From: an uncultured Prevotellaceae bacterium
Lineage (GTDB): Bacteria; Bacteroidota; Bacteroidia; Bacteroidales; Bacteroidaceae
Assembly: GCA_900319385.1 (NCBI GenBank)
Contig: ONOG01000022.1
Coordinates: 1 to 64,000 of the forward strand
DNA length: 64,000 nt
Direction of reading: 5' to 3'
In this document: positions 1 through 64,000 of the stretch, one piece after another
Position numbering within the stretch: the stretch's first letter is position 1
Layout of the letters: the number at the start of each line of letters is the position of its first letter
Program-made: the position numbers and the translations under genes
The notes under the pieces: model-generated
The model's database searches: none
The model's input: only the letters and a program-made list of their open reading frames with translations
What the model was told of the DNA's origin: nothing

Positions 1-405
1 AATCCCGAAAGTTGAGTTTTCTGACTAAAAATCCCTTTTTTCCGCTTTGCGAAAAGCATTTTCACATAATGGGTCCCAATTTATTTCATTTTTGTCCGCT
101 GTCTGGCTGTCGGCAGTCCGCCGACAAGCCATCGCCCGTCCGCCGTCTGAGCGTCGGCAAAGTGCCGTTTACTCTGTCGGTTGTCCGCCGTCTGAGCGTC
201 TGTAGTCCGCCGTCTGCCGGTCGTCAGAGTGCCGTTTACCGACTGGTTTGTCCGCCGACTGCCGACACAGCATCCGCCGACTACAGACACTGCGTCCGCC
301 GACTACCGGCCGACGCTCGGCTGACTGACGGAAATCAGCTCGATCATTTGGTGCAAATTCACGTCCGAGCGGTCGGCTGCTGACCTCTGCGCGATTCTCA
401 GAGGG
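1..405. repeat. Intergenic repeat element, copy 1
   Basis: Positions 1-99 are the perfect reverse complement of 42596-42694. The far end (about 378-403, with the core GCGCGATTCTCAGA) matches the inverted end of copy 2 at about 42325-42350. Between them lies a GC-rich core made of degenerate units beginning GTCCGCCG(A/T)CTG at 94, 116, 138, about 160, 183, 205, about 227, 250, 272 and 294, a period of about 22 bp. Both strands are open over part of it. Copies 1 and 2 can be read in the same element orientation to give a related Arg-rich peptide containing DAQTADNRQ, but the frames diverge at the end, so coding is doubtful. The element probably continues left of the window. Confidence 0.85.
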
Positions 406-473
406 TCTGTCCGAAAAGCGTTAGTTGTCAAAATCACAAGTAACTCCACCCGAAATCTTAAATCTGTTTTCAC

Positions 474-525
474 TTTTTTCCGCTGTTCCTTTCGTGGTTC
501 AGCGGAAATTGTGTATTTTTGCAGA
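474..525 (+). promoter_or_regulatory. 52-bp direct repeat, copy A: promoter of the PIN module
   Basis: These bases are identical to 1304-1355. The repeat contains TATTTTTG (514-521), a fit to the Bacteroidetes -7 element TAnnTTTG, and an interrupted palindrome TTCCGCTG (478-485) / CAGCGGAA (500-507) upstream of it that could be an operator. It lies 27 bp before the antitoxin start codon. Confidence 0.75.
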
Positions 526-552
526 TGATTAACAGAAGAAGACTAAAACACA

Positions 553-798
553 ATGGCAACGAAGTCACATCAAACGACTGCCTTTAACGAAGCTCAACTG
601 GATTTACTTGATATGCTTTCGCATGTCAAGACGTCTGAAGTTGCCTCCGCCCTACGGCAAGCCATCTCCGACTACTTTGCCCTCAAAGTGGAAGAAGAAA
701 TGAACCGCCTGTGGGTAAACGGAGAAATGACGGAAGAAAAAGTCGAGAGTTTCAGACATTTGCATGAGCGCACTCCGTACAGAGCAGTCAATCCATGA
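553..798 (+). CDS. Putative antitoxin of a PIN toxin-antitoxin pair
   Basis: This 81-residue, charged, probably helical protein has no signal peptide. Its stop codon overlaps the start of the following PIN-domain gene by 4 bp (ATGA), the usual layout of a translationally coupled type II toxin-antitoxin module with the antitoxin first. I do not recognise a specific DNA-binding fold; residues 20-50 look helical and could carry dimerisation or DNA contact. The ATG at 553 follows promoter copy A closely. The antitoxin role is inferred from position and size. Confidence 0.7.
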   Translation: MATKSHQTTAFNEAQLDLLDMLSHVKTSEVASALRQAISDYFALKVEEEMNRLWVNGEMTEEKVESFRHLHERTPYRAVNP

Positions 799-1220
799 AG
801 CAGCAAAAAATTGTTCTTGACACTAACTGCCTGCTCATGGCAATCTCATCAAGAAGCATCTACAACACAATATGGAATGCATTTCTCGATGAGAAGTATG
901 TTCTTTGTGTCTCTAACGAAATCATCAATGAGTACGAAGAAGTAATAGGTCGAAACGTGAATCCCCGACTTGCCGAAATGGTTATACTAACCATGCTGAA
1001 ACGGCGAAACGTAGAACGTGTTCAACCAACATACCGTTTTAATCTAATAAAATCGGATCCCGACGACAACAAGTTCGTTGACTGTGCTTTGGTGGCAAAT
1101 GCTCGTTTCATCGTCACCGAAGACCACCACTTTGACATCTTGAGACAAACTACATTTCCGTCAGTCGCTATCATCGATATCGACGGATTTTTGGAAGAAA
1201 TCAAACAAATGTATCAATAA
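795..1220 (+). CDS. PIN-family putative toxin (ribonuclease)
   Basis: A 141-residue protein that fits the COG1569-type PIN family of putative toxins. Near the N-terminus VLDTNCLL gives the first catalytic acidic residue (Asp9), and further acidic residues follow in NEIINEYEEV, in the SDPDDNKFVDCAL segment and in TEDHHFD, matching the spaced Asp/Glu set that binds metal in PIN nucleases. PIN toxins usually cleave RNA and are neutralised by a bound antitoxin; here that would be the product of the overlapping upstream gene. The whole module sits between two identical 52-bp promoter copies, which suggests recent insertion. Confidence 0.85.
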   Translation: MKQQKIVLDTNCLLMAISSRSIYNTIWNAFLDEKYVLCVSNEIINEYEEVIGRNVNPRLAEMVILTMLKRRNVERVQPTYRFNLIKSDPDDNKFVDCALVANARFIVTEDHHFDILRQTTFPSVAIIDIDGFLEEIKQMYQ

Positions 1221-1303
1221 CAAATAACTCAACTTTAGAATGTTTTAGTTTTTACCATGAATTAGTTCTAATGAAGACTGACTGTTCCCGCACCTTTATC
1301 ACA

Positions 1304-1355
1304 TTTTTTCCGCTGTTCCTTTCGTGGTTCAGCGGAAATTGTGTATTTTTGCAGA
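1304..1355 (+). promoter_or_regulatory. 52-bp direct repeat, copy B: promoter of uxaC
   Basis: Identical to 474-525, including the -7 element TATTTTTG (1344-1351) and the CCGCTG...CAGCGG palindrome. It sits 30 bp before the uxaC start, which makes it the probable native uxaC promoter, with the upstream copy duplicated from it or brought in with the toxin-antitoxin module. Confidence 0.75.
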
Positions 1356-1385
1356 AAGAATCATCTAACTTAAATACACCCGCCT

Positions 1386-2834
1386 ATGAAACCCTTTATG
1401 GATAAAGACTTCCTGCTGCAGACAGAGACTGCACAGCGACTGTACCACGAACATGCGGCCAAGATGCCCATCATCGACTATCACTGTCACCTCGTGCCGC
1501 AAATGATTGCGGAGAACAAGCCTTTCCGCTCTATCACCGAACTGTGGCTGGGCGGCGACCACTACAAGTGGCGTGCCATGCGCTCGAACGGTGTACCCGA
1601 ACGATTCTGCACGGGTCAGGACACGAGCGACTGGGAGAAGTTTGAGAAATGGGCAGAGACGGTGCCCTACACCTTCCGCAACCCCCTCTACCACTGGACA
1701 CACCTCGAACTGCGCACGGCCTTCGGCATCGACAAGATCCTAAATCCGCGGACGGCTCGCGAAATCTTCGATGAATGCAATGAGAAGTTGCAGAACGACC
1801 CCTCGCTTACGCCACGCGGTCTGATGCAGAAATACAATGTCGAGACGGTCTGCACGACTGACGACCCTGTCGATGACCTGCATTGGCACCAGCAGATACG
1901 TGAAGAGAACGCTTCGATGGGCGTGAAGAGTGAAGAGAACGGTTCACGTTCATCAGTTCACGTATACCCTGCCTGGCGTCCCGACAAGTCAATGGCGGTG
2001 GACAATGTCGTGACGTTCCGCGAATATGTCGGAAAGCTCGCCGAGACGAGCGATGTCGATATCAACGATTTTAAGGACATGGTGGATGCCCTGCAGCGTC
2101 GCCACGATTTCTTTGCCGAAAACGGATGCCGCCTCAGCGACCACGGCATCGAGGAGTTCTATGCCGAGGACTATACCGACGTGGAGATTGCCGACATCTT
2201 CGACAAAGCCCTGTGCGGCCGCGACCTCAGCGACGAGGAGGTGCGTAAGTTCAAGAGTGCCATGCTCGTAGTGTTTGCCGAGATGGACCACGCCAGCGGC
2301 TGGGTGCAGCAGTACCACTACGGTGCCATCCGCGACAACAACACACGTATGTTTGCACAGCTGGGACCCGACACAGGTTTCGACTCCATCGGCCAGTTCA
2401 ACACGGCAAAGGCCATGTCGAAGTTCCTCGACCGTCTGGACAGTCAGGACAAACTCACCAAGACCATCCTCTACAACCTCAACCCAGCCGACAACGAAGT
2501 CGTCGCCACCATGCTGGGCAACTTCCAGGACGGCAGTGTGCCAGGCAAGATTCAGTGGGGCTCGGGCTGGTGGTTCCTCGACCAGAAAGACGGCATGACG
2601 AAGCAGATGAATGCCCTGTCGCTGCTCGGTCTGCTGAGCCGCTTTGTCGGTATGCTCACCGATTCGCGTTCGTTCCTCTCCTACCCTCGTCACGAATACT
2701 TCCGTCGCACGCTCTGCAACCTGCTGGGCAACGACGTGGAGAACGGCGAAATCCCCTTCGAGGAAATGGAACGCGTGGAGCAGATGGTGGAGGACATCTG
2801 CTACTGGAATGCAAAACGGTATTTTAAGTTCTAA
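1386..2834 (+). CDS. uxaC: Glucuronate (uronate) isomerase
   Basis: A 482-residue cytoplasmic protein that isomerises D-glucuronate to fructuronate and D-galacturonate to tagaturonate, the entry step of hexuronate use. Family features seen include an N-terminal metal-site motif in the segment IIDYHCHLVP, WRAMRSNG, TTDDPVDDL, AWRPDK and the C-terminal RRTLCNLLG region. Residues about 180-193 (nt 1923-1962) look like an in-frame insertion: a GTGAAGAGTGAAGAG-type repeat with CGTGAA and TTCACG ends, between the usual TTDDP and YPAWRPD segments; members I remember are about a dozen residues shorter. The gene is followed after 5 bp by the DUF5103 gene, probably as an operon. Confidence 0.95.
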   Translation: MKPFMDKDFLLQTETAQRLYHEHAAKMPIIDYHCHLVPQMIAENKPFRSITELWLGGDHYKWRAMRSNGVPERFCTGQDTSDWEKFEKWAETVPYTFRNPLYHWTHLELRTAFGIDKILNPRTAREIFDECNEKLQNDPSLTPRGLMQKYNVETVCTTDDPVDDLHWHQQIREENASMGVKSEENGSRSSVHVYPAWRPDKSMAVDNVVTFREYVGKLAETSDVDINDFKDMVDALQRRHDFFAENGCRLSDHGIEEFYAEDYTDVEIADIFDKALCGRDLSDEEVRKFKSAMLVVFAEMDHASGWVQQYHYGAIRDNNTRMFAQLGPDTGFDSIGQFNTAKAMSKFLDRLDSQDKLTKTILYNLNPADNEVVATMLGNFQDGSVPGKIQWGSGWWFLDQKDGMTKQMNALSLLGLLSRFVGMLTDSRSFLSYPRHEYFRRTLCNLLGNDVENGEIPFEEMERVEQMVEDICYWNAKRYFKF

Positions 2835-2839
2835 AAAAC

Positions 2840-4078
2840 ATGAAAAAGACGCTGCTTTTACTTTCGCTGCTACCTTTCACCCTCCATGCCCAGCAGAGCG
2901 GAGTGTTTGTCAACAACCTGAAGAGTCTGCGGGTGTTGGTGAACGACGAGTGGGACAGCGAACCTGTGATGCTGCTGGGCAGCGGGCAATATGTCGATAT
3001 CCTGTTCGACGACATGCAGCACGCCTACGTGCGACGCACCTACACCATCACCCACTGCAATGCCGACTGGACGCAATCGGAACTGCTGGAGAGCGAGTAT
3101 ATGGACGGATTCAACGGGCAACCCATCGACGGCTATGAGCCTTCGCTCTCGACGTCGTCCATCTACAACCACTATTCGCTGCGCATTCCCAACGAAGACG
3201 TGCGGCTGAAGGTGACGGGCAACTACCGCGTCGATATCTTTGAGGATGGCGACCCCGAACCTGTGGCCACCGCCTGCTTCTCGGTGATGCAGCAACGTGT
3301 GGGCATCGACATCAGCGTGAGCAGCAACACCGACATCGACACGTACAGGTCACATCAACAGGTGTCGTTCAACGTCAACTACTCCACCTATACGGTCAAT
3401 CACCCTGAGACCGAGCTCCTGCCCGTCGTCGTGCAGAACCGCCGGTGGGACAATCATGTGGCAGGCCTACGCCCGACCTATCTGCAAGTCAACACGCTCA
3501 TCTTCAACCACAACCGCAACCTCATCTTCCCTGCCGGCAACGAATATCGCCGCATGGAGATTCTCGACGAATATGTGCCGACGATGCGTGTGGAGAGCGT
3601 TCAGTTTGAGGACCCTTCGTACCATGCTTACATCATGACTGACGAGCAGCGTACCAACTACATCTACGACCAGGACCAAGACGGCCGCTACGTGGTGCGC
3701 AACGGCGACAACGTGGACAACGAGACGGAGAGCGAATACGTCATCACCCACTTCCGCCTCGAAATGCCTCAGCTCAGCGGTGGCGAACTCTACCTGCATG
3801 GCGACCTGACGAATGGACGATTTGACGAACCTTATCGCATGGAGTACAACCTGATGGAACACGCCTACGAGCTGGCGATTCCGCTCAAGCAAGGCTCGTA
3901 TAACTATCAGTACCTGTTTGTGCCCGAAGGCGAGGCGGTGGGTTCGACGGCTGAGAGTGAAGGCGATTTCTACCAGACGGAGAACGAATACTGTGTCTAT
4001 GTCTATCACCGGCCCTTCGGCGAGCGATACGACCACCTCGTCGGATTCAACAAGATTAAATATATGGGAAACAGGTAA
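2840..4078 (+). CDS. DUF5103 protein, type IX secretion plug-like
   Basis: A 412-residue exported protein with a signal peptide (MKKTLLLLSLLPFTLHAQ, cleavage after about residue 18). Sequence features such as TYTITHCNADWTQSEL, the YEPS...YNHYSL segment, GNYRV and the C-terminal GSYNYQYLFV segment fit DUF5103. Members of this family have been linked to the plug that closes the SprA translocon of the type IX secretion system, so a periplasmic or outer-membrane role in secretion is likely. That fits the T9SS-like C-terminal tails on proteins elsewhere in the window. It starts 5 bp after uxaC, although no shared function is evident. Confidence 0.8.
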   Translation: MKKTLLLLSLLPFTLHAQQSGVFVNNLKSLRVLVNDEWDSEPVMLLGSGQYVDILFDDMQHAYVRRTYTITHCNADWTQSELLESEYMDGFNGQPIDGYEPSLSTSSIYNHYSLRIPNEDVRLKVTGNYRVDIFEDGDPEPVATACFSVMQQRVGIDISVSSNTDIDTYRSHQQVSFNVNYSTYTVNHPETELLPVVVQNRRWDNHVAGLRPTYLQVNTLIFNHNRNLIFPAGNEYRRMEILDEYVPTMRVESVQFEDPSYHAYIMTDEQRTNYIYDQDQDGRYVVRNGDNVDNETESEYVITHFRLEMPQLSGGELYLHGDLTNGRFDEPYRMEYNLMEHAYELAIPLKQGSYNYQYLFVPEGEAVGSTAESEGDFYQTENEYCVYVYHRPFGERYDHLVGFNKIKYMGNR

Positions 4079-4087
4079 TAGCTATTA

Positions 4088-4181
4088 AAAAATAATAATT
4101 AAAAATTAATAATTAATAATTAAAAATTGGGAGCGCGGATGTACCCGTCAGTAACGAATGCGGGCGAGACGCCCGCGCTCC
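4088..4181. repeat. AT-rich short repeat plus GC-rich hairpin
   Basis: The gap between two genes holds repeated TTAAAAATTAATAATT-type sequence (4088-4128), a motif seen again at 18186-18233. A REP-like nested hairpin follows: GGAGCGCG (4130-4137) pairs with CGCGCTCC (4174-4181), and GCGGGCG/CGCCCGC (4160-4176) lies inside. It could act as a terminator or mRNA stabiliser. Confidence 0.6.
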
Positions 4182-4204
4182 GACCCAAATACACAAAAAC
4201 TTAC

Positions 4205-7078
4205 ATGAAAAAGTTTCTTTTTCTCTTCGTCGGAATATGGTCAATGCTCAGTGCTCAATGGTCGGTGCTCTATGCTCAGGACCTGAAGGCCGTGTTCAAT
4301 GACTATCTGAACAGTTATTCGCGTCCCGATGCCAACATCAAGCCGCGTTCCAATGTCAAAAGCCTCAGCGTGGATGACGCTGCACAGACCATTCGACTGG
4401 AATGTGAAGGCGGCTTCGAGGACCAATTTTTCACCGAAGCCGATGTCAATCGCATCTACAACGACTTCCGCAGTCTGCTGCCTGCCAGCTACAAGAGCTA
4501 TCAACTCAGCATCGTGACCGACCGTCGCGACATCCGCGACCTCGTGCCCAACGCCCTGCGCAGCGGACAGAAGGACCCTTCGCGACAGTGGAAGCAGACC
4601 TACAACGGTGCTCCCTGGGTGAAGAACACTTCGCGCCCCTATACGGCTGAGAACGGACTGGAAGGCACACACATATCCCTCTGGCAGAGCCACGGTCGCT
4701 ATTTCGACAAGAAGTCCGGCGAATGGAAATGGATGCGTCCCCCACTCTTCTGCACCCGTGAGGACCTCTTCTCGCAGACATTCGTCCTGCCCTACATTCT
4801 TCCGATGCTCGAAAATGCCGGTGCCGTGGTCTATACCCCACGCGAACGCGACTGGCAGCACAACGAAGTGACGGTCGATAACGACCAACCGACCAACGGC
4901 GGCATGTATATGGAAGCCGCGGCGATGAAGCATGCCCGACACAAATGGAAGATGGATTCGCAGGCTGGATTTGCGCTCCGCAAATGGCAGTATGGTCGTT
5001 CGGAAAATCCGTTCACCGCTGGCACCGCCCGCATGATCGAGACGGTCAATTCCGACAAGCACGCCTCGACCGCCAACTGGATTCCCAACATTCCGCACGC
5101 CGGCCGCTATGCGGTCTATGTCAGCTATCAGTCGCACCCCAACTCGGTCGATGATGCCCACTACATCGTCTATCACCGTGGCGGACAGACCGACTTCGCG
5201 GTCAACCAGCGCATGGGTGGCGGCACGTGGGTCTATCTCGGCACGTTCGATTTCGAGAAAGGTCAGCGTGAGGACGGCATGGTGCTGCTGACCAACGAAA
5301 GTCAGCACAAGGGTGTCGTCTCGGCCGATGCCGTGCGTTTCGGCGGTGGCATGGGTAACATCATCCGCAATACGGAATTCGACACCATCGGCTCTCGCAG
5401 CCAACTGCCCCGCTGGGCAGAGGCAGCCCGCTACAGTGCTCAATGGGCTGGAATGCCCGACTCAGTATATGACTGTTTCGAGGGCGAAGACGACTACAAG
5501 AGCGATATACAGGCACGTCCACGCAGCTCTAACTATTTGGCGGGTGGCAGTGTCTATGAACCCAACCAGCCTGGTGTCGGTGTGCCCATCGAACTGCAAA
5601 TGGCCTTCCATACCGATGCCGGCGTGCGTCGCGACGACAGCTTCATCGGTTCACTCTCCATCTGCACCACCAACGAGGCGGACGGACGCACCGATGCCGG
5701 CCTCGACCGCTACGTCAGTCGCGACTTGGCTCAGATGCTGCTCGGCAACCTATACAAAGACCTGCGGGGGTACAACTGGATTGTCCGTTCCGTGTGGGAC
5801 CGCAACTACGGCGAAACCCGTGTGCCGCAGCTGCCTGGCATCATTCTCGAGATGCTGTCGCACCAAAACTTTGCCGACATGCGCCTCGGCTACAACCCGA
5901 AGTTCAAGTTCGACTTCGGACGTTCCGTCTATAAGACCGTTGTCAAATATGTGGCTTCGATGCACCAGCGTCCCTACGTCATCCAACCGCTGCCCGTCAC
6001 CGACTTCGCCATCACGCTCGATGAGCAGGGCAGCAGCGCACGCCTCACATGGAAAGCACAGGACGACCCACTCGAACCGACGGCTCGACCTACACATTAT
6101 ATAATATATACACGCGAGGGTGAAGGCGGCTTCGACAACGGAACGATGGTCAGCAGCACCAACGCCTCGATTCCCCTGCAGAAGGACCGCATGTACTCCT
6201 TCCGCATCTGTGCCGTCAACAAAGGCGGACAGAGCTTCCCCAGCGAGACCCTCACAGCCTGCATCGCCTCGAAAAACGAAGGCACCGTGCTCATCGTCAA
6301 TGCCTTCGACCGCCTGTCGGGTCCTGCCGAAGTGAACACCACCACCATGCAAGGCTTCGACCTCGACGCCGATCCTGGCGTTCCCTACGGAGCCTTCGCC
6401 GGCTATTGCGGACGACAGACGGGCTGGAGCAAGTCGAAAATCGGTATCGAGACCGAAGGCGGACTGGGCTATAGCGGCGACGAACTCTGTGGACAGGTCA
6501 TCATGGGCAACACCTTCGACTATCCCTACCTGCATGGAGCCGGACTCCTGCTGGACGGCAAACACTCCTTCGCCTCGACCAGCCTCTCTGCCTTCCTGCG
6601 CAATACCGACACCGCCCTGCGCGACATCCGTATGCTGGACGTCATCTGCGGCGTGCAGCTCGACTTCAATCCGCAGCTCGGTAAGGCTATCCAGCAGTTT
6701 GCCGACCGCGGCGGACGTGTCCTCGTCAGCGGTGCCAACCTCTTCAAGACGAATGGGATGCCGAGCCGCGTGCTTCATGCCGCCCAGGCCGGACGCCTCG
6801 ACAGCAAGACCATCGACCACGTAGAAGGCAGCGGACTCAAGTTCGACATCTACCGCGAGATGAACAGCGAGAGCTATGCCATCCCCCTGCCCGAGACACT
6901 CAGCCCGCTCGACGGTGCCTTTGCCATGCTGAAATATGCCAACGACCAGCCTGCCGCCATCGCCTACGACGGCCAGGGCTACAAAGTCATCACCCTCGGC
7001 TTCCCGCTCGAAGGCATCAAGGAAGCACGTGAGCGCAACCGCCTCATGAGTGCCATCGCCAACTTCCTGTGCAAATGA
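4205..7078 (+). CDS. Secreted golvesin-domain protein with amidase-like region and Fn3
   Basis: I place the start at the ATG at 4205, which gives 957 residues and a clean signal peptide (MKKFLFLFVGIWSML...YAQ); an upstream in-frame start would put the signal inside the protein and lies in the repeat. The middle part (NIPHAGRYAVYVSY...DAHYIVYHRGGQTDF) fits a golvesin C-terminal-like domain. The segment DGRTDAGLDRYVSRDLAQML, continuing to LPGIILEMLSHQN, resembles N-acetylmuramoyl-L-alanine amidase, with Glu and His candidates for zinc binding. An Fn3-like domain follows (about residues 640-720). Such proteins are often labelled xanthan lyase; a cell-wall or polysaccharide role is likely but unproven. 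Its stop overlaps the start of ygiQ (ATGA). Confidence 0.75.
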   Translation: MKKFLFLFVGIWSMLSAQWSVLYAQDLKAVFNDYLNSYSRPDANIKPRSNVKSLSVDDAAQTIRLECEGGFEDQFFTEADVNRIYNDFRSLLPASYKSYQLSIVTDRRDIRDLVPNALRSGQKDPSRQWKQTYNGAPWVKNTSRPYTAENGLEGTHISLWQSHGRYFDKKSGEWKWMRPPLFCTREDLFSQTFVLPYILPMLENAGAVVYTPRERDWQHNEVTVDNDQPTNGGMYMEAAAMKHARHKWKMDSQAGFALRKWQYGRSENPFTAGTARMIETVNSDKHASTANWIPNIPHAGRYAVYVSYQSHPNSVDDAHYIVYHRGGQTDFAVNQRMGGGTWVYLGTFDFEKGQREDGMVLLTNESQHKGVVSADAVRFGGGMGNIIRNTEFDTIGSRSQLPRWAEAARYSAQWAGMPDSVYDCFEGEDDYKSDIQARPRSSNYLAGGSVYEPNQPGVGVPIELQMAFHTDAGVRRDDSFIGSLSICTTNEADGRTDAGLDRYVSRDLAQMLLGNLYKDLRGYNWIVRSVWDRNYGETRVPQLPGIILEMLSHQNFADMRLGYNPKFKFDFGRSVYKTVVKYVASMHQRPYVIQPLPVTDFAITLDEQGSSARLTWKAQDDPLEPTARPTHYIIYTREGEGGFDNGTMVSSTNASIPLQKDRMYSFRICAVNKGGQSFPSETLTACIASKNEGTVLIVNAFDRLSGPAEVNTTTMQGFDLDADPGVPYGAFAGYCGRQTGWSKSKIGIETEGGLGYSGDELCGQVIMGNTFDYPYLHGAGLLLDGKHSFASTSLSAFLRNTDTALRDIRMLDVICGVQLDFNPQLGKAIQQFADRGGRVLVSGANLFKTNGMPSRVLHAAQAGRLDSKTIDHVEGSGLKFDIYREMNSESYAIPLPETLSPLDGAFAMLKYANDQPAAIAYDGQGYKVITLGFPLEGIKEARERNRLMSAIANFLCK

Positions 7079-8922
7079 ACTCCAAGGAATACCGTCTGAC
7101 CGACTTCCTGCCCACCACGAAAAAAGAATGTGAATTGCGTGGTTGGGATGAGCTCGACGTCATCCTGTTCAGTGGCGATGCCTACGTCGATCACCCCTCA
7201 TTTGCCGCAGCCGTCATCGGTCGTCTGCTCGAAAGCGAGGGATTGCGCGTGGCCATCGTGCCGCAACCCGACTGGCACGGCGACTACCGCGACTTCAAGA
7301 AGTTGGGACGCCCCCGACTCTTTTTCGGCATCGCGCCTGGAGCCATGGACTCGATGGTCAACAAATACACCGCTGCCCGCCGTCTGCGCAGCGAGGATGC
7401 CTATTCGCCCGACGGACGCCACGACCTGCGGCCCGAGATGCCCACCATCGTCTATACACGCATTCTCAAGCAGCTCTACCCCGACGTGCCCGTCGTCATC
7501 GGTGGCATCGAAGCCTCCCTTCGCCGCCTTACCCACTACGACTATTGGCGCGATGAACTTCGTCCCTCCATCCTCGTCGATAGCGGGGCCGACCTCCTCA
7601 TCTATGGCATGGGCGAGAAACCCATCCTCGAGCTTGTTAGACATATCGAAAATGGACAAGGCTGGCATAACATACCCCAGACAGCCATGCTCTTTCCCGC
7701 CTCAGAGTTTTCCCCCTCTCAATCTGAAGAGGGATTAGGAGGTGAGCCTCTCATCCTTCACAGCCACGAAGCCTGCCTTGAGGACAAACGCAAGCAAGCC
7801 GAGAACTTCCGCCACATCGAAGAAGAATCCAACAAATACCACGCACGCCGCATCCTCCAGCAGGTAGCCGACCATTGGGTGGTCGTCAACCCACCCTACC
7901 AGCCCCTCACGCAGGGCGAGCTCGACCGCTCCTTCGACCTCCCCTACACCCGTCTGCCCCACCCCAAGTACCGAGGCAAACGCATCCCCGCCTACGAGAT
8001 GATCAAGTTCTCGGTCTGTCTCCACCGTGGCTGCTTCGGCGGTTGTGCCTTCTGCACCATCTCCGCCCACCAAGGCAAGTTCATCACCAGCCGATCGAAG
8101 GAAAGCATCCTGCGCGAAGTCGAAGCCATCACCCGTATGCCCGACTTCAAAGGCTACCTCAGCGACCTCGGCGGACCCTCGGCCAACATGTACGGCATGA
8201 GGGGCAAGGACCTCGACCGCTGCCAACGCTGCGCACGTCCCTCCTGCATCCATCCCAAGGTGTGCCCCAACCTCAACACCGACCACTCTGCCCTGCTCGA
8301 CATCTACCGCTCCGTTGACCACCTGCCAGGCATCAAAAAGAGCTTCATTGGCAGCGGTGTGCGCTACGACCTCCTGCTGCACGACACCGGCGATGCCGAT
8401 ATCAACCGTGTCAACACCGAATATACCCGCGAACTCATCACACGTCATGTCAGCGGACGACTCAAAGTCGCTCCCGAACATACCTCCGACCGCGTGCTCC
8501 AGATGATGCGCAAACCCTCCTTCCAACTCTTCTACGACTTCAAACGCATCTTCGACCACATCAACCGCGAGGAACATCTCAACCAACAGCTCATCCCCTA
8601 CTTCATCTCCTCCCACCCAGGCTGTACAGCCGAGGACATGGCAGAACTCGCTGTCATCACCCGACGTCTCAACTTCCAACTCGAGCAGGTGCAGGACTTC
8701 ACCCCCACACCCATGACTGTCGCCACCGAAGCCTGGTACACGGGTCTGCACCCCTACACCCTCCAGCCCGTCTATTCCGCCCATTCGCCCCGTGAAAAGC
8801 AAGCCCAGCGCCAGTTCTTCTTCTGGTACAAACCCCAGGAGCGTCAAGCCCTCATCCGCGAACTCCGCCGCATGGGACGCCCCGACCTCATCCAGGCACT
8901 GTTTGGAGACCGTACCCATTGA
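7075..8922 (+). CDS. YgiQ-family radical SAM protein
   Basis: A 615-residue cytoplasmic protein. Its radical SAM iron-sulfur motif CxxxCxxC is in CLHRGCFGGCAFC, preceded by the family N-terminal region (DFLPTTKKEC, the VGGIEASLRRL region, HYDYW) and followed by DLGGPSANMYGM and a cysteine-rich CQRCARPSCIHPKVC segment. The reaction catalysed by YgiQ proteins is not settled. I chose the ATG at 7075, which overlaps the stop of the preceding gene, over a GTG two codons earlier. Residues about 214-225 (nt 7713-7745, reading SPSQSEEGLGG) are encoded by a CCCCTCT...AGAGGG hairpin repeat like those between genes here, so a repeat appears to have inserted in frame. Confidence 0.93.
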   Translation: MNSKEYRLTDFLPTTKKECELRGWDELDVILFSGDAYVDHPSFAAAVIGRLLESEGLRVAIVPQPDWHGDYRDFKKLGRPRLFFGIAPGAMDSMVNKYTAARRLRSEDAYSPDGRHDLRPEMPTIVYTRILKQLYPDVPVVIGGIEASLRRLTHYDYWRDELRPSILVDSGADLLIYGMGEKPILELVRHIENGQGWHNIPQTAMLFPASEFSPSQSEEGLGGEPLILHSHEACLEDKRKQAENFRHIEEESNKYHARRILQQVADHWVVVNPPYQPLTQGELDRSFDLPYTRLPHPKYRGKRIPAYEMIKFSVCLHRGCFGGCAFCTISAHQGKFITSRSKESILREVEAITRMPDFKGYLSDLGGPSANMYGMRGKDLDRCQRCARPSCIHPKVCPNLNTDHSALLDIYRSVDHLPGIKKSFIGSGVRYDLLLHDTGDADINRVNTEYTRELITRHVSGRLKVAPEHTSDRVLQMMRKPSFQLFYDFKRIFDHINREEHLNQQLIPYFISSHPGCTAEDMAELAVITRRLNFQLEQVQDFTPTPMTVATEAWYTGLHPYTLQPVYSAHSPREKQAQRQFFFWYKPQERQALIRELRRMGRPDLIQALFGDRTH

Positions 8923-9085
8923 CCATAGAAAGGTAGATTTATCACTATTTCTTTCAGTTCTTACCTCAACAATATCTATAGACCGATTGGTGTTGAATGC
9001 ACCCACAATTCCAAAAAATAAAAAACTTTTTTGGATTATACTCCAGAAAAGTCGTATTTATTTTGGATTTAATAAGCATATTTAG

Positions 9086-9093
9086 TATATTTG
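9086..9093 (+). promoter_or_regulatory. -7 promoter element (TATATTTG)
   Basis: A TAnnTTTG match 31 bp upstream of the ATPase ATG at 9124; it argues against the alternative TTG start at 9091, which would overlap the promoter. Confidence 0.6.
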
Positions 9094-9123
9094 CATCCAA
9101 ATCACATCAGAGGAAAGCTAAAT

Positions 9124-10251
9124 ATGATTCACCGCGAACTGAAATCCAGACTTGAAGAAAAAATGTTCAAGGGCAAAGCCATCATTCTTATGGGGGCAAG
9201 ACAGGTGGGTAAGACGACTCTTTGCAACGAAATACTCAAGCCAAGAGCCGAGAAAGTATTGAAACTCAATTTTGACGAACCCGACATTCGTCAACAATTG
9301 GAGAATCCTACTATGGAAGACCTGAAACGCATCATTGCCGACAACAAGATAATTGTAATGGACGAAGCCCAGCGAGCCACGAACATAGGCTTGACACTAA
9401 AGCGCATTCAGGACAATTTCAAAGAAATTCAACTTTTGGTAACTGGATCTTCTTCACTGAATCTGCGTACTAAAATCAATGAGCCTCTGACAGGACGTAA
9501 ATGGGAATACACGCTCTACCCCATCTCCACGTCCGAACTTATGCACACAGAAGGCCTCTTGCCTACACAGCGTTCACTTGAAAACAGATTGATTTATGGG
9601 TCGTATCCTGATGTCCTCAACTATACAACTGAAGCCAAGGAGACACTTATGAACCTGGCAGACAGTTATCTATATAAAGATTTGTTGGAAATCGACCACA
9701 TCCGAAAGTCTTCCATGATAGAAAAACTGCTGGTTGCCCTCGCCTTGCAAGTGGGCAGTGAAATATCATACAACGAAATCGGACAGACAGTCGGTTCGGA
9801 CAGCAAAACCGTCGAAAAATATATCGACCTGCTTGAAAAAAGTTATATCATCTTCAGGCTTTCAGCGCTCAGTCGCAATCTTCGCAACGAACTGAAGAAA
9901 AGCAAAAAGATTTATTTCTATGACAATGGCATACGCAATGCCATCCTTCAGAACTTCACACCGTTAGCATTGAGAAATGATACTGGAGCCTTGTGGGAGA
10001 ACTTCTTTATCAGTGAACGCATCAAGCACAACCACTACACAGGCCATTATGCCAATTCCTATTTTTGGAGAACCAAGACGCAACAAGAAATCGACTACAT
10101 CGAAGAATGCGACGGAACAATGACAGCCTTCGAAATGAAATGGAATCCAAGAAAAGGCGGCATATCATTTCCCAAAGCATTCATGGAAGCATATCCCGTC
10201 AAAGAATCTGTCATCATCACTCCAGATAATTATCTGGACTATCTGCAATAA
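9124..10251 (+). CDS. AAA_14 / DUF4143 ATP-binding protein
   Basis: A 375-residue ATPase with an N-terminal AAA_14 domain: Walker A GARQVGKTTL (about residues 23-32), Walker B-like KIIVMDEAQ, and sensor segment LLVTGSSSL. A C-terminal DUF4143 domain follows, with a winged-helix-like stretch (the SEISYNEIGQTVG segment, then KTVEKYIDLL) and a nuclease-like end (FWRTKTQQEIDYIEE, then AFEMKW). These proteins are abundant and mobile in Bacteroidetes; their function is not established, though a defence or DNA-related role has been suggested. The ATG at 9124 has GAGGAAAG just upstream. Base composition is lower in GC than in ygiQ. Confidence 0.9.
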   Translation: MIHRELKSRLEEKMFKGKAIILMGARQVGKTTLCNEILKPRAEKVLKLNFDEPDIRQQLENPTMEDLKRIIADNKIIVMDEAQRATNIGLTLKRIQDNFKEIQLLVTGSSSLNLRTKINEPLTGRKWEYTLYPISTSELMHTEGLLPTQRSLENRLIYGSYPDVLNYTTEAKETLMNLADSYLYKDLLEIDHIRKSSMIEKLLVALALQVGSEISYNEIGQTVGSDSKTVEKYIDLLEKSYIIFRLSALSRNLRNELKKSKKIYFYDNGIRNAILQNFTPLALRNDTGALWENFFISERIKHNHYTGHYANSYFWRTKTQQEIDYIEECDGTMTAFEMKWNPRKGGISFPKAFMEAYPVKESVIITPDNYLDYLQ

Positions 10252-10256
10252 ACCCT

Positions 10257-10721
10257 ATGGAATACTTGTCACAAGAATGCTATGATAAACTGGTAGAGGA
10301 ACTCCACTACCTGGAAAATGTAGAACTGCCAAGGGTGAAAGAAGCGCTCGTCGAGGCACGCGAAAAAGGTGACCTCAGCGAGAACTTCGAGTATCACGCT
10401 GCCCGTCGTGAGCAGTCGCGACTGCTGGGACGCATCCGTTTCAAGCAGCGCGTCATCGAATATGCCCGTGTCATCGACACCTCACGCCTCGACACCGACA
10501 AGGTCGGACTCCTCAGCCGCGTCGCCCTCACCAACCTCACGGGCAACTCACAGACCACCTACACCCTCGTCAGTCCGCACGAAGCCGACATGGGTGCAGG
10601 AAAAATCTCGATCCAGTCGCCCATCGCCCAGGCCCTGTTGGGCAAAAAAGCTGGCGACATCGTCGAAGTCACAGTCCCCGCCGGACAGCTCCGGCTACGT
10701 ATCGACAGCATCGAGTTATAA
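10257..10721 (+). CDS. greA: Transcription elongation factor GreA
   Basis: A 154-residue protein matching GreA. An N-terminal coiled-coil finger (LEELHYLENVELPRVKEALVEA region, then AREKGDLSENFEYHAA) carries the acidic tip Asp/Glu (GDLSENFEY) that stimulates RNA polymerase transcript cleavage. A C-terminal FKBP-like domain follows with SPIAQALLGKKAGDIVEV. It rescues backtracked RNA polymerase. It starts 5 bp after the preceding ATPase gene, an odd partner for a housekeeping factor, which suggests the ATPase gene inserted upstream. Confidence 0.95.
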   Translation: MEYLSQECYDKLVEELHYLENVELPRVKEALVEAREKGDLSENFEYHAARREQSRLLGRIRFKQRVIEYARVIDTSRLDTDKVGLLSRVALTNLTGNSQTTYTLVSPHEADMGAGKISIQSPIAQALLGKKAGDIVEVTVPAGQLRLRIDSIEL

Positions 10722-10887
10722 ATGGAAAGCCCCTATTTAATAATCTTTATGATGAGTGCAGCATTAACTTTTAATACCCCATAACCTCCCCCGTCTTACG
10801 TGAGCCTGCTTCGCAGAGAAATGATTCAAATTAATATCTGAAAAATTTCCAGCCAAAGGCTGCTGAATAAAGTAAAAAGTAAAACGT

Positions 10888-11220
10888 ATGAATCAAGAAC
10901 AGAAAAAGGAAGAGAAGCGAAAGCATCTCATCGAACAATGCCGATACTACAAGGGAGAGCCCGAAAACCCATACGCAGGCACCAGCCATGAGTTGATGTG
11001 GGACTATGAACGAACATGGGTCGAGAAATTGTCTGAATCAGCGGAAGAAGCAGACAAGTTCGACAGAAGACTTGCAGCGGAGCACCTTGACCACCTCCCA
11101 GAGAAATACGGAATCCCCTCATCTCTGGTCGGTCTGCTCCTCGGCCGCTATATGTACTGGAGCGCCCCCTACAACCCCTCCGCCGGCTTTGAGGACTGGC
11201 TACAGGAACAGTACCTGTAA
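10888..11220 (+). CDS. Hypothetical 110-aa protein
   Basis: I do not recognise this small soluble protein. It is rich in charged residues at the N-terminus (MNQEQKKEEKRKHL) and in aromatic residues throughout (CRYYKGEPENPY, HELMWDYERTW, RYMYWSAPYNPS), with no signal peptide or membrane segment. The aromatic-rich pattern and the GF(E)DWL end suggest a compact fold. The ORF has good composition and stands alone between greA and a degraded region. Confidence 0.6.
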   Translation: MNQEQKKEEKRKHLIEQCRYYKGEPENPYAGTSHELMWDYERTWVEKLSESAEEADKFDRRLAAEHLDHLPEKYGIPSSLVGLLLGRYMYWSAPYNPSAGFEDWLQEQYL

Positions 11221-11403
11221 AGCGAAAAAACGTAAAAAAGTCAGCCATCTGTCATAATATCATTAGCCTTGACACATGGTTACTCCAAATGGAAAGTGCA
11301 CCACAGTACATTAAGCAGCCGTCCACAGTTCGCACCGATGCGGACTGTGGACGGTTCCTTTGCCAACCGTGGACAGTTTTTCACTCTACCTCTCAAGTGT
11401 ACA

Positions 11404-11800
11404 ACTTAGCGCCTGAGTTTGATTTCGGCATCGCTCACCAGTTTCCACACTTCATTCTGGATGAAATCGGAGAGTTCCGTCACGTTCTGTTTGTTTGCAC
11501 CGAAGTTGAGGAGGTTGAGGACAGAGCGTGATGACCGCGCGAAATCGTAGCGCGGTTTGCGACAACGGGAGATTTATCTCCCCAAAGGAGTTCGTCACCC
11601 TGCTCTGCTCCGTCCCCGTTGCCACCACCTTCACCTTGACACTCTCCGTGAAGGGCGACACGAACCTGCCACGCCGCGCCTCCATCATGAAATGCACATC
11701 GTCACACGCAATGTTGCTGAAGTGTGTCTTCGTCTGAAACACATGCTTCACCGCCGTATACACCCTCCAACCTTATCCGCGCATTGTTCGGAGAGAGCAA
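11404..11800 (-). pseudogene. Degraded gene of unknown function
   Basis: On the minus strand, protein-like sequence continues through at least two frame changes. One part in about 11764-11800 reads NNARIRLEG. A central part reads VYTAVKHVFQTKTHF onward to SLPLSQ-like text ending near FRAVITL (about 11763-11530). The last part, in another frame, reads LNLLNFGANKQNV and ends VSDAEIKLRR then stop (about 11525-11404). No single frame covers it. I do not recognise the family. It could be a decayed gene or simply carry sequence errors. Confidence 0.4.
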
Positions 11801-11803
11801 ACA

Positions 11804-11989
11804 CTACTTACCCCAAGGCTCCTTGTGGATACTATATTTCGCTATTTTCTCAGCCAATTGACTAATTATCTTCCAACGCGTCGTCATCCAACTACCACAA
11901 TGCGGACATTTAGGAGGAAGATAAGTTAAAATCACATCACCTTCAGTGAATGTTTTTTTGCACTTTAAGCAATAACAAGTAGAATTCAT
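11804..11989 (-). CDS. Small zinc-ribbon protein
   Basis: A 61-residue protein with two CxxC knuckles (CYCLKCKKTF and KCPHCGSW) spaced as in a rubredoxin-like zinc ribbon, followed by a basic helical tail. The ATG at 11989 is preferred over an upstream TTG. It is the last gene of a probable minus-strand operon with the two coiled-coil proteins and the 413-aa protein upstream. Function unknown; nucleic acid or protein binding through the zinc ribbon is likely. Confidence 0.6.
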   Translation of the reverse strand: MNSTCYCLKCKKTFTEGDVILTYLPPKCPHCGSWMTTRWKIISQLAEKIAKYSIHKEPWGK

Positions 11990-12064
11990 AATATAGATGA
12001 TTACCAATAATTAGCAATCAAGATGCAACCAGATGGTATTCAGTTGTTTATCTTAAAAGATGGA

Positions 12065-12415
12065 TCAAAGACCATCTTCTAACTCATCAATAAGACTATC
12101 TTTTTCCCTATCTATTTCTTTCCATTTTTCACGTTCACGCTCATGTTCTTCATGCATCCTTTGCATTTTAACTTCATCGCGCTCCGCTTGCTCAATTGTG
12201 CCTTGTTTTCTTCCGTCTTTTTTACCTATTTGATAAACATGGCTCGTACCAGGCAAATCCTCAGTAAAAGTTTCTTTTACTGATTCTTCTAGACATTGCC
12301 TGAACGGTTTCCCCGTTTCTTTCTTTTTTTGAAGAGCATCAAATATATGACCTTCTATTAGGCCGCCAGCACCACCTAACAAACCTTTCTTAATCAACAA
12401 ACGCTTTAATCCCAT
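12065..12415 (-). CDS. Glycine-rich/coiled-coil small protein (paralogue B)
   Basis: A 116-residue protein with a short glycine-rich N-terminal segment (KKGLLGGAGGLIEG) and a long charged coiled coil at the C-terminus (MQRMHEEHEREREKWKEIDR). Its C-terminal half is homologous to that of the neighbour at 12426-12761: GKKDG...GTIEQAERDEVKM here corresponds to GKKEGTAEQAARDEKKM there, followed by the same H-HE-R-W heptad pattern. The two arose by duplication but have different N-termini. The gene starts 10 bp after its paralogue. Function unknown; a role as partners of the 413-aa upstream protein is inferred from the operon. Confidence 0.65.
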   Translation of the reverse strand: MGLKRLLIKKGLLGGAGGLIEGHIFDALQKKKETGKPFRQCLEESVKETFTEDLPGTSHVYQIGKKDGRKQGTIEQAERDEVKMQRMHEEHEREREKWKEIDREKDSLIDELEDGL

Positions 12416-12425
12416 AACATGCAAC

Positions 12426-12761
12426 TTATTGATTTTCTACTTCATCCAGTAAATCTTCATACTCTTGTTTTTCTTCATTCCACCGTTTGCGGTCATTCTC
12501 ATGTTGTTGATGCAGGTCGTTCATTTTCTTCTCATCACGAGCAGCTTGTTCTGCTGTTCCTTCTTTTTTTCCTTTATTATGGCCAACAGCTTCACCAACA
12601 GCATATGCTCCGCCAGCCACAGCTACTCCTCCGGCACCTGCAACATACTTTGTACCATGCTTACTAAAATGTTGAGTAATAGCGTTCCACAAAATGGAAC
12701 CACCTTTAGCAAGAGCAATTCCTGCAGACTCCATTAAAGGAAATAAAATTTTATCAATCAT
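12426..12761 (-). CDS. Glycine-zipper/coiled-coil small protein (paralogue A)
   Basis: A 111-residue protein. Residues about 38-60 (YVAGAGGVAVAGGAYAVGEA) are small and hydrophobic with regular glycines, like a glycine zipper that could insert into or lie on a membrane. A GHNKGKKEGTAEQAARDEKKM linker and a coiled coil with HQQHENDRKRW follow. It lies 3 bp after the 413-aa gene and 10 bp before its own paralogue, so all three are almost certainly co-transcribed. No family is recognised. Confidence 0.65.
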   Translation of the reverse strand: MIDKILFPLMESAGIALAKGGSILWNAITQHFSKHGTKYVAGAGGVAVAGGAYAVGEAVGHNKGKKEGTAEQAARDEKKMNDLHQQHENDRKRWNEEKQEYEDLLDEVENQ

Positions 12762-12764
12762 AGA

Positions 12765-14006
12765 CTATATATTATAAATGTTGTTTTTTGATTCAATGAT
12801 TTTATCCCACTCATTGAAGATAAATTCCTCTTTTATTTTTAAAATGTATTTTGTATCTGTAATTAATCTGTAAACCGTAACCAAAAAACCACCTAAATCA
12901 AAGTTCTTTATGGCATTTTCATCACCCATGTAGGCGCGACATGCCGTTTGTACCACATCTGATGAGGTTGCTATCATATTGGAATATAAAATAATCTTTC
13001 TTGTTCTGACATTGTATAATTCCTTGTCAAAATCCTTTTGGGGATTATAAAAGAACTTATGTATCGCTCCAATAATCATATTAATCATGACAGATTGTGC
13101 AGCAGATTTCATTGTTCTTCTGAGAATCTGTGTATCGTATAGATAATCCAAATAGTCATAGCCATCCTTGTATATATCATATGCTTTATCAGAATCCAAT
13201 AAACTGAGAAACGGAACAGGTAAGCCTAATTTTGTATATTTGTCCGAAGTAAGATGAAGTCCCTGCGAAAACAAAGCCGCATATAATCTATGTTTGTCTT
13301 CGCCAATACTTTCGAAAGCATTGGTAAAAACGTTCCAATTCGTAGTCCTTTCTTTCCAACAGAAATTAGACCCCATATCAACCCTATAAGACTCTATATA
13401 AGGTATTCTTATGGATTTTTCTCCAAGTTGATATTCCGGACAAATCGTAATGGTGTCGCTGATAATATTTGCGACACCAAATATCCATCCAAGAACAGGA
13501 TCATGACCTAAAGTCTTTACTCTATGCTGGCCACCATGCATGTTTCGCTCATTAAAATCCTGACCAGAATGTCTTGTTGCGTCGTAAGGAACTTTTATAG
13601 TAAATGCTATTTCTTGCCAAGATCGATAACCTTTTTCACTTTTTTTTGATGCCCAATTCTTGTGCTTCTTCTTATATTCTTCTATTTCTTCTTTTTCCAT
13701 CTCTTTAATGATGTCATCATCATGGTCTAAACGATCTTCATCAAGATATCTTTCCTGAAATTTCGGAAGCATATATATACGCACAAGCTGTAATGCTGTT
13801 GCCAACATCAATATAGATACATCTGTTTTGGATAAAGATGTTCTTTTTTCGAATGTCATATCCAATTTTTCTAAAATGGATGGCGCATTATGTAATACAC
13901 TGATGACACGTTTTTCTTCATTTCGATGTTCGTCAAAGTCTTTCCAAAGAGCCTCAGATTTTGCTCTTATTGCGTCGCGACGTCTTTTAAAATCCTCTTT
14001 ATCCAT
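12765..14006 (-). CDS. Uncharacterised 413-aa protein with HGGxHR...GHDP motif
   Basis: The N-terminal 110 residues are helical, with a predicted coil (KEMEKEEIEEYKKKHKN). The central block contains YDATRHSGQDF, NMHGGQHRVKTLGHDPVLGW and IFGVANIISDT, a His/Asp-rich stretch that looks like the conserved core. The C-terminal third is helical with hydrophobic segments (the SAAQSVMINMIIGAIHKFF region) suggesting membrane contact. I have an impression that similar HGGxHR...GHDPxLG proteins occur widely in bacteria but know no function. The ATG at 14006 is chosen over a TTG five codons upstream. It heads a tight minus-strand operon with two coiled-coil proteins and a zinc-ribbon peptide. No promoter of the TAnnTTTG type is visible upstream. 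Confidence 0.75.
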   Translation of the reverse strand: MDKEDFKRRRDAIRAKSEALWKDFDEHRNEEKRVISVLHNAPSILEKLDMTFEKRTSLSKTDVSILMLATALQLVRIYMLPKFQERYLDEDRLDHDDDIIKEMEKEEIEEYKKKHKNWASKKSEKGYRSWQEIAFTIKVPYDATRHSGQDFNERNMHGGQHRVKTLGHDPVLGWIFGVANIISDTITICPEYQLGEKSIRIPYIESYRVDMGSNFCWKERTTNWNVFTNAFESIGEDKHRLYAALFSQGLHLTSDKYTKLGLPVPFLSLLDSDKAYDIYKDGYDYLDYLYDTQILRRTMKSAAQSVMINMIIGAIHKFFYNPQKDFDKELYNVRTRKIILYSNMIATSSDVVQTACRAYMGDENAIKNFDLGGFLVTVYRLITDTKYILKIKEEFIFNEWDKIIESKNNIYNI

Positions 14007-14392
14007 CTTTTTGCTGTACAAGTATTCTTTTTAATAAGATTAGTTAATCCTTTTTGGATCATTTTGCATGCGGTAACTTGTAGGAATGTCCGATTCTTAG
14101 TAGCTTTGCAGGCAATTCAAAACTCCTAAAAACGACATTTCCATATATAAAATGACCTATACGTCCTAAAAGAATTAGAAAATCTTAATCATCAGGCATA
14201 CCACACCAACCGCATTATTCACACTCATAACAACCTCCTTCCCTGATACATAATCTGCATGATATCCCATAAACATTTCTCCTATCTGCCGCAAAGTCCA
14301 CGGAGCAGCGTTTAGTGTTATTAAGTGTTGGAATGAAGGCCGGTAGTGGACTTGCAAAATACCTTCCTAATAATTAGTTCTACTGCAATATA

Positions 14393-14695
14393 TCACAAAA
14401 AGGGCACAGCCTTAACTTCGCCATAATTTGCCTTGTTAGGTTTTCTGGGAAATACCTGTGTCAACAAATATAGTAAAGCAGTCCGTGTCCTTGTAGAAGG
14501 ATACTGACGTGCTTGACTAAATTGTTTGTGACACGTGGTTGAGTTGAATTTCCCAAATTCAACAAGGTCAAACGATTTGGTCTTGCTCGTCTTGCAATAT
14601 GTCTGCCGATGTCCTTTCGGACGTTCGACATCGCAAATGTAGTGCATTTCGGGGAAACGACCAAACATTTGGCAGAAAATTTCTTTCTGTGACAT
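14393..14695 (-). CDS. Possible 100-aa ORF, uncertain
   Basis: An ATG-started minus-strand frame whose product is basic and rich in Lys, Arg, Thr and His, with no recognisable motif or signal. A second overlapping frame is also open. The region carries a perfect hairpin GTTGAATTT/AAATTCAAC near 14541-14561. It may be a repeat or a decayed sequence rather than a gene. The rest of 14007-14731 shows nothing else I can support. Confidence 0.25.
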   Translation of the reverse strand: MSQKEIFCQMFGRFPEMHYICDVERPKGHRQTYCKTSKTKSFDLVEFGKFNSTTCHKQFSQARQYPSTRTRTALLYLLTQVFPRKPNKANYGEVKAVPFL

Positions 14696-14731
14696 ATCAC
14701 GGACTGCTTTGACGTGCGGCGATGCTATGGA

Positions 14732-14878
14732 TCAGCTTTCTTCATCATAGTCTTCGCACTTTTCTTTACCACGTTGCAGGTAGGGTTTGACCTTATCGAC
14801 CAGACCAGCTTCTTTTGCTGCGTTGTAGAACACCAGGATAGCGATGGCTACACTGAGGAAATTCAAAATAGACTTCAT
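14732..14878 (-). CDS. 48-aa single-pass membrane peptide
   Basis: Reads MKSILNFLSVAIAILVFYNA followed by a soluble charged tail (KVKPYLQRGKEKC, then an acidic end DYDEES). The hydrophobic stretch of about 15-17 residues at the N-terminus could be a membrane anchor or uncleaved signal. It lies upstream of and opposite to nothing; both flanking genes are on the same strand, with the MORN protein gene 62 bp further up. Function unknown. Confidence 0.5.
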   Translation of the reverse strand: MKSILNFLSVAIAILVFYNAAKEAGLVDKVKPYLQRGKEKCEDYDEES

Positions 14879-14939
14879 AACATTTGTGTTTAAAAGTTAA
14901 ACATTAGAGATAAAAAAATATTTCTGGTTGTTTCAAGAT

Positions 14940-16559
14940 TTAATTGTCATAGGTTTTCTGGAGTTTCAATCTGCCAGTAGTTTCATGTAGGAGTGTCCCG
15001 TTTGCATCCAGTACAAAGTTGTGCTTTTCAAACACGATACGTCCATCGACAATGTCGTATTTGCCTGTTTCCGTCTTGGTAAATTCTTTCGCAAACATAC
15101 CTTGCTGTATCAGATACCCCCTGTCGTACCTTTTCAGTTTTTTACTGTCGATGTAGGTGTTCTGACGCAACGTCGCTTCGCCTGTAGCCGTGAACTGAAG
15201 GGTGAACTTGGTCATCAGGGCATGAAAATCGTAGAAAAGCTGTGATTCCGGCAGATAGTCCGTCAGCGGCATTTCTGCTGTAAACTGACAGCCTTCCAGA
15301 TGTGCGTGATAGAAGTCTTCGATTTTCTTTTGCTGTTCTTTCAGTTTCCTTTCTTCTATGTCCTGAAGTTTGCTTATTTGTTCTTCCATATATTCCTTAA
15401 AGCCCTGACTCTTTTGGACATCAGCGTCAAAGGCAAATGCAACTCTGGTGCCTGCTTCATTATTGAAGACGATTGAATCGGATTGTATGTCAAACGCATA
15501 GACATATTCTCTGCGGGGCTTAACGAGTTGGGGTTTTATTGCCTTAGCCTCAAATTCTGCCATCGAACGGATGATTGTGTTTTTGAGTTTTATGCTTTCT
15601 TGCCTTTGCCGCTCGGCAGTTTGATCGACGGGGTCTAAGTCGATGGGATAGCTGCCTGTCAGTCTGCGTACAGCTTCTTCCCAATCAAGCTTTGACAGTC
15701 CTTTCGGCAATACTCCTGGGTCTATTTGATAAGATTTATAATTCTTGAGTTCAGATGTAATCGGCTTATTGTAATAGTCGGCGTATTCCTGCTTAGGCTT
15801 TTCTTCGGCTAATTCATTGCCCCAAGCCACATAGCCATGTCCACTGATGGTTTTGCCATTTGCAAGATGCCTGTCAAAAATGATGTCATCTGAGATATTG
15901 CCAATTGCCTGACCAGAATAAAATACTCCATCCTTCACTGTTCCGTTCACATACTGAGTTTCATCGAAATGCATATAGATTCCTTCACGCATAGTGCCCT
16001 GTTCCGTCCAGTCGCCTTGCAAATACGAACATGTGCCGAACATGGTTCCATGTCTGAAATTTCCGTCAATGAAATCACCTGTAAGCGTAATTGACGGGGA
16101 ATTAAAAGCAGTACCATCACTCATCAAGACACCATTTCCCGTCTTAATCTTGAAGTCTGGTTCCCAAGTACCTTCATACTTTTGCTCCGTTTTTTCGGAA
16201 GCCCACTTTCCTTCCACAAAGACATCGTCTTCCCAGCGTCCAGTATAGGTTCCGTCTGAGGAATGAAATGTTCCGTTACCCGAACGCTTGCCCATCACCC
16301 ACTCACCTTCATAAGTGGTTCCATTGGCATACTTCATTACGCCCAGACCATGTGGCTGCTTTTTCTTGCATTTTCCTTCGTAGTAGTCACCGTTCGGATA
16401 CTTGATTTTCTTGGCTTCCATCGGCATTACCACAAACATAAAGACCAGCAAAACCAAACACGTTGAACTCATTTGTGTCATCTTTTTCCATGCGCAAAGT
16501 ACATAGTCAACAAGGGATAAGATGATACTTGATTGACTTTTTTCTTGAATTGTTTTCAT
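14940..16559 (-). CDS. MORN-repeat protein, exported or membrane-anchored
   Basis: A 539-residue protein starting at the ATG at 16559. After a hydrophobic segment (TCLVLLVFMFVVMPMEA, about residues 33-49) come at least three MORN units (YPNGDYYEGKCKKKQPHGLG, YANGTTYEGEWVMGKRSGNG, SDGTYTGRWEDD), more degenerate units, and a coiled stretch (EEQISKLQDIEERKLKEQQK). MORN repeats form elongated beta-hairpin arrays that bind lipids or proteins. The C-terminal part (about 430-539) looks like a beta-rich lipocalin-like domain (FTATGEATLRQNTY, YDIVDGRIVF, HNFVLDANGTLLHE). The role is unknown; the hydrophobic segment suggests envelope location. Confidence 0.75.
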   Translation of the reverse strand: MKTIQEKSQSSIILSLVDYVLCAWKKMTQMSSTCLVLLVFMFVVMPMEAKKIKYPNGDYYEGKCKKKQPHGLGVMKYANGTTYEGEWVMGKRSGNGTFHSSDGTYTGRWEDDVFVEGKWASEKTEQKYEGTWEPDFKIKTGNGVLMSDGTAFNSPSITLTGDFIDGNFRHGTMFGTCSYLQGDWTEQGTMREGIYMHFDETQYVNGTVKDGVFYSGQAIGNISDDIIFDRHLANGKTISGHGYVAWGNELAEEKPKQEYADYYNKPITSELKNYKSYQIDPGVLPKGLSKLDWEEAVRRLTGSYPIDLDPVDQTAERQRQESIKLKNTIIRSMAEFEAKAIKPQLVKPRREYVYAFDIQSDSIVFNNEAGTRVAFAFDADVQKSQGFKEYMEEQISKLQDIEERKLKEQQKKIEDFYHAHLEGCQFTAEMPLTDYLPESQLFYDFHALMTKFTLQFTATGEATLRQNTYIDSKKLKRYDRGYLIQQGMFAKEFTKTETGKYDIVDGRIVFEKHNFVLDANGTLLHETTGRLKLQKTYDN

Positions 16560-16739
16560 TGTTTTTTTTGATTTAAGTGTTAGTAAAAAACGAATTTTAT
16601 GATGCAAAGAAACGTATTCCGAAGCAGAAAGGAAATTTTCGAAAAAAGTTTTTTCTCACGAAACTGCATTTTGTGGGCTACTCCGTAAGAAGTGACGGAA
16701 AAGTGAGGAAAAAATGATGGAGAAAAGGGATTATTTACT

Positions 16740-16747
16740 TATCTTTG
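16740..16747 (+). promoter_or_regulatory. -7 promoter element (TATCTTTG)
   Basis: A TAnnTTTG match 26 bp before the ATG at 16774; it makes the upstream TTG at 16756 an unlikely start. Confidence 0.6.
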
Positions 16748-16773
16748 CGGCATAATTGACAAATAAGCGGAAG

Positions 16774-18198
16774 ATGAAACAGGAAGATGTGAAACGTCGG
16801 CTGGAGGCTATCGGACGGCTGCGACTACTGACGGCGACAAACGAGGAAATGAGTCAGCTGGTGGGCCACCGCGTGGACGAGAAGAACGGACTGGGACGAC
16901 TGGGTGGACGGAGTTTGTTTCTGAAACGAGCGACGTACGATGCCTTGTGCCGTTGGGCGAACGCCCGGGCCAGCCACGACTTCAACGAGTTTCTGGACTT
17001 GTACGAGGAGGCTTCGACGTTCTTTGCAGAGGAGCGGATGGCGTATCTGTTCCGTCACGACTGCGAGGCTCTGTGCTCAGCGTTGCTCGATGCCATCTTC
17101 CTGAACAAGGAGCAACGACCTCCACTTACGGACCAGTTGCGCATTATATATAATAAGGTGTATGGCACAAGCCGCACGCGCTATGCCGCCGACCCCATGC
17201 TGGTGGTGCTAATGGCTTTGGGACTGCTTCCTGTCAGTTTCAGCCATGGTCGCGGCCGGAGCGAAGACATAAAAGAGGACTTCCGGCGGCTCTTTCAGTT
17301 TCTGCAACACCACGTGAGCCGTAACACGATGTTCGAGCGGCTGCCGGTGTTAGAGGGTTGCAAGGATCGGGTGATGCACGAAGGCCATCTGTGTGCACGC
17401 TTCTGGTTGTTCGACGACATGGCTGACATACTGGAGAACTACTACCAGCTGATGAATGCCGACCAGTTGCAGACGCTGAACAGTTCCCTGCGCGAACATA
17501 GCCTACGGCTCGACGTCGGGGGATGGATGTGGCAGGAGAACGAGACCAGCGTGTGGTGGCACTGGGAGGAGGTGAACAACGGCTATTTCCTGCATCGCAC
17601 GGTGGTGGATAACGAGCGGCAGCGTCTGCTTCACGAGAAGTTTGAAGCATTCATCATCGACGTACAAGGCAGGGTGATGATTCACATCATTCATCCGACC
17701 GCCATGCTGGCACAGGTGGAGGGACGCCCTACGGGACGCGATCAGTCGGAACGGTTCGAACTGACGTGGGACAACGACCAGACGCCCAATACCCTGACGT
17801 TCGGCATCATGCAGGGTTTCCACTGGTTTCGGGTCGATGCCCTGCACCGCACCACGATGAGCACTGAGGCGTTTGAGAAGAAGTATGCCGGATTCACGTT
17901 GGAGGAACTGCATCCTGAGACACTCTACGACTACTACATCGGCATTGACGCCATCACGCCCGAGGCCATCTTCTTCCAAGCCGAAGACGATGACGGATCG
18001 TATTTCCGCGTACCGCTCACGCTGAACGAGGCGCTGCGGCAGGTATGTATCGACGACCCTGCAGGACTGATGACCTTCCACAGTTCCAACCGTCGCTTCA
18101 TCACCTTCACCGACCTGAACCTCTTCCTTGAGGTGACGGACGATGCCTGCTGCAAACGTAACGGCATCACACGGGTCGGGGAGATAATTAAAAATTAA
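16774..18198 (+). CDS. Uncharacterised 474-aa cytoplasmic protein
   Basis: No signal peptide or membrane segment is visible and I recognise no family. The protein is Leu/Arg rich, with a helical N-terminal half (EDVKRRLEAIGRLRLLTAT, LCRWANARASHDF) and a C-terminal half richer in beta structure (GWMWQENETSVWWHWEEVNN, IIDVQGRVMIHIIHP). It precedes the helicase gene in the same direction. Its last codons (GEIIKN) lie inside the start of an AT-rich TTAAAAATTAATAATT repeat, so the C-terminus may have been altered by insertion of that repeat. Confidence 0.65.
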   Translation: MKQEDVKRRLEAIGRLRLLTATNEEMSQLVGHRVDEKNGLGRLGGRSLFLKRATYDALCRWANARASHDFNEFLDLYEEASTFFAEERMAYLFRHDCEALCSALLDAIFLNKEQRPPLTDQLRIIYNKVYGTSRTRYAADPMLVVLMALGLLPVSFSHGRGRSEDIKEDFRRLFQFLQHHVSRNTMFERLPVLEGCKDRVMHEGHLCARFWLFDDMADILENYYQLMNADQLQTLNSSLREHSLRLDVGGWMWQENETSVWWHWEEVNNGYFLHRTVVDNERQRLLHEKFEAFIIDVQGRVMIHIIHPTAMLAQVEGRPTGRDQSERFELTWDNDQTPNTLTFGIMQGFHWFRVDALHRTTMSTEAFEKKYAGFTLEELHPETLYDYYIGIDAITPEAIFFQAEDDDGSYFRVPLTLNEALRQVCIDDPAGLMTFHSSNRRFITFTDLNLFLEVTDDACCKRNGITRVGEIIKN

Positions 18199-18233
18199 TA
18201 ATTAAAAATTAATAATTAAAAATTAAAAATTGC
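18186..18233. repeat. AT-rich TTAAAAATTAATAATT repeat
   Basis: Three to four imperfect copies of TTAAAAATTAATAA, the same family as 4088-4128. It overlaps the 3' end of the preceding gene. Confidence 0.6.
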
Positions 18234-18272
18234 CTCCGGTGTCAATATGCGGATGAAAGATAATAAAACTCT

Positions 18273-20444
18273 ATGACAGCAAAACAACATAATGCAGAGA
18301 TGAACCTGGCGTGGCAGTTCATCGAGGGAACGGACGTGAGCGTGTTCCTGACCGGCAAGGCAGGAACAGGAAAGACGACGTTTCTAAAGAAAATCCGCGA
18401 ACTGGCACCGAAGCGTATGGTGGTGGTTGCTCCGACAGGTGTGGCAGCCATCAACGCACAGGGGGTGACCATCCACTCGTTTTTCCAACTTCCGTTGGGT
18501 GTGCATATCCCAGGCACAGAGTACAAGGAACAGGGCAATCATTTCCGCATGAGCAACGAGAAGAAGAACATCATGCGGACGATGGACCTGCTGGTGATTG
18601 ACGAGATATCCATGGTGCGTGCCGACCTGCTCGACGCCATCGACTCGGTCATGCGCAAGTATCGCGACCGCTACAAGCCGTTCGGAGGGGTGCAACTGCT
18701 GATGATCGGCGACCTGCAGCAACTGGCTCCCGTGGCGGTCGATAAGGAGTGGGAGGTGCTGAAAGATTATTACGAGACCCCCTACTTTTTCAGCAGCCGT
18801 GCCTTGCAGCAGATTCAGTATGTCACCATCGAACTGCAGCACATCTACCGCCAGAGCGACCAGCACTTCATTGAGTTGTTGGGCAAGATTCGCGAGGGAC
18901 GGATGGATGCCGAAGTCGTGGCAGAACTGAACCAGCGTTGCCTCCCCACAATCGGGCACGATGGCGAGACAGAGGCCATCCGACTCACCACCCACAACTA
19001 CATGGCCAACCGCTACAACGAGCAGCGACTCGCAGCCCTGCCGACAGAGGAACGGCATTTCGCGGCACGGGTAGAGGGCGATTTTCCCGAAACCTCCTAC
19101 CCTGCCGAGGCTGACCTCGTCGTGAAGGAAGGAGCACAAGTGATGTTCATCAAGAACGACCCCAGCACCGCAAAGTTGTTCTATAATGGAAAGATTGGAA
19201 AAGTCGTGGGCTTCGACGACGAAAAGATTTTGATACAATGTCCAGACGATGCCCGCCCCATCAGCGTGGAGGTCTCCGCATGGGAAAACACCCGCATGAA
19301 GATCAACGCAGAGACCAACGAGATCGAGGAGGAAGTCATTGGCACTTTCCGCCAATATCCGCTCCGTCTGGCATGGGCCATCACGATTCACAAGAGTCAA
19401 GGCCTGACGTTCGACAACGCCGTTCTCGACATCAACGATGCCTTTGCCCACGGACAGGTCTATGTAGCCCTGAGCCGTTGCCGCAGCCTCGAAGGACTCA
19501 CGCTGACACGCCCCGTCGATATTAAATCTTTGCTGACAGACACTTCTGTTAACACATTTATCAACAACGAATTAAAGAATTCACAAAACGCCAGCAGCCA
19601 GCTCGATAGTTTGCGCTTTGCTTACTACAAGAAACTGCTCGACGAACTGTTCTCGTTCGATGCCCTCAGCCGCTCCGTACGCTATGTCCTGCGTGTGCTC
19701 GAAGAACACCTGTCGCGCCAGCAGCCCCAGCTCTGCACGGCATGGAAAGAGGCGGCTGATGATGTCGAGACGAAGTTCGTCGAGGTGGCAAGGAAGTTTC
19801 AAGTGCAGTATCACAATATCCTGGCTGTGTCGCAGAACTACCAAAACGACCCGCAGCTGGCCGACCGCATTCAGAAGGCTTGCTCCTACTTCGTCACTCA
19901 GCTGCGCACGCTTGGAACTCTGATTGCCAGCACGAAGCCCGAGATAGGGAATAAGGCTGTAGCCAAGCAGTTCAAAAATGCCATGGAGACTGCCACGACG
20001 GTCCAGCGCGAGAAGTTGGGCACGATGGAGCGCATCGTGGCACACGGATTCACCGTACGCACTTACTTGAAGGACAAGGCCAACGCTCTGCTCAGCGATG
20101 CAGAACAGGGTGCGAAGACAAAGAAGAAAAAAGAAAAGGAAGCGAAGCCGAAGACTTGGGAACAGAGTTTTGCCCTGCTCCGCGAAGGCAAGAGCGTGAA
20201 AGAGATTGCCCAGGAGCGCAACCTCACCACCAACACCATCTACAGCCACCTGATGCGCTATGTCGATAGCGGCGAGGTAAACCTGGCCGACATCCTGCCT
20301 GCAAAACACGTGGAGTCGGTGCGCCGCCTGCTCCGTCAGGTTGGGCCTCCGCAGGACCTCTACCCCTTCTACAAACTTCTTCCCTCCTCCATCACCTACT
20401 CCGAAATGCAGCTCATCCTACGAATGCTGGAGGAGAAACAGTGA
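18273..20444 (+). CDS. PIF1/RecD-type helicase with C-terminal HTH
   Basis: A 723-residue superfamily 1 helicase. Walker A is FLTGKAGTGKTTF (about residues 26-38) and Walker B is LLVIDEISMV. MIGDLQQLAPV is motif III, and TIHKSQGLTFDNAVLDI with QVYVALSRCRSLEGLTL is the UvrD_C_2-like end of the motor. The remaining 280 residues hold an HRDC-like helical region and a helix-turn-helix near the end (LLREGKSVKEIAQERNLTTN) as in the RecQ C-terminal HTH_40. Such proteins unwind DNA in repair or recombination. Confidence 0.9.
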   Translation: MTAKQHNAEMNLAWQFIEGTDVSVFLTGKAGTGKTTFLKKIRELAPKRMVVVAPTGVAAINAQGVTIHSFFQLPLGVHIPGTEYKEQGNHFRMSNEKKNIMRTMDLLVIDEISMVRADLLDAIDSVMRKYRDRYKPFGGVQLLMIGDLQQLAPVAVDKEWEVLKDYYETPYFFSSRALQQIQYVTIELQHIYRQSDQHFIELLGKIREGRMDAEVVAELNQRCLPTIGHDGETEAIRLTTHNYMANRYNEQRLAALPTEERHFAARVEGDFPETSYPAEADLVVKEGAQVMFIKNDPSTAKLFYNGKIGKVVGFDDEKILIQCPDDARPISVEVSAWENTRMKINAETNEIEEEVIGTFRQYPLRLAWAITIHKSQGLTFDNAVLDINDAFAHGQVYVALSRCRSLEGLTLTRPVDIKSLLTDTSVNTFINNELKNSQNASSQLDSLRFAYYKKLLDELFSFDALSRSVRYVLRVLEEHLSRQQPQLCTAWKEAADDVETKFVEVARKFQVQYHNILAVSQNYQNDPQLADRIQKACSYFVTQLRTLGTLIASTKPEIGNKAVAKQFKNAMETATTVQREKLGTMERIVAHGFTVRTYLKDKANALLSDAEQGAKTKKKKEKEAKPKTWEQSFALLREGKSVKEIAQERNLTTNTIYSHLMRYVDSGEVNLADILPAKHVESVRRLLRQVGPPQDLYPFYKLLPSSITYSEMQLILRMLEEKQ

Positions 20445-20472
20445 ATAAGGACAAAGCAAAGGACAATGAAAA

Positions 20473-20501
20473 GCCCTCTCAGCAGTCATAGCTGAGAGGG
20501 C
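20473..20501. terminator. Bidirectional terminator between convergent genes
   Basis: Perfect 11-bp stem GCCCTCTCAGC/GCTGAGAGGGC with a 7-nt loop, flanked by CTTTT on the plus side and GAAAAG on the other. It lies between the convergent helicase and DUF1573 genes. Confidence 0.85.
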
Positions 20502-20550
20502 CTTTTGGTTCGTTTCGTTGTACTTTATCCTTTTGTCCCCTGTACTTCGA

Positions 20551-20970
20551 TCAGCGTTTTTTGCTGTCGAGCTCGCGGTTGAGAGCCGTCATATTGCCCA
20601 GGATAAAAACGCGGGCAAGGTCGGTCTTGCAGTTGGAGAACACCTGAATGGACTTCTTGAAACGGCCTGGCTGCTTGTCTGAGCCGTCGTAGGTGACGGT
20701 GATTTCGCCACGTGCACCTGGGGCGATGGGGTCCTTCGGATATTCAGCCACAGTGCATCCACAAGAAGTATAGACATAGTTGATGATGAGCGGGGCTTGA
20801 CCTACGTTGGAGAACGTGAAGGTGCAAGTGCGACGCGCATCGTTCTGAGGAAAAGTTCCGAGGTCGATGGTTGTCTTTTCAAACTTGATGACAGGATACT
20901 TCTTCTTGGCCTGAACACTGACTGCAAAACAGAAGCCAAGCATGAACAGAATCAGCGAAAAGCGTTTCAT
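20551..20970 (-). CDS. DUF1573 exported protein
   Basis: A 139-residue protein with a signal peptide (MKRFSLILFMLGFCFAVSVQA) and one Ig-like DUF1573 domain marked by DLGTFPQNDARRTCTFTFSN, the SCGCTVAEYPKDPIAPG motif with its two cysteines, and the IQVFSNC end. These are periplasmic or outer-membrane proteins common in Bacteroidetes; function is not known. The ATG at 20970 is used rather than a TTG two codons upstream. It is divergently transcribed from yidC, with promoter elements in the shared gap. Confidence 0.85.
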   Translation of the reverse strand: MKRFSLILFMLGFCFAVSVQAKKKYPVIKFEKTTIDLGTFPQNDARRTCTFTFSNVGQAPLIINYVYTSCGCTVAEYPKDPIAPGARGEITVTYDGSDKQPGRFKKSIQVFSNCKTDLARVFILGNMTALNRELDSKKR

Positions 20971-20996
20971 AAACAACTGATTTAAGTTTTATGGGG

Positions 20997-21004
20997 CAAA
21001 GTTA
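20997..21004 (-). promoter_or_regulatory. -7 promoter element of the DUF1573 gene
   Basis: TAACTTTG on the minus strand, 26 bp before the start codon, back to back with the yidC promoter. Confidence 0.6.
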
Positions 21005-21049
21005 TACAAAAAAGTGAAAAGCGAAAAGTGAAAAGTGGAAAAAATGTCG

Positions 21050-21057
21050 TAACTTTG
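21050..21057 (+). promoter_or_regulatory. -7 promoter element of yidC
   Basis: TAACTTTG on the plus strand, 26 bp before the yidC ATG. Just upstream is a GTGAAAAG-type short repeat (21012-21040). Confidence 0.65.
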
Positions 21058-21083
21058 CAAGGTTTTATTAAAAATAGCGATTT

Positions 21084-23003
21084 ATGAAAGATAAGAATAC
21101 AATTATTGGCTGGCTGCTCATCGGACTGGTGTTCGTTGGGTTTATGGTGTATCAGAACTACACAGCAAAGGACCGCATCGAGCGTCAGCGACTACAGCAG
21201 CAGACAGCTGCAGTCGCCCAGCAGAAGTCGGACAGCATCGCCGCTGTGAAGGCGATGGAGGAGGCTAAGAAGATGGAGGTGGAGAAGAACGACTCGACCA
21301 ACGCTCTGTTTGCCGCCCGTCAGGGACAGCCTGGCGAAACCATCCTGCAGAACAGCCTGCTCAAGGTGACGATTCAGAACCAAGGAGCACAGGTGAAGCG
21401 TGTGGAACTGCTCGACGAGACCTACCGCAACCAGCAGGGCGGAAACGTGGTGCTGATGGATGGCAACGACTCGAAGATGCGCTTGCTGTTCGAGGGCAAG
21501 GAAGACAACGTGCTGACCGACGACTATTGCTTCACGCCCAAGGAAGTGACCGACTCGAGTGTCGTGATGTCATTGCCCGTGGCTGATGGAAGCATCGACA
21601 TCAGCTATCAGTTGCTGCCAGAGTCGTACATCCTCAACATGGACGTGCAGGCACTGGGCTTGCAAGGTTTCTTCCCAGCCAAAGCCAATTCGTTTGGCAT
21701 TGTGTGGACGGAAAAGATGCGCCAGCAGGAGAAAGGCTATTCGTTCGAAAACCGCTACTCCACCATCACCTATCGCGATACGAACGATGACACAGACGAA
21801 CTCTCGTCGTCGGGCAGCGACGAGGAACAGCTCGGCGAGAAGTTTGAAAACCCGCTGCGCTGGGTCGCTTTCAAGACTCAGTTTTTCAGCCAGATTCTCA
21901 TTGCCGAGGATCACTTCACCGTCGATCGCATGGCTTCGAAGCAAGTGCCGGAAGTGAAGAAGGATGGCGAGACAAAATATCTGAAGACCTACGAGGCTGA
22001 ACTGAACACGAAGTTCGACCCCACGGGCAAGCAAGCCACGAACCTCAAGCTGTACCTCGGTCCCAACAAGTTCTCGACCCTGAAAGAGAACGAGGCAATC
22101 ATCGACGACAGCAGCGATCTCGACCTTCAGAGCATTGTCTATCTGGGCTGGCCGGTGATTCGCTGGATCAACCGTTTCATCTTCCTCTACCTCTTCGACT
22201 GGATGACAGGCTGGGGACTGAACATGGGAATCGTGCTGCTCATCATCACGCTCATCGTGAAGTTCGCCGTCTTTCCCCTGATGCGCAAATCGTATCTGGC
22301 CTCGGCCAACATGCGCGTACTGCGTCCGAAGATCGACGAAATCAACGCCAAATATCCGAAGCCCGAGGACGCCATGCAGAAGCAGCAGGAAGTGATGCAA
22401 CTGTATTCGCAGTACGGAGTGTCGCCGATGGGCGGCTGTCTGCCGATGCTCATACAGATGCCTATCTGGATTGCGCTCTTCAACTTCATCCCTAACGCCA
22501 TCGAGCTGCGCGGACAGTCGTTCCTCTGGGCCAAAGACCTCTCGACCTACGACGACGTCATCAACTGGGGCTTCAACATCTGGGGCATCGGCGACCACCT
22601 GAGCCTGTTCTGCGTGCTGTGGTGCCTCTCGACAGTGGCGAACACCTGGATTTCGATGCGCCAGCAGCAGGCCATGGCCGTGTCGCCTGAGCAGGAACAG
22701 AGCATGAAGATGATGCGCTGGATGTCGTACATCATGCCGCTCGTGTTCTTCTTCTCGTTCAACAGCTACAGCTCCGGCCTCAACTACTACTACTTCGTCT
22801 CGGGTCTCCTCTCCATCCTGATGATGTGGTACCTGCGCAAGACGACCGACGACAGCAAGTTGCTGGCTAAGTTGGAAACCCGCTACAAGGAGCGCAAGGC
22901 CAACCCCAAGAAAGGTTCGAGCATGATGGAGCGTATGCAGGCCATGGCTGCCCAGCAGCAGGAAATCCTGCGCAAGCAACAGGAAGCTCAACGTAAGAAA
23001 TAA
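21084..23003 (+). CDS. yidC: Membrane protein insertase YidC
   Basis: A 639-residue inner-membrane insertase of the long Gram-negative form. There is an N-terminal TM (IIGWLLIGLVFVGFMVY), a large periplasmic beta-sandwich domain (about residues 60-350), then the conserved core of TM helices with the KSYLASANMRVLRPKIDEIN region, SPMGGCLPMLIQMPIWIALF and the NYYYFVSGLLSILMM region. A basic tail (KKGSSMMERMQAMAAQQQE) may contact the ribosome. It works alone or with SecYEG. The gene lies directly upstream of a DUF1846 gene. Confidence 0.97.
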   Translation: MKDKNTIIGWLLIGLVFVGFMVYQNYTAKDRIERQRLQQQTAAVAQQKSDSIAAVKAMEEAKKMEVEKNDSTNALFAARQGQPGETILQNSLLKVTIQNQGAQVKRVELLDETYRNQQGGNVVLMDGNDSKMRLLFEGKEDNVLTDDYCFTPKEVTDSSVVMSLPVADGSIDISYQLLPESYILNMDVQALGLQGFFPAKANSFGIVWTEKMRQQEKGYSFENRYSTITYRDTNDDTDELSSSGSDEEQLGEKFENPLRWVAFKTQFFSQILIAEDHFTVDRMASKQVPEVKKDGETKYLKTYEAELNTKFDPTGKQATNLKLYLGPNKFSTLKENEAIIDDSSDLDLQSIVYLGWPVIRWINRFIFLYLFDWMTGWGLNMGIVLLIITLIVKFAVFPLMRKSYLASANMRVLRPKIDEINAKYPKPEDAMQKQQEVMQLYSQYGVSPMGGCLPMLIQMPIWIALFNFIPNAIELRGQSFLWAKDLSTYDDVINWGFNIWGIGDHLSLFCVLWCLSTVANTWISMRQQQAMAVSPEQEQSMKMMRWMSYIMPLVFFFSFNSYSSGLNYYYFVSGLLSILMMWYLRKTTDDSKLLAKLETRYKERKANPKKGSSMMERMQAMAAQQQEILRKQQEAQRKK

Positions 23004-23016
23004 AAGCCTCCCCCAA

Positions 23017-23039
23017 CCCCCTCCGAAAGAGGGGGCTTT
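23017..23039 (+). terminator. Terminator-like hairpin after yidC
   Basis: CCCCCTC/GAGGGGG stem with CTTTTAC following; one of a family of CCTCCGAAGGAGG-type hairpins dispersed in this window. A TTTTCAATTCCCA tandem duplication follows (23043-23070). Confidence 0.7.
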
Positions 23040-23075
23040 TACTTTTCAATTCCCATTTTTCAATTCCCATTTTTT

Positions 23076-24533
23076 ATGATCGGTTTCGACAACGACAAGT
23101 ACCTCCGCATACAGTCGGAGCACATCCGCGAGCGCATTGCACAGTTCGACGGAAAACTCTACCTCGAACTGGGCGGCAAGCTCTTCGACGACCACCACGC
23201 CTCGCGTGTGTTGCCTGGATTCCTTCCTGACTCTAAGTTGCGTATGTTCTCGCAGTTGCGCGACAGTCTGGAAATCGTCATCGTCATCAGTGCCGAGGAC
23301 ATCGAGCGCAACAAGGTGCGTGCCGACCTTGGCATCACCTACGACGAGGATGTGCTGCGCCTGCGCGACGAATTCATGCAGCGCGACTTCATGGTGGGCA
23401 GCGTCGTCATCACGCATTACAACCGCCAGCCTGCCGCCGACCAGTTCCGCCGCAGGCTGAAGCGCATGGGCATCAAGTCGTACGTCCACTACCTCATCGA
23501 CGGCTATCCCCACAACGTCCAGTTGATTGCGTCGGACAAGGGTTTCGGCCGCAACGACTACGTCGAAACCACACGTCCGCTCGTCATCGTCACTGCTCCT
23601 GGCCCAGGCAGCGGAAAGATGGCCACCTGCCTCTCGCAGCTCTACAACGAGAACAAGCGCGGTGTGCGTGCCGGCTATGCCAAGTTCGAGACCTTCCCCG
23701 TGTGGAACCTCCCGCTCAAGCATCCCGTCAACATCGCCTACGAAGCCGCGACGGCCGACCTCGACGACGTGAACATGATCGACCCCTTCCACCTCGAAGC
23801 ATACGGAAAGACGGCCATCAACTACAACCGCGACATCGAGATCTTCCCCGTGCTCAATGCCCTGTTCGAAAGCATTTACGGCGAAAACCCCTACAAGTCG
23901 CCCACTGACATGGGCGTGAACATGGTGGGTTTCTGCATCTCGGACGACGAGGTGTGCTGTCAGGCCAGCCGCGACGAAATTATCCGTCGCTACTACGCAG
24001 CCACCAACAAACTCGCCGACGGGGCTGACAACGAAGCCGAAGTGCAGAAAATCCAGCTGCTCATGGGACAGGCAAAGATTTCGACCGACGACCGCCGCAC
24101 CACCGTCGCTGCCAATCAGCGTAAGGACAAGGACGGACAGCCTGCCGCAGCCATCGAACTGGCCGACGGCACCCTCATCACCAGCGGCACGAGTCCGTTG
24201 CTTGGTTGCAGTGCGGCCCTCATCCTCAACACCATCAAGCATCTGGCAGGCATCGACCACCGTCTGCAACTCATTCCGCAGTCGATGATCGAACCGATAC
24301 AGAAGACAAAAGTGGAATACCTGGGCGGGCACAATCCGCGTCTGCACACCGACGAAGTGCTGGTAGCGCTGAGCGTGTTGTCGCAGTACGACGAGCGTTG
24401 CCGACGCGCCCTCGAAAGTCTGCCGCAGATGCGTGGCTGTCAGGTGCACACCACCATCATGCTCGGCGAGGTCGATCGCAAAATCTTCAAGCGACTGGGC
24501 TGCGGCCTGACCTGCGACCCTGTGAAGCGATGA
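23076..24533 (+). CDS. DUF1846 protein
   Basis: A 485-residue cytoplasmic protein covering the whole DUF1846 family length. Recognisable blocks are GFDNDKYLRIQSEHIRERI at the start, YLELGGKLFDDHHASRVLPG, a P-loop-like TAPGPGSGKMATCLSQLY (about residues 170-187), KFETFPVWNLPLKHPVN and DEVCCQASRDEIIRRYY. The family has a P-loop-like fold with no proven function. Its 3' end abuts a nested palindrome shared with the convergent glycoside hydrolase gene. Confidence 0.9.
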   Translation: MIGFDNDKYLRIQSEHIRERIAQFDGKLYLELGGKLFDDHHASRVLPGFLPDSKLRMFSQLRDSLEIVIVISAEDIERNKVRADLGITYDEDVLRLRDEFMQRDFMVGSVVITHYNRQPAADQFRRRLKRMGIKSYVHYLIDGYPHNVQLIASDKGFGRNDYVETTRPLVIVTAPGPGSGKMATCLSQLYNENKRGVRAGYAKFETFPVWNLPLKHPVNIAYEAATADLDDVNMIDPFHLEAYGKTAINYNRDIEIFPVLNALFESIYGENPYKSPTDMGVNMVGFCISDDEVCCQASRDEIIRRYYAATNKLADGADNEAEVQKIQLLMGQAKISTDDRRTTVAANQRKDKDGQPAAAIELADGTLITSGTSPLLGCSAALILNTIKHLAGIDHRLQLIPQSMIEPIQKTKVEYLGGHNPRLHTDEVLVALSVLSQYDERCRRALESLPQMRGCQVHTTIMLGEVDRKIFKRLGCGLTCDPVKR

Positions 24534-24535
24534 AA

Positions 24536-24693
24536 AAAGCCTCCCCCCAGCCCCCTCCGAAGGAGGGGGTGAACTGAGCACATTGAGCATCGCCCTGCAA
24601 CGTGAAATCGCTTGAAGCGAAAGCATGTTGCAGGGCGATGTATTTTGTACTACCCTTCTCCCCCTCCTTCGGAGGGGGCTGGGGGGAGGCTTT
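24536..24693. repeat. Nested palindrome between convergent genes
   Basis: A 34-bp outer arm (24536-24569) is perfectly inverted at 24660-24693. Inside it a 14-bp arm CATCGCCCTGCAAC (24588-24601) is perfectly inverted at 24627-24640. At the centre lies CGCTTGAAGCG. Each outer arm is itself a small CCCCCTCC/GGAGGGGG hairpin. It probably terminates both converging transcripts. The right arm reaches the stop codon of the hydrolase gene. Confidence 0.85.
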
Positions 24694-27600
24694 TATTTCA
24701 TTACCTTCTTCCCACCCACGATGTAGAGGCCCTTGGTGGGAGCAGCGACGGGGCGGCCGGTGAGGTCATAAACCGTTGGACGTTGATCGTTGAACGTCGA
24801 ACGCTCCACCTTGTCGATACCAGTTTCGGTCGACCCACCGAGGTAGCGGAGGGTGAAGTTGTGGACGACGGTCCAGTCCTGACTGACCGCTGCATCCTTG
24901 CGCAGACCGACGACGAGGGGCTGACCCTGCTCGGCATCATACGTGCCCTGAACAAAGTTATAGACACTGCCCGGACGATAGCGGTTCAGTGCGGTGAAGG
25001 CCGCATAGGCTGCCTGGAGGTCGTTGGGCACATTCTTATTGCTGGCATAGCCGTACCAGTCACCGGCAGCGGTGCGTGAATTGGCACCACGCGAAATGAG
25101 GTTGAGCTCGCCCGTTTCCTCACCGATGAACAGCACGGCATTGGCATCGGTGGCTGTCTCAATGTCCTCCTTCGGACCGCAGCGGTAGAAGCCCTGTGCA
25201 CCCAGATAGTATTTGCCGCTGGGCATACCGTAGAGCACCTGGGAAAGGACGAAGGGATGGTTGAACACCTCGAACGACGTTTCGTAGAAGTCGCCCTGAT
25301 ACTTGTCGTCGCCCGTCGTGAGTGTCCAGTGGTCGAGTCCGGCAGCAAAGTCGGAGTTGGACAATACGTGGGTGATGGTGACTGGCGCATCCTCCGTAGC
25401 CTTCACGGTTGCATCGGCCATCAGGTAGCGGTTGGTGACGGTCTCCAGGGCGATGAGCTGTGCGGGGATTTCGTCGTGCGTATAGCTGCCCTCCATGCAG
25501 TTTTCCAGGATGGTGCTGTAGGCGTCATCGTAGTCGGCGCGGGCTCCGGCCTGCTGCTGCACATAGGCATCAGCCAGCTGCACTGAGGCGTCGAGTGCCT
25601 CGACAAGGGGTTCGTAGATGGCAATCGAGGCACGTGCATCCTCCATCTTAGCCTTCATCGTCGTGAGTGCAGCCTGAATGCTCTCGGTCGAGGCATTATC
25701 GGCAATGGTTGTTTCGGCATCGGAAATGCTCTGCTGCAAGTCGTTGCGCACGACGTTATACATGGGTTTGGTGAGCAATTCGCCTGCCAGAGCAATCTGG
25801 TCGTGATACATCAAACCACGAATGGCATCGGCACTGAGGACGTGGTTATACAGACAGATGTCGCCGATGGTGCCACGGAACAGGGGGTCGGCGGCAAACA
25901 TGGAGCGACCGATGTAGCTGAGCAGCGGACGCACATCGGACGGACGGAAGGTAACCTCTGCGGACGAGGCATTGAGCTCGCCGTTCAGGTAGATGCGGGC
26001 TCCGTCGTCGCCCAGCGTGACAGCCACGTGGGTCCAGGCGCTGGCCGAGAGTCGTTTCGTGGCGTTCACACCCTGCTTCACCCCGTCCTTACAGATTTCG
26101 AAACGCAAGACGCTGCCGTTCGTGGGCGTGAGCATGACGTAGTTCTCGGTGTTGCGACCAAAGTCGAAGATGCGCTGCCAAGCCGTCGTCGTGGTGGGAC
26201 GCACCCATGCCGAGAAGGTCATGGCGTTGCAGTTGCTCACGTTGTAGGGCAGGGCCAGATAGCCCGTGCTGCCGTTGAACACAGCGCCACTGTGGCTGCC
26301 CTGCGTGGCGAAGGTCACGTCGGTGCTGACGGCGTCGAGGCGGTTCTCGCTGTTGTCGTCGAGCGAAGTGCCCAGCAGCCATTGTCCGAGGAGCACGGGG
26401 TCGGTCGTCGTCGCGGCACTCACCTCGGCAGTCGCTTCGCTAAGGTTCCACGCGTTGTCGATGGCACGGATGCGGTAGCGCTGTGTGGTGCCCTTCGGAC
26501 AGCTGTTGTCGATAAACTGGTTGTCGGTCACCTGGCGGGCAATGCATTCCCACAGCCCTGCCACCGTATTGTAGCGATAAATCATGTAGCCCAGCAGGTC
26601 GCGCTCGTCGTTGGCAGTCCATTCGAGCCGGATGCTGCCGCTGAGGCCCGTGGCTGTGAGGCCGACAGGCACGGCAGGTGCGTCGGTCTCGACCTTGGCG
26701 CTGGCCGGAACGAGGCGCCACAGCTGACGGTCGGTGCCGGTGCGGGCCCACTGCACCACGGCGGTGGTGTTGGCGTCGCTGTTGGCGGCACTGCCTTCGA
26801 GCGACAGACCGCTGTCGTGGTTGGTGATGACGTAGTAGCCATCGCCCATGTAGCGCAGGTGCCAACGTTCACACTCGTTGCCGCCACCGGCATACACACA
26901 GATGCCGGCACCGTTGTTGGCAGCCCACTTCACGGCGTCGAGATAGAAGGGCTTCGAACTGGACTTCGCGTTGTGGATGGTGACGTAGGCAAAGTCGGGG
27001 GCATCGCGCGGTGCGAGCGGGGTGATGACCCATGTCTGATTGGCCGACGAAGATTCCTTCTGCTGACTCACGCCCGCACTGTTGCTCAGTGCCGAGGCTG
27101 TGAGCAACTTGCCCGTAGCCTTGTTCACAATCTTGAACGTACCACCGTGGATGGGACCCGCCGGAATATCCTCGCCGTAGGTCAGTTCGACCACGGTTTC
27201 AGCATTGGTCTGGCCCGTCTGATAGCCCGTGCCGCCAGGGGTGCCGGCGGTGAAGTCGTAAGTAGGCCCTTCACCGTCGTAATAGACCAGGCGGTCCTGC
27301 GAGACGAAGGTGTAGCTGGCATCAGCAGCCTGACGTTCGCTGCTGCCCATGAACACCTCGGCCAACTGTTGCGACTTGCGGCGGAAGACGGCAGCCGACG
27401 TAAAGGCCGTCCGATTCTCCATCCATCCCACACGCACACCGTCGTTCGAGGCGCGGCCCAGTTCGGCACGGGTGTAGCCACCGTAGTCGCTCCACCAGAT
27501 ACCTTCGGACATTCCATACTCCATGCCGACCAGTGCGTCGTTGATGTTGTGCATCTCGTCGCCCGTCGATTTCTTGCCCGAAGCACGTACGGCAGCGTAG

Positions 27601-28337
27601 AAGTCGGCAAAGTTGGTCGAGCTGCCGGACAGCTGGTGGGTGTTGCCCACCTGCCAGGCACTGCCCTGCTCTCTCCACCACGCCAGTCCGTAGTCGGGAC
27701 TCAGCGTCGAGGGGCCGCACACATCGATGCTCGCCAGCACTGCGTTCTGACGCATCTGGCGGGCCACCGCAGCCTGCTCAGCCGCATCGGGCGCGTGGTT
27801 TGCACTGTAGTCGGGTTCGTTGAAGGGCGAGATGCACGTCACGACGTAGCCTTTCGATTGCAGATACTTCACTGCCAAGGCGATGTCGTTGATATAGGCA
27901 GCCCGCCACGACGTGCTCCAGTTCCGTCCCGTCGTGTTGCCCGCCAAGAGGTAGAGAGACTTCACGCCCGACTTCTTCAGCCATCCCAGCTGCTTGTCGA
28001 AGCGGGCGGACTGGTCGGAACTGAGCGAGGAATAGACCTGGTCAACACGCGGGTCGAGCGTTACACGTCCGAGCGAGACGCACTCCTGCATGTGGTTCGT
28101 GGCACGCAGGGGCCACCAGTCCCAGTCCCAGGCGGTGTCGATGCCCCAGCTCACACGCTGTTCCACACCGGTGTCGCCCAAGTCATAGCCGACGGGAGCT
28201 GCCCACGACGGGGCTTTCATACTGCTGCTGGCCGTGGTCTGTGCCACAGCCGTCGATGCCGCGAACGGCAATCCCATGCCCAGCAGCGCCACGGTCAGCG
28301 TCCTGCGCACAGGAAAGAGAGCCAAACTGAATTTCAT
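24693..28337 (-). CDS. Secreted multidomain glycoside hydrolase (GH30-like)
   Basis: A 1214-residue protein with a signal peptide ending near STAVAQ (about residue 33). The N-terminal barrel (about 45-390) has CISPFNEPDYS with candidate acid/base Glu174 and STGDEMHNIND with candidate nucleophile Glu261, the clan GH-A pattern closest to GH30. A ricin-type beta-trefoil (GGTFKIVNKATGKLL, NHDSGLSLEGS) is next, then an Fn3 domain (about 555-640) and a LamG/jellyroll domain (MTFSAWVRPTT, TIGDICLYNHVLSADA). A helical linker and a carbohydrate-binding-like domain complete it, and the T9SS-type tail is VYDLTGRPVAAPTKGLYIVG. It likely cleaves a branched glycan outside the cell; the substrate is unknown. 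Confidence 0.82.
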   Translation of the reverse strand: MKFSLALFPVRRTLTVALLGMGLPFAASTAVAQTTASSSMKAPSWAAPVGYDLGDTGVEQRVSWGIDTAWDWDWWPLRATNHMQECVSLGRVTLDPRVDQVYSSLSSDQSARFDKQLGWLKKSGVKSLYLLAGNTTGRNWSTSWRAAYINDIALAVKYLQSKGYVVTCISPFNEPDYSANHAPDAAEQAAVARQMRQNAVLASIDVCGPSTLSPDYGLAWWREQGSAWQVGNTHQLSGSSTNFADFYAAVRASGKKSTGDEMHNINDALVGMEYGMSEGIWWSDYGGYTRAELGRASNDGVRVGWMENRTAFTSAAVFRRKSQQLAEVFMGSSERQAADASYTFVSQDRLVYYDGEGPTYDFTAGTPGGTGYQTGQTNAETVVELTYGEDIPAGPIHGGTFKIVNKATGKLLTASALSNSAGVSQQKESSSANQTWVITPLAPRDAPDFAYVTIHNAKSSSKPFYLDAVKWAANNGAGICVYAGGGNECERWHLRYMGDGYYVITNHDSGLSLEGSAANSDANTTAVVQWARTGTDRQLWRLVPASAKVETDAPAVPVGLTATGLSGSIRLEWTANDERDLLGYMIYRYNTVAGLWECIARQVTDNQFIDNSCPKGTTQRYRIRAIDNAWNLSEATAEVSAATTTDPVLLGQWLLGTSLDDNSENRLDAVSTDVTFATQGSHSGAVFNGSTGYLALPYNVSNCNAMTFSAWVRPTTTTAWQRIFDFGRNTENYVMLTPTNGSVLRFEICKDGVKQGVNATKRLSASAWTHVAVTLGDDGARIYLNGELNASSAEVTFRPSDVRPLLSYIGRSMFAADPLFRGTIGDICLYNHVLSADAIRGLMYHDQIALAGELLTKPMYNVVRNDLQQSISDAETTIADNASTESIQAALTTMKAKMEDARASIAIYEPLVEALDASVQLADAYVQQQAGARADYDDAYSTILENCMEGSYTHDEIPAQLIALETVTNRYLMADATVKATEDAPVTITHVLSNSDFAAGLDHWTLTTGDDKYQGDFYETSFEVFNHPFVLSQVLYGMPSGKYYLGAQGFYRCGPKEDIETATDANAVLFIGEETGELNLISRGANSRTAAGDWYGYASNKNVPNDLQAAYAAFTALNRYRPGSVYNFVQGTYDAEQGQPLVVGLRKDAAVSQDWTVVHNFTLRYLGGSTETGIDKVERSTFNDQRPTVYDLTGRPVAAPTKGLYIVGGKKVMK

Positions 28338-28377
28338 ATTTGTGTTAGTTAGAGATAATCATCCGAAGAATGCACTG

Positions 28378-28385
28378 CAAAGTTA
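28378..28385 (-). promoter_or_regulatory. -7 promoter element of the GH30-like gene
   Basis: TAACTTTG on the minus strand, about 40 bp upstream of the start codon. Confidence 0.6.
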
Positions 28386-28480
28386 GGCATATTTTTCCGA
28401 AAATAGTGCGCCTGCCCCCCGTTTTTCTTCAACTCAAGGGCGGAAAGAATCGGAAAGAGTGCGGAAAAGACTCAAAATAA

Positions 28481-28560
28481 CAGTGATATTTCTACAAATA
28501 CCAGTGATATTCTCAGAAATTCCATTGATATTGCTACAAATATCATTGATATTTTGAACG
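28481..28560. repeat. 21-bp tandem repeat, nearly four copies
   Basis: Units beginning CA(G/T)TGATATT start at 28481, 28502, 28523 and 28544, an exact 21-bp period with variable remainders. On the minus strand a 71-codon frame runs through it and would encode 7-residue NIN(D/G)IC-type repeats, but nothing else supports a gene. It lies upstream of the GH30-like promoter and downstream of the DUF4859 terminator. Confidence 0.8.
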
Positions 28561-28651
28561 TTATCGGCGCAAGGGCTGTCTTTCATGTGCGGATGCAGCG
28601 GGTCGGGTGTGCGGCGAAAATGGGGTAACAGATACAGATACAGATACAAAA

Positions 28652-28684
28652 AATCCCCTGCCGGATTGGCGCCGGCAGGGGATT
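28652..28684 (-). terminator. Terminator of the DUF4859 gene
   Basis: Perfect 13-bp stem AATCCCCTGCCGG/CCGGCAGGGGATT with a 7-nt loop; read on the minus strand it is followed by TTTTT. Confidence 0.88.
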
Positions 28685-28737
28685 GCTGTGGTTGGTGTCC
28701 GCACTCTTCTCAGGAATGAGGCGGAGAGGGACGGGGA

Positions 28738-31257
28738 TTACTTCACGAAGATCTTTTTGCCGTTCTGGATGTAGAGACCGCGAACAGGAGCATTGACGCG
28801 CTGACCTGCGAGGGTATAGACGGCGCCAGTCTTCTGCTGCTGAGCCTCGACGGCTGTGATAGCGTCTTCAAGTCCGTAGAACATACGAACATTGAGGAAG
28901 TAACGCTTGCTGCCCTTAATCAGTGCGATAGTGGTCGTGCGCTCCTGGCCGTCCAGATTTTCGGGATCGAAGTCGTTGACGTTGGCATTGATGGCCATCG
29001 TAGTGGCATCGGCACCCTGCTCGAGGGTCACTTCGAAGCTATAGACGGTGCCATCAGTATGAACACCCTTTCCGTCGGCCGAGAAGAAATAGTCGAACGA
29101 GGTGAAGTCGGTGTCGAACGAAGCATACATATCGTCGTCGATGGGCAGCTGCACTTCTACGTCACCACCCCAGAAGGAGTCGGGCGCGATGCCGAGGGCT
29201 TCGAACATGTCGGCTGCCTCAACTTCGTTCATGCCCCAACCATCGTCCACGTTAGGATCGACATAGACGGTCACGTCCTTCGAGCCGACGTCGGTGTAGT
29301 TGACGATTTCGCTGACGATGGTCACCTGTACGTTGAAGGTGACGTAGGCACCTGTCACCTCGTTGACGAGGTAGATGCTGTGGTTGTACTTGTTTCCCAC
29401 TGCCCAGTCGGTCATCTGCGGGTTCTTGTGAACCACGAGGTAGTCGCGCTCGAAGCGCAGGCCGATGTGAGCCTCGTTCCAACCGACGACATTGCCATCG
29501 ACGGTGTACCAGAAACCAGGATACGGCGTGCAGGTGTAGCCAGTGGACCAGATGTCGCCAGGCTGCTTGGCATAGACGACGAAGTCGTTTGTGCCGAGGG
29601 CCTCTTCAATCTCAGCCATGGGGAGTCCTTCGATAAATTTCTCCGTGGCATCCCAAGCGCCGTCGATCAGGCTGCGGACAGCGTAGTTGTAGCTTGCCAC
29701 TTCGTGATATTCCGTTGTCTCCACCTTGGTGAGGTCTTGAACATGCAGCATCACATTGACTTGGTAATACTTCTCCTTGTTGCAGAGCCAAACGGTAGCC
29801 AGCATTTCGTCGCCAGCAGCAAAGACATTGGGATACTGACCAACGCTCAGGGCCATGACGTCGGCGGCGTAGTCGATGTAGAAGGCCTGCTTGCCCTCTT
29901 CGGTCACTGTCTTGTAGCCGGCAGCATCCACCCAGAAGCCATTGTTCTCGGTGTTGGTAGCGTCGTCAAGTGTGTTGTCGGGCTGGTAGAGCTTGTAGCG
30001 GATGGCTGCTTCGTTGCAGCCCAGCAGCTCAAGAACTTCAGCGTAGTTGGGAATAAACTTCTTCAGACCGGCGGTCGAAGTGCGCGGTTCCTGAACCCAA
30101 GTCATCGTGGTTTCGCCCACCTTCACCATTTCGTCGATGGGAATTTCGGCTTCCTTCTCGACATTGAAGTGGAACTCGACGTGCAGTGCTTTGCTGCCCA
30201 GCACGAAGTACATGTCGCTTTGGAAATGTTCACCGCCCTTAAATTTGTTGTTGGGGTTCTGACCACTGGCTCCGCTGAAGGCATAAGTCTCGGTGTTGAA
30301 CTGGATGTTCTCGGTGAAGAAGTCCTCGGAGCCTGTCCAGCTGTTGGGCACGCAGTACTCAGTCTTCAACCCTGTCTCGCCGTCAACTACGGCAGCCATC
30401 CAGAAGCCATGTGCATTCGCTGCATGGTTGTTCGAAAGCGTGGTACTTAGTTCATCTGAGGCGTTGTCCCATTCGCGTGCCCAATAAACTTGTGCCATGT
30501 TGGCATTGATGAGGCTGAGGTCGAACTCGGGATATTCCTCAAGGAAAGCGTTAATCAGTTCTGTACCATCGACTTCCCATGTTGGGTTCGTACCCCAATC
30601 GAGCATAACGGGCTGGGTGACTTCGACCTTCACATCCTTGACGATGCTCAGGTCGTTGAGGTTGGTAACGGGGTCAACGGGCAGACCTTCGGGTAATTTG
30701 ACAACAAGTGTCGTGATGAAGGTGACAGATGCTCCTCCATGCTCGATACGTGTCGTAGCCACATACGTACCTTCGGGCAGACCGCCACCGGCGAGGTAGG
30801 CATTCTGTCCGATACCGATGTAGAGTTCGTTGTTATCAACATTCCAATCGACTTCTGTCCAGTAGTAGGCTGGAGATGTCCAACCAACTTCCTCACCGTT
30901 GACATCGAGCCAGAAGCAGCCACGTGTGACATAAACCCAGTCTTCAATGGTATTGTCCCAGTGCCAATAGTTGGCGGCATCACCTGTATTGGTGGTTGTC
31001 TCGTTGCCAGCCTTCGAGATGTTCGTAATCGTGAAATCATTGTTCTCTCCCTTCACATAGCCTAACAGAGCCTGATCGAGTTCTGCTGCATCGGCAAAGC
31101 CTAAAGCCTGTGCCACGACGGTCATGTCGTAGGGAATGAGGTCGGCATACCAGTCGGACCGCGGCAAAACCTCGGCCGAGTTGGACAGTGTCAACTGTGC
31201 TTTCGCTGTGAAAACACTGGCGACGAGCAGGGTCGCCAAAAGTAAAGTCTTTCTCAT
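28738..31257 (-). CDS. Secreted DUF4859-repeat protein with T9SS-like tail
   Basis: An 839-residue exported protein (signal peptide MRKTLLLATLLVASVFTAKAQ). It holds about four repeats of a DUF4859-like unit. Each has a start like LIPYDMTVVAQALG or NYAEVLELLG, a middle with a W/Y-rich G(F/C)W(L/V/Y)D..G piece (GCFWLDVNGEEVGW, NGFWVDAAGYKTV, PGFWYTVDGNVVGW) and an end like IGIGQNAYLAGGG or LSVGQYPNVFAAGD. The tail VYTLAGQRVNAPVRGLYIQN and GKKIFVK resembles the Bacteroidetes C-terminal sorting signal. Function is unknown; surface glycan binding is plausible given the neighbouring hydrolase. Confidence 0.8.
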   Translation of the reverse strand: MRKTLLLATLLVASVFTAKAQLTLSNSAEVLPRSDWYADLIPYDMTVVAQALGFADAAELDQALLGYVKGENNDFTITNISKAGNETTTNTGDAANYWHWDNTIEDWVYVTRGCFWLDVNGEEVGWTSPAYYWTEVDWNVDNNELYIGIGQNAYLAGGGLPEGTYVATTRIEHGGASVTFITTLVVKLPEGLPVDPVTNLNDLSIVKDVKVEVTQPVMLDWGTNPTWEVDGTELINAFLEEYPEFDLSLINANMAQVYWAREWDNASDELSTTLSNNHAANAHGFWMAAVVDGETGLKTEYCVPNSWTGSEDFFTENIQFNTETYAFSGASGQNPNNKFKGGEHFQSDMYFVLGSKALHVEFHFNVEKEAEIPIDEMVKVGETTMTWVQEPRTSTAGLKKFIPNYAEVLELLGCNEAAIRYKLYQPDNTLDDATNTENNGFWVDAAGYKTVTEEGKQAFYIDYAADVMALSVGQYPNVFAAGDEMLATVWLCNKEKYYQVNVMLHVQDLTKVETTEYHEVASYNYAVRSLIDGAWDATEKFIEGLPMAEIEEALGTNDFVVYAKQPGDIWSTGYTCTPYPGFWYTVDGNVVGWNEAHIGLRFERDYLVVHKNPQMTDWAVGNKYNHSIYLVNEVTGAYVTFNVQVTIVSEIVNYTDVGSKDVTVYVDPNVDDGWGMNEVEAADMFEALGIAPDSFWGGDVEVQLPIDDDMYASFDTDFTSFDYFFSADGKGVHTDGTVYSFEVTLEQGADATTMAINANVNDFDPENLDGQERTTTIALIKGSKRYFLNVRMFYGLEDAITAVEAQQQKTGAVYTLAGQRVNAPVRGLYIQNGKKIFVK

Positions 31258-31309
31258 AAGGAATTAGTTTTAAGGGTTAATAAAAAGAGTTAATAGTTGT
31301 ATTTGCTCG

Positions 31310-31317
31310 CAAATATA
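31310..31317 (-). promoter_or_regulatory. -7 promoter element of the DUF4859 gene
   Basis: TATATTTG on the minus strand, about 53 bp upstream of the start. The rest of the gap to 31530 holds no gene that I can support. Confidence 0.55.
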
Positions 31318-31530
31318 CTCTTTCCCAATGAGTTCGCAAAACGAAAATGAAAGTTTTTTTGCACATCATTCGTTTTTTTCCTTAAATGAAAAACTTTTGT
31401 AATAGCCAAAAAGCAACTATTATTTTTCTTAAATCACGAATAATACTTAACCTTGCGACCTAAATCCGTGAAACTTATGTCGCTGCAAAGGCAATACTCT
31501 GAGGCACTGGGTCTGCAATGCCGAAAGAAT

Positions 31531-31565
31531 AATCCCCATGCAACGGCGTGTGTTGCATGGGGATT
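31531..31565 (-). terminator. Terminator of the nqr operon
   Basis: Perfect 14-bp stem AATCCCCATGCAAC/GTTGCATGGGGATT with a 7-nt loop, followed on the minus strand by ATTCTTT; 22 bp after the nqrF stop. Confidence 0.85.
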
Positions 31566-31586
31566 TTACATAAGTCGGACGGGGAT

Positions 31587-32882
31587 TTATCCTCCGAAGT
31601 TGTCGAAGCGGATCATGTCGTCCTCGACACCGAGCGAGTGAAGAAGGTCGAGCACGGTCTTGGCCATCATTGGAGGTCCGCAGAGGTAGTACTCACAGTC
31701 TTCGGGCGCTTCGTGAGCCTTGAGGTAGGTGTCGCCCATGACGGGTGCAACAAATCCCGGGGTGTACTTGACGCCTGCTGCATCGGCCTTCGGGTCGGGA
31801 CGGTCGAGCGCAAGGTGGAAGTGGAAGTTGGGATAGTCCTTCTCCAGCTGCAGGAAGTCGTCGAGGAAAGGAATCTCCTCCAGCGCACGGGCACCGTAGA
31901 AGTAGTGCATGGGGCGCTTGCGGTCTTCGTCGCTGACGCCGTGGCCCTTGAGCATGTGCATGATCTGTGCACGCAGCGGAGCCATACCGGCACCACCGCC
32001 GACCCAGATCATCTCGCGACCTGTGCCATACTGGGGACAGAATTCGCCGTAAGGGCCGCTCATGATCACCTTGTCGCCGGGCTTGAGGCTGAAGATATAG
32101 CTGGAAGCAATACCCGGGTTGACGTCGATGAAGCCCGGACCCTGATCCTTCGGCTTGAAGGGAGGCGTGGCGATACGCACGTTGAGGGTGATGATGTCGC
32201 CTTCGTCGGGATAGTTGGCCATGGAGTAGGCACGAACAGTGTCCTCGGGGTTCTTACACTTGAGCGAGAAGAGTCCGAACTTCTCCCACGCGGGCAGGTA
32301 GGTGTCGCCGATGAGGGACTTGTCGAAGTCCTTGTCGTAGTCGATGCAGTCGAACTTGGGGATGCGAATCTGTGCATACGAGCCAGGCTCGAAGTCCATG
32401 TGCTCGCCAGCAGGCAGGGCCACCTTGTACTCCTTGATGAAGGTAGCGACGTTGCGGTTGCCAATGACGGTGCATTCCCATTCCTTGACACCCATCACGC
32501 TGTCGGGCACCTTGATGCTCAGGTCGCCCTTGACCTTGCACTGACAGCCGAGGCGGTAGTGCTCCTTGATTTGTTTGCGGGTGAAGTGTCCCTTCTCCGA
32601 GTCGAGGATTTCGCCACCACCTTCGACGACCTGACACTTGCACTGTCCGCAAGAACCCTTACCGCCGCAGGCCGAGCTGAGGTAGATGCCGTTGTTGGCC
32701 AGTGTAGCCAGCAGGCTGCTGCCTTGTTCGACCGACAGCGTGTCCTTGCCGTTGATGGTCAGCGTGACGTTGCCACTGGGCGACAGATATTTTTTCGCAA
32801 CGAGCAGAATCAGCACCACCACGAGGATGACGACAAGGAAGACGATGATGCTCGCTAATATAAAGCTGAAATTGATGTCCAT
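31587..32882 (-). CDS. nqrF: Na+-translocating NADH:quinone reductase, subunit F
   Basis: A 431-residue NADH-oxidising subunit, last gene of the operon. It has an N-terminal TM (residues about 5-28), then a 2Fe-2S ferredoxin domain with SSACGGKGSCGQCKC and a fourth cysteine in YRLGCQC. The FAD-binding site is RAYSMANYPDEGD and the NADH-binding loop is WVGGGAGMAPLRAQI. The C-terminal aromatic/Gly end DNFGG is present. It passes electrons from NADH through FAD and 2Fe-2S to the membrane subunits. The gene starts 6 bp after nqrE. Confidence 0.97.
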   Translation of the reverse strand: MDINFSFILASIIVFLVVILVVVLILLVAKKYLSPSGNVTLTINGKDTLSVEQGSSLLATLANNGIYLSSACGGKGSCGQCKCQVVEGGGEILDSEKGHFTRKQIKEHYRLGCQCKVKGDLSIKVPDSVMGVKEWECTVIGNRNVATFIKEYKVALPAGEHMDFEPGSYAQIRIPKFDCIDYDKDFDKSLIGDTYLPAWEKFGLFSLKCKNPEDTVRAYSMANYPDEGDIITLNVRIATPPFKPKDQGPGFIDVNPGIASSYIFSLKPGDKVIMSGPYGEFCPQYGTGREMIWVGGGAGMAPLRAQIMHMLKGHGVSDEDRKRPMHYFYGARALEEIPFLDDFLQLEKDYPNFHFHLALDRPDPKADAAGVKYTPGFVAPVMGDTYLKAHEAPEDCEYYLCGPPMMAKTVLDLLHSLGVEDDMIRFDNFGG

Positions 32883-32888
32883 AGTCCT

Positions 32889-33515
32889 TTACATTTTAAG
32901 TCCAGAGAAACACATGAATGCCATGGCCATGAGACCGACGGTGATGAACGTGATGCCAAGTCCGCGCAGGGGACGGGGAACGTCGCTGTAGGCCATCTTC
33001 TCACGAATGGCTGCAAGACAAACGATAGCCAGCGTCCAACCAATACCGCTACCGAGGGCATAGGCAATCGAATCCCCTACTCCACCGATGTACTGGGTCG
33101 ATTCCGGCTCAAGGTTGATGCGCTGCTGCATGAACAGCGAAGCACCCATGATGGCACAGTTGACGGCAATCAGCGGAAGGAAGATGCCCAGTGCGGCATA
33201 GAGCGAGGGAGAGAAACGTTCGACGATCATCTCGACCAGCTGCACCATACCGGCAATGACGGCAATGAAGAGGATGAAGCTGAGGAAGGTGAGATCGACG
33301 CCTGGGAGCAGTGCGTTTTCGGCCAGGACCTTGGTCTGCAGCAGGTAGTCAACGGGCACCGTGATGAGGAGCACAAACGTAACTGCCACGCCGAGTCCGA
33401 GCGAGGTCTTCACCGTCTTGGATACAGCCAGATAAGAGCACATACCCAAGAAGAAGGCGAAAATCATATTGTCCACGAAGATGGAGCGGACGAACAAACT
33501 AAAGAAATGTTCCAT
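32889..33515 (-). CDS. nqrE: Na+-translocating NADH:quinone reductase, subunit E
   Basis: A 208-residue membrane subunit with six predicted helices, homologous to NqrD. Family marks include [20 protein letters not shown] near the start (the conserved Cys of the membrane iron site), [13 protein letters not shown] (second conserved Cys) and the end [12 protein letters not shown]. It lies between nqrD (29 bp) and nqrF (6 bp). Confidence 0.97.
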
Positions 33516-33544
33516 AATGTTCTGTTTCTTGTTTAGGTATGTTA

Positions 33545-34177
33545 TTACTCAATATCTTTGTTATAGGCGCGGTGTGCCCAGATGACGCAAGCCACGAGGA
33601 TGAGGGCCATGGCAGGCATGGTCATCATACCGTTGTGGAGGTAGAGGCCACCATTGTCCATCAGCCAGCTGTCAGGAACGATCTGCAGGCCGAAGATGGT
33701 GCCGAAGCCGAGCAGTTCACGGACAAAGCCGACGATCACCAGGATGATGGCGTAGCCGAGTCCGTTGCCGATGCCGTCGAGGAACGAGGGCCAGGGAGCG
33801 TTCTGCATGGCATAGGCTTCGAGGCGTCCCATGAGGATACAGTTGGTGATGATCAGTCCGACATACACGCTCAGCTGTACGCTCACATCATAGACATAGG
33901 CCTTGAGGATGTTGCTCACGATGGTCACCAGCGCAGCGACCACCACCAGCTGGATGATGATGCGGATGCGGTTGGGGATGGTCTTGCGGATGAGGGAGAT
34001 AATCAGGTTTGAGAAGGCAGTAATCACGGTTACTGACAGTCCCATCACGATGGCAGGTTTGAGCTGCGAAGTCACAGCCAGTGCGGAGCAGATACCCAGC
34101 ACCTGCACTGCAATCGGGTTGTCGAGGTTCAGCGGATTGACGAGAGCCTCGCGGTTTTGTTTAGAAAAAAGTGCCAT
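33545..34177 (-). CDS. nqrD: Na+-translocating NADH:quinone reductase, subunit D
   Basis: A 210-residue six-helix membrane subunit paralogous to NqrE. It carries the cysteines used with NqrE for a membrane-embedded iron centre in [15 protein letters not shown] and in [17 protein letters not shown]. It is part of the sodium translocation path. The gene starts 16 bp after nqrC. Confidence 0.97.
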
Positions 34178-34193
34178 AATCTACTGTCCTCCT

Positions 34194-34898
34194 TTACTTT
34201 TTATAGGTATCCAGAATGTCCTGATAGTCCTTCAGACTCTTCTGAATCATTTCGTTAACACCATTCGATGTGAGGGTTGCACCCGTCACGGCATCGACGA
34301 CATTCTCCGGTGCCATCTTGTCGCCCTTGCCCTTCTTCAGGACAGAGAGTGCGATGGCCGAGCGGTCGTCGCCGGCATAGAGTTTCTTGCCATTGAAGCT
34401 GGTCTGGAACCATTCTTCGGTGATGCGGGCACCAAGGCCGGCAGTCTCACTCTCGTGCGAGAAGTAGGTGCCATAGACGGTTTCGCAGTCGTCGTCCAGC
34501 GCTACGTAGCCCCAGATGCCGCCCCACAGTCCTGCACCCGTCATGGGCACGATGTACTTGGTCTGGCCATCTACTTCAGCTACATAGAACGGGCGCTTTT
34601 CCTTAAACTCCTTGTTGGCGACATCAAATCCGTTGCCTTCGAGTGTTTCGGTCGAGCCTGTCTTGTAGATCGGAGCCTCTTTGATGACCTCGGCATACTT
34701 GGCATCGGTGGCCGATTTCTCCACACCGCGGATGTTGAGCGAGGAGAGAATCTGCTGTTTCTTGTCGATTGCCACGTTTGCATCCTGCGTGTCCTTCAGT
34801 GCTGAAGCGACGAAGGCCAGAAGGAATGCGACGATGATCACGATGACGGTAGCATACACAACTGTGTAGACATTACCATTTGTATTCAGTTTTGCCAT
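34194..34898 (-). CDS. nqrC: Na+-translocating NADH:quinone reductase, subunit C
   Basis: A 234-residue subunit with one N-terminal TM (about residues 12-32) and a periplasmic domain. The FMN attachment motif is DAVTGATLTSNGV, where the threonine of TGAT carries covalently bound FMN. The AGLGARITEEWFQ and GAGLWGGIWGYVAL blocks are typical. It accepts electrons and passes them to NqrB. Flanked by nqrB (15 bp) and nqrD (16 bp). Confidence 0.97.
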   Translation of the reverse strand: MAKLNTNGNVYTVVYATVIVIIVAFLLAFVASALKDTQDANVAIDKKQQILSSLNIRGVEKSATDAKYAEVIKEAPIYKTGSTETLEGNGFDVANKEFKEKRPFYVAEVDGQTKYIVPMTGAGLWGGIWGYVALDDDCETVYGTYFSHESETAGLGARITEEWFQTSFNGKKLYAGDDRSAIALSVLKKGKGDKMAPENVVDAVTGATLTSNGVNEMIQKSLKDYQDILDTYKK

Positions 34899-34913
34899 AA
34901 TGCTTCGTCCTCC

Positions 34914-36077
34914 TTATTTCTTTACAGCGGCACGCTTGGCACGCTTGTTAATATTGGCTTGTACGACGCAGTAGTCGAACAGCGGAGCAAACACGTTCAT
35001 CAGCAGGATTGCCAGCATCATGCCTTCGGGATAGCCCGGATTGAGCATACGGATGACAATCGCTACGACACCGATGAGGAAGCCATAGACATACTTGGCC
35101 GAGCTGGTGCGGGGCGAGGTCACGGGGTCGGTGGCCATGAAGACGGCACCGAAGCAGAAGCCACCCACTGTCAGGTGTTCGTACCACTCAAAGTTGTCAA
35201 CCACCTTGTCCTTGAACAGGAATGCAGTCAGGGCACCGCCGACGAAGACGCTCAGCATGGTCTTCCAGCTGGCTACGCCCGAGCAGAGCAGAAGCAGCGC
35301 ACCGAGGGCGATGGCGATGACGCTCGTCTCGCCGATGGAACCAGGGATGAGACCCGTCACGGTGTCGCAGAACGAAGCGCTCACCGGCTCACCGGCTGCA
35401 AGCTGTCCGAGCGGAGTGGCCTGCGAAACGGCATCGACCGTGGTCACACCGTTGATGCAGTCCATGTAGTTCTGGTTCACCCACACCTTGTCGCCCGACA
35501 TGGTCGAAGGATAGGAGAAGAAGAGGAATGCACGGGTGACGAGTGCCACGTTGAAGATGTTCATACCCGTTCCGCCAAACACTTCCTTGGCGAAGATGAC
35601 GGCGAAGGCTGTAGCCACGGCAATCATCCACAGCGGCGTGTTGATTGGCACGATGAGCGGAATGAGCATACCGCTGACGAGGAAACCCTCCTGGATTTCT
35701 TCGTGTTTCCACTGTGCCACGGTGAACTCGATGCCGAGACCCACTACATAGCTGACAACGATCTTCGGCAGCACAGCCAGCAGTCCGTAGAAGAAGCTGG
35801 CCCAGAATTCCGGAGTCTCACCGATGGCCAGATAGTGCTGATAGCCCACGTTGTACATACCGAACAGGAGGCAGGGCATCAGCGCAATCACCACAAACGA
35901 CATGATGCGCTTCGAGTCGATGGCATCATGGATGTGGGCACCGCGTGCTTTCGCTGTCTCGTTCGGCACGAACATAAACGTCTCGAAGCCGTCGAAGACC
36001 GAGCGGAAGGCATGCAGCTTACCGTCTTCCTGGAAAGACGGCTTGATTTTATCTAAAAGATTTCTTAATGCTTTCAT
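34914..36077 (-). CDS. nqrB: Na+-translocating NADH:quinone reductase, subunit B
   Basis: A 387-residue, multi-helix membrane subunit that carries riboflavin and a covalent FMN and forms the main sodium channel. The probable FMN threonine lies in IPGSIGETSVIAI. Family blocks are MFVPNETAKARGAHIHDAID, the KEVFGGTGMNIFNVAL segment and FMATDPVTSPRTSSAKYVYG. It lies 12 bp after nqrA. Confidence 0.97.
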   Translation of the reverse strand: MKALRNLLDKIKPSFQEDGKLHAFRSVFDGFETFMFVPNETAKARGAHIHDAIDSKRIMSFVVIALMPCLLFGMYNVGYQHYLAIGETPEFWASFFYGLLAVLPKIVVSYVVGLGIEFTVAQWKHEEIQEGFLVSGMLIPLIVPINTPLWMIAVATAFAVIFAKEVFGGTGMNIFNVALVTRAFLFFSYPSTMSGDKVWVNQNYMDCINGVTTVDAVSQATPLGQLAAGEPVSASFCDTVTGLIPGSIGETSVIAIALGALLLLCSGVASWKTMLSVFVGGALTAFLFKDKVVDNFEWYEHLTVGGFCFGAVFMATDPVTSPRTSSAKYVYGFLIGVVAIVIRMLNPGYPEGMMLAILLMNVFAPLFDYCVVQANINKRAKRAAVKK

Positions 36078-36089
36078 TACACCAAAATA

Positions 36090-37424
36090 TTAAGCGTTTT
36101 CTTTTCTCAGCAGATCCAGACCTTCGCGGACGATGCGCTGAAGTTCGACCTTCGAACTGTCAACAAACTCAGCCACAGCGAAGTCCTCCGGTGCTACTTC
36201 GTAGATACCCAGAGCCTCCATGCGGTCGATGTCGCCGGCGATGATCGCCTTGACAAGCTGCTCGGGATAGATGTCCATCGGGAAGACGGAGTCGTACTCA
36301 CCCGACATGATCATGTGGCGTTCGCCACCCTTGATGCGGGCATCCATCTTATACTCTTTCTTCGAGCCGAAGAGCCACGACAGGTAGGTGTGGCTGACGC
36401 TGAACTCCTTCAGGCGCGGCATGATCCAGCCGAATGCTTCGTCGGCCGTGTCGCCTTCGGGAATGGCGGTCACTTCGGTCGTGTGTGCACCGAGGAAGCA
36501 TTCCTCGCACACTTTCAGACCCGTGAGCGGGTTGCCGTCGATGAGGCGCACCTTCACGTCCTTCTTCACATTGTCGGCAACGATGTCACCGATGCGGGCA
36601 CCCACAAGGGCTTTCACATACTTCGGAGCCACAATCTCGCTGCCGGCTACGGCCAGCGTACGCTCGAGGCAGAGCTTACCGGTGTTGAACAGACGTCCGA
36701 CGAAGATGACTTCCTCGGCACCCAGCGTCCACACCACTTCGCCCTTGTTCACAGGGTTGGTGTGGTTGATCTGAACACCAACGTTGCCTGTCGGGCACTT
36801 GCCTTGGAACACCGTCACCGTCGCATTCTTCACATCCATCGGAGCCTTCACACCGACATAGACGGGAGCCAACTTTGCCAGGGCGTCGATGCCACACTGG
36901 AAGTCCTGTTCCTGGCCACGGAGCACGTAGTCGAAGTCCTGTGCCAGCGGCATGTCCTGGATGGTCGAGACGAAGATGCCCTTCGGACAGTCCTCGGGAT
37001 TGGCAGTCACGGCATAGGGGCGCTGGAGGAAGTAGCCAAACAGTCCGCTGTCGAGCAGTGTCTGCTTCACCTCCTCAGCCTTCAGCTTGCCGACCTCTTT
37101 CTTACCGAAATCGACAAACTGCTGCTGTGCGTCTGCTTCAACCTGAATGCTTAATACTTTGCGACGATCACCACGCACGACGGCCTTGACAGTGCCGCTG
37201 ACGGGCGAGGTGAACTTCACTTCGGGATGCAGCTTGTCCACAAACAAGGCATCGCCGGCCTTGACCACGTCGCCTTCCTTCACCACCACCTTCGGTTTCA
37301 CGCCGCAGAATGCATCGGGCACCAGTCCATAGACCTTGGAGCTCCGTGCGGCAGACACTTCGGTAGCGGCTCGGCCAGCAAGATTGATGGTCAAGCCCTT
37401 CTTCAGTTTAATTACATTCGCCAT
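36090..37424 (-). CDS. nqrA: Na+-translocating NADH:quinone reductase, subunit A
   Basis: A 444-residue cytoplasmic, quinone-site subunit and first gene of the nqrABCDEF operon. The N-terminal IKLKKGLTINLAGRA, the biotin-carrier-like KVVVKEGDVVKAGDALFVDK and the VQINHTNPVNKGEVVWTLG block identify it. The complex is the main NADH-oxidising sodium pump of anaerobic Bacteroidales. A promoter lies upstream at 37533-37540. Confidence 0.97.
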   Translation of the reverse strand: MANVIKLKKGLTINLAGRAATEVSAARSSKVYGLVPDAFCGVKPKVVVKEGDVVKAGDALFVDKLHPEVKFTSPVSGTVKAVVRGDRRKVLSIQVEADAQQQFVDFGKKEVGKLKAEEVKQTLLDSGLFGYFLQRPYAVTANPEDCPKGIFVSTIQDMPLAQDFDYVLRGQEQDFQCGIDALAKLAPVYVGVKAPMDVKNATVTVFQGKCPTGNVGVQINHTNPVNKGEVVWTLGAEEVIFVGRLFNTGKLCLERTLAVAGSEIVAPKYVKALVGARIGDIVADNVKKDVKVRLIDGNPLTGLKVCEECFLGAHTTEVTAIPEGDTADEAFGWIMPRLKEFSVSHTYLSWLFGSKKEYKMDARIKGGERHMIMSGEYDSVFPMDIYPEQLVKAIIAGDIDRMEALGIYEVAPEDFAVAEFVDSSKVELQRIVREGLDLLRKENA

Positions 37425-37488
37425 AGAAATGTGTTGATAAATAATGTTTTATAGTGATTTCTTTCTACTCTGGTCACACACATTCGCC

Positions 37489-37540
37489 GTGCGCGTATAT
37501 TAAATAAGTACACGCACGCACGAAACGTTTTGCAAAGTTA
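37489..37540 (-). promoter_or_regulatory. nqr promoter with leader palindrome
   Basis: TAACTTTG (minus strand, 37533-37540) fits the -7 element. About 20 bp downstream, in the leader, GTGCGCGTA (37489-37497) and TACACGCAC (37509-37517) form an interrupted palindrome with 8 of 9 pairs; a regulator site or mRNA hairpin is possible. Confidence 0.5.
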
Positions 37541-37624
37541 CGACTTTTTCGGTTTATCTGCAAAAGAGTTAAAAGAAAACCTCAGAAAAACTCTTTTTTT
37601 ATTGGCACGGAATTATTTTATTTG

Positions 37625-37632
37625 TAACTTTG
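37625..37632 (+). promoter_or_regulatory. -7 promoter element of the MNT/HepT pair
   Basis: TAACTTTG on the plus strand, 27 bp before the ATG at 37660. Confidence 0.6.
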
Positions 37633-37659
37633 CAAACGAGCAGAAACTCGTATCATCAC

Positions 37660-37971
37660 ATGAAGACAAGACAGCAATACATAGACATCCTACGTAGCCA
37701 TGCAGCCGATTTGCAGACAAAATTCGGCATTACGTCCCTGTGTCTGTTTGGATCGGTTGCTCGCGATGAGCATACAGCCGACAGCGACATCGACCTCTTT
37801 GCTGTCATGCCGAGCAAAATGTTGAATCATATTGCTGCGGTTGAATATTTAGAGAACATTTTGGGCTGTCAAGTGGACCTTATACAGGATCATCAACATC
37901 TTCGCCCTTTCTTCAGACAACAAATTGACCACGATGGAATCTATATCATACAACAAGCTGCTGATTGTTGA
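37660..37971 (+). CDS. mntA: MNT-type nucleotidyltransferase antitoxin
   Basis: A 103-residue minimal nucleotidyltransferase with the defining GSx10DxD motif in FGSVARDEHTADSDIDLF (Ser32, Asp43, Asp45). In characterised MntA/HepT systems the MntA antitoxin blocks HepT by AMPylating a tyrosine next to its active site. The ATG at 37660 lies at the right distance from the promoter. The HepT gene begins inside its 3' end (38-bp overlap in another frame), which ties translation of the two together. Confidence 0.88.
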   Translation: MKTRQQYIDILRSHAADLQTKFGITSLCLFGSVARDEHTADSDIDLFAVMPSKMLNHIAAVEYLENILGCQVDLIQDHQHLRPFFRQQIDHDGIYIIQQAADC

Positions 37972-38341
37972 CGACACCCTGAAACAAATTTATCAGGCAA
38001 TCCAGGACCTCATCCAATGGAATGCACCCTTCCGCTCTGCGAACGAATTGCAAACGTCGGCTGAAGGGATGAAGACACTTGCGGCCGATTGTATGCTGAT
38101 TGAAGCCATTGGCGAAGGAATAAAGAGAATCGACAAACACACAAACGGAATGCTATTTGCCGCAAGGCCAGACATTCCATGGAAACTCATCATGGGAATG
38201 AGGAATCATATCGCACACGGCTACTTCGACATCAACGCCGACCTCGTGTACGATGTCATCACAAACGACCTTCCACCTCTTTCCGACGCCATCAAGGACC
38301 TCCAAGAGAATCTCTTCAACATCATTTCACCAGAAGAATAA
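37934..38341 (+). CDS. hepT: HepT-like (DUF86) RNase toxin
   Basis: A 135-residue HEPN-fold protein. The HEPN catalytic motif Rx4HxY is intact as RNHIAHGY (Arg90, His95, Tyr97); Tyr97 is the expected AMPylation target of the partner. HepT toxins cleave RNA (in one case tRNA) when not modified. I use the ATG at 37934, not the TTG three codons earlier. A strong terminator follows directly, so the pair forms a self-contained module in the gap between nqrA and an acetyltransferase. Confidence 0.88.
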   Translation: MESISYNKLLIVDDTLKQIYQAIQDLIQWNAPFRSANELQTSAEGMKTLAADCMLIEAIGEGIKRIDKHTNGMLFAARPDIPWKLIMGMRNHIAHGYFDINADLVYDVITNDLPPLSDAIKDLQENLFNIISPEE

Positions 38342-38377
38342 CGGGGTGGCTCACGAACCATAAGTGAGTCACCCCGT
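38341..38377 (+). terminator. Terminator after hepT
   Basis: 14-bp stem (13 pairs) ACGGGGTGGCTCAC/GTGAGTCACCCCGT with a 9-nt loop, starting at the last base of the hepT stop codon. The following 300 bp to the acetyltransferase promoter contain no gene I can support. Confidence 0.75.
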
Positions 38378-38654
38378 CATACGTTTCGTCAATTACATCA
38401 CGTTTTATTTGCAATATCCGCCCGTTGCGGCGCTGTGCAAAGTTATGTAGAGTGCTGACGAAAGTCGGGTGCGACGCTGATTGTTGTTGCGCAATGGGCG
38501 AAAAGAAGACCGTTTGATGGGCGCTTGGGAGAGGTGTGGAGGGCAGGGGCAGAAGGATGCGGTGAGGTTTCGCGGAAAGGTAGAGGAAACTGTTTTCAGC
38601 TTTATTTGAAAGTTTATCCGACATTTGTGTCATCGTTATTACGGGATATATCCG

Positions 38655-38662
38655 TAAATTTG
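38655..38662 (+). promoter_or_regulatory. -7 promoter element (TAAATTTG)
   Basis: A TAnnTTTG match 25 bp before the acetyltransferase ATG at 38688; it excludes the GTG at 38667 as a likely start. Confidence 0.55.
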
Positions 38663-38687
38663 CAACGTGAAACTAAACTTGAATCGT

Positions 38688-39242
38688 ATGGATATTTTTG
38701 AAAAACTTCGTTCTGGGGCCGATGTCGATATGGCTTCCCCCGACTATGCCGTGGCCATTCAGCACATGACCGACTGCGCCAACATCTGTTTCAAGATTAA
38801 CACCACGGCTCCGGTGCCGGCACTCGTCCGTCCGCTGGAGGACGAACTGTTCAACGGCCGCCTCGACCCGACGAGCTACTTGATGCCGCCGTTCCAGATC
38901 GACTATGCCTGTCAGATGACGATCGGCAAGGGAGTCTTCGTCAACCATTCGCTCACCTGCATGGCTGCCGGTGGCATTACGATCGACGACGGGGCGATGA
39001 TCGGCCCCAACGTGAGGATTGTGACCGACAATCACGACTTCGGCAACCGCATGGTGCTGCGCTGCAAGCCTGTGCACATCGGCCGCAATGCGTGGATTGG
39101 CGTGGGAGCCATCATCCTGCCTGGCGTGACGGTGGGCGAGAATGCCGTCGTGGCTGCGGGTGCAGTCGTGACAAAGGATGTGGCACCCAACACCATCGTG
39201 GGCGGCAATCCGGCGAAATTCATAAAAAGCATCTCTGACTAA
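38688..39242 (+). CDS. Hexapeptide-repeat acyltransferase (maltose/galactoside O-acetyltransferase-like)
   Basis: A 184-residue left-handed beta-helix acetyltransferase. The pattern is that of LacA/Maa: N-terminal helical part, PPFQIDYACQMTIGKGVFVNHSL, GAMIGPNVRIVTDNHDF with the catalytic-type histidine, then hexapeptide turns (HIGRNAWIGVGAIILPGVTV, GENAVVAAGAVVTKDV) and the end IVGGNPAKFIKSI. It transfers acetyl from acetyl-CoA to a sugar hydroxyl; the acceptor is unknown. Confidence 0.9.
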   Translation: MDIFEKLRSGADVDMASPDYAVAIQHMTDCANICFKINTTAPVPALVRPLEDELFNGRLDPTSYLMPPFQIDYACQMTIGKGVFVNHSLTCMAAGGITIDDGAMIGPNVRIVTDNHDFGNRMVLRCKPVHIGRNAWIGVGAIILPGVTVGENAVVAAGAVVTKDVAPNTIVGGNPAKFIKSISD

Positions 39243-39321
39243 CCACTGTCTCTGCCCCGAACACATTGACCAAGGGTAAGGGCCATGCGTGAAACGTAAA
39301 ATCCTAAATTAAACGATAGAT

Positions 39322-40170
39322 ATGATGATTTTTGACAGAAACAGCGAGAAAAAAGTCGTGGCACTGCTGGGTGCCGGAAGTATGGGTACTGCCATCGTGC
39401 GCCGCATCGGTGCAGGCAAGAGGATTCTGCTGGGCGACATCAGCGAAAAGGCCCTTGGTCGTGTGGGCGACGACTTCCGTCGCAGCGGCTACGACGTGGA
39501 GACGATGATCGTCAATGCCCTCGAGAAGGAGAGCGTGCGTGCCTTTGCACAGAAGGCTGCCGCACTCGGACCCGTGATGTACTTCATCGACACGGCCGGT
39601 GCGTCGCCCAACCAGGCGAACCCCGAACACATTGTCGATCTCGACATGGTGGGCACGGGCTATGCCGTCGATGCGTTCGGCGAAGTGATGGCTGAGGGCG
39701 GTGCCGGACTCATCATCTCGAGTCAGGCCGCTTATATGTACCCCATTCACAACGATGTGGAGGTGCAGCTGGTGCGCACACCGACCGAAGAGCTGAAGCA
39801 GCTGCCCTTCATCCAGGAAGTGGCGATGCAGAACTCGGGCCTGGCCTACATGATTGCCAAGCGTCTGAACCACCTGCAGGCCCAACGTGCTGCCGCCACG
39901 ACATGGTGCCAGCGCCGAGCACGCATCAATACCATCTCGCCAGGCATCATCGTCACACCGCTTGCCTACGATGAGTTCAATGCCAACGGCGAAGGGTATC
40001 AGCGCATGATCGACGCATCGGCTGCCCGCAGCGTCGGCACGAGCGACGAGATTGCAGAGGCTGCTGCCTTCCTGCTCGGCGAACACGCACGCTTCATCAC
40101 CGGCACCGACCTGCTCATCGACGGCGGCGTGATTGCTGCCATCCGAACGGGAGCGTATCAGTTGGGCTAA
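39322..40170 (+). CDS. Short-chain dehydrogenase/reductase family protein
   Basis: A 282-residue SDR. The cofactor loop is ALLGAGSMGTAIVRRIG, the GAGxxG variant found in some SDRs instead of TGxxxGIG; acidic Asp after the second strand (LLGDIS) favours NAD. The active site is IISSQAAY followed by the YMIAKRLN (YxxxK) motif, and the substrate loop starts at NTISPGIIVTPL. The end ITGTDLLIDGGVIAA is typical. Substrate unknown; it lies downstream of the acetyltransferase, 79 bp away, and is followed by a terminator. Confidence 0.88.
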   Translation: MMIFDRNSEKKVVALLGAGSMGTAIVRRIGAGKRILLGDISEKALGRVGDDFRRSGYDVETMIVNALEKESVRAFAQKAAALGPVMYFIDTAGASPNQANPEHIVDLDMVGTGYAVDAFGEVMAEGGAGLIISSQAAYMYPIHNDVEVQLVRTPTEELKQLPFIQEVAMQNSGLAYMIAKRLNHLQAQRAAATTWCQRRARINTISPGIIVTPLAYDEFNANGEGYQRMIDASAARSVGTSDEIAEAAAFLLGEHARFITGTDLLIDGGVIAAIRTGAYQLG

Positions 40171-40195
40171 GACGACCGACATCCTATCGCAAATC

Positions 40196-40230
40196 ATCTG
40201 GCAGGCCCGAGGGCTTGCCAGATTTTTTTT
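40196..40230 (+). terminator. Terminator after the SDR gene
   Basis: 13-bp stem ATCTGGCAGGCCC/GGGCTTGCCAGAT with one G-T mismatch and a 2-nt loop, followed by eight T. Confidence 0.85.
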
Positions 40231-40268
40231 CTTGGCACAAATCGTTTGTCTGTATCGCATTTTTGCCG

Positions 40269-40276
40269 TATCTTTG
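40269..40276 (+). promoter_or_regulatory. -7 promoter element of the GH43-like gene
   Basis: TATCTTTG, 30 bp before the ATG at 40307. Confidence 0.6.
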
Positions 40277-40306
40277 TGCAGCTAAGTACAACTAACACAA
40301 GGAAAC

Positions 40307-41932
40307 ATGATACGAACAAACAGGAAATGGCTGTGGGGCATGGGCGCTGCCCTACTCTTCTGTGCCTCCACCGCCGTGGCACAAAGCCCCGTGCAAAGCA
40401 CAAACGAAGGCATCATCCACAACGACACATTTTGGGACACACAGGAGGGCACACCCATCTACAGTCAGGGTGGCGGCATCTTCCGCTTCACCGACCCCAC
40501 GACGGGACAGCCCGCCTGGTTCTGGTACGGTGCCCACTACCGCGAAGCGGAACTCTACCGTCAGGACCCCAGCGTGACTCTCGAGCGCAACTCGCTCGTC
40601 GGCGTGACGTGCTACACATCGTCCGACCTCGTCCACTGGCACGACCGCGGCCACGTGATGACAGCCGACCAGATTCGCGGCGACCGTCCCTTCGTGGGAT
40701 GGTTCGGACGCATGGGCGTGGCCTACATCGCTGAACTGAAGCAATATGCCCTCGTCTCGCAGCACAACAACAGCGTGATGATCGCGCTCAGCGACTCGCC
40801 CCTCGGACCGTTCGCCGTTCACAAACACATCGACATGACCGCGATGATCGGCACACCGAACACGGGCGACCAGACCGTCTTCACCGACGAAGACGGACGT
40901 TCCTACCTCGTCTATTCCTATGGCAAGGGCCGCAACGCCACCTACCTGTCCGAAATCCGCCTCATGTCCGACGGGACGGTCGGGCTGAAGGACTGCGTGC
41001 AGGTGTATAAGAAGGAGAGCCGCGAGGGCAACTGCATGTTCAAGTACAAGGGCCGCTACTACCTCTGCGCCTCGAACATCTACGGCTGGGACTCGTCCTT
41101 TGCCTATTACCTCGTCAGCGACAGCATCTACGGCCCCTACCTGCCCACGAACGACATGCAGGTGATGGAGGGCTGCGAGCAGGACTACGCCCACGTCACG
41201 CAGACGGGATTCTTCGTCACCCTGCACGGCTCGGAGCAGGAGACCGTCGTCTATTGCGGCGACCGCTGGTGCAACTTCGCCGGCAACGGACTGGGCTACA
41301 ACCAGTGGTTCCCCCTGTCGTTCCGTGCCGACGGACGTCCTGTGTTCAATTCGCTCTCGGCCTGGACCCTCGATGCGCAGACAGGCCGCTGGAGCGTAGC
41401 CGCCGACAACAACTACGTGCGCAACGCTTCGTTCGAAGCCGACCGCCGCGACGTGCCCATCCCCGTCAAGCCGCGCCAGGAATACCTGCTCGGTTGGGAC
41501 ACCGAGGTGGTGAAGGGCAATGCCGTGAGCCTCGACAATCCGCACTCGCCGCGCCTCAACCACCGCAACAGCCGTGAGGACCGCCAGCATGTGGTGGGCG
41601 AACATGCGCTGTGCATCGCCGACAGCGTCGCTTTCGAGCGTATCGTCTCGCAGACCGTCGCTGCCACCGACTTCGTCCCCCTGCCCGACGGCGACTATGT
41701 GCTCACGTTCCGCTTTCGCGTCAGCGGAGTGTTCAGCACACTGAGTGCCGAGGTGGAGTCCGGCGACAAAAGCTATGCCCTCAACTTGCGTGCCATGCGC
41801 AATCGCGACCAGTGGGCGACTGCCACCCTCCCCGTCCGCATCGCAGGGCAGCGTGCCGTCGTCCGCTTCCAGGCCCGCGGCAAAGCGCAGGCTCAATGCC
41901 TCATCGACGACGTGGAACTGAAACAGAAATAA
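40307..41932 (+). CDS. Secreted GH43-family glycoside hydrolase
   Basis: A 541-residue exported protein with a signal peptide (GAALLFCASTAVAQ, about residues 13-26). A five-bladed beta-propeller-like region (residues about 35-365) fits family 43: NDTFWDTQEGTPIYSQGGGI at the start, CYTSSDLVHWHDRG, GVAYIAELKQYALV, TGDQTVFTDEDGRSYLVYSY and the REGNCMFKYKGRYYLCAS segment with the Glu expected at the active site. The C-terminal 170 residues look like a beta-sandwich carbohydrate-binding domain. Probably an exo-acting arabinan or galactan enzyme; the exact substrate is unknown. Confidence 0.88.
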   Translation: MIRTNRKWLWGMGAALLFCASTAVAQSPVQSTNEGIIHNDTFWDTQEGTPIYSQGGGIFRFTDPTTGQPAWFWYGAHYREAELYRQDPSVTLERNSLVGVTCYTSSDLVHWHDRGHVMTADQIRGDRPFVGWFGRMGVAYIAELKQYALVSQHNNSVMIALSDSPLGPFAVHKHIDMTAMIGTPNTGDQTVFTDEDGRSYLVYSYGKGRNATYLSEIRLMSDGTVGLKDCVQVYKKESREGNCMFKYKGRYYLCASNIYGWDSSFAYYLVSDSIYGPYLPTNDMQVMEGCEQDYAHVTQTGFFVTLHGSEQETVVYCGDRWCNFAGNGLGYNQWFPLSFRADGRPVFNSLSAWTLDAQTGRWSVAADNNYVRNASFEADRRDVPIPVKPRQEYLLGWDTEVVKGNAVSLDNPHSPRLNHRNSREDRQHVVGEHALCIADSVAFERIVSQTVAATDFVPLPDGDYVLTFRFRVSGVFSTLSAEVESGDKSYALNLRAMRNRDQWATATLPVRIAGQRAVVRFQARGKAQAQCLIDDVELKQK

Positions 41933-41972
41933 CGGTCGGAGCGTGGACATCCACAATTCGACAGACAAAACA

Positions 41973-42003
41973 AGGAGCGCAGGCAACAAGCACCTGCGCT
42001 CCT
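41973..42003 (+). terminator. Terminator after the GH43-like gene
   Basis: Perfect 11-bp stem AGGAGCGCAGG/CCTGCGCTCCT with a 9-nt loop, followed by CTCATTTTT. Confidence 0.8.
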
Positions 42004-42114
42004 CTCATTTTTAGGGGCTTTTCGCTGTTTATCATTTTCTAACAAAGATTTGTCATTTTCTGACAAAATGCCCATTCCATGGGGGCTTGAGCACGATTTG
42101 ACGCGAAACAGCGT

Positions 42115-42206
42115 TCACACGTCAATCGACTGAAATCCTGTCATCCATCCAATCAACTATCAAGTTCGGTCGATTGACGTCAAGATTTCAACAGATTGAC
42201 GTGTGA
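42115..42206. repeat. Interrupted palindrome with 23-bp arms
   Basis: TCACACGTCAATC...TGAAATC (42115-42137) pairs with its inverse at 42184-42206, 20 of 23 positions. GATTGACGT also occurs inside the loop (about 42172). It lies in the gene-free stretch 41933-42803, between a terminator and repeat copy 2. Confidence 0.7.
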
Positions 42207-42324
42207 GTCGGTTAACACCAAATTCTCTCAGTCAAAAAACGATGGTCTGATTGTGTTTTAACATTTCACCTGCTGGCAGGCATCGTTAGTTGCAATTTCG
42301 TCAACTATAGCTCGACAAGTTCAG

Positions 42325-42694
42325 CGTCTGAGAATCGCGCAAAAGTCAGCGGCTGTCCTCTCGGTCGCAAATATCGCCTCTATTTTTCACCTTTCACCTT
42401 CCACTTTTCGCTTGTCCGCCGTCTGGCTGTCGGCAGTCGGCGGACGCAGCATCGGCAGACGGCGGACAAACCTATCGGCAGACGGCGCTCTGACGGCCGT
42501 CAGACGGCGGACTGCCGACGCTCAGACGGCGGACAACCGACAGACTAAACGGCGCTCGGCCGACGCTCAAACGGCGGACAAACGACGGTGTGTCGGCGGA
42601 CAAAAATGAAATAAATTGGGACCCATTATGTGAAAATGCTTTTCGCAAAGCGGAAAAAAGGGATTTTTAGTCAGAAAACTCAACTTTCGGGATT
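42325..42694. repeat. Intergenic repeat element, copy 2 (inverted)
   Basis: Inverted partner of copy 1: 42596-42694 matches 1-99 perfectly and the inner end at about 42325-42350 matches 378-403 approximately. The GC-rich core (42412-42600) has the same CAGACGGCGGAC units, in the order and number of its own, so the ends are conserved while the core differs. GTCCGCCGTCTGGC/GTCGGCGGAC near 42414-42445 can form a hairpin within it. Confidence 0.85.
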
Positions 42695-42710
42695 TCAATG
42701 AAATAATAAA

Positions 42711-42750
42711 GTTGTCCCAAGTTGTCCTTCGTTGTCCCATGTTGTCTTCT
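42711..42750. repeat. 10-bp tandem repeat, four copies
   Basis: GTTGTCCCAA, GTTGTCCTTC, GTTGTCCCAT and GTTGTCTTCT stand head to tail with an exact 10-bp period, between the repeat element and the left end of the island. Confidence 0.85.
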
Positions 42751-42776
42751 AAAATATTGCCTTTCCAAAAATTTTA

Positions 42777-42805
42777 GGTAACGATATAACTGTTGACTGA
42801 AGATT
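42777..42805 (+). repeat. Left inverted repeat of the AT-rich island
   Basis: GGTAACGATATA(A)CTGTTGACTGAAGATT-type 29-bp sequence whose inverse, with a single mismatch, is at 51142-51170. The sequence between them is clearly more AT-rich than either flank. Confidence 0.8.
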
Positions 42806-43148
42806 ATCTTTTCTTTTTATATTTGTTTTTTCTTCTCTTTATAACTTCTGTTGTCTCATCATGCTCTTCACCTGTTAATACATCACATAAGTGTAGAAAC
42901 TTATCATTGTCATATTGAAGATGTATTCTCCATCCTTTTATCTTGTTGATATATGCTCGATATACGTTTACGGATTTGATTCCGCTAACTTTATGAAGTT
43001 GGGTATGAGGGAAAAACCGTGTTATGTGATTTTCGTTATCTTCCAACTCAGCAAGTGCCTTTAAAAAATCAGAGTATAAATTTTTTGACAAAATTTTATA
43101 TGCTTTGGCTATAATGCCAAGTTCATCTTTTAATGGTTTTGGTGTCAT
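42804..43148 (-). CDS. RelE/HigB-like small protein (second of pair)
   Basis: A 114-residue basic protein. The C-terminal half LHKVSGIKSVNVYRAYINKI and GWRIHLQYDNDKFLHLCDVL has the shape of the RelE/HigB toxin fold: a strand with basic residues, a GWR-type strand, then a D-V strand followed by EHD. The tail is strongly basic (RRKNKYKKKR). Its ATG overlaps the stop of the upstream gene by 4 bp (ATGA on the minus strand). No antitoxin with a recognisable DNA-binding fold accompanies the pair. RelE-like is my reading of the fold pattern, not a firm assignment. Confidence 0.6.
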   Translation of the reverse strand: MTPKPLKDELGIIAKAYKILSKNLYSDFLKALAELEDNENHITRFFPHTQLHKVSGIKSVNVYRAYINKIKGWRIHLQYDNDKFLHLCDVLTGEEHDETTEVIKRRKNKYKKKR

Positions 43149-43510
43149 TTCTTATTATATAATATTGAAGCCACTACGTTAAACACTTCTACACTTTCAT
43201 TAATTGAAGTTATTCGTAATAATTGAATAATACGTTGGTTAAAAATTGGATCTTCGTCAAAAGTCAAAATAACACGATATTTCCTTGTTGCCCTGAACAT
43301 GTACAATGTGCTTTTCTGTTGAGATATAGAAGCAGGAAAGGAAACATTGTGAGAACGATATAATTTCCTTGGCCAAGGTTGTTCTCTTGCAGTTTTTACA
43401 AGTTCATTTAATGCCTTGTCTAAACTCTGACGTTCCGAGGCCGAAAGACGTTTTTCGTCTGCATCAAAACCTTTAGTTATTTCAATAAGTACATTACGTT
43501 TTTTAATCAT
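43145..43510 (-). CDS. RelE/ParE-like small protein (first of pair)
   Basis: A 121-residue protein with an N-terminal helical stretch (DADEKRLSASERQSLDKALN) and a C-terminal beta region STLYMFRATRKYRVILTFDE, then DPIFNQRIIQLLRITS, which resembles plasmid-stabilisation (ParE/RelE) toxins. It overlaps the next gene by 4 bp. Such genes usually encode mRNA interferases or gyrase poisons, but which of the two partners, if either, is the toxin cannot be told from sequence. A -7 element is at 43549-43556. Confidence 0.6.
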   Translation of the reverse strand: MIKKRNVLIEITKGFDADEKRLSASERQSLDKALNELVKTAREQPWPRKLYRSHNVSFPASISQQKSTLYMFRATRKYRVILTFDEDPIFNQRIIQLLRITSINESVEVFNVVASILYNKK

Positions 43511-43548
43511 ATTTTACAGACTTTTATTATAAATAGTCTTAACTATTG

Positions 43549-43556
43549 CAAAATTA
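43549..43556 (-). promoter_or_regulatory. -7 promoter element of the RelE-like pair
   Basis: TAATTTTG on the minus strand, 38 bp before the start codon of the first gene; it overlaps the 3' end of the upstream gene, so the pair can be transcribed on its own. Confidence 0.5.
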
Positions 43557-44030
43557 CAGATTTCCATTGTTTAATTCTCCACTCTTATAGATTTGAATAT
43601 CACAGTATTCATCTACAAGTTTAAGGTTCAAATATTCTGCTATTAGACAGTCTTGTCCCTTTTCTTTTCTCGCCCAAATATATTTGTATCTTGCAAGGTG
43701 CGTCTTATTGGATGATAAAATCATTGCGTAGGTTATTGAATTTTGAAAATCTTCCATATATTGTTGAAATTGTTCAGAGCCAATAAAATCTCTTTCAACT
43801 ACAAATTTCTTTATGAAGCAGCCATGCCGTTCTTCTACAATGTCTTCTTCACAAATATAATCCTTTCTTGCTTCAATAAGCAAATAAACAAGGCCGTCTT
43901 TATCAACAACCTTAAATGACCTTTCTCTGTCCGAATCAGCACATAACAATTCCCCCTCTTCAATAGAATTTCTGTAAAGTTCGGGAAAATGTGTTGTATG
44001 AACTTTATGAGTAATATGTTCGTTTGTCAT
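43554..44030 (-). CDS. Hypothetical 158-aa protein
   Basis: A soluble acidic protein with no signal peptide or known motif. It begins MTNEHITHKVHTTHFPELYR and has aromatic and Cys residues scattered throughout. It lies upstream of the RelE-like pair in the same orientation, with its own -7 element at 44051-44058. The base composition is AT-rich like the rest of the island. Confidence 0.6.
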   Translation of the reverse strand: MTNEHITHKVHTTHFPELYRNSIEEGELLCADSDRERSFKVVDKDGLVYLLIEARKDYICEEDIVEERHGCFIKKFVVERDFIGSEQFQQYMEDFQNSITYAMILSSNKTHLARYKYIWARKEKGQDCLIAEYLNLKLVDEYCDIQIYKSGELNNGNL

Positions 44031-44050
44031 GGTTATTATTGATTTATTTG

Positions 44051-44058
44051 CAAAAATA
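44051..44058 (-). promoter_or_regulatory. -7 promoter element (TATTTTTG)
   Basis: A minus-strand TAnnTTTG match 20 bp before the start of the 158-aa gene. Confidence 0.55.
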
Positions 44059-44111
44059 CACTATTTATTTTATATAGACAAGAATGTTATCATTAAAGTG
44101 ACGAAATCATT

Positions 44112-45338
44112 ATGGAAAACGGAGAAATTACACAAAAACGCTATTTCCAAGGAGTCGATATAAGTAATATCCAAGGTATTGACGTGAGCGACCCAAACTT
44201 CACTCATTTAGCAAGACCTATGATTAGGGAACTTGCTTTTGCATTAAACTTTGAAATCCATGAAGATAACGAAGGTATATCCGCCTATGGGGGTGATTGT
44301 ATTAGAATTGCAGACCACCGAACAAACTTAAAAAGTTGGATTGATAATGGTACATACAAATCACCCTATAGATATAGCATTGTGATTGAGAATGTACGAA
44401 CAACACCCCAAATACAAGTAATGGAAGGGTATGATTTTACGGTGGAAGAAATTTCATACATAGCACAAGAAGTTAGTCCAAAGCAGCTTCAATTATTAGC
44501 AGATGACATTGCAAATACAATAAAAAACGGAGAATATCCCAATCACATTTGTGGAATAAAGTATATATTAAGTACCAAACAGGATTATAAATATGTGGAA
44601 AAACCGAGCAGAGCATTAGATTATGAATGGGTGGAACTTCCGAGCAAGGGACAATGCTATCCTGTCGGTTCACCGCTGCGGAAAGGACTTGTTGCCGTCA
44701 AGTATCTGACGGCAATGGATGAGAATATCATATATTCCGACAAGTTGCGTTCCACAAATTGTATTTGTGCAACACTTCTTGAAAAGAATGTATTAGGAGA
44801 AGCCGACGGCTTGTCCCTCTGTTCGGGTGACAAGGAGACTGTCGTTATGTGGTTTCGTAAAACAGGTTACGGAAACCTTTACAAAGCACCTTTCTCAGAC
44901 GTAGAAATCAACTTGGACGACATAAAGTATAAGGAGTTCTTTCTGTTTGGGGATGACAACGGACACTTTTCCTATATATTAAAGAATGGCGACAAGGTTC
45001 TGTATCGTCTGCTTCCGTTTATAGAAGAGGAGGAAGCTGTCAAGGAAGCGAATGACACTCTTAACGAATTGAAAGAGGACGAGAGTTCTATGGAGGAAGT
45101 CTATATGAGGTTCACAAAATCCGTTCTGAACAGAATGATTGTTTCCGTGAACGGTAAGGCAGACAATAAATTTCTGAAAGAATGGATGAACGGTCTTTCC
45201 TATGAAGAACTGCATTCATTCCAACGGTTCATTACCTACAACTCTCCGGGGTTGGAAACGGACTTCCGCAGTTGGATTGCCTTTGACGATTCCGTATTCT
45301 ATGACATAAGACAACAAACAGCAGACATTGACATATGA
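44112..45338 (+). CDS. Phage tail/baseplate-type protein (T4 gp26-like C-terminal region)
   Basis: A 408-residue protein. From about residue 175 it reads YEWVELPSKGQCYPVGSPLR, then VAVKYLTAMDENIIYSDKL, which matches the LPSKG...YLTA.DE(D/N)I pattern of T4 gp26-like baseplate hub or tail-assembly proteins of contractile phages. The first 170 residues have no match I recognise and may be an extra domain. Its stop overlaps the start of the tape measure gene (ATGA), the usual order in such phages. Confidence 0.65.
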   Translation: MENGEITQKRYFQGVDISNIQGIDVSDPNFTHLARPMIRELAFALNFEIHEDNEGISAYGGDCIRIADHRTNLKSWIDNGTYKSPYRYSIVIENVRTTPQIQVMEGYDFTVEEISYIAQEVSPKQLQLLADDIANTIKNGEYPNHICGIKYILSTKQDYKYVEKPSRALDYEWVELPSKGQCYPVGSPLRKGLVAVKYLTAMDENIIYSDKLRSTNCICATLLEKNVLGEADGLSLCSGDKETVVMWFRKTGYGNLYKAPFSDVEINLDDIKYKEFFLFGDDNGHFSYILKNGDKVLYRLLPFIEEEEAVKEANDTLNELKEDESSMEEVYMRFTKSVLNRMIVSVNGKADNKFLKEWMNGLSYEELHSFQRFITYNSPGLETDFRSWIAFDDSVFYDIRQQTADIDI

Positions 45339-48300
45339 GTATGACATTGGAGGGAATATTCTCACAGTTGGAAAACATTTCCCGAAAACTTGACAACAGG
45401 GAAGGAAGAATAGAAAGCATAAGAGATGATTTTGACAAGGCACTTGGTATCAGCAAGGAGGAACACGACAAGGTTGTTTCCCTGATTGAGCAGTTCCAAG
45501 ACTCGAAGGAAAGCATGGAGCAATATGACAAGGAAATCGGAGAGACAGAAGATGCACTGAAAAGTCTGAACAAGGAAATACAGGATTTGAGGGACGAACT
45601 GTCAAAGACGACACTTTCTGCTGCTGAAATGACAAAGAAACAAGGTGAGTTGAACGATAATCTGTCCGCAAAGAACCGTTTGCTTACCAAGAAAGACAAA
45701 CTTGAACAGGCAAAGAAATCAGAAGGAAGGGAACAAGAAAAACTCAAAGGCAAATTAGGTAATAAGGGAGTAACCGACCTTGCAGCGGCTGTTGCACAGA
45801 ACAAAAAGATGGAAGCGGGTTTGATGGCCGCTTCCAAAGGTGGAGGTTTGTCAAAGGCTTTGGGCAGTATGAAGGGAAATGTCTATGTCATGGCCGCTCA
45901 GGCACTGATAAGTGCCATTGAATTCGGCATCGGCAAGGCGACGGAATATGCAAAGGTGGCAGGAGAGAATCTAATGCGTACCATAAACGCGACAACCACA
46001 GTAAGCCTCAATCAGATGAAAGCAAGCCTTGATGCATGGCAGGATGTGGTGAACGGTGCATACTCTTCACAGACATTGGCAGCAGAGAGTCAGTTGGAAC
46101 TTCTAAAGGCACATAACGCCAACCAACTTGCTTCCTTGAAACTCGAACACACTTGGACGAATTGGATTCCCATTTGGGGAGAAATCAACAAATATGCTGA
46201 AACAACATTGGAAATCGAACAGCAACTTGCCGAGACACGTATGTCAAACGCGATGAAAACCATTGCACAGGTGAACGATTTCACAAAGAGGACAGACGAC
46301 TACATTAAGAAGCAAGATAAAGCAGTTCACCAATATCAAGTTCTGAACGGCCTTTCCATTGCTCAGACACAGATGTTCGAAAAGCGGATGTTTGCGCAAG
46401 GTCAGTCTTTTGCAAAGTTCAACAAGACCATTGAGGATGCACTTAAACTTCAGAATACATTCACAGAGCAGAGCGGACGTGCCGTCAACCTCACGAATGC
46501 AGACATAACGCAATCGTTTGCTGTAGGGCGTTTAGTGGGGGAAGATAACCTTACTGCTTTTCAAGCACAAATGCAGGTGTTCAACCATTCCGTCGCCGAG
46601 TCTGCCGACATTATGTATCAGATGTACAAAGATGCAAACCGCATGGGGCTGTCACAGCAGAAGTTGGTGAAGAATGTGCTTTCAAACCTTAAACTTGCCA
46701 ACAAATACGATTTCAAGAACGGAACGAAGGGGTTTATCGAGTTGGCAAAATGGGCTGAAAATGCCCGCTTCAACCTTGGTTCTTTAGGCAGTGCAGTCGA
46801 GAAAGTGCAAGGCGGAGGTTTGGAGGGTGTCATCACACAGGCTGCGAGATTACAGGTATTAGGCGGAAGGGCATCCATGAATGCTGACCCGATGGCAATG
46901 ATTTATGAGGCCAATGCCGACCCCGACGCATATGCCAAGCGTATTGCAGATTCCGTATCGGACTTAGGGGTTGTTGACAGAAAAACAGGTGAAGTGGATT
47001 TCCGTGGAACTGCCAACATGCTTATTCGTCAGAGGGCAGAGGCATGGGGAATGAACGTGGAAGAACTAAAGGACATACGCCGCGAACAGGCCAAGAAAGC
47101 AGTCGTAAGGGGGCAGATGAGAGGCTCAACGCTTACAAGCAAGCAGAAGGACTTAGTGGCAAACAAGGCCCAAAGGGATGAGAATACAGGTGAATGGTTC
47201 GTCCAAACACTGCAAGGGACAAGAATAGGTGTGAATGACGTTAAAGCCTCTGACTTGGACAATCTGAAAGCCGAGAATACGGCAAAGAACGCAGAGGAAT
47301 ATGCACAGGCAACGATGGGTTTTACGGAACAGATTGAAGCAAGCACCAAACATATTGATTCCATGTTGGGAAATCTTACCTTGGATAATTTTGGTGAAAT
47401 GGTTGACAGAACCATTGCAGAAACAACGGATGCATATACAAGAAATGCCCAATCCATTGTGAGTGCAATAGCCAAGAATAGGTTTCAGTCGTCAGAGGAA
47501 TTGAAGGAAATGTTGGGCCATTTGCAAAATATTGACGAACAATATAAAGAGGCGATTTTAACCATCAAGAACAAGGGAAAATTAACAGAAGAACAAAAAG
47601 TAGAAGAGGCAAGAGATGCTTTTAGAAAAAAAATCGCTACAGGTAAACAAATACAACTCTTAAAAAGCAGTGAGCAACGAAATCTAAGTGCAGAAGAAGA
47701 GGAAATATTATACAATACAGATAAGAGAATGGCCAAACAAATGCCAAAGTGGATTGACCGGATAACAGGTTTCAATTCGTCTAATCAATATTGGCAAAAT
47801 AGTAAGAATACGCCACAAAGTGTCATTGACGCTGAAAATAAAAGGAAAGAACATAATAGAGAGCAAACTGCAATGTGGGAAGCGATGTCGATGGCAATGG
47901 ATGCTGTTGCTGTATCTAATAATAGACCAATGGCTGTTGGTGCTTCAAGTGTTACTCCCATACACGATGGTTCTGCAAAACTTGTTAAAACAGACCCCAA
48001 AGATACCGCCATTTTTGCAAAGACTGGCGGTCCATTCGACAAACTCTTTGATGGAATTTTTGGGCGTGTAAATGCTATTTATGACACTCTTACAAGTCCA
48101 CAATCTCACAAAGCAATTCTTCCGAAGTCCTTAATCGGTCAAACAATTAGTGATTCTTTGGATTTAGCAAAAATCAATGCCAACACAAATAATGGCCAAT
48201 CAAGCCGTATTGCCCCAATAGACATTAAACTCCACGGAGATATTATATTGAAATCAGAAAACGGAATGTCCTTCGACATTTCGCGGCAATTGGAGACAGA

Positions 48301-48403
48301 CCCGCTGCTTATTAGGACAATAAGCAGACTAATAGCGGAGCACGTATCAAAGTCAATTAATGGAGGCCGTGGAAATTTAGGCATATTTATGAGTGGCGTA
48401 TAA
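45335..48403 (+). CDS. Phage tape measure protein
   Basis: A 1022-residue protein with an N-terminal coiled coil (about residues 1-150), a hydrophobic, Ala/Gly-rich segment (VYVMAAQALISAIEFGIG, about 188-206), long helical middle and a C-terminal section ending in INGGRGNLGIFMSGV. Length, coils and hydrophobic patch are typical of tail tape measure proteins, which set tail length and help DNA pass into the host. No capsid, terminase, tail-tube or lysis gene accompanies it here, so this pair is an orphan tail fragment. Confidence 0.8.
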   Translation: MSMTLEGIFSQLENISRKLDNREGRIESIRDDFDKALGISKEEHDKVVSLIEQFQDSKESMEQYDKEIGETEDALKSLNKEIQDLRDELSKTTLSAAEMTKKQGELNDNLSAKNRLLTKKDKLEQAKKSEGREQEKLKGKLGNKGVTDLAAAVAQNKKMEAGLMAASKGGGLSKALGSMKGNVYVMAAQALISAIEFGIGKATEYAKVAGENLMRTINATTTVSLNQMKASLDAWQDVVNGAYSSQTLAAESQLELLKAHNANQLASLKLEHTWTNWIPIWGEINKYAETTLEIEQQLAETRMSNAMKTIAQVNDFTKRTDDYIKKQDKAVHQYQVLNGLSIAQTQMFEKRMFAQGQSFAKFNKTIEDALKLQNTFTEQSGRAVNLTNADITQSFAVGRLVGEDNLTAFQAQMQVFNHSVAESADIMYQMYKDANRMGLSQQKLVKNVLSNLKLANKYDFKNGTKGFIELAKWAENARFNLGSLGSAVEKVQGGGLEGVITQAARLQVLGGRASMNADPMAMIYEANADPDAYAKRIADSVSDLGVVDRKTGEVDFRGTANMLIRQRAEAWGMNVEELKDIRREQAKKAVVRGQMRGSTLTSKQKDLVANKAQRDENTGEWFVQTLQGTRIGVNDVKASDLDNLKAENTAKNAEEYAQATMGFTEQIEASTKHIDSMLGNLTLDNFGEMVDRTIAETTDAYTRNAQSIVSAIAKNRFQSSEELKEMLGHLQNIDEQYKEAILTIKNKGKLTEEQKVEEARDAFRKKIATGKQIQLLKSSEQRNLSAEEEEILYNTDKRMAKQMPKWIDRITGFNSSNQYWQNSKNTPQSVIDAENKRKEHNREQTAMWEAMSMAMDAVAVSNNRPMAVGASSVTPIHDGSAKLVKTDPKDTAIFAKTGGPFDKLFDGIFGRVNAIYDTLTSPQSHKAILPKSLIGQTISDSLDLAKINANTNNGQSSRIAPIDIKLHGDIILKSENGMSFDISRQLETDPLLIRTISRLIAEHVSKSINGGRGNLGIFMSGV

Positions 48404-48700
48404 ATGTTAAAATCCTTGTTCTTTATTGTAAATTCAGAGAAATAATGTATCTTTGCCGTGCGATATACATTTTATTGCATTTGCAGACATATTTTGGAAG
48501 TGCATTCCGCATCTTCATTCCGTTGAGTGAAACTTCGACAACTTCAATCAATATGACAGGGATGAGAATTGGGAGCACTCCCTTGACGTGTATATTCAAA
48601 TGTCTGATATACTGTCAAGGCGAGGCTAAATTCTATCTTATCGTCATATTGGCAGTCGAAGGCCACACTCAAGAATAAGATATTGAATGTGGCCTCGCTT
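48404..48700 (+). other. Gene-free stretch with a coding remnant and a terminator
   Basis: The frame at about 48531-48629 would read NFDNFNQYDRDENWEHSLDV and on to SDILSRRG before a stop; it is preceded by an in-frame stop, so it looks like a fragment of a lost gene. AGGCCACACTCAA (48660-48672) and TTGAATGTGGCCT (48683-48695) form a terminator-type hairpin followed by CGCTTCTTTTA. Confidence 0.4.
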
Positions 48701-48782
48701 CTTTTATGTGTCTTGACAACAATCAACACCATTAACACATGTCTGTTGGGCCAAAGGCATGATAACTTAAAAAACTATAAGT

Positions 48783-49676
48783 ATGGACACCAATTATGCT
48801 GTACTTGCCATCTCTACAATTAGTGGTGAAAAGTCAAAAAAAATGTCAAATGAGGAAATTATTTCCTTAATTATCGAGGTGTTGAAGTCAGATATTAATA
48901 CTGATGAAATAACCTTTGACGAGAGTCAGAATGCAACAATTAAGCCCTCTAAAGAACCTATGGTACTTTTCCTTCATAAGGTGGAAATTCTCAACCAATC
49001 TTTCGAATCAAAGAACACAGGTGTTAAATTTGCAAAAGAATACGTTCGGACAATACTTAAATTAGCCAAAGACACACATGAGGATGTCAAAGTAATTGAA
49101 GACTTGAAACTATTCCTTAAAATGCTGAATGACAGAAATTCATCGAATATAAAACATATAATAATGAAAATACTTCGTTCTTTTAACGTTTTGAGATTGT
49201 TTCTCATTACCATACTCTGTTTATTCTCATGCACAGGCAACAATTCTGACAAGGAACGTATTGCTGAATTTGAATCCAATAATAACCCTAATGAAGATGT
49301 AATAAGTTCATCGTCACAAACAACAGAGGATTTGAGTGAAAGTCGCAATATTCTTGATTATGTTGGACAATACGAGTTCACGGATGCATTGGGTCTATCT
49401 TTTGTTTTAACAATAAATGAAGATGAAACTATCCAAATTACTCAAAAAGGGACAAACACTACTTATTATTGTTCATGTGACCATAATGATTTAAGAGGCT
49501 ATTCTACAATTCGTATTTATTTTGAAATTGAACCTCATATAACATTTCCATCGGGTGATGAACCATATATAAATCCAATGGCCATTCCTGTTGGTGCTAA
49601 ATACATATATCGTACTGATGATGCACTACAAGCAAAGAATCCACATAACAGATTGGATTTAAATAAAATCAATTAA
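48783..49676 (+). CDS. Hypothetical protein with internal lipoprotein signal
   Basis: A 297-residue frame made of two unlike parts. Residues 1-127 are soluble (MDTNYAVLAISTISGEKSKK onward, Ile/Lys/Glu-rich). From Met128 (nt 49164) it reads MKILRSFNVLRLFLITILCL followed by FSCTGN, a standard lipoprotein signal with a lipobox cysteine, and then an acidic linker and a beta-rich domain (YVGQYEFTDALGLSFVLTIN). Either it is a fusion with an internal transmembrane segment or two genes in one frame, with a second start at 49164. I do not recognise either part. It lies just upstream of the transposase gene. Confidence 0.55.
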   Translation: MDTNYAVLAISTISGEKSKKMSNEEIISLIIEVLKSDINTDEITFDESQNATIKPSKEPMVLFLHKVEILNQSFESKNTGVKFAKEYVRTILKLAKDTHEDVKVIEDLKLFLKMLNDRNSSNIKHIIMKILRSFNVLRLFLITILCLFSCTGNNSDKERIAEFESNNNPNEDVISSSSQTTEDLSESRNILDYVGQYEFTDALGLSFVLTINEDETIQITQKGTNTTYYCSCDHNDLRGYSTIRIYFEIEPHITFPSGDEPYINPMAIPVGAKYIYRTDDALQAKNPHNRLDLNKIN

Positions 49677-49723
49677 CAATAGTTCATTGGATATAAGTTT
49701 TTTGAAGAGCGTTTGAAGGAAGA

Positions 49724-50653
49724 TTAAGCCACATTCCTTACATCCTTGTAACTGACCACATTAAGAGAGCGTCTGAACATTTCCAAGAATCGGGCGCTTT
49801 CTTGTTGTTCTCTTGTATTGTAACGGAACACGGCTTCGTCCACGTATCTTTGCAGGTACTTCGCCGAAACGCTGTGGTAGATACCGAAGACGGAACGCTT
49901 GAACAAACCCCAAAAACCTTCGATGTTATTAGTGTATGCCTTACCGACAACAAACTCCTTTGCATTATGGTGAACAATGGCATGAGTGTATTCACTGTCA
50001 TAGAGTGAATGGTAGCCGATATATTCGTCCGTGTAGATGCGCGAACCGGGCTTGACGAACTTACGGATGATAGGCGAAAGCGTATTTCCCTGCGTATTCT
50101 GAACTTTCTTTGCAACAAGCGTACCGCCGCGTTCCACCATGCCGAACACAGGGGTCTTAGTCTTCGTGCTGCGCCCCTGCGTTCCTTCCGTGCGCTTTGA
50201 TTCGTGCTTGTTCTTTTCACGTCCGCCGATATAAGCCTCGTCACATTCCACTTCTCCTTCAAGGTCATTCATGTCCTGATTGTAGAGCGTGCGGATTTTC
50301 TGCAAGTTATTCCACGCAGTCTTTTGTGTAATCTTGCAGTCCCTCGAAATCTGATGCGACGAAACGCCCTTCTTGTGACATGAGACAAGGTACATCATAA
50401 TGAACCACTTGCGAAGGGAAATCTTCGTGTTCTCAAATATAGTACCAACAGTCACGTTGAACTTACGGTTACACCTTTTGCAGAGATAGCGGCCATCCTT
50501 GCATACATTGCAGTGATGTCCGCCACAATATGGACAGATTACATCACCGTCAGGCCAACGGTACTGAGCAATCGTCTGCTTGCAGATATCGTCCGTGTTG
50601 AAATACTCCATTACACTGAAAAGGCTGTCGAACTGTTCAAAATCAATCTTCAT
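49724..50653 (-). mobile_element. IS1595-family (ISXO2-like) transposase
   Basis: A 309-residue transposase. The N-terminal zinc ribbon (ICPYCGGHHCNVC and YLCKRCNRKF) is followed by TVGTIFENTKISLRKWF, typical of IS1595. The DDE-type core follows: VECDEAYIGGREKN with the first Asp, RIYTDEYIGYHSLY with the second, and IEGFWGLFKRSVFGIYH with the third acidic position. The full-length frame looks intact. I could not find convincing terminal inverted repeats; only a hairpin GGGATTTTT/AAAAATCCC (50708-50729) stands near the upstream end. The copy may be a truncated or domesticated element. Confidence 0.88.
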
Positions 50654-50843
50654 AATACTTTACAATTTCCTTTTTTATTCTCCTTTTATAATTCTAAAGC
50701 TAAGTTCGGGATTTTTCCAGAAAAATCCCAATTTATTTAGCTAAAGAATGCTAGACAAATGCTAAAGATTACTAAAGCGTTAAAAAAGAGACAGAAAAAC
50801 AAAAAAATCACTGATAAACACATGGAATATCAGTGATTTATGG

Positions 50844-51068
50844 TAAATTTGCACCGTACCGAGAGTGAAAAATACGAGAATTAATACTCGCACTTCTTTA
50901 ACAACGGGTACTTTTGTTATATGAAAGATTTTAAACTTTCAGAACGGCAAAAGAAGGTGCTTGAGCGTATGCGTTATTTAGCATCCTATCGTAGTGGAGA
51001 TTGTTTCAAATAATCTCTCTCTTTTGGTAAAAGAGGCAACCTTGTCTTCAAGAAGTGGGTTGCCTTAT
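50844..51068 (+). ncRNA. Possible small transcript with a 30-aa ORF
   Basis: A -7 element TAAATTTG (50844-50851) lies after a perfect hairpin AAATCACTGATA/TATCAGTGATTT (50806-50840). About 70 bp on is an ATG (50921) opening a 30-codon frame (MKDFKLSERQKKVLERMRYL to SGDCFK, stop near 51013). A hairpin AGGCAACC (51034-51041) / GGTTGCCT (51058-51065) with TATCTTTTA follows as a terminator. The unit could be a short mRNA or a structured RNA; sequence alone does not decide. Confidence 0.4.
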
Positions 51069-51141
51069 CTTTTATATAAAGATACTGCTTACTTGATTTT
51101 TTTTCAAGAATAACTCTATTTATATATAGAATAGTCCAAAG

Positions 51142-51170
51142 AATCTTCAGTCAACAGATATATCGTTACC
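51142..51170 (-). repeat. Right inverted repeat of the AT-rich island
   Basis: Inverse of 42777-42805 with one mismatch in 29. Right of it come REP-like hairpins (CAGGCTTCGCCTG and GGCGGGCATGGGAACCCGCC, about 51198-51235) and no gene until 51437. Confidence 0.8.
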
Positions 51171-51436
51171 AAATTTTATCCCAATTTCTTTCAGTTTTCA
51201 GGCTTCGCCTGATCGGGCGGGCATGGGAACCCGCCCCTACGACAATCGGCATTTCAAAAATCTGGACTTTTCACCCAAAATTTTTCGTTTCTTTCGTTTT
51301 TTTCCGTTTTTTTCGTTGTTCAAAAATTCTATTTCACCCAAATTTCTCCCACAAAAAAAGGCCTCTGAACTGTTAAAATCCTTCTAATCCTTAAAATCCT
51401 TGATAAAAAAATATATAAATCCGTGTTCAATCCGTG

Positions 51437-52036
51437 TCAATCGGCTGACGAGAAAGTCAGTGACTCGACTTTGGAGAGCCGCGACCGCAGACGGGGCAAG
51501 AGGTCGCGGCGAATGCGAAGCGTCATGGTGCAGTCGGTGTCATAGCCCTGACTGACAATCTCGGGGCCATCCTCCTTGACGATGCGCATCACGGCATTCA
51601 TCATGGGAAACTCGAAGCTGAAAGCGACTTCGGCATCGACTGTCTTTTCGACGACAGTGGCGGCGGCGATGGCTTCGGCTGCCGCTGCGCGATAGGCGAC
51701 GATGAGCCCGCTCGTGCCCAGTTTGATGCCTCCGAAGTAGCGGACCACGAGGATGAGAATGTTGGTCAGATTGTTGGAATTGATTTGTCCGAGGATGGGT
51801 TTGCCGGCCGTGCCCGACGGCTCGCCGTTGTCGTTGGCACGAAACTCGGTGCGGTCGGCGCCCAACATGTAGGCATAGCACACATGGCGGGCATCATAAT
51901 ACTTCTTCTGATACTCCGCCAACAACGTCTTCACGTCCTCAACCGACGAAACGGGAAAAGCGAAGGCAAGAAACTTGCTCCGCTTCTCCGTGTAGCTGCC
52001 CTCACTCTTATCCTGTATCGTCAAATAGGAATCCAT
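51437..52036 (-). CDS. YigZ/IMPACT-family protein
   Basis: A 199-residue protein. The UPF0029 N-terminal domain includes YTEKRSKFLAFAFPVSS, DARHVCYAYMLG, NDNGEPSGTAGKPILGQIN and ILVVRYFGGIKLGTSGL. A small C-terminal ferredoxin-like domain ends SKVESLTFSS. The family is ubiquitous, related to the eukaryotic IMPACT regulator, and its bacterial function is not certain. It lies 43 bp after the DUF1015 gene on the same strand, with a CTCCCC/GGGGAG hairpin repeat between them. Confidence 0.92.
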   Translation of the reverse strand: MDSYLTIQDKSEGSYTEKRSKFLAFAFPVSSVEDVKTLLAEYQKKYYDARHVCYAYMLGADRTEFRANDNGEPSGTAGKPILGQINSNNLTNILILVVRYFGGIKLGTSGLIVAYRAAAAEAIAAATVVEKTVDAEVAFSFEFPMMNAVMRIVKEDGPEIVSQGYDTDCTMTLRIRRDLLPRLRSRLSKVESLTFSSAD

Positions 52037-52079
52037 CTGTACCGAAAGTCTCCCCTATCGGGGGAGATTTAGAGGGGGC

Positions 52080-53348
52080 TTAATCCAGCTTGTGAATCAC
52101 CAGACCGCTGCGCAGTTTCGGCTCAAACCACGTAGCCTTGGGCGGCATAATCTTTCCGCTGTCGGCGATATCCATGATTTGCTGCATCGTGACGGGATAG
52201 AGGGCCAGCGCCATCTTCATCTCGCCCGAATCGACACGACGCTTCAGTTCGCCCAGTCCGCGCAATCCGCCGACGAAGTCGATGCGGTTGTCACGGCGCA
52301 GGTCCTTGATGCCGAGCTGCTTGTCGAGAATCAGACGCGACGAGATGCTGACGTCGAGCACGTCGATAGGATCGGCAGCGTCGTAGGTGTCGTCGTGTGC
52401 CAGGAGCGAATACCAGGCGCCCTCGAGATAGAGCGAGAACTCATGCAGCTGCTGCGGACGATATTCCTCCGTACCCTTGTACTCGATGTCGAAGTCTTCG
52501 GCGAGTGCGGCGAGGAACTCCTTCGCTGTCTTTCCGTTGAGGTCTTTCACCACACGGTTGTAGTCGAGGATGGTGAGCTGCGAAGCAGGGAAGGCAACGG
52601 CCATGAAGTAGTTGTACTCTTCGTCGCCGCGGTGGTTGGGGTTCTGCTTGGCGCGTTCCTGACCGACCAGCGCCGCAGCTGCCGAACGGTGATGGCCGTC
52701 GGCGATGTAGAGGCTGGGCATCTTGGCAAATTCGGCAGTGATGGTCTGGATGTCCTCGTCCTTGTCAACGAGCCAGAGCTGATGACGGAAGCCGTCGATG
52801 GGAGCCACGAAGTCGTACTCGGGCTGCGTGGCAGCATAGTGGGCAATGAGCTTGCCGAGCACTTCGTTGTCGGGATAGGCAAAGAAGACAGGTTCGATGT
52901 TGGCGTTGTTCACACGCACATGCTTCATGCGGTCTTCCTCCTTGTCGGCACGGGTGAGCTCATGCTTCTTGATCACCCCCTTGCGGTAGTCGTCGCTGTA
53001 GGCACCGATGACGAGTCCGTACTGCGTCTTCTCCTTGCCACCGTTGGCAGGCAGGCAGGAGGTCTGCGCGTAGATGTAGTACATCTCTTTGGGGTCCTGC
53101 ACCAGCCAGCCCTTGTCCTGGAACTTCTGGAACTGCCGAGCGGCCTCCTCATAGACACGTGGGTCGTACTCGCTCGTGCCTTCGGGGAAGTTGATTTCGG
53201 GCTTGATGATGTGGTAGAGTGATTTTTCGTTATCGCCGGCTTCAGCACGTGCTTCCTCAGAGTCGAGCACATCGTAGGGGCGGCTCTCCACTTCCTCCAC
53301 AAATTCTTTCGGAGGACGGATTCCCTTGAACGGTTTAATGATGGCCAT
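52080..53348 (-). CDS. DUF1015 protein
   Basis: A 422-residue cytoplasmic protein starting at the ATG at 53348 (MAIIKPFKGIRPPKEFVEEV). DUF1015 marks are RPYDVLDSEEARAEAGDN, SLYHIIKPEINFPE, YADGHHRSAAAALVGQER (here LYIADGHHRSAAA) and the C-terminal PPKATWFEPKLRSGLVIHKL. Members occur beside serA and serC in many Bacteroidetes, as here, which hints at a link to serine metabolism, but function is not established. Confidence 0.9.
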   Translation of the reverse strand: MAIIKPFKGIRPPKEFVEEVESRPYDVLDSEEARAEAGDNEKSLYHIIKPEINFPEGTSEYDPRVYEEAARQFQKFQDKGWLVQDPKEMYYIYAQTSCLPANGGKEKTQYGLVIGAYSDDYRKGVIKKHELTRADKEEDRMKHVRVNNANIEPVFFAYPDNEVLGKLIAHYAATQPEYDFVAPIDGFRHQLWLVDKDEDIQTITAEFAKMPSLYIADGHHRSAAAALVGQERAKQNPNHRGDEEYNYFMAVAFPASQLTILDYNRVVKDLNGKTAKEFLAALAEDFDIEYKGTEEYRPQQLHEFSLYLEGAWYSLLAHDDTYDAADPIDVLDVSISSRLILDKQLGIKDLRRDNRIDFVGGLRGLGELKRRVDSGEMKMALALYPVTMQQIMDIADSGKIMPPKATWFEPKLRSGLVIHKLD

Positions 53349-53375
53349 AGTGATATTGATTAAGTGATAATGGCA

Positions 53376-53420
53376 CAAAGTTAGGGCTTTCATTCGGAAA
53401 AACCAAACGAAAGCCCTAAC
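53376..53420 (-). promoter_or_regulatory. Promoter and palindrome upstream of DUF1015 gene
   Basis: TAACTTTG (minus strand, 53376-53383) is the -7 element. It overlaps the end of a perfect 12-bp inverted repeat GTTAGGGCTTTC (53380-53391) / GAAAGCCCTAAC (53409-53420), which could be an operator or the serA terminator. A run of TGTACTTTG microrepeats follows (53428-53500). Confidence 0.6.
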
Positions 53421-53498
53421 TTTCTACACTGTACATTGTACTTTGTACTTTGTATGTACTTTGTATGTACTTTGTACTTGTATGTACTTTGTACTTTT

Positions 53499-54358
53499 TT
53501 ATGACTTGTTCACCTGGAACTTTGTCACGCCGTCCTTCAGGAAAGCGACAATCTGCTTGGCTGCAGCGATACCTGCATTGATGTTGGCCTCAGCGGTCTG
53601 CGCACCCATCTTCTTGGGCGTCGAGAAGTAGCGGCCTTCGAACTGCTGGAAAGCCTGGTCGGCGTCGGGCATGATGTCAGTCACGTACTTCAGGTCGGTA
53701 CGTTCCTGCATCAGTTCGATGAGTTCGTCCTCGTTGATGACCTCCTTGCGGGCTGTGTTGACCACGATGCCGCCCTTCTTCATCTTCGAAACCAGTGCCT
53801 TGTTGATGCTCTGGCGAGTCTCGGGCGTTGCAGGGATGTGGAGCGAAACGATGTCGCAGGTCTCAAACAGTTCGTCCTGACTCTTTGCAGCTTTCACGCC
53901 GGCTGCTTCGATGACGTCGGCTGGGCAATAGGCGTCGTAAGCGCAGACGTCCATGCCGAAGCCACGGGCGATGCGTGCCACGTTGCGGCCCACGTTGCCG
54001 AAGGCGAGGATACCCAGACGCTTGCCCATCAGTTCGGTGCCGGCCTTTCCGTTATAGAAATTGCGCACGGTAAAGACGAGCAGACCGAAAACCAATTCGG
54101 CCACAGCGTTAGAGTTCTGACCTGGCGTATTCATCACGACAACCTTGTGAGCTGTGGCAGCCTCAAGGTCAACGTTGTCGTAACCGGCACCGGCACGAAC
54201 GACGATTTTCAGTTGCTTGGCAGCGTCGAGCACCTCGGCATCCACCTTGTGTATTTCTCGAGCAGAGCCAACTCATAGCCTGCAGCTTCAATCTCTTTCT
54301 TGATGCCTTCAACAGCCACGGCTGCAAAAGGCTTCTCGGTAGCAATCAGTACTTTCAT
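53499..54358 (-). pseudogene. serA: D-3-phosphoglycerate dehydrogenase, frameshifted by a deletion
   Basis: The first step of serine synthesis, 3-phosphoglycerate to phosphohydroxypyruvate. From the ATG at 54358 the frame gives MKVLIATEKPFAAVAVEGIK and runs to LLEKYT (37 residues), then shifts and stops. The rest continues in another frame from about 54248 as KVDAEVLDAAKQLKIVVRAG through the NAD site (LGILAFGNVGRNVARIA) to the end. Members I remember have about 20 residues more at the joint, so about 61 bp appear to be missing and the frame is lost. A GTG at 54245 could start a truncated protein without the N-terminal part. Lies 75 bp after serC. Confidence 0.8.
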
Positions 54359-54433
54359 ACAGACCCCTCCCCGACCCTCCCCAGGGGGAGGGCGTAGAAT
54401 CTTTTTCGGGGAGATATTCTACTATTTGTTTAT

Positions 54434-55501
54434 TTAATGATTCTTCTCAAATTCTTTCATGCAGCTGACCAGTGCCTGCACACCTTCGACGCTCATGGCG
54501 TTGTAGCACGAAGCGCGGAAGCCACCCACTGAGCGGTGACCCTTCACACCAACCATGCCGTGGTCGGTAGCAAACTTCAGGAAGTCAGCCTCGAGATCTT
54601 TGTACTCATCCTGCATGACGAAGCAGATGTTCATCACCGAACGGTCCTCTGCCTCGACAGTGCCGCGGAACATCTTGTTGCGGTCGATTTCGTCGTACAG
54701 GATCTTGGCACGCTCGCAAGCACGCTTGTCCATCGCCTCGACGCCACCCATCTTCTTAATCCACTTCAGATTCTGCAGGGCGCAATAGACGGGCACCACA
54801 GGAGGCGTGTTGAACATCGAACCCTTCTCGACGTGCGTACGATAGTCAAGCATCGTCGGGATGGGACGGCTCACCTTGCCCAGGGCATCGTCCTTGACAA
54901 TGACAAAAGTCACACCAGCCATCGACAGGTTCTTCTGTGCACCACCGTAGATGCAGTTGTACTTGCTCACATCGACAGGGCGCGAGAAGATGTCGCTCGA
55001 CATATCGGCAATCATCGGTACGGGACTGTCTAGCTCCTTGCGGATCTCGGTGCCGTAGATGGTGTTGTTCGTCGTGATGTGGAAATAGTCAGCATCGGCC
55101 GGCACGGTGTAGTCCTTGGGGATGTACGTGTAGGTCGATTCAGCCGAGGAGGCAACCTCAACGACTTCGCCAAACAGCTTTGCTTCCTTGATAGCCTTCT
55201 TTGCCCAAACGCCAGTGTTCAGATAGGCGGCCTTCTTTTCGAGGAAGTTGTAGGGCACCTGACAGAACTGCAGACTGGCACCGCCACCGAGGAAAATCAC
55301 GCTGTAACCTTCGGGAATGTCGAGCAACTCCTTGAACAGAGCCACAGCCTCATCCATCACGGGCTGGAAGTCCTTGGCGCGGTGGCTGATTTCCATGAGC
55401 GACAGGCCGCTGCCATTGAAGTCCAGACAAGCCTGAGCAGTAGCCTCAATCACTTCGCGTGGAAGAATCGACGGCCCTGCGTTGAAATTGTACTTTTTCA
55501 T
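54434..55501 (-). CDS. serC: Phosphoserine aminotransferase
   Basis: A 355-residue PLP enzyme for the second step of serine synthesis (also used in vitamin B6 synthesis). Identified by [51 protein letters not shown] and the PLP lysine in [20 protein letters not shown]. It lies upstream of the broken serA and a DUF1015 gene in one direction, forming the expected serC-serA operon. Confidence 0.96.
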
Positions 55502-55544
55502 TGTCTTTATAATAAGTGGAAAAACTTTATCCTAAAATACGCTG

Positions 55545-55552
55545 CAAATTTA
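55545..55552 (-). promoter_or_regulatory. -7 promoter element of serC
   Basis: TAAATTTG on the minus strand, 44 bp before the start. A GGACACAGG/CCTGTGCCC hairpin lies about 65 bp further up (55617-55640). Confidence 0.55.
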
Positions 55553-55673
55553 CTCATTTTTATTGTTACAAGCAACCATCTGACACAAAAAAGGTGGTTT
55601 TTATAAAAAAAAAGAAAGGACACAGGGAAAATCCTGTGCCCTAAAACGATTGGTTCTTTCCTGAAATAAACTT

Positions 55674-55952
55674 ATGGAAGCACTTTCACCATCCACGAAG
55701 ATACTTCTCAAGTGGTTGTCTAAACGACATGCCACAACCGAATCACAGCTCATGCTTGACAATGCCATAGAAATAGTGTTTCAAGGCAATGCGGAGGAGT
55801 GCTGGCTCATGAATCTGGCGCAGCACACGTTCCACCTGCTGCTGTTCGTAGAGGGTATTACCGTACGTGGTGTTATGAAAACATATCCTTGGCTGCCGCA
55901 GTCAGACACAGCACAAATAAGACAAAAGATAAAATGGTTTTTGTTTTCATGA
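55674..55952 (+). CDS. Hypothetical 92-aa protein
   Basis: Small soluble helical protein (ILLKWLSKRHATTESQLMLD, LAQHTFHLLLFVEGITVRGV) with no known motif. It is preceded by an 18-bp hairpin. Stands alone on the plus strand between serC and the minus-strand C10 protease cluster. Confidence 0.5.
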   Translation: MEALSPSTKILLKWLSKRHATTESQLMLDNAIEIVFQGNAEECWLMNLAQHTFHLLLFVEGITVRGVMKTYPWLPQSDTAQIRQKIKWFLFS

Positions 55953-56008
55953 AAGTTAGAATTAAACACGGTGAATTGAAATATGCTTTCCCAGGCCAAA
56001 CCACTCAA

Positions 56009-56533
56009 CTACTTGAGCGGATTCGTATAGGTGGACTTCCACTCGGCGAGTTGCTCGGCCGAGGCGCGACGGAAGGTGCTCTGATAGCTGACGTTCATAT
56101 CATCAACGGCATAAACAGTGCGAGCGACCATCAACTCGTCGCTGATGCTGTTGAGGGTCAGGTCGAGGCTCTTGTCGAAGACAATCTCACGGCTTTCGAG
56201 ATTGAGACTATAAGCAGTATTAAGGTAGTAGTACATGACGGCTCCGCTCGATGCGATGAACTCCGTGGCTTCGGCCTTCCCGAAATATATCCGGCGTGGA
56301 GTCGCACCGAGGCGATCCTGTAGCAGGTTCGGTCCCAAAGTTCCGTCGGCAAGCACTTGACAGCGTTCGCTCTCTTCCCATGCTGTTCCCGTAAGCTGTT
56401 CGATGGTAAGCGTTTCAAGACCCTTGATAACAGAAACCTGAAGGTCATCGGGTGTCGTACCATCCTTGTCGTTACTGCATCCAGCCAGCGTCATGGCTGC
56501 CAGCAGCATAGTGCAAATTGATAAATGTTTCAT
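56009..56533 (-). CDS. Hypothetical lipoprotein
   Basis: A 174-residue protein with a lipoprotein signal (MKHLSICTMLLAAMTLAGCSN, lipobox LAGC, Cys19) and a beta-rich body of about 150 residues. No family recognised. It has its own -7 element at 56596-56603, and sits after the HTH gene and the C10 peptidase gene in the same direction, so it may belong to the same cassette. Confidence 0.65.
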   Translation of the reverse strand: MKHLSICTMLLAAMTLAGCSNDKDGTTPDDLQVSVIKGLETLTIEQLTGTAWEESERCQVLADGTLGPNLLQDRLGATPRRIYFGKAEATEFIASSGAVMYYYLNTAYSLNLESREIVFDKSLDLTLNSISDELMVARTVYAVDDMNVSYQSTFRRASAEQLAEWKSTYTNPLK

Positions 56534-56595
56534 GGTTGTGTTGTAATATTTATATTAGACAATCATTGTTTGGGGCCGAAGCCCATTTTCGCGTG

Positions 56596-56603
56596 CAAAA
56601 ATA
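56596..56603 (-). promoter_or_regulatory. -7 promoter element of the lipoprotein gene
   Basis: TATTTTTG on the minus strand, 63 bp before the start codon. Confidence 0.5.
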
Positions 56604-56655
56604 CAGCTTTCCGAATATCCTACCAAACTTTGGGGGGTGACATTTTTCAGTTCTG

Positions 56656-56946
56656 CTATAAAAAACATTGTTTTCGCAGTCGCTGCATCCGCTTTTTCAC
56701 GCTTGCAGGTTGCAGAAAAAAGAGTTTTGCAATCTGCATGTAGGTCAGCCCTAACTTCCGTAGCATGCAGATGCGTAGATCCTTTTCTTTGATGGCAGGG
56801 TGATTTGATCTCAACTTCGCAGCATACCCTCCAAGTTCGGCATTGACAGACGCCTCCAGTTCCGTCCAGTCTTCGTCACTGAGGTGTATGTCTCTTCCCT
56901 GCGCTATCTGGAGCATCAAACTGTTTGTTGTAATCCCATTGGTCAT
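56656..56946 (-). CDS. Small helix-turn-helix protein
   Basis: A 96-residue protein. The C-terminal half (KDLRICMLRKLGLTYMQIAK, then FLQPASVKKRMQRLRKQCFL) is a LuxR/sigma-like HTH resembling the C-terminal HTH of the TPR regulator at 58880-60634 (EKRVCLLMKLGISSANIAVA there). It lacks the TPR and membrane parts. It starts 12 bp after the C10 peptidase gene. The ATG at 56946 is preferred over the GTG at 56952. Likely regulates the cassette, or is the output domain without its sensor. Confidence 0.6.
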   Translation of the reverse strand: MTNGITTNSLMLQIAQGRDIHLSDEDWTELEASVNAELGGYAAKLRSNHPAIKEKDLRICMLRKLGLTYMQIAKLFFLQPASVKKRMQRLRKQCFL

Positions 56947-56958
56947 TGACACACCAAC

Positions 56959-58305
56959 TTAGTTGTTTGGATGGATATTGTAAATAATCTTTTTCCCATA
57001 TCTATACGAACCATTACCAGAAGCAAATGTGTCGAGGAAATAACCGTTGTACTGACCATTCCAGCCCCAATTACAATAGTAATACGTGCGGCTGTTGCCT
57101 GTGGGGACTTGTCCAACGAAATCGTGTGTTCCCCAATTGTAGTATTTCGTCACCTCGACTTCATGTTTCACATCTCTGATTACCCAAGCATGCCCAATAG
57201 TTTGATTAGATGTCTGATAGCCTGAAGCCCATACAGGGTAGCCATTCTGTAACGACGAGACTATCGAATCGAAAGAAAATGTTGATAGTTCGGAACAATC
57301 ATAACCAAATGTGGTAAATAATGAGCGACAACTACTCTCTGCGATAGATGAACCATCTACGGCATAGATGATACTGCCGTATTTACCGATTTGATGCAGC
57401 AAGCGTGCCAAGTTATCACTACCCGTATTGTAAGTCCCTGCCGAATAAGTGTTCTGAGCAGTGATTGCACTCCAATCGTATGTAATCATGCTGGAGGGAT
57501 TATAAATGTCTGGATATTGAGTCGGATACTGATAGAAAGCAAATATTTCGGCCAAGGATACAGGCACACACCCTGCCCAAGCTCGTCCATTGGAAGTTGG
57601 GACATAAGGAACAGTGGGACAATAGACGTTATAGGGGTCATCCTGCCCATAGCACGCAGGAAGGTTAACCCCATAACGAAATTCTTCTTCATAGACCGTC
57701 TGATAATGGACTATTGCTCCATTACCAATGACTGTGATGGGCAGGTCCCCAATGGGGTCGGGTGCAGGCTTTATCGTATCAGGAAAACGAATACCATCAA
57801 CAAAATCATCAATCTCATTGTCGTAGTATTCTGTCGCATTGGCCAGGAACTCTGCAAAACCCGTATTCTCAACAGCATCATCAATGTCCAAGTGCCCCTC
57901 ATCGGAATAAGCATAGACCGGCGTTGTGCGGCTATCGGCCGAAATAAGGACAAACCCACCATCATCGGCAAAATTGATAAGATGAAAGCGAGTTGATGTT
58001 GAGGAACAGTTATCACCGAGGTAGTCGCCCGCATTAAATTCCTGATGGTCTGCAACATCCAATCCCGCGTCATTCCCCAGAGAAGCAACACCTTTAACTC
58101 GACTTTTTCTACCCAGCTGACTCGCGTCTTGATCTGCTATAAAAGCCGTAGCTTTCTGCAAAGCTTCATCATACGACACATAATATGCATCCATTTCACC
58201 ACCATTGTCTTGTACTTCATCCAGTAAGTCATTTTCACTACTACACGAAAAAAGACAAACAAACGCCAACAGGGTTGACAAACTAATCAATAAATTCTGT
58301 TTCAT
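56959..58305 (-). CDS. C10-family cysteine peptidase, lipoprotein
   Basis: A 448-residue streptopain-like peptidase with a lipoprotein signal (TLLAFVCLFSCSSEN, lipobox Cys21). A propeptide region follows (about 40-190), then the catalytic domain: Cys246 in RAWAGCVPVSLAEIF and His372 in IGHAWVIRDV, with the typical CNWGWNGQYNGYF end. Members in Bacteroides and Prevotella are surface or secreted proteases. It lies 12 bp after a DUF3244 gene and 12 bp before a small HTH gene, so all are probably one transcript from the promoter at 58795. Confidence 0.9.
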   Translation of the reverse strand: MKQNLLISLSTLLAFVCLFSCSSENDLLDEVQDNGGEMDAYYVSYDEALQKATAFIADQDASQLGRKSRVKGVASLGNDAGLDVADHQEFNAGDYLGDNCSSTSTRFHLINFADDGGFVLISADSRTTPVYAYSDEGHLDIDDAVENTGFAEFLANATEYYDNEIDDFVDGIRFPDTIKPAPDPIGDLPITVIGNGAIVHYQTVYEEEFRYGVNLPACYGQDDPYNVYCPTVPYVPTSNGRAWAGCVPVSLAEIFAFYQYPTQYPDIYNPSSMITYDWSAITAQNTYSAGTYNTGSDNLARLLHQIGKYGSIIYAVDGSSIAESSCRSLFTTFGYDCSELSTFSFDSIVSSLQNGYPVWASGYQTSNQTIGHAWVIRDVKHEVEVTKYYNWGTHDFVGQVPTGNSRTYYYCNWGWNGQYNGYFLDTFASGNGSYRYGKKIIYNIHPNN

Positions 58306-58317
58306 TATTCTACTTTT

Positions 58318-58686
58318 TTAGTTATTTATAAGCTCTTCAACCTCAAACTCACCTTCATAGACTATGCCGCCGATGGTCACTGTCAGCGTATAGGTTCCAG
58401 GTGCCAAACCGCCGATACTGGCTGTGCTGACGGCATAGAAGGTCTGTTCGGTATAGAACGTATCATCGTCCTTGCAGACAGACACCGTCATCACGGTCGT
58501 ATAGGGATACGTGACATAAATTGCATCATCCTCACAATAGGCTGACGGCATCAATAAGGGAGCTTTGTGCGGTTTATCTCCTGATGACGGAGTTGTTGGC
58601 GGAATAATTGGACGTAAATGGATAGGGTCGGCCATGGCACCAGCAAAAGTCATGATGCACAGGGCAAGAAAAACAACTTTTTTCAT
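58318..58686 (-). CDS. DUF3244 secreted protein
   Basis: A 122-residue protein with a signal peptide (MKKVVFLALCIMTFAGAMA) and a small Ig-like domain (IYVTYPYTTVMTVSVCKDDD, GLAPGTYTLTVTIGGIVYEG). C10 peptidases in Bacteroides are often encoded next to small exported inhibitors, so this could be the inhibitor or a cofactor of the adjacent peptidase; that is inferred from position only. First gene of the cassette. Confidence 0.75.
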   Translation of the reverse strand: MKKVVFLALCIMTFAGAMADPIHLRPIIPPTTPSSGDKPHKAPLLMPSAYCEDDAIYVTYPYTTVMTVSVCKDDDTFYTEQTFYAVSTASIGGLAPGTYTLTVTIGGIVYEGEFEVEELINN

Positions 58687-58794
58687 TTTAACTTTGCTTT
58701 TTGTTTAATTACTATATTGAATTATTTGACGCGTCAGGGCAAAAACCGTAAGCAAACTTTCTGTTTTGCACTCACCGCTCCAAATATTCGACTG

Positions 58795-58802
58795 CAAAGT
58801 TA
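58795..58802 (-). promoter_or_regulatory. -7 promoter element of the C10 cassette
   Basis: TAACTTTG on the minus strand, about 109 bp before the DUF3244 start, giving a long 5' leader. Confidence 0.5.
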
Positions 58803-58879
58803 AATGGTATTATGAAAAATAATAATAAAAATGAATTGACAAATAGTTGACAAAAGGATGTCTAAAAATCATAACAACC

Positions 58880-60634
58880 TCATAATGAAGCCAAAAACTC
58901 ATCCCAAGCCGATGCGCTTCCATCCACTCCGTTAACCTTTTTGAACAGTCGCCGTTTGATTTGAGATACGGCAGACCTCTCCTTACTGATAGCCACGGCT
59001 ATGTTGGCAGATGATATACCCAGTTTCATCAACAGGCACACTCGCTTCTCCACTTCGGACATCCAATTCCATCCGTTCAGCCTTGCCAAAAAGTCGGGAT
59101 ATGACGAGTTAATATATAATTCAACCATTTCCCATTCATTTGCTCTCAATAATTTACCGGATGTACAACAGGTTTGTACCATCTGAAAGACGTCAGACTT
59201 TTCAACTTGCTCCTTGACGTATGTGTCATGTTCAAGTAATTTCTGAATGTAAACATTCTGAGCCAAGAGTTCTTCCTTCTTTAATTGTAATTGATGCTGA
59301 TATTCCTCACTTTGCTGTTTCGATGCATCAAGCATACCTTCCAGTTGTGCGATTCTCTCTTTATTCTTTTTGATAAGTTCCTTGCTTTTCTTAAAAATTG
59401 CCTCCTTTTGTCCTTTCAACTGCTTATAACGCATTTGTTGCATAAACTTGTGGTGCTTATAACGGATGTGGAGGATATATGTCATCAAAATAATAAGTAA
59501 CAGCAAGGCTGACAGCATGATAATAAGATGCATCTTCTTCGAGTTTTCATCCTGCAGCCGATGAGTTTCTTTTGCCTTGAGTTCATAATTGTAAACATGC
59601 TGCATCTTGCTTAGAAGTTCTGATTGCAATGACGTGCGAGCTGAATCACCGTTAAGTACATACCTATCAAACCACTTGCTTGCCTTTTCGTAATTATTTC
59701 GCAAGAGCGCAATCTCAGCAAGACCCTTAGAAGCTGATTCTCTCGCAAATATATTACCTTCCTTGTAGGCTCGCTCATAGAAAAACTCTGCAGAATCCAG
59801 TTTTTCGGCTCGATGATAAGCTTCAGCAATTGTATGATACACACCTCCTCTGTATAGCGGCTGAATCAAAGGTAATCCACTAAAAGCATATTGCAAAGCC
59901 TTCTCGGAGCGTCCCAAGCGGGCATACATAGCAGCCTTAGATACGGCGACACGGGCGTAGGATGCATCGTCTTCATAGACTTTAAGCATCCTTTCGGCGA
60001 GAGTGTACACAGAATCTGCTTTCTCGTATTCCTTTAGAAGGCTGTATATGCTCCCCAAATCGCGAAGGCCATAAATCAAACCGACTGTATCACGAGCCAT
60101 CTCATCCCATCGGTACGCTTCTTTATACCATATTAACGCCTCCTCATACATCAATTGCATCATATAAAGTGTACCCATCTGGGAACAACCCACACATCGT
60201 ATATGTAAGATATCCTTGGTAGCCCTGTCACCACAGGCATCCAGTACTTTTTGAAAATCATCCAATGCTTGCGGAGCATCGCCCATGTCGGCATGTACGC
60301 GGCCCACGTAATATAAGGCTTCAGGGGTTAAACGCTCATCTGTATGCCGTTCGTAATATTGAGCAACGGAAAGGATCAGTGAATCGTCGGTATGGATAAT
60401 GTCGGCCTTATCCTCTGCCTTCACCTTCAGCAGCGCATAGCGCATGCGGACAGACTCGGGCTGAACATCGACAGAGTCGGCCAATGTTTCCAAAACTCGC
60501 AGCACGCTGTCGGGATGTTCATCCACCAATGAGTCCAGTTGCTCAAGCCGATGCTGCAAGGGGCTCGGACGGCTGCAACCGAGGAAGACAAGGAGCAGGC
60601 CTAATGACAGAATGAAGAGGACTGGTCGTCTCAT
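58880..60634 (-). CDS. TPR membrane lipoprotein regulator with C-terminal HTH
   Basis: A 584-residue protein starting at the ATG at 60634 (the longer TTG start at 60652 would add six residues). It has a lipoprotein-like N-terminus (LLLVFLGCSRP), six or more TPR-like helical pairs (ALYYVGRVHADMGDAPQALD, RVAVSKAAMYARLGRSEKAL), a TM near residues 375-400 (MHLIIMLSALLLLIILMTYI), a coiled coil (RYKQLKGQKEAIFKKSKELI) and a C-terminal HTH (MKLGISSANIAVAISKERSA). Such TPR-TM-HTH proteins are common regulators in Bacteroidales. It could sense an envelope signal and control the adjacent C10 cassette. Confidence 0.8.
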   Translation of the reverse strand: MRRPVLFILSLGLLLVFLGCSRPSPLQHRLEQLDSLVDEHPDSVLRVLETLADSVDVQPESVRMRYALLKVKAEDKADIIHTDDSLILSVAQYYERHTDERLTPEALYYVGRVHADMGDAPQALDDFQKVLDACGDRATKDILHIRCVGCSQMGTLYMMQLMYEEALIWYKEAYRWDEMARDTVGLIYGLRDLGSIYSLLKEYEKADSVYTLAERMLKVYEDDASYARVAVSKAAMYARLGRSEKALQYAFSGLPLIQPLYRGGVYHTIAEAYHRAEKLDSAEFFYERAYKEGNIFARESASKGLAEIALLRNNYEKASKWFDRYVLNGDSARTSLQSELLSKMQHVYNYELKAKETHRLQDENSKKMHLIIMLSALLLLIILMTYILHIRYKHHKFMQQMRYKQLKGQKEAIFKKSKELIKKNKERIAQLEGMLDASKQQSEEYQHQLQLKKEELLAQNVYIQKLLEHDTYVKEQVEKSDVFQMVQTCCTSGKLLRANEWEMVELYINSSYPDFLARLNGWNWMSEVEKRVCLLMKLGISSANIAVAISKERSAVSQIKRRLFKKVNGVDGSASAWDEFLASL

Positions 60635-60721
60635 GGATGTTATTTTGCGCAATTACTTTCAGAAGACAGAAAGAAATGAAAAAATGCTGACTGCAAAGCC
60701 CTGACGACTCGCATTCGACTG

Positions 60722-60729
60722 CAAATATA
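60722..60729 (-). promoter_or_regulatory. -7 promoter element of the TPR regulator
   Basis: TATATTTG on the minus strand, 88 bp before the start codon. The remaining gap to 60960 holds only the hairpin at 60888-60936. Confidence 0.5.
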
Positions 60730-60887
60730 ACACCTTCCCTGCTCTCATCCAAATCCAATAGGGGGACATTTTCTGTTTTTTTGCAGAAAAAAAATCTCTA
60801 ATTCTCTAATTCTTGATAAAGAAAAAACTTAAGTCCGTGCAATCTTCGGTAAAAAACAAGCGAAACTTAAATTTGAAAAGATGAATA

Positions 60888-60936
60888 GTCGTTTGGTCGT
60901 TTAGGCCTGTGGCGATTTCCCAAACGACCAAACGAC
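60888..60936. terminator. Inverted repeat after the phosphofructokinase gene
   Basis: Perfect 15-bp arms GTCGTTTGGTCGTTT (60888-60902) and AAACGACCAAACGAC (60922-60936) with a 19-nt loop. It lies 25 bp beyond the pfkA-like stop and probably terminates that transcript. Confidence 0.6.
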
Positions 60937-60960
60937 AAATCTCCCATAACGACTTATCGT

Positions 60961-61932
60961 TCAGATGGCAACGTCGTGCAGAATGTCGAACAGGTCGTGG
61001 TCAATGCGGCGGTTTTCCTTCACGGCTCGCGAGAAGGGGACATAGACGATTTCGTCGTTGTCGATTCCGATCATCACGTTGCGCAGACCTTTCTTCAGGG
61101 CTTCGATGGCAGCGCTGCCCATGCGGCTGGCGATGATGCGGTCGTGGGCAGTGGGATGACCACCTCGCTGCAGGTGACCGAGGATGGATATGCGCACATC
61201 GAGGTTGGGGTGCGTCTTCTTCACCAGGTCGGCATACTTCATCGCTCCGCCATGCTCCTCGCTGGCTGCCACGAGCACGATGCTGCTCGACTTCGTCTTT
61301 CGGAAACCTGCCAGCACACTGTGCAGCAATTCGTCGGTCGAGGAATCTTTATTGGGAATGATGGCCTCCTCGCAGCCCGAGGCAATGGCTCCGTTGAGCG
61401 CCAGGAAACCGGCATCGTCGCCGAGCACCTCGACAAAGAACAGGCGTTCGTGGCTCGACGCCGTGTCGCGAATCTTATCAACGCACTGCATGATGGTGTT
61501 AAGGGCGGTGTCGTAGCCGATGGTCGTATCGGTGCCACACAGATTGTTGTCAATCGTAGCAGGGATAGCGATGCAGGGCAGGTCGTACTCCTGAGCAAAA
61601 ATGCGTGCGCCATGAATCGTACCGTCGCCACCGATGACAACGAGGGCATCGACCTCCTCGCGCTGCAGGTTCTCGTATGCCTTGCGCCGACCTTCTTCGC
61701 TGAAGAAGTCTTTGCTGGGCGACGACTTGAGGATGGTTCCACCCTGCTGGATGATATTGCTGACGTTCTGAGTCTGGAACTCGACGATTTCGCCGTCGAT
61801 GAGTCCCTTGTATCCGCGACGCACAGCCTTGACACGCAGGCCATTGTAGATAGCCGAACGTGTGACGGCACGGATGGCGCTATTCATACCTGGCGCATCG
61901 TTGCCAGATGTCATGAGTGCGATAGTTTTCAT
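60961..61932 (-). CDS. pfkA: 6-phosphofructokinase paralogue with altered active site
   Basis: A 323-residue PFK of normal length: [87 protein letters not shown] and [20 protein letters not shown]. The usual reaction is fructose-6-phosphate plus ATP to the 1,6-bisphosphate. The catalytic Asp of TIDN (Asp128) is kept, but compared with E. coli PfkA as I remember it several key positions differ: Asn11 for Gly in the ATP loop, Asn130 for Asp in TIDND, Asp172 for Arg in VMGR, and Ala223 where the fructose-6-phosphate Glu is expected. It may be less active, differ in substrate or be regulatory. Confidence 0.85.
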
Positions 61933-62035
61933 TTATTGAAACTTGAGTTTTTTAAGTTGACGAGTTGACGAGTTGTTACTTTCATCCCTCGTTGTACTTT
62001 GTACTTCGTACTTCTTTTCACTTTTCACTTTTCAC

Positions 62036-62431
62036 CTATTCTCTCATCCTCAGCTTCCACACGCCGTCGATGCACACCATCTTCTGACCTTTGCACAGGC
62101 TGTCGCCGTTGGCCAGGTAGAGCGTGTAGAAAGCCTGGGCCACACTGTCGGACTCGAAGTTTACCTGTGGCACCTTCCAGCGCACCACTTGTAGTTCGTG
62201 TCCCTCGCTGAGCATCTCCTGGCGCACCGCATCGGCACAGACTGCAAAGAAAGCTGAATCGAGCGGCTGACCGAAGTCCAGATGCTGCATGTAGGCATCG
62301 ACATCGTTGGTCTGCAACGCTTCGAACGCCTCACCCAGTGCGGCCTTCACCTCCTGCTCCGGTGTTGTCGAGCATGAGAGCAGCAAGAGCGGCAAACTTA
62401 GGAGGAGCAGGACCTTACTTCTGCCGAACAT
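62036..62431 (-). CDS. Small lipoprotein
   Basis: A 131-residue lipoprotein ([20 protein letters not shown], lipobox LLSC) with an alpha/beta body. [20 protein letters not shown] and GVWKLRMRE at the end resemble DUF4878/NTF2-like accessory lipoproteins. Its ATG at 62431 lies inside the 3' end of der (17-bp overlap), so it is translated after der. The start at 62431 is preferred to longer GTG-started frames. Confidence 0.75.
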
Positions 62432-63725
62432 AGACGTTGATGGGAGTGCCGGTGAAGTTCCAGTGCTCACGAATCTGGTTTTCCAGGAAACGCTTGTACG
62501 GTTCTTTCACATATTGCGGCAGGTTGGCATAGAAGACAAACGACGGCACACGTGTGCCAGGTATCTGCATGCAGTACTTTATCTTGATATACTTACCCTT
62601 GATGCTGGGTGGCGGCGTGGCCTCGATGATGGGCAGCATCGTCTCGTTCAGCTTGGCTGTCGAGACTTTGTTCGTGCGGTTTTCGTACACCTTCTGCACC
62701 TCTTCCAGCACTCGGAAGATGCGCTGTTTGGTCACAGCCGAGGCAAAGATGATGGTAAAGTCGGTGAAAGGTGCCATGCGTTCGCGGATAGTGTTTTCGA
62801 AATGTCGGATAGCCTCGTTCGTCTTGTTCTCCACGAGGTCCCACTTGTTCACCACGACCACCATGCCCTTCTGGTTCTTCTGGATGATTTGGAAGATGTT
62901 GATGTCCTGTCCCTCGATACCGCGTGTGGCATCGACCATCAGCACGCAGACGTCGGAATTTTCGATGGCACGTATCGAGCGCATCACGGAGTAGTACTCC
63001 AAATCCTCGTTCACCTTATTCTTCTTGCGGATACCGGCCGTATCGACGAGGTAGTAGTTGAAGCCAAACTTCTCGTACTTCGTATAAATCGAGTCGCGCG
63101 TTGTGCCAGCGATGTCGGTCACCACGTTGCGTTCGTCGCCGAGGAAGGCATTGATGAGCGACGACTTACCCGCATTGGGTCGGCCGACCACAGCGATGCG
63201 GGGAATGTCCTCCTCGATAGGTTCGGGCAGACTCGTTCCCAGCGCCTTGACGATGTCGTCGAGCAGGTCACCCGTGCCGCTTCCTGTGAGCGACGAGATG
63301 CAGTAGGGATCGCCCAGGCCCAGGCTGTAGAATTCGGCCGACTGATAACGGAGTTCGTTCGAATCGACCTTGTTGCACACCAGCAGCGTCGGCACCTTCG
63401 AGCGGCGAAGGATGGCTGCCACAGCCTCGTCGAGGTCGGTCACGCCGGTCATGATATCGACCAGAAATAGGATGACGTCGCACTCCTCGAGAGCAATCTT
63501 CACCTGACGGCGAATCTCACCTTCGAACACATCGTCGCTGTTCACGACCCATCCACCCGTATCGACCACGGAGAACTGGCGGTTGCCCCATTCACACTGG
63601 CCGTACTGACGGTCGCGTGTCGTACCGGCCTCGTCGCTCACAATCGCATGGCGAGTCTTCGTCAGGCGGTTGAACAGCGTCGATTTGCCCACGTTCGGGC
63701 GTCCCACAATTGCTACTAATGCCAT
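62415..63725 (-). CDS. der: Ribosome-assembly GTPase Der (EngA)
   Basis: A 436-residue protein with two GTPase domains. G domain 1 has [15 protein letters not shown] (from residue 7), a DEAGTTRD switch and NKVD. G domain 2 has [17 protein letters not shown] and DIAGTTRDS with NKWD. A C-terminal KH-like domain ends [14 protein letters not shown]. It acts in 50S ribosomal subunit assembly. The promoter element is at 63757-63764; it is followed by the overlapping lipoprotein gene. Confidence 0.97.
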
Positions 63726-63756
63726 ATTCCTCTATTGATTGTATTTGATTTGTCTG

Positions 63757-63764
63757 CAAAGGTA
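63757..63764 (-). promoter_or_regulatory. -7 promoter element of der
   Basis: TACCTTTG on the minus strand, 32 bp before the start codon. Confidence 0.55.
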
Positions 63765-63893
63765 CGAAAAATCTGCGTAAGTGCGTGCAAAAAAGATAAT
63801 TATTTGTTTTTTGCCAAGCAGGGTTGTCAACCGACCTCTGCAACCGTCGATAGCGGAATATGATGACGCTGGCACAGCAGTTTTTCCACGCTG

Positions 63894-64000
63894 TTACTGC
63901 AACTGGTCGTACCACTCGTCGGTCACGGGTTCCAGCCACTCGTTGCTTGCACCTTCGTGGACGTCGGTGTGGTAGGTCAGATGCTGGAACCACGAGTCAC
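63894..64000 (-). CDS. 3' end of a gene, partial at window edge
   Basis: On the minus strand an open frame enters from the right edge and ends at the stop 63894-63896. It reads WFQHLTYHTDVHEGASNEWL and then EPVTDEWYDQLQ. No family can be named from these 35 residues. It is upstream of der in the same orientation, about 170 bp away. Confidence 0.5.
   Translation of the reverse strand, partial: DSWFQHLTYHTDVHEGASNEWLEPVTDEWYDQLQ

Follow-up and report, generated by a model that had tools for sequence, protein, structure and literature searches.

A candidate Bunzi-like module of a divergent BnzB homologue and two small partner proteins in an uncultured Prevotellaceae bacterium

A short run of closely packed genes in the genome of an uncultured Prevotellaceae bacterium raises the question of which of them belong together, to which known family they can be assigned, and what they might do. 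The window analysed here is a stretch of 64,000 nucleotides (contig ONOG01000022.1, positions 1 to 64,000) from a 2.78 Mb assembly of 60 contigs (GCA_900319385.1), and the closest relatives of the genes of interest were found in rumen and gut Bacteroidales. An earlier note, made from the sequence alone, had described a four-gene operon, suspected it to be a transferred unit with a possible role in defence or the envelope, and put it forward as an undescribed system. Three of the four genes (A, B, and C; Table 1) are closely packed open reading frames on the minus strand, and the tight spacing reported for them (3 bp from A to B and 10 bp from B to C) was confirmed, as was the conserved-looking core within the 413-aa protein, NMHGGQHRVKTLGHDPVLGW. 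The start of A was placed at the ATG at 14006, which is shared by two relatives, while for C the ATG at 12415 was favoured over the TTG at 12424 based on the homologues in two related loci (L011 and L012). B and C are indeed related to each other (46% identity across the C-terminal 52 residues), and B has a clear glycine zipper, that of C being weaker.

Table 1 Coordinates of the features in the window
Feature	Position	Strand	Description
Gene A	12765..14006	-	413 aa, divergent BnzB-family protein by sequence, candidate effector core
Gene B	12426..12761	-	111-aa glycine-zipper and coiled-coil partner; starts 3 bp after A
Gene C	12065..12415	-	116-aa coiled-coil partner; starts 10 bp after B
Conserved, transferable unit	12043..14006	.	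Delimited by DNA identity to L012 and L011
Zinc-ribbon CxxC/CxxC ORF	11804..12007	-	67 aa; neighbour, judged to lie outside the unit

The gene order A-B-C was found again in L012, from a Bacteroidaceae genome of water buffalo rumen, and in L011, from Prevotella UBA4376. The former aligned with the window at 85.5% DNA identity over positions 12043-14006 only, and the latter at 76% over positions 12084-14006. The surroundings in L012 are unlike those in the window, since there the unit follows a transposase-like gene and is itself followed by element-like genes (labels given by reading the sequences). When compared with L012, the dN/dS values were 0.09 for A, 0.25 for B, and 0.12 for C; all three genes are under purifying selection and are more than chance ORFs. 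Since the DNA homology covers just A, B, and C, the surroundings differ, and dN/dS is low, we consider them a three-gene, transferable, and selected set. The notion of a transferred unit thus held, given that relatives have unrelated surroundings and that a search of 150 genomes found A homologues in only 2, that of the window itself and another with 41% identity, while the four-gene operon was reduced to its three tightly spaced members with conserved order. The zinc-ribbon ORF was rejected as a fourth member because it had no homologue in any of the related loci fetched and because the homology to L012 ends at 12043, before this ORF is reached; the window's genome holds no second copy of it.

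Several features in the vicinity of the unit were also recorded. Related genomes have greA in common with the window and not the region after greA, within the stretch compared. An ATPase-like gene (9091-10251) lies between a YgiQ-like radical-SAM gene and greA, and it is probably an insertion in the window's genome, as the latter two genes are just ~260 bp apart in a related genome (G008, locus L136). A stretch of ~60 bp at 11533-11595, with about seven further copies in the genome at 85-97% identity, holds short inverted repeats (e.g., GGGAGATTTATCTCCC) and looks like a REP-type dispersed element, while a 22-bp inverted repeat with a 4-bp loop at 11313-11360 (CCGTCCACAGTTCGCA) has partial copies elsewhere in the genome. 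In L012, the gene immediately upstream of the related A-B-C unit (L012:265-1287) encodes 340 aa and looks like one for a REP-associated tyrosine transposase.

Searches of Pfam, NCBIfam, and PHROGs with the four window proteins returned no trustworthy family, and a weak match to PHROG 1098 (E = 0.0017), limited to 2 of the 78 members of the A family, was discarded. Against PADLOC, A matched BnzB (PDLC03834) with E = 1.2e-34, residues 105-405 aligning with model positions 200-502 of 504; positions 1-199 of the model are unmatched, so the match is not full-length and leaves out the N-terminal region of BnzB. The same family, and no other in PADLOC, was matched by all 82 aligned A homologues. When a tree was built from the core domain, the 73 sequences of the window's kind grouped together (support 100/100), separately from canonical BnzB and its phage relatives, although the long branches at the root leave its exact position unsure. 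By sequence comparison, A is a divergent BnzB homologue whose large clade is sister to canonical BnzB, and the suggestion of a system with no known relative had to be given up. A genome scan recovered 115 relatives of A, 80 of which were analysed; the loci of A homologues span Bacteroidota, Bacillota, Spirochaetota, and phages, with further relatives in viral contigs, in plasmids of Lactococcus, Limosilactobacillus, and Lachnospira, and in one phage. Most of this sister clade is unannotated, and within it one conserved core is combined with many different partners.

Ten alignment columns are invariant over 78 A homologues (D142, H161, G167, H168, D169, G173, G177, H251, D255, and P265), and the residues D142, H161, H168, D169, H251, and D255 among them suggest a metal site and hence a metal-dependent enzyme. 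AlphaFold2 models of the full protein (pLDDT 89.1, pTM 0.62) and of residues 56-325 (pLDDT 89.8, pTM 0.78), for which four rows from plasmid and phage records were left out of the alignment, consist mostly of helices with a small sheet. Neither model had a meaningful match in the PDB with Foldseek and VIA-align, nor did the full model among viral models with Foldseek; the best VIA-align score (Z 7.0, rmsd 3.8 over 111 residues) was to the long helices of pyocin S5, and a PDB sequence search with the A profile gave weak matches only, among which coiled-coil and designed helical proteins predominated. This lack of a structural match does not prove that the predicted fold is new, but as it resembles nothing solved, the enzymatic activity of A is proposed from residue conservation alone. 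One lead came from PF04307 (YdjM/DUF457, predicted membrane-bound metal-dependent hydrolases), in which conserved residues follow a similar order: an Asp, HRxxTH compared with HRxxT(LG)HD in A, and HxxxDxxTxxG...P. Local alignment, left unforced, placed HLTSDKYTKLGLPV opposite HIFIDVCTSYGTQV and was not significant, profile comparison with hhalign was not significant either (E 0.23 and 0.44), and PF04307 was absent among the Pfam matches listed for 82 A members. Membership of A in PF04307, an idea prompted by the motif order, was therefore rejected, and the resemblance is kept as a suggestive lead only; PF04307 proteins are predicted to be membrane-bound, which A may or may not be.

The association of A homologues with partner genes was examined using five profiles (two for small proteins of the B/C kind, two for glycine-zipper proteins, and one for a large kind). 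Of 95 loci, 86 had a partner of a recognised type, small or large, at most three genes from the A homologue, almost always at position +/-1 or +/-2, and this count is approximate because the set holds at least three near-duplicates and the search was run at E 0.01 with filters off. In two of the nine loci that had no recognised partner the A homologue is cut by the contig end, and in another one (L080), partnerless by profile, a 700-aa neighbour resembles the large kind when inspected by eye. Adjacent genes on the same strand and of at least 95 aa were mostly situated at most 30 bp away (101 of 132). Homologues of B occupy the same place in L011-L014, and homologues of C follow the A homologue in L011, L012, and the Bacillota loci L015, L026, L033, L037, and L038 (30% identity over 122 residues between C and the partner in L033, E = 2e-11). 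A is thus co-inherited with B and C, and the co-occurrence that the earlier note had proposed as a check was observed, the small partners recurring with A homologues.

We take the TerB domain of Bunzi to belong to BnzA. The BnzA model was matched by 19 of the 54 small partners of A homologues (best 7.6e-13), and for two of them checked singly the match was located at positions 296-405 and 299-361 of 544, after the TerB-like part. As 28 of the 54 small partners match LeoBC as well (best 2.8e-6), these matches are not specific to Bunzi. The window's own B and C gave no match to the PADLOC BnzA model, and their tie to BnzA runs via the related partners, with coiled-coil and glycine-rich sequence possibly inflating the similarity. 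Canonical BnzA proteins (L004 and L007) combine the TerB-like part with a glycine zipper and a coiled coil, while B and C, at 111-116 aa, are taken up by glycine-rich and coiled-coil stretches and leave no room for a TerB region. With C matching the Bacillota partners and neither protein matching BnzA directly, the reading as TerB-less analogues of BnzA is supported for the partner family, and B and C may by extension be such analogues too.

In about 20 loci the small genes are replaced by a downstream large partner, mostly of 450-700 aa. Its helical N-terminal segment carries a GxxxGAKPFEEKF-like motif and is followed by a helical middle, which may resemble TerB, and by a variable C-terminus, which can be a right-handed beta-helix, a set of BspA-type leucine-rich repeats, or a dynamin GTPase. 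These variable domains look like recognition modules and may serve as such. On the core-domain tree, the partner type changed 15 times, compared with 37 times when labels were shuffled; partners are inherited with the core, yet they have been swapped repeatedly. A constant A and varying partners would also fit a reversal of roles, with B and C as effectors that form a membrane pore on a trigger and A as a sensor or assembly switch. The glycine-rich hydrophobic segment and coiled coil of B agree with this, as do weak profile resemblances to Rz-like spanins and, for the partners of A homologues, to LeoBC. We nevertheless regard it as unlikely, since the ten invariant positions of A (78 sequences), including the Asp/His cluster, suit an enzyme better than a scaffold, and many partners are large repeat-domain proteins rather than pores.

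The genomic neighbourhood bears on the function of the unit. Genes of BREX, Mokosh, Abi, and CRISPR systems, together with WYL regulators, surround A homologues: among 116 more distant neighbours, for which no matched control set was used, 18 matched WYL regulators, BrxL, AbiLi, MkoA, Cas1, and Cas5 were matched once each, and several PADLOC candidates were matched too. Thirty loci carry a WYL gene. The role in defence that had been considered possible gained ground, both from the homology of A to a defence protein and from the position of its family among other defence genes. On the Lactococcus plasmid pLLI11B (L007), a WYL gene comes first, followed by a coiled-coil gene and a short BnzB homologue. 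Directly after these two come canonical BnzA and a gene called BnzB-like by alignment (3375-8496 for the four), so that both forms can share one cluster.

A compact, mobile, tightly spaced, and sporadically occurring set of genes is also what could be expected from a stabilisation module of the toxin-antitoxin type carried by a mobile element, whose effect on phages would be incidental. The homology of A to BnzB, the recurrent place among defence genes with WYL regulators, and the large size and LRR, beta-helix, or dynamin domains of many partners, which set them apart from antitoxins, make this improbable. Even less credible, and in our view very improbable, is a function in membrane or envelope maintenance unrelated to phages: the glycine-zipper segments and the mainly helical core of A would be compatible with it, whereas the patchy spread (2 of 150 genomes), the defence-gene surroundings, and the presence of A relatives in a phage genome and viral contigs speak against it. 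For the envelope role raised in the earlier note we found nothing beyond a possible membrane association, and the hydrophobicity of A, B, and C is merely borderline for membrane spanning.

Taken together, we consider it probable that A-B-C is a compact Bunzi-like anti-phage module, with A as the effector and B and C as membrane-associated regulators, the roles being assigned in outline. A would be a metal-dependent enzyme acting through its invariant His/Asp cluster, probably at or on the membrane, a step that, taken by itself, we hold only tentatively. The glycine-rich helices of B and C would anchor A to the membrane, and their coiled coils would hold it inactive until a membrane disturbed by infection, or a bound phage product, causes B and C to free or activate it. 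In other members of the clade, larger partners with added variable C-terminal domains would take the place of B and C. As the minimal partners leave little space for a recognition domain, the signal may be supplied by A or by the membrane itself.

With a natural minimal form that has no TerB partner, three small genes would be enough for a direct test of the role of the core protein, for which the invariant His/Asp residues offer concrete targets for mutation. The distribution of partners also suggests that annotation rules that additionally require a BnzA match would miss many members of the clade, and partner swapping around one core may diversify phage recognition. A broader proposal, which is possible but which we would not yet call probable, is that A-type proteins form a wide defence superfamily in which canonical Bunzi is one branch, built around a conserved His/Asp enzyme that has no solved relative and uses interchangeable partners, either minimal glycine-zipper/coiled-coil regulators or large coiled-coil proteins with swappable recognition domains (beta-helix, leucine-rich repeats, dynamin), the window representing the minimal form. 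If true, this form would be evidence that neither TerB nor the recognition domains are needed.

Among known systems, the dynamin-associated Leo (LeoA and LeoBC in PADLOC) resembles the locus through the weak LeoBC matches of about half of the small partners (the 28 mentioned above), which may reflect glycine-rich and coiled-coil composition, and through a partner in Lachnospira eligens that is a dynamin-family GTPase matching LeoA; in contrast, A, B, C, and the zinc-ribbon ORF had no Dynamin_N match. The PADLOC candidate PDC-M09A/B is absent from the window, while 6 of the 54 small partners match PDC-M09A and the large neighbour of one A homologue matches PDC-M09B. Neighbours of A homologues that match PDC-M09B and dynamin-like LeoA, located at L034:1504-3210 and L009:5137-6963, hint at links among Bunzi, Leo, and PDC-M09.

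Bunzi (BnzA and BnzB; PADLOC-DB PDLC03833/PDLC03834) is the closest system. PMC10952713 credits its description to Millman et al. 2022 and lists TerB in Shango and Bunzi, and a 2026 review places Bunzi among the systems of unknown mechanism (PMC12926258). No description of a TerB-less form was found in the literature searched, lactococcal plasmid systems included, which was mostly open-access, so that an earlier description is possible. The locus and Bunzi have in common the C-terminal 300 positions of BnzB, the adjacency of core and partner, and small partners some of which match BnzA after its TerB region. They differ in that the window has two partners of about 115 aa with neither TerB nor a BnzA match instead of one partner, in that these lie downstream of A while the canonical partner lies upstream, and in that A falls in a clade separate from canonical BnzB. 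We read A-B-C as a probable variant of the known Bunzi system, in a TerB-less form with two small partners.
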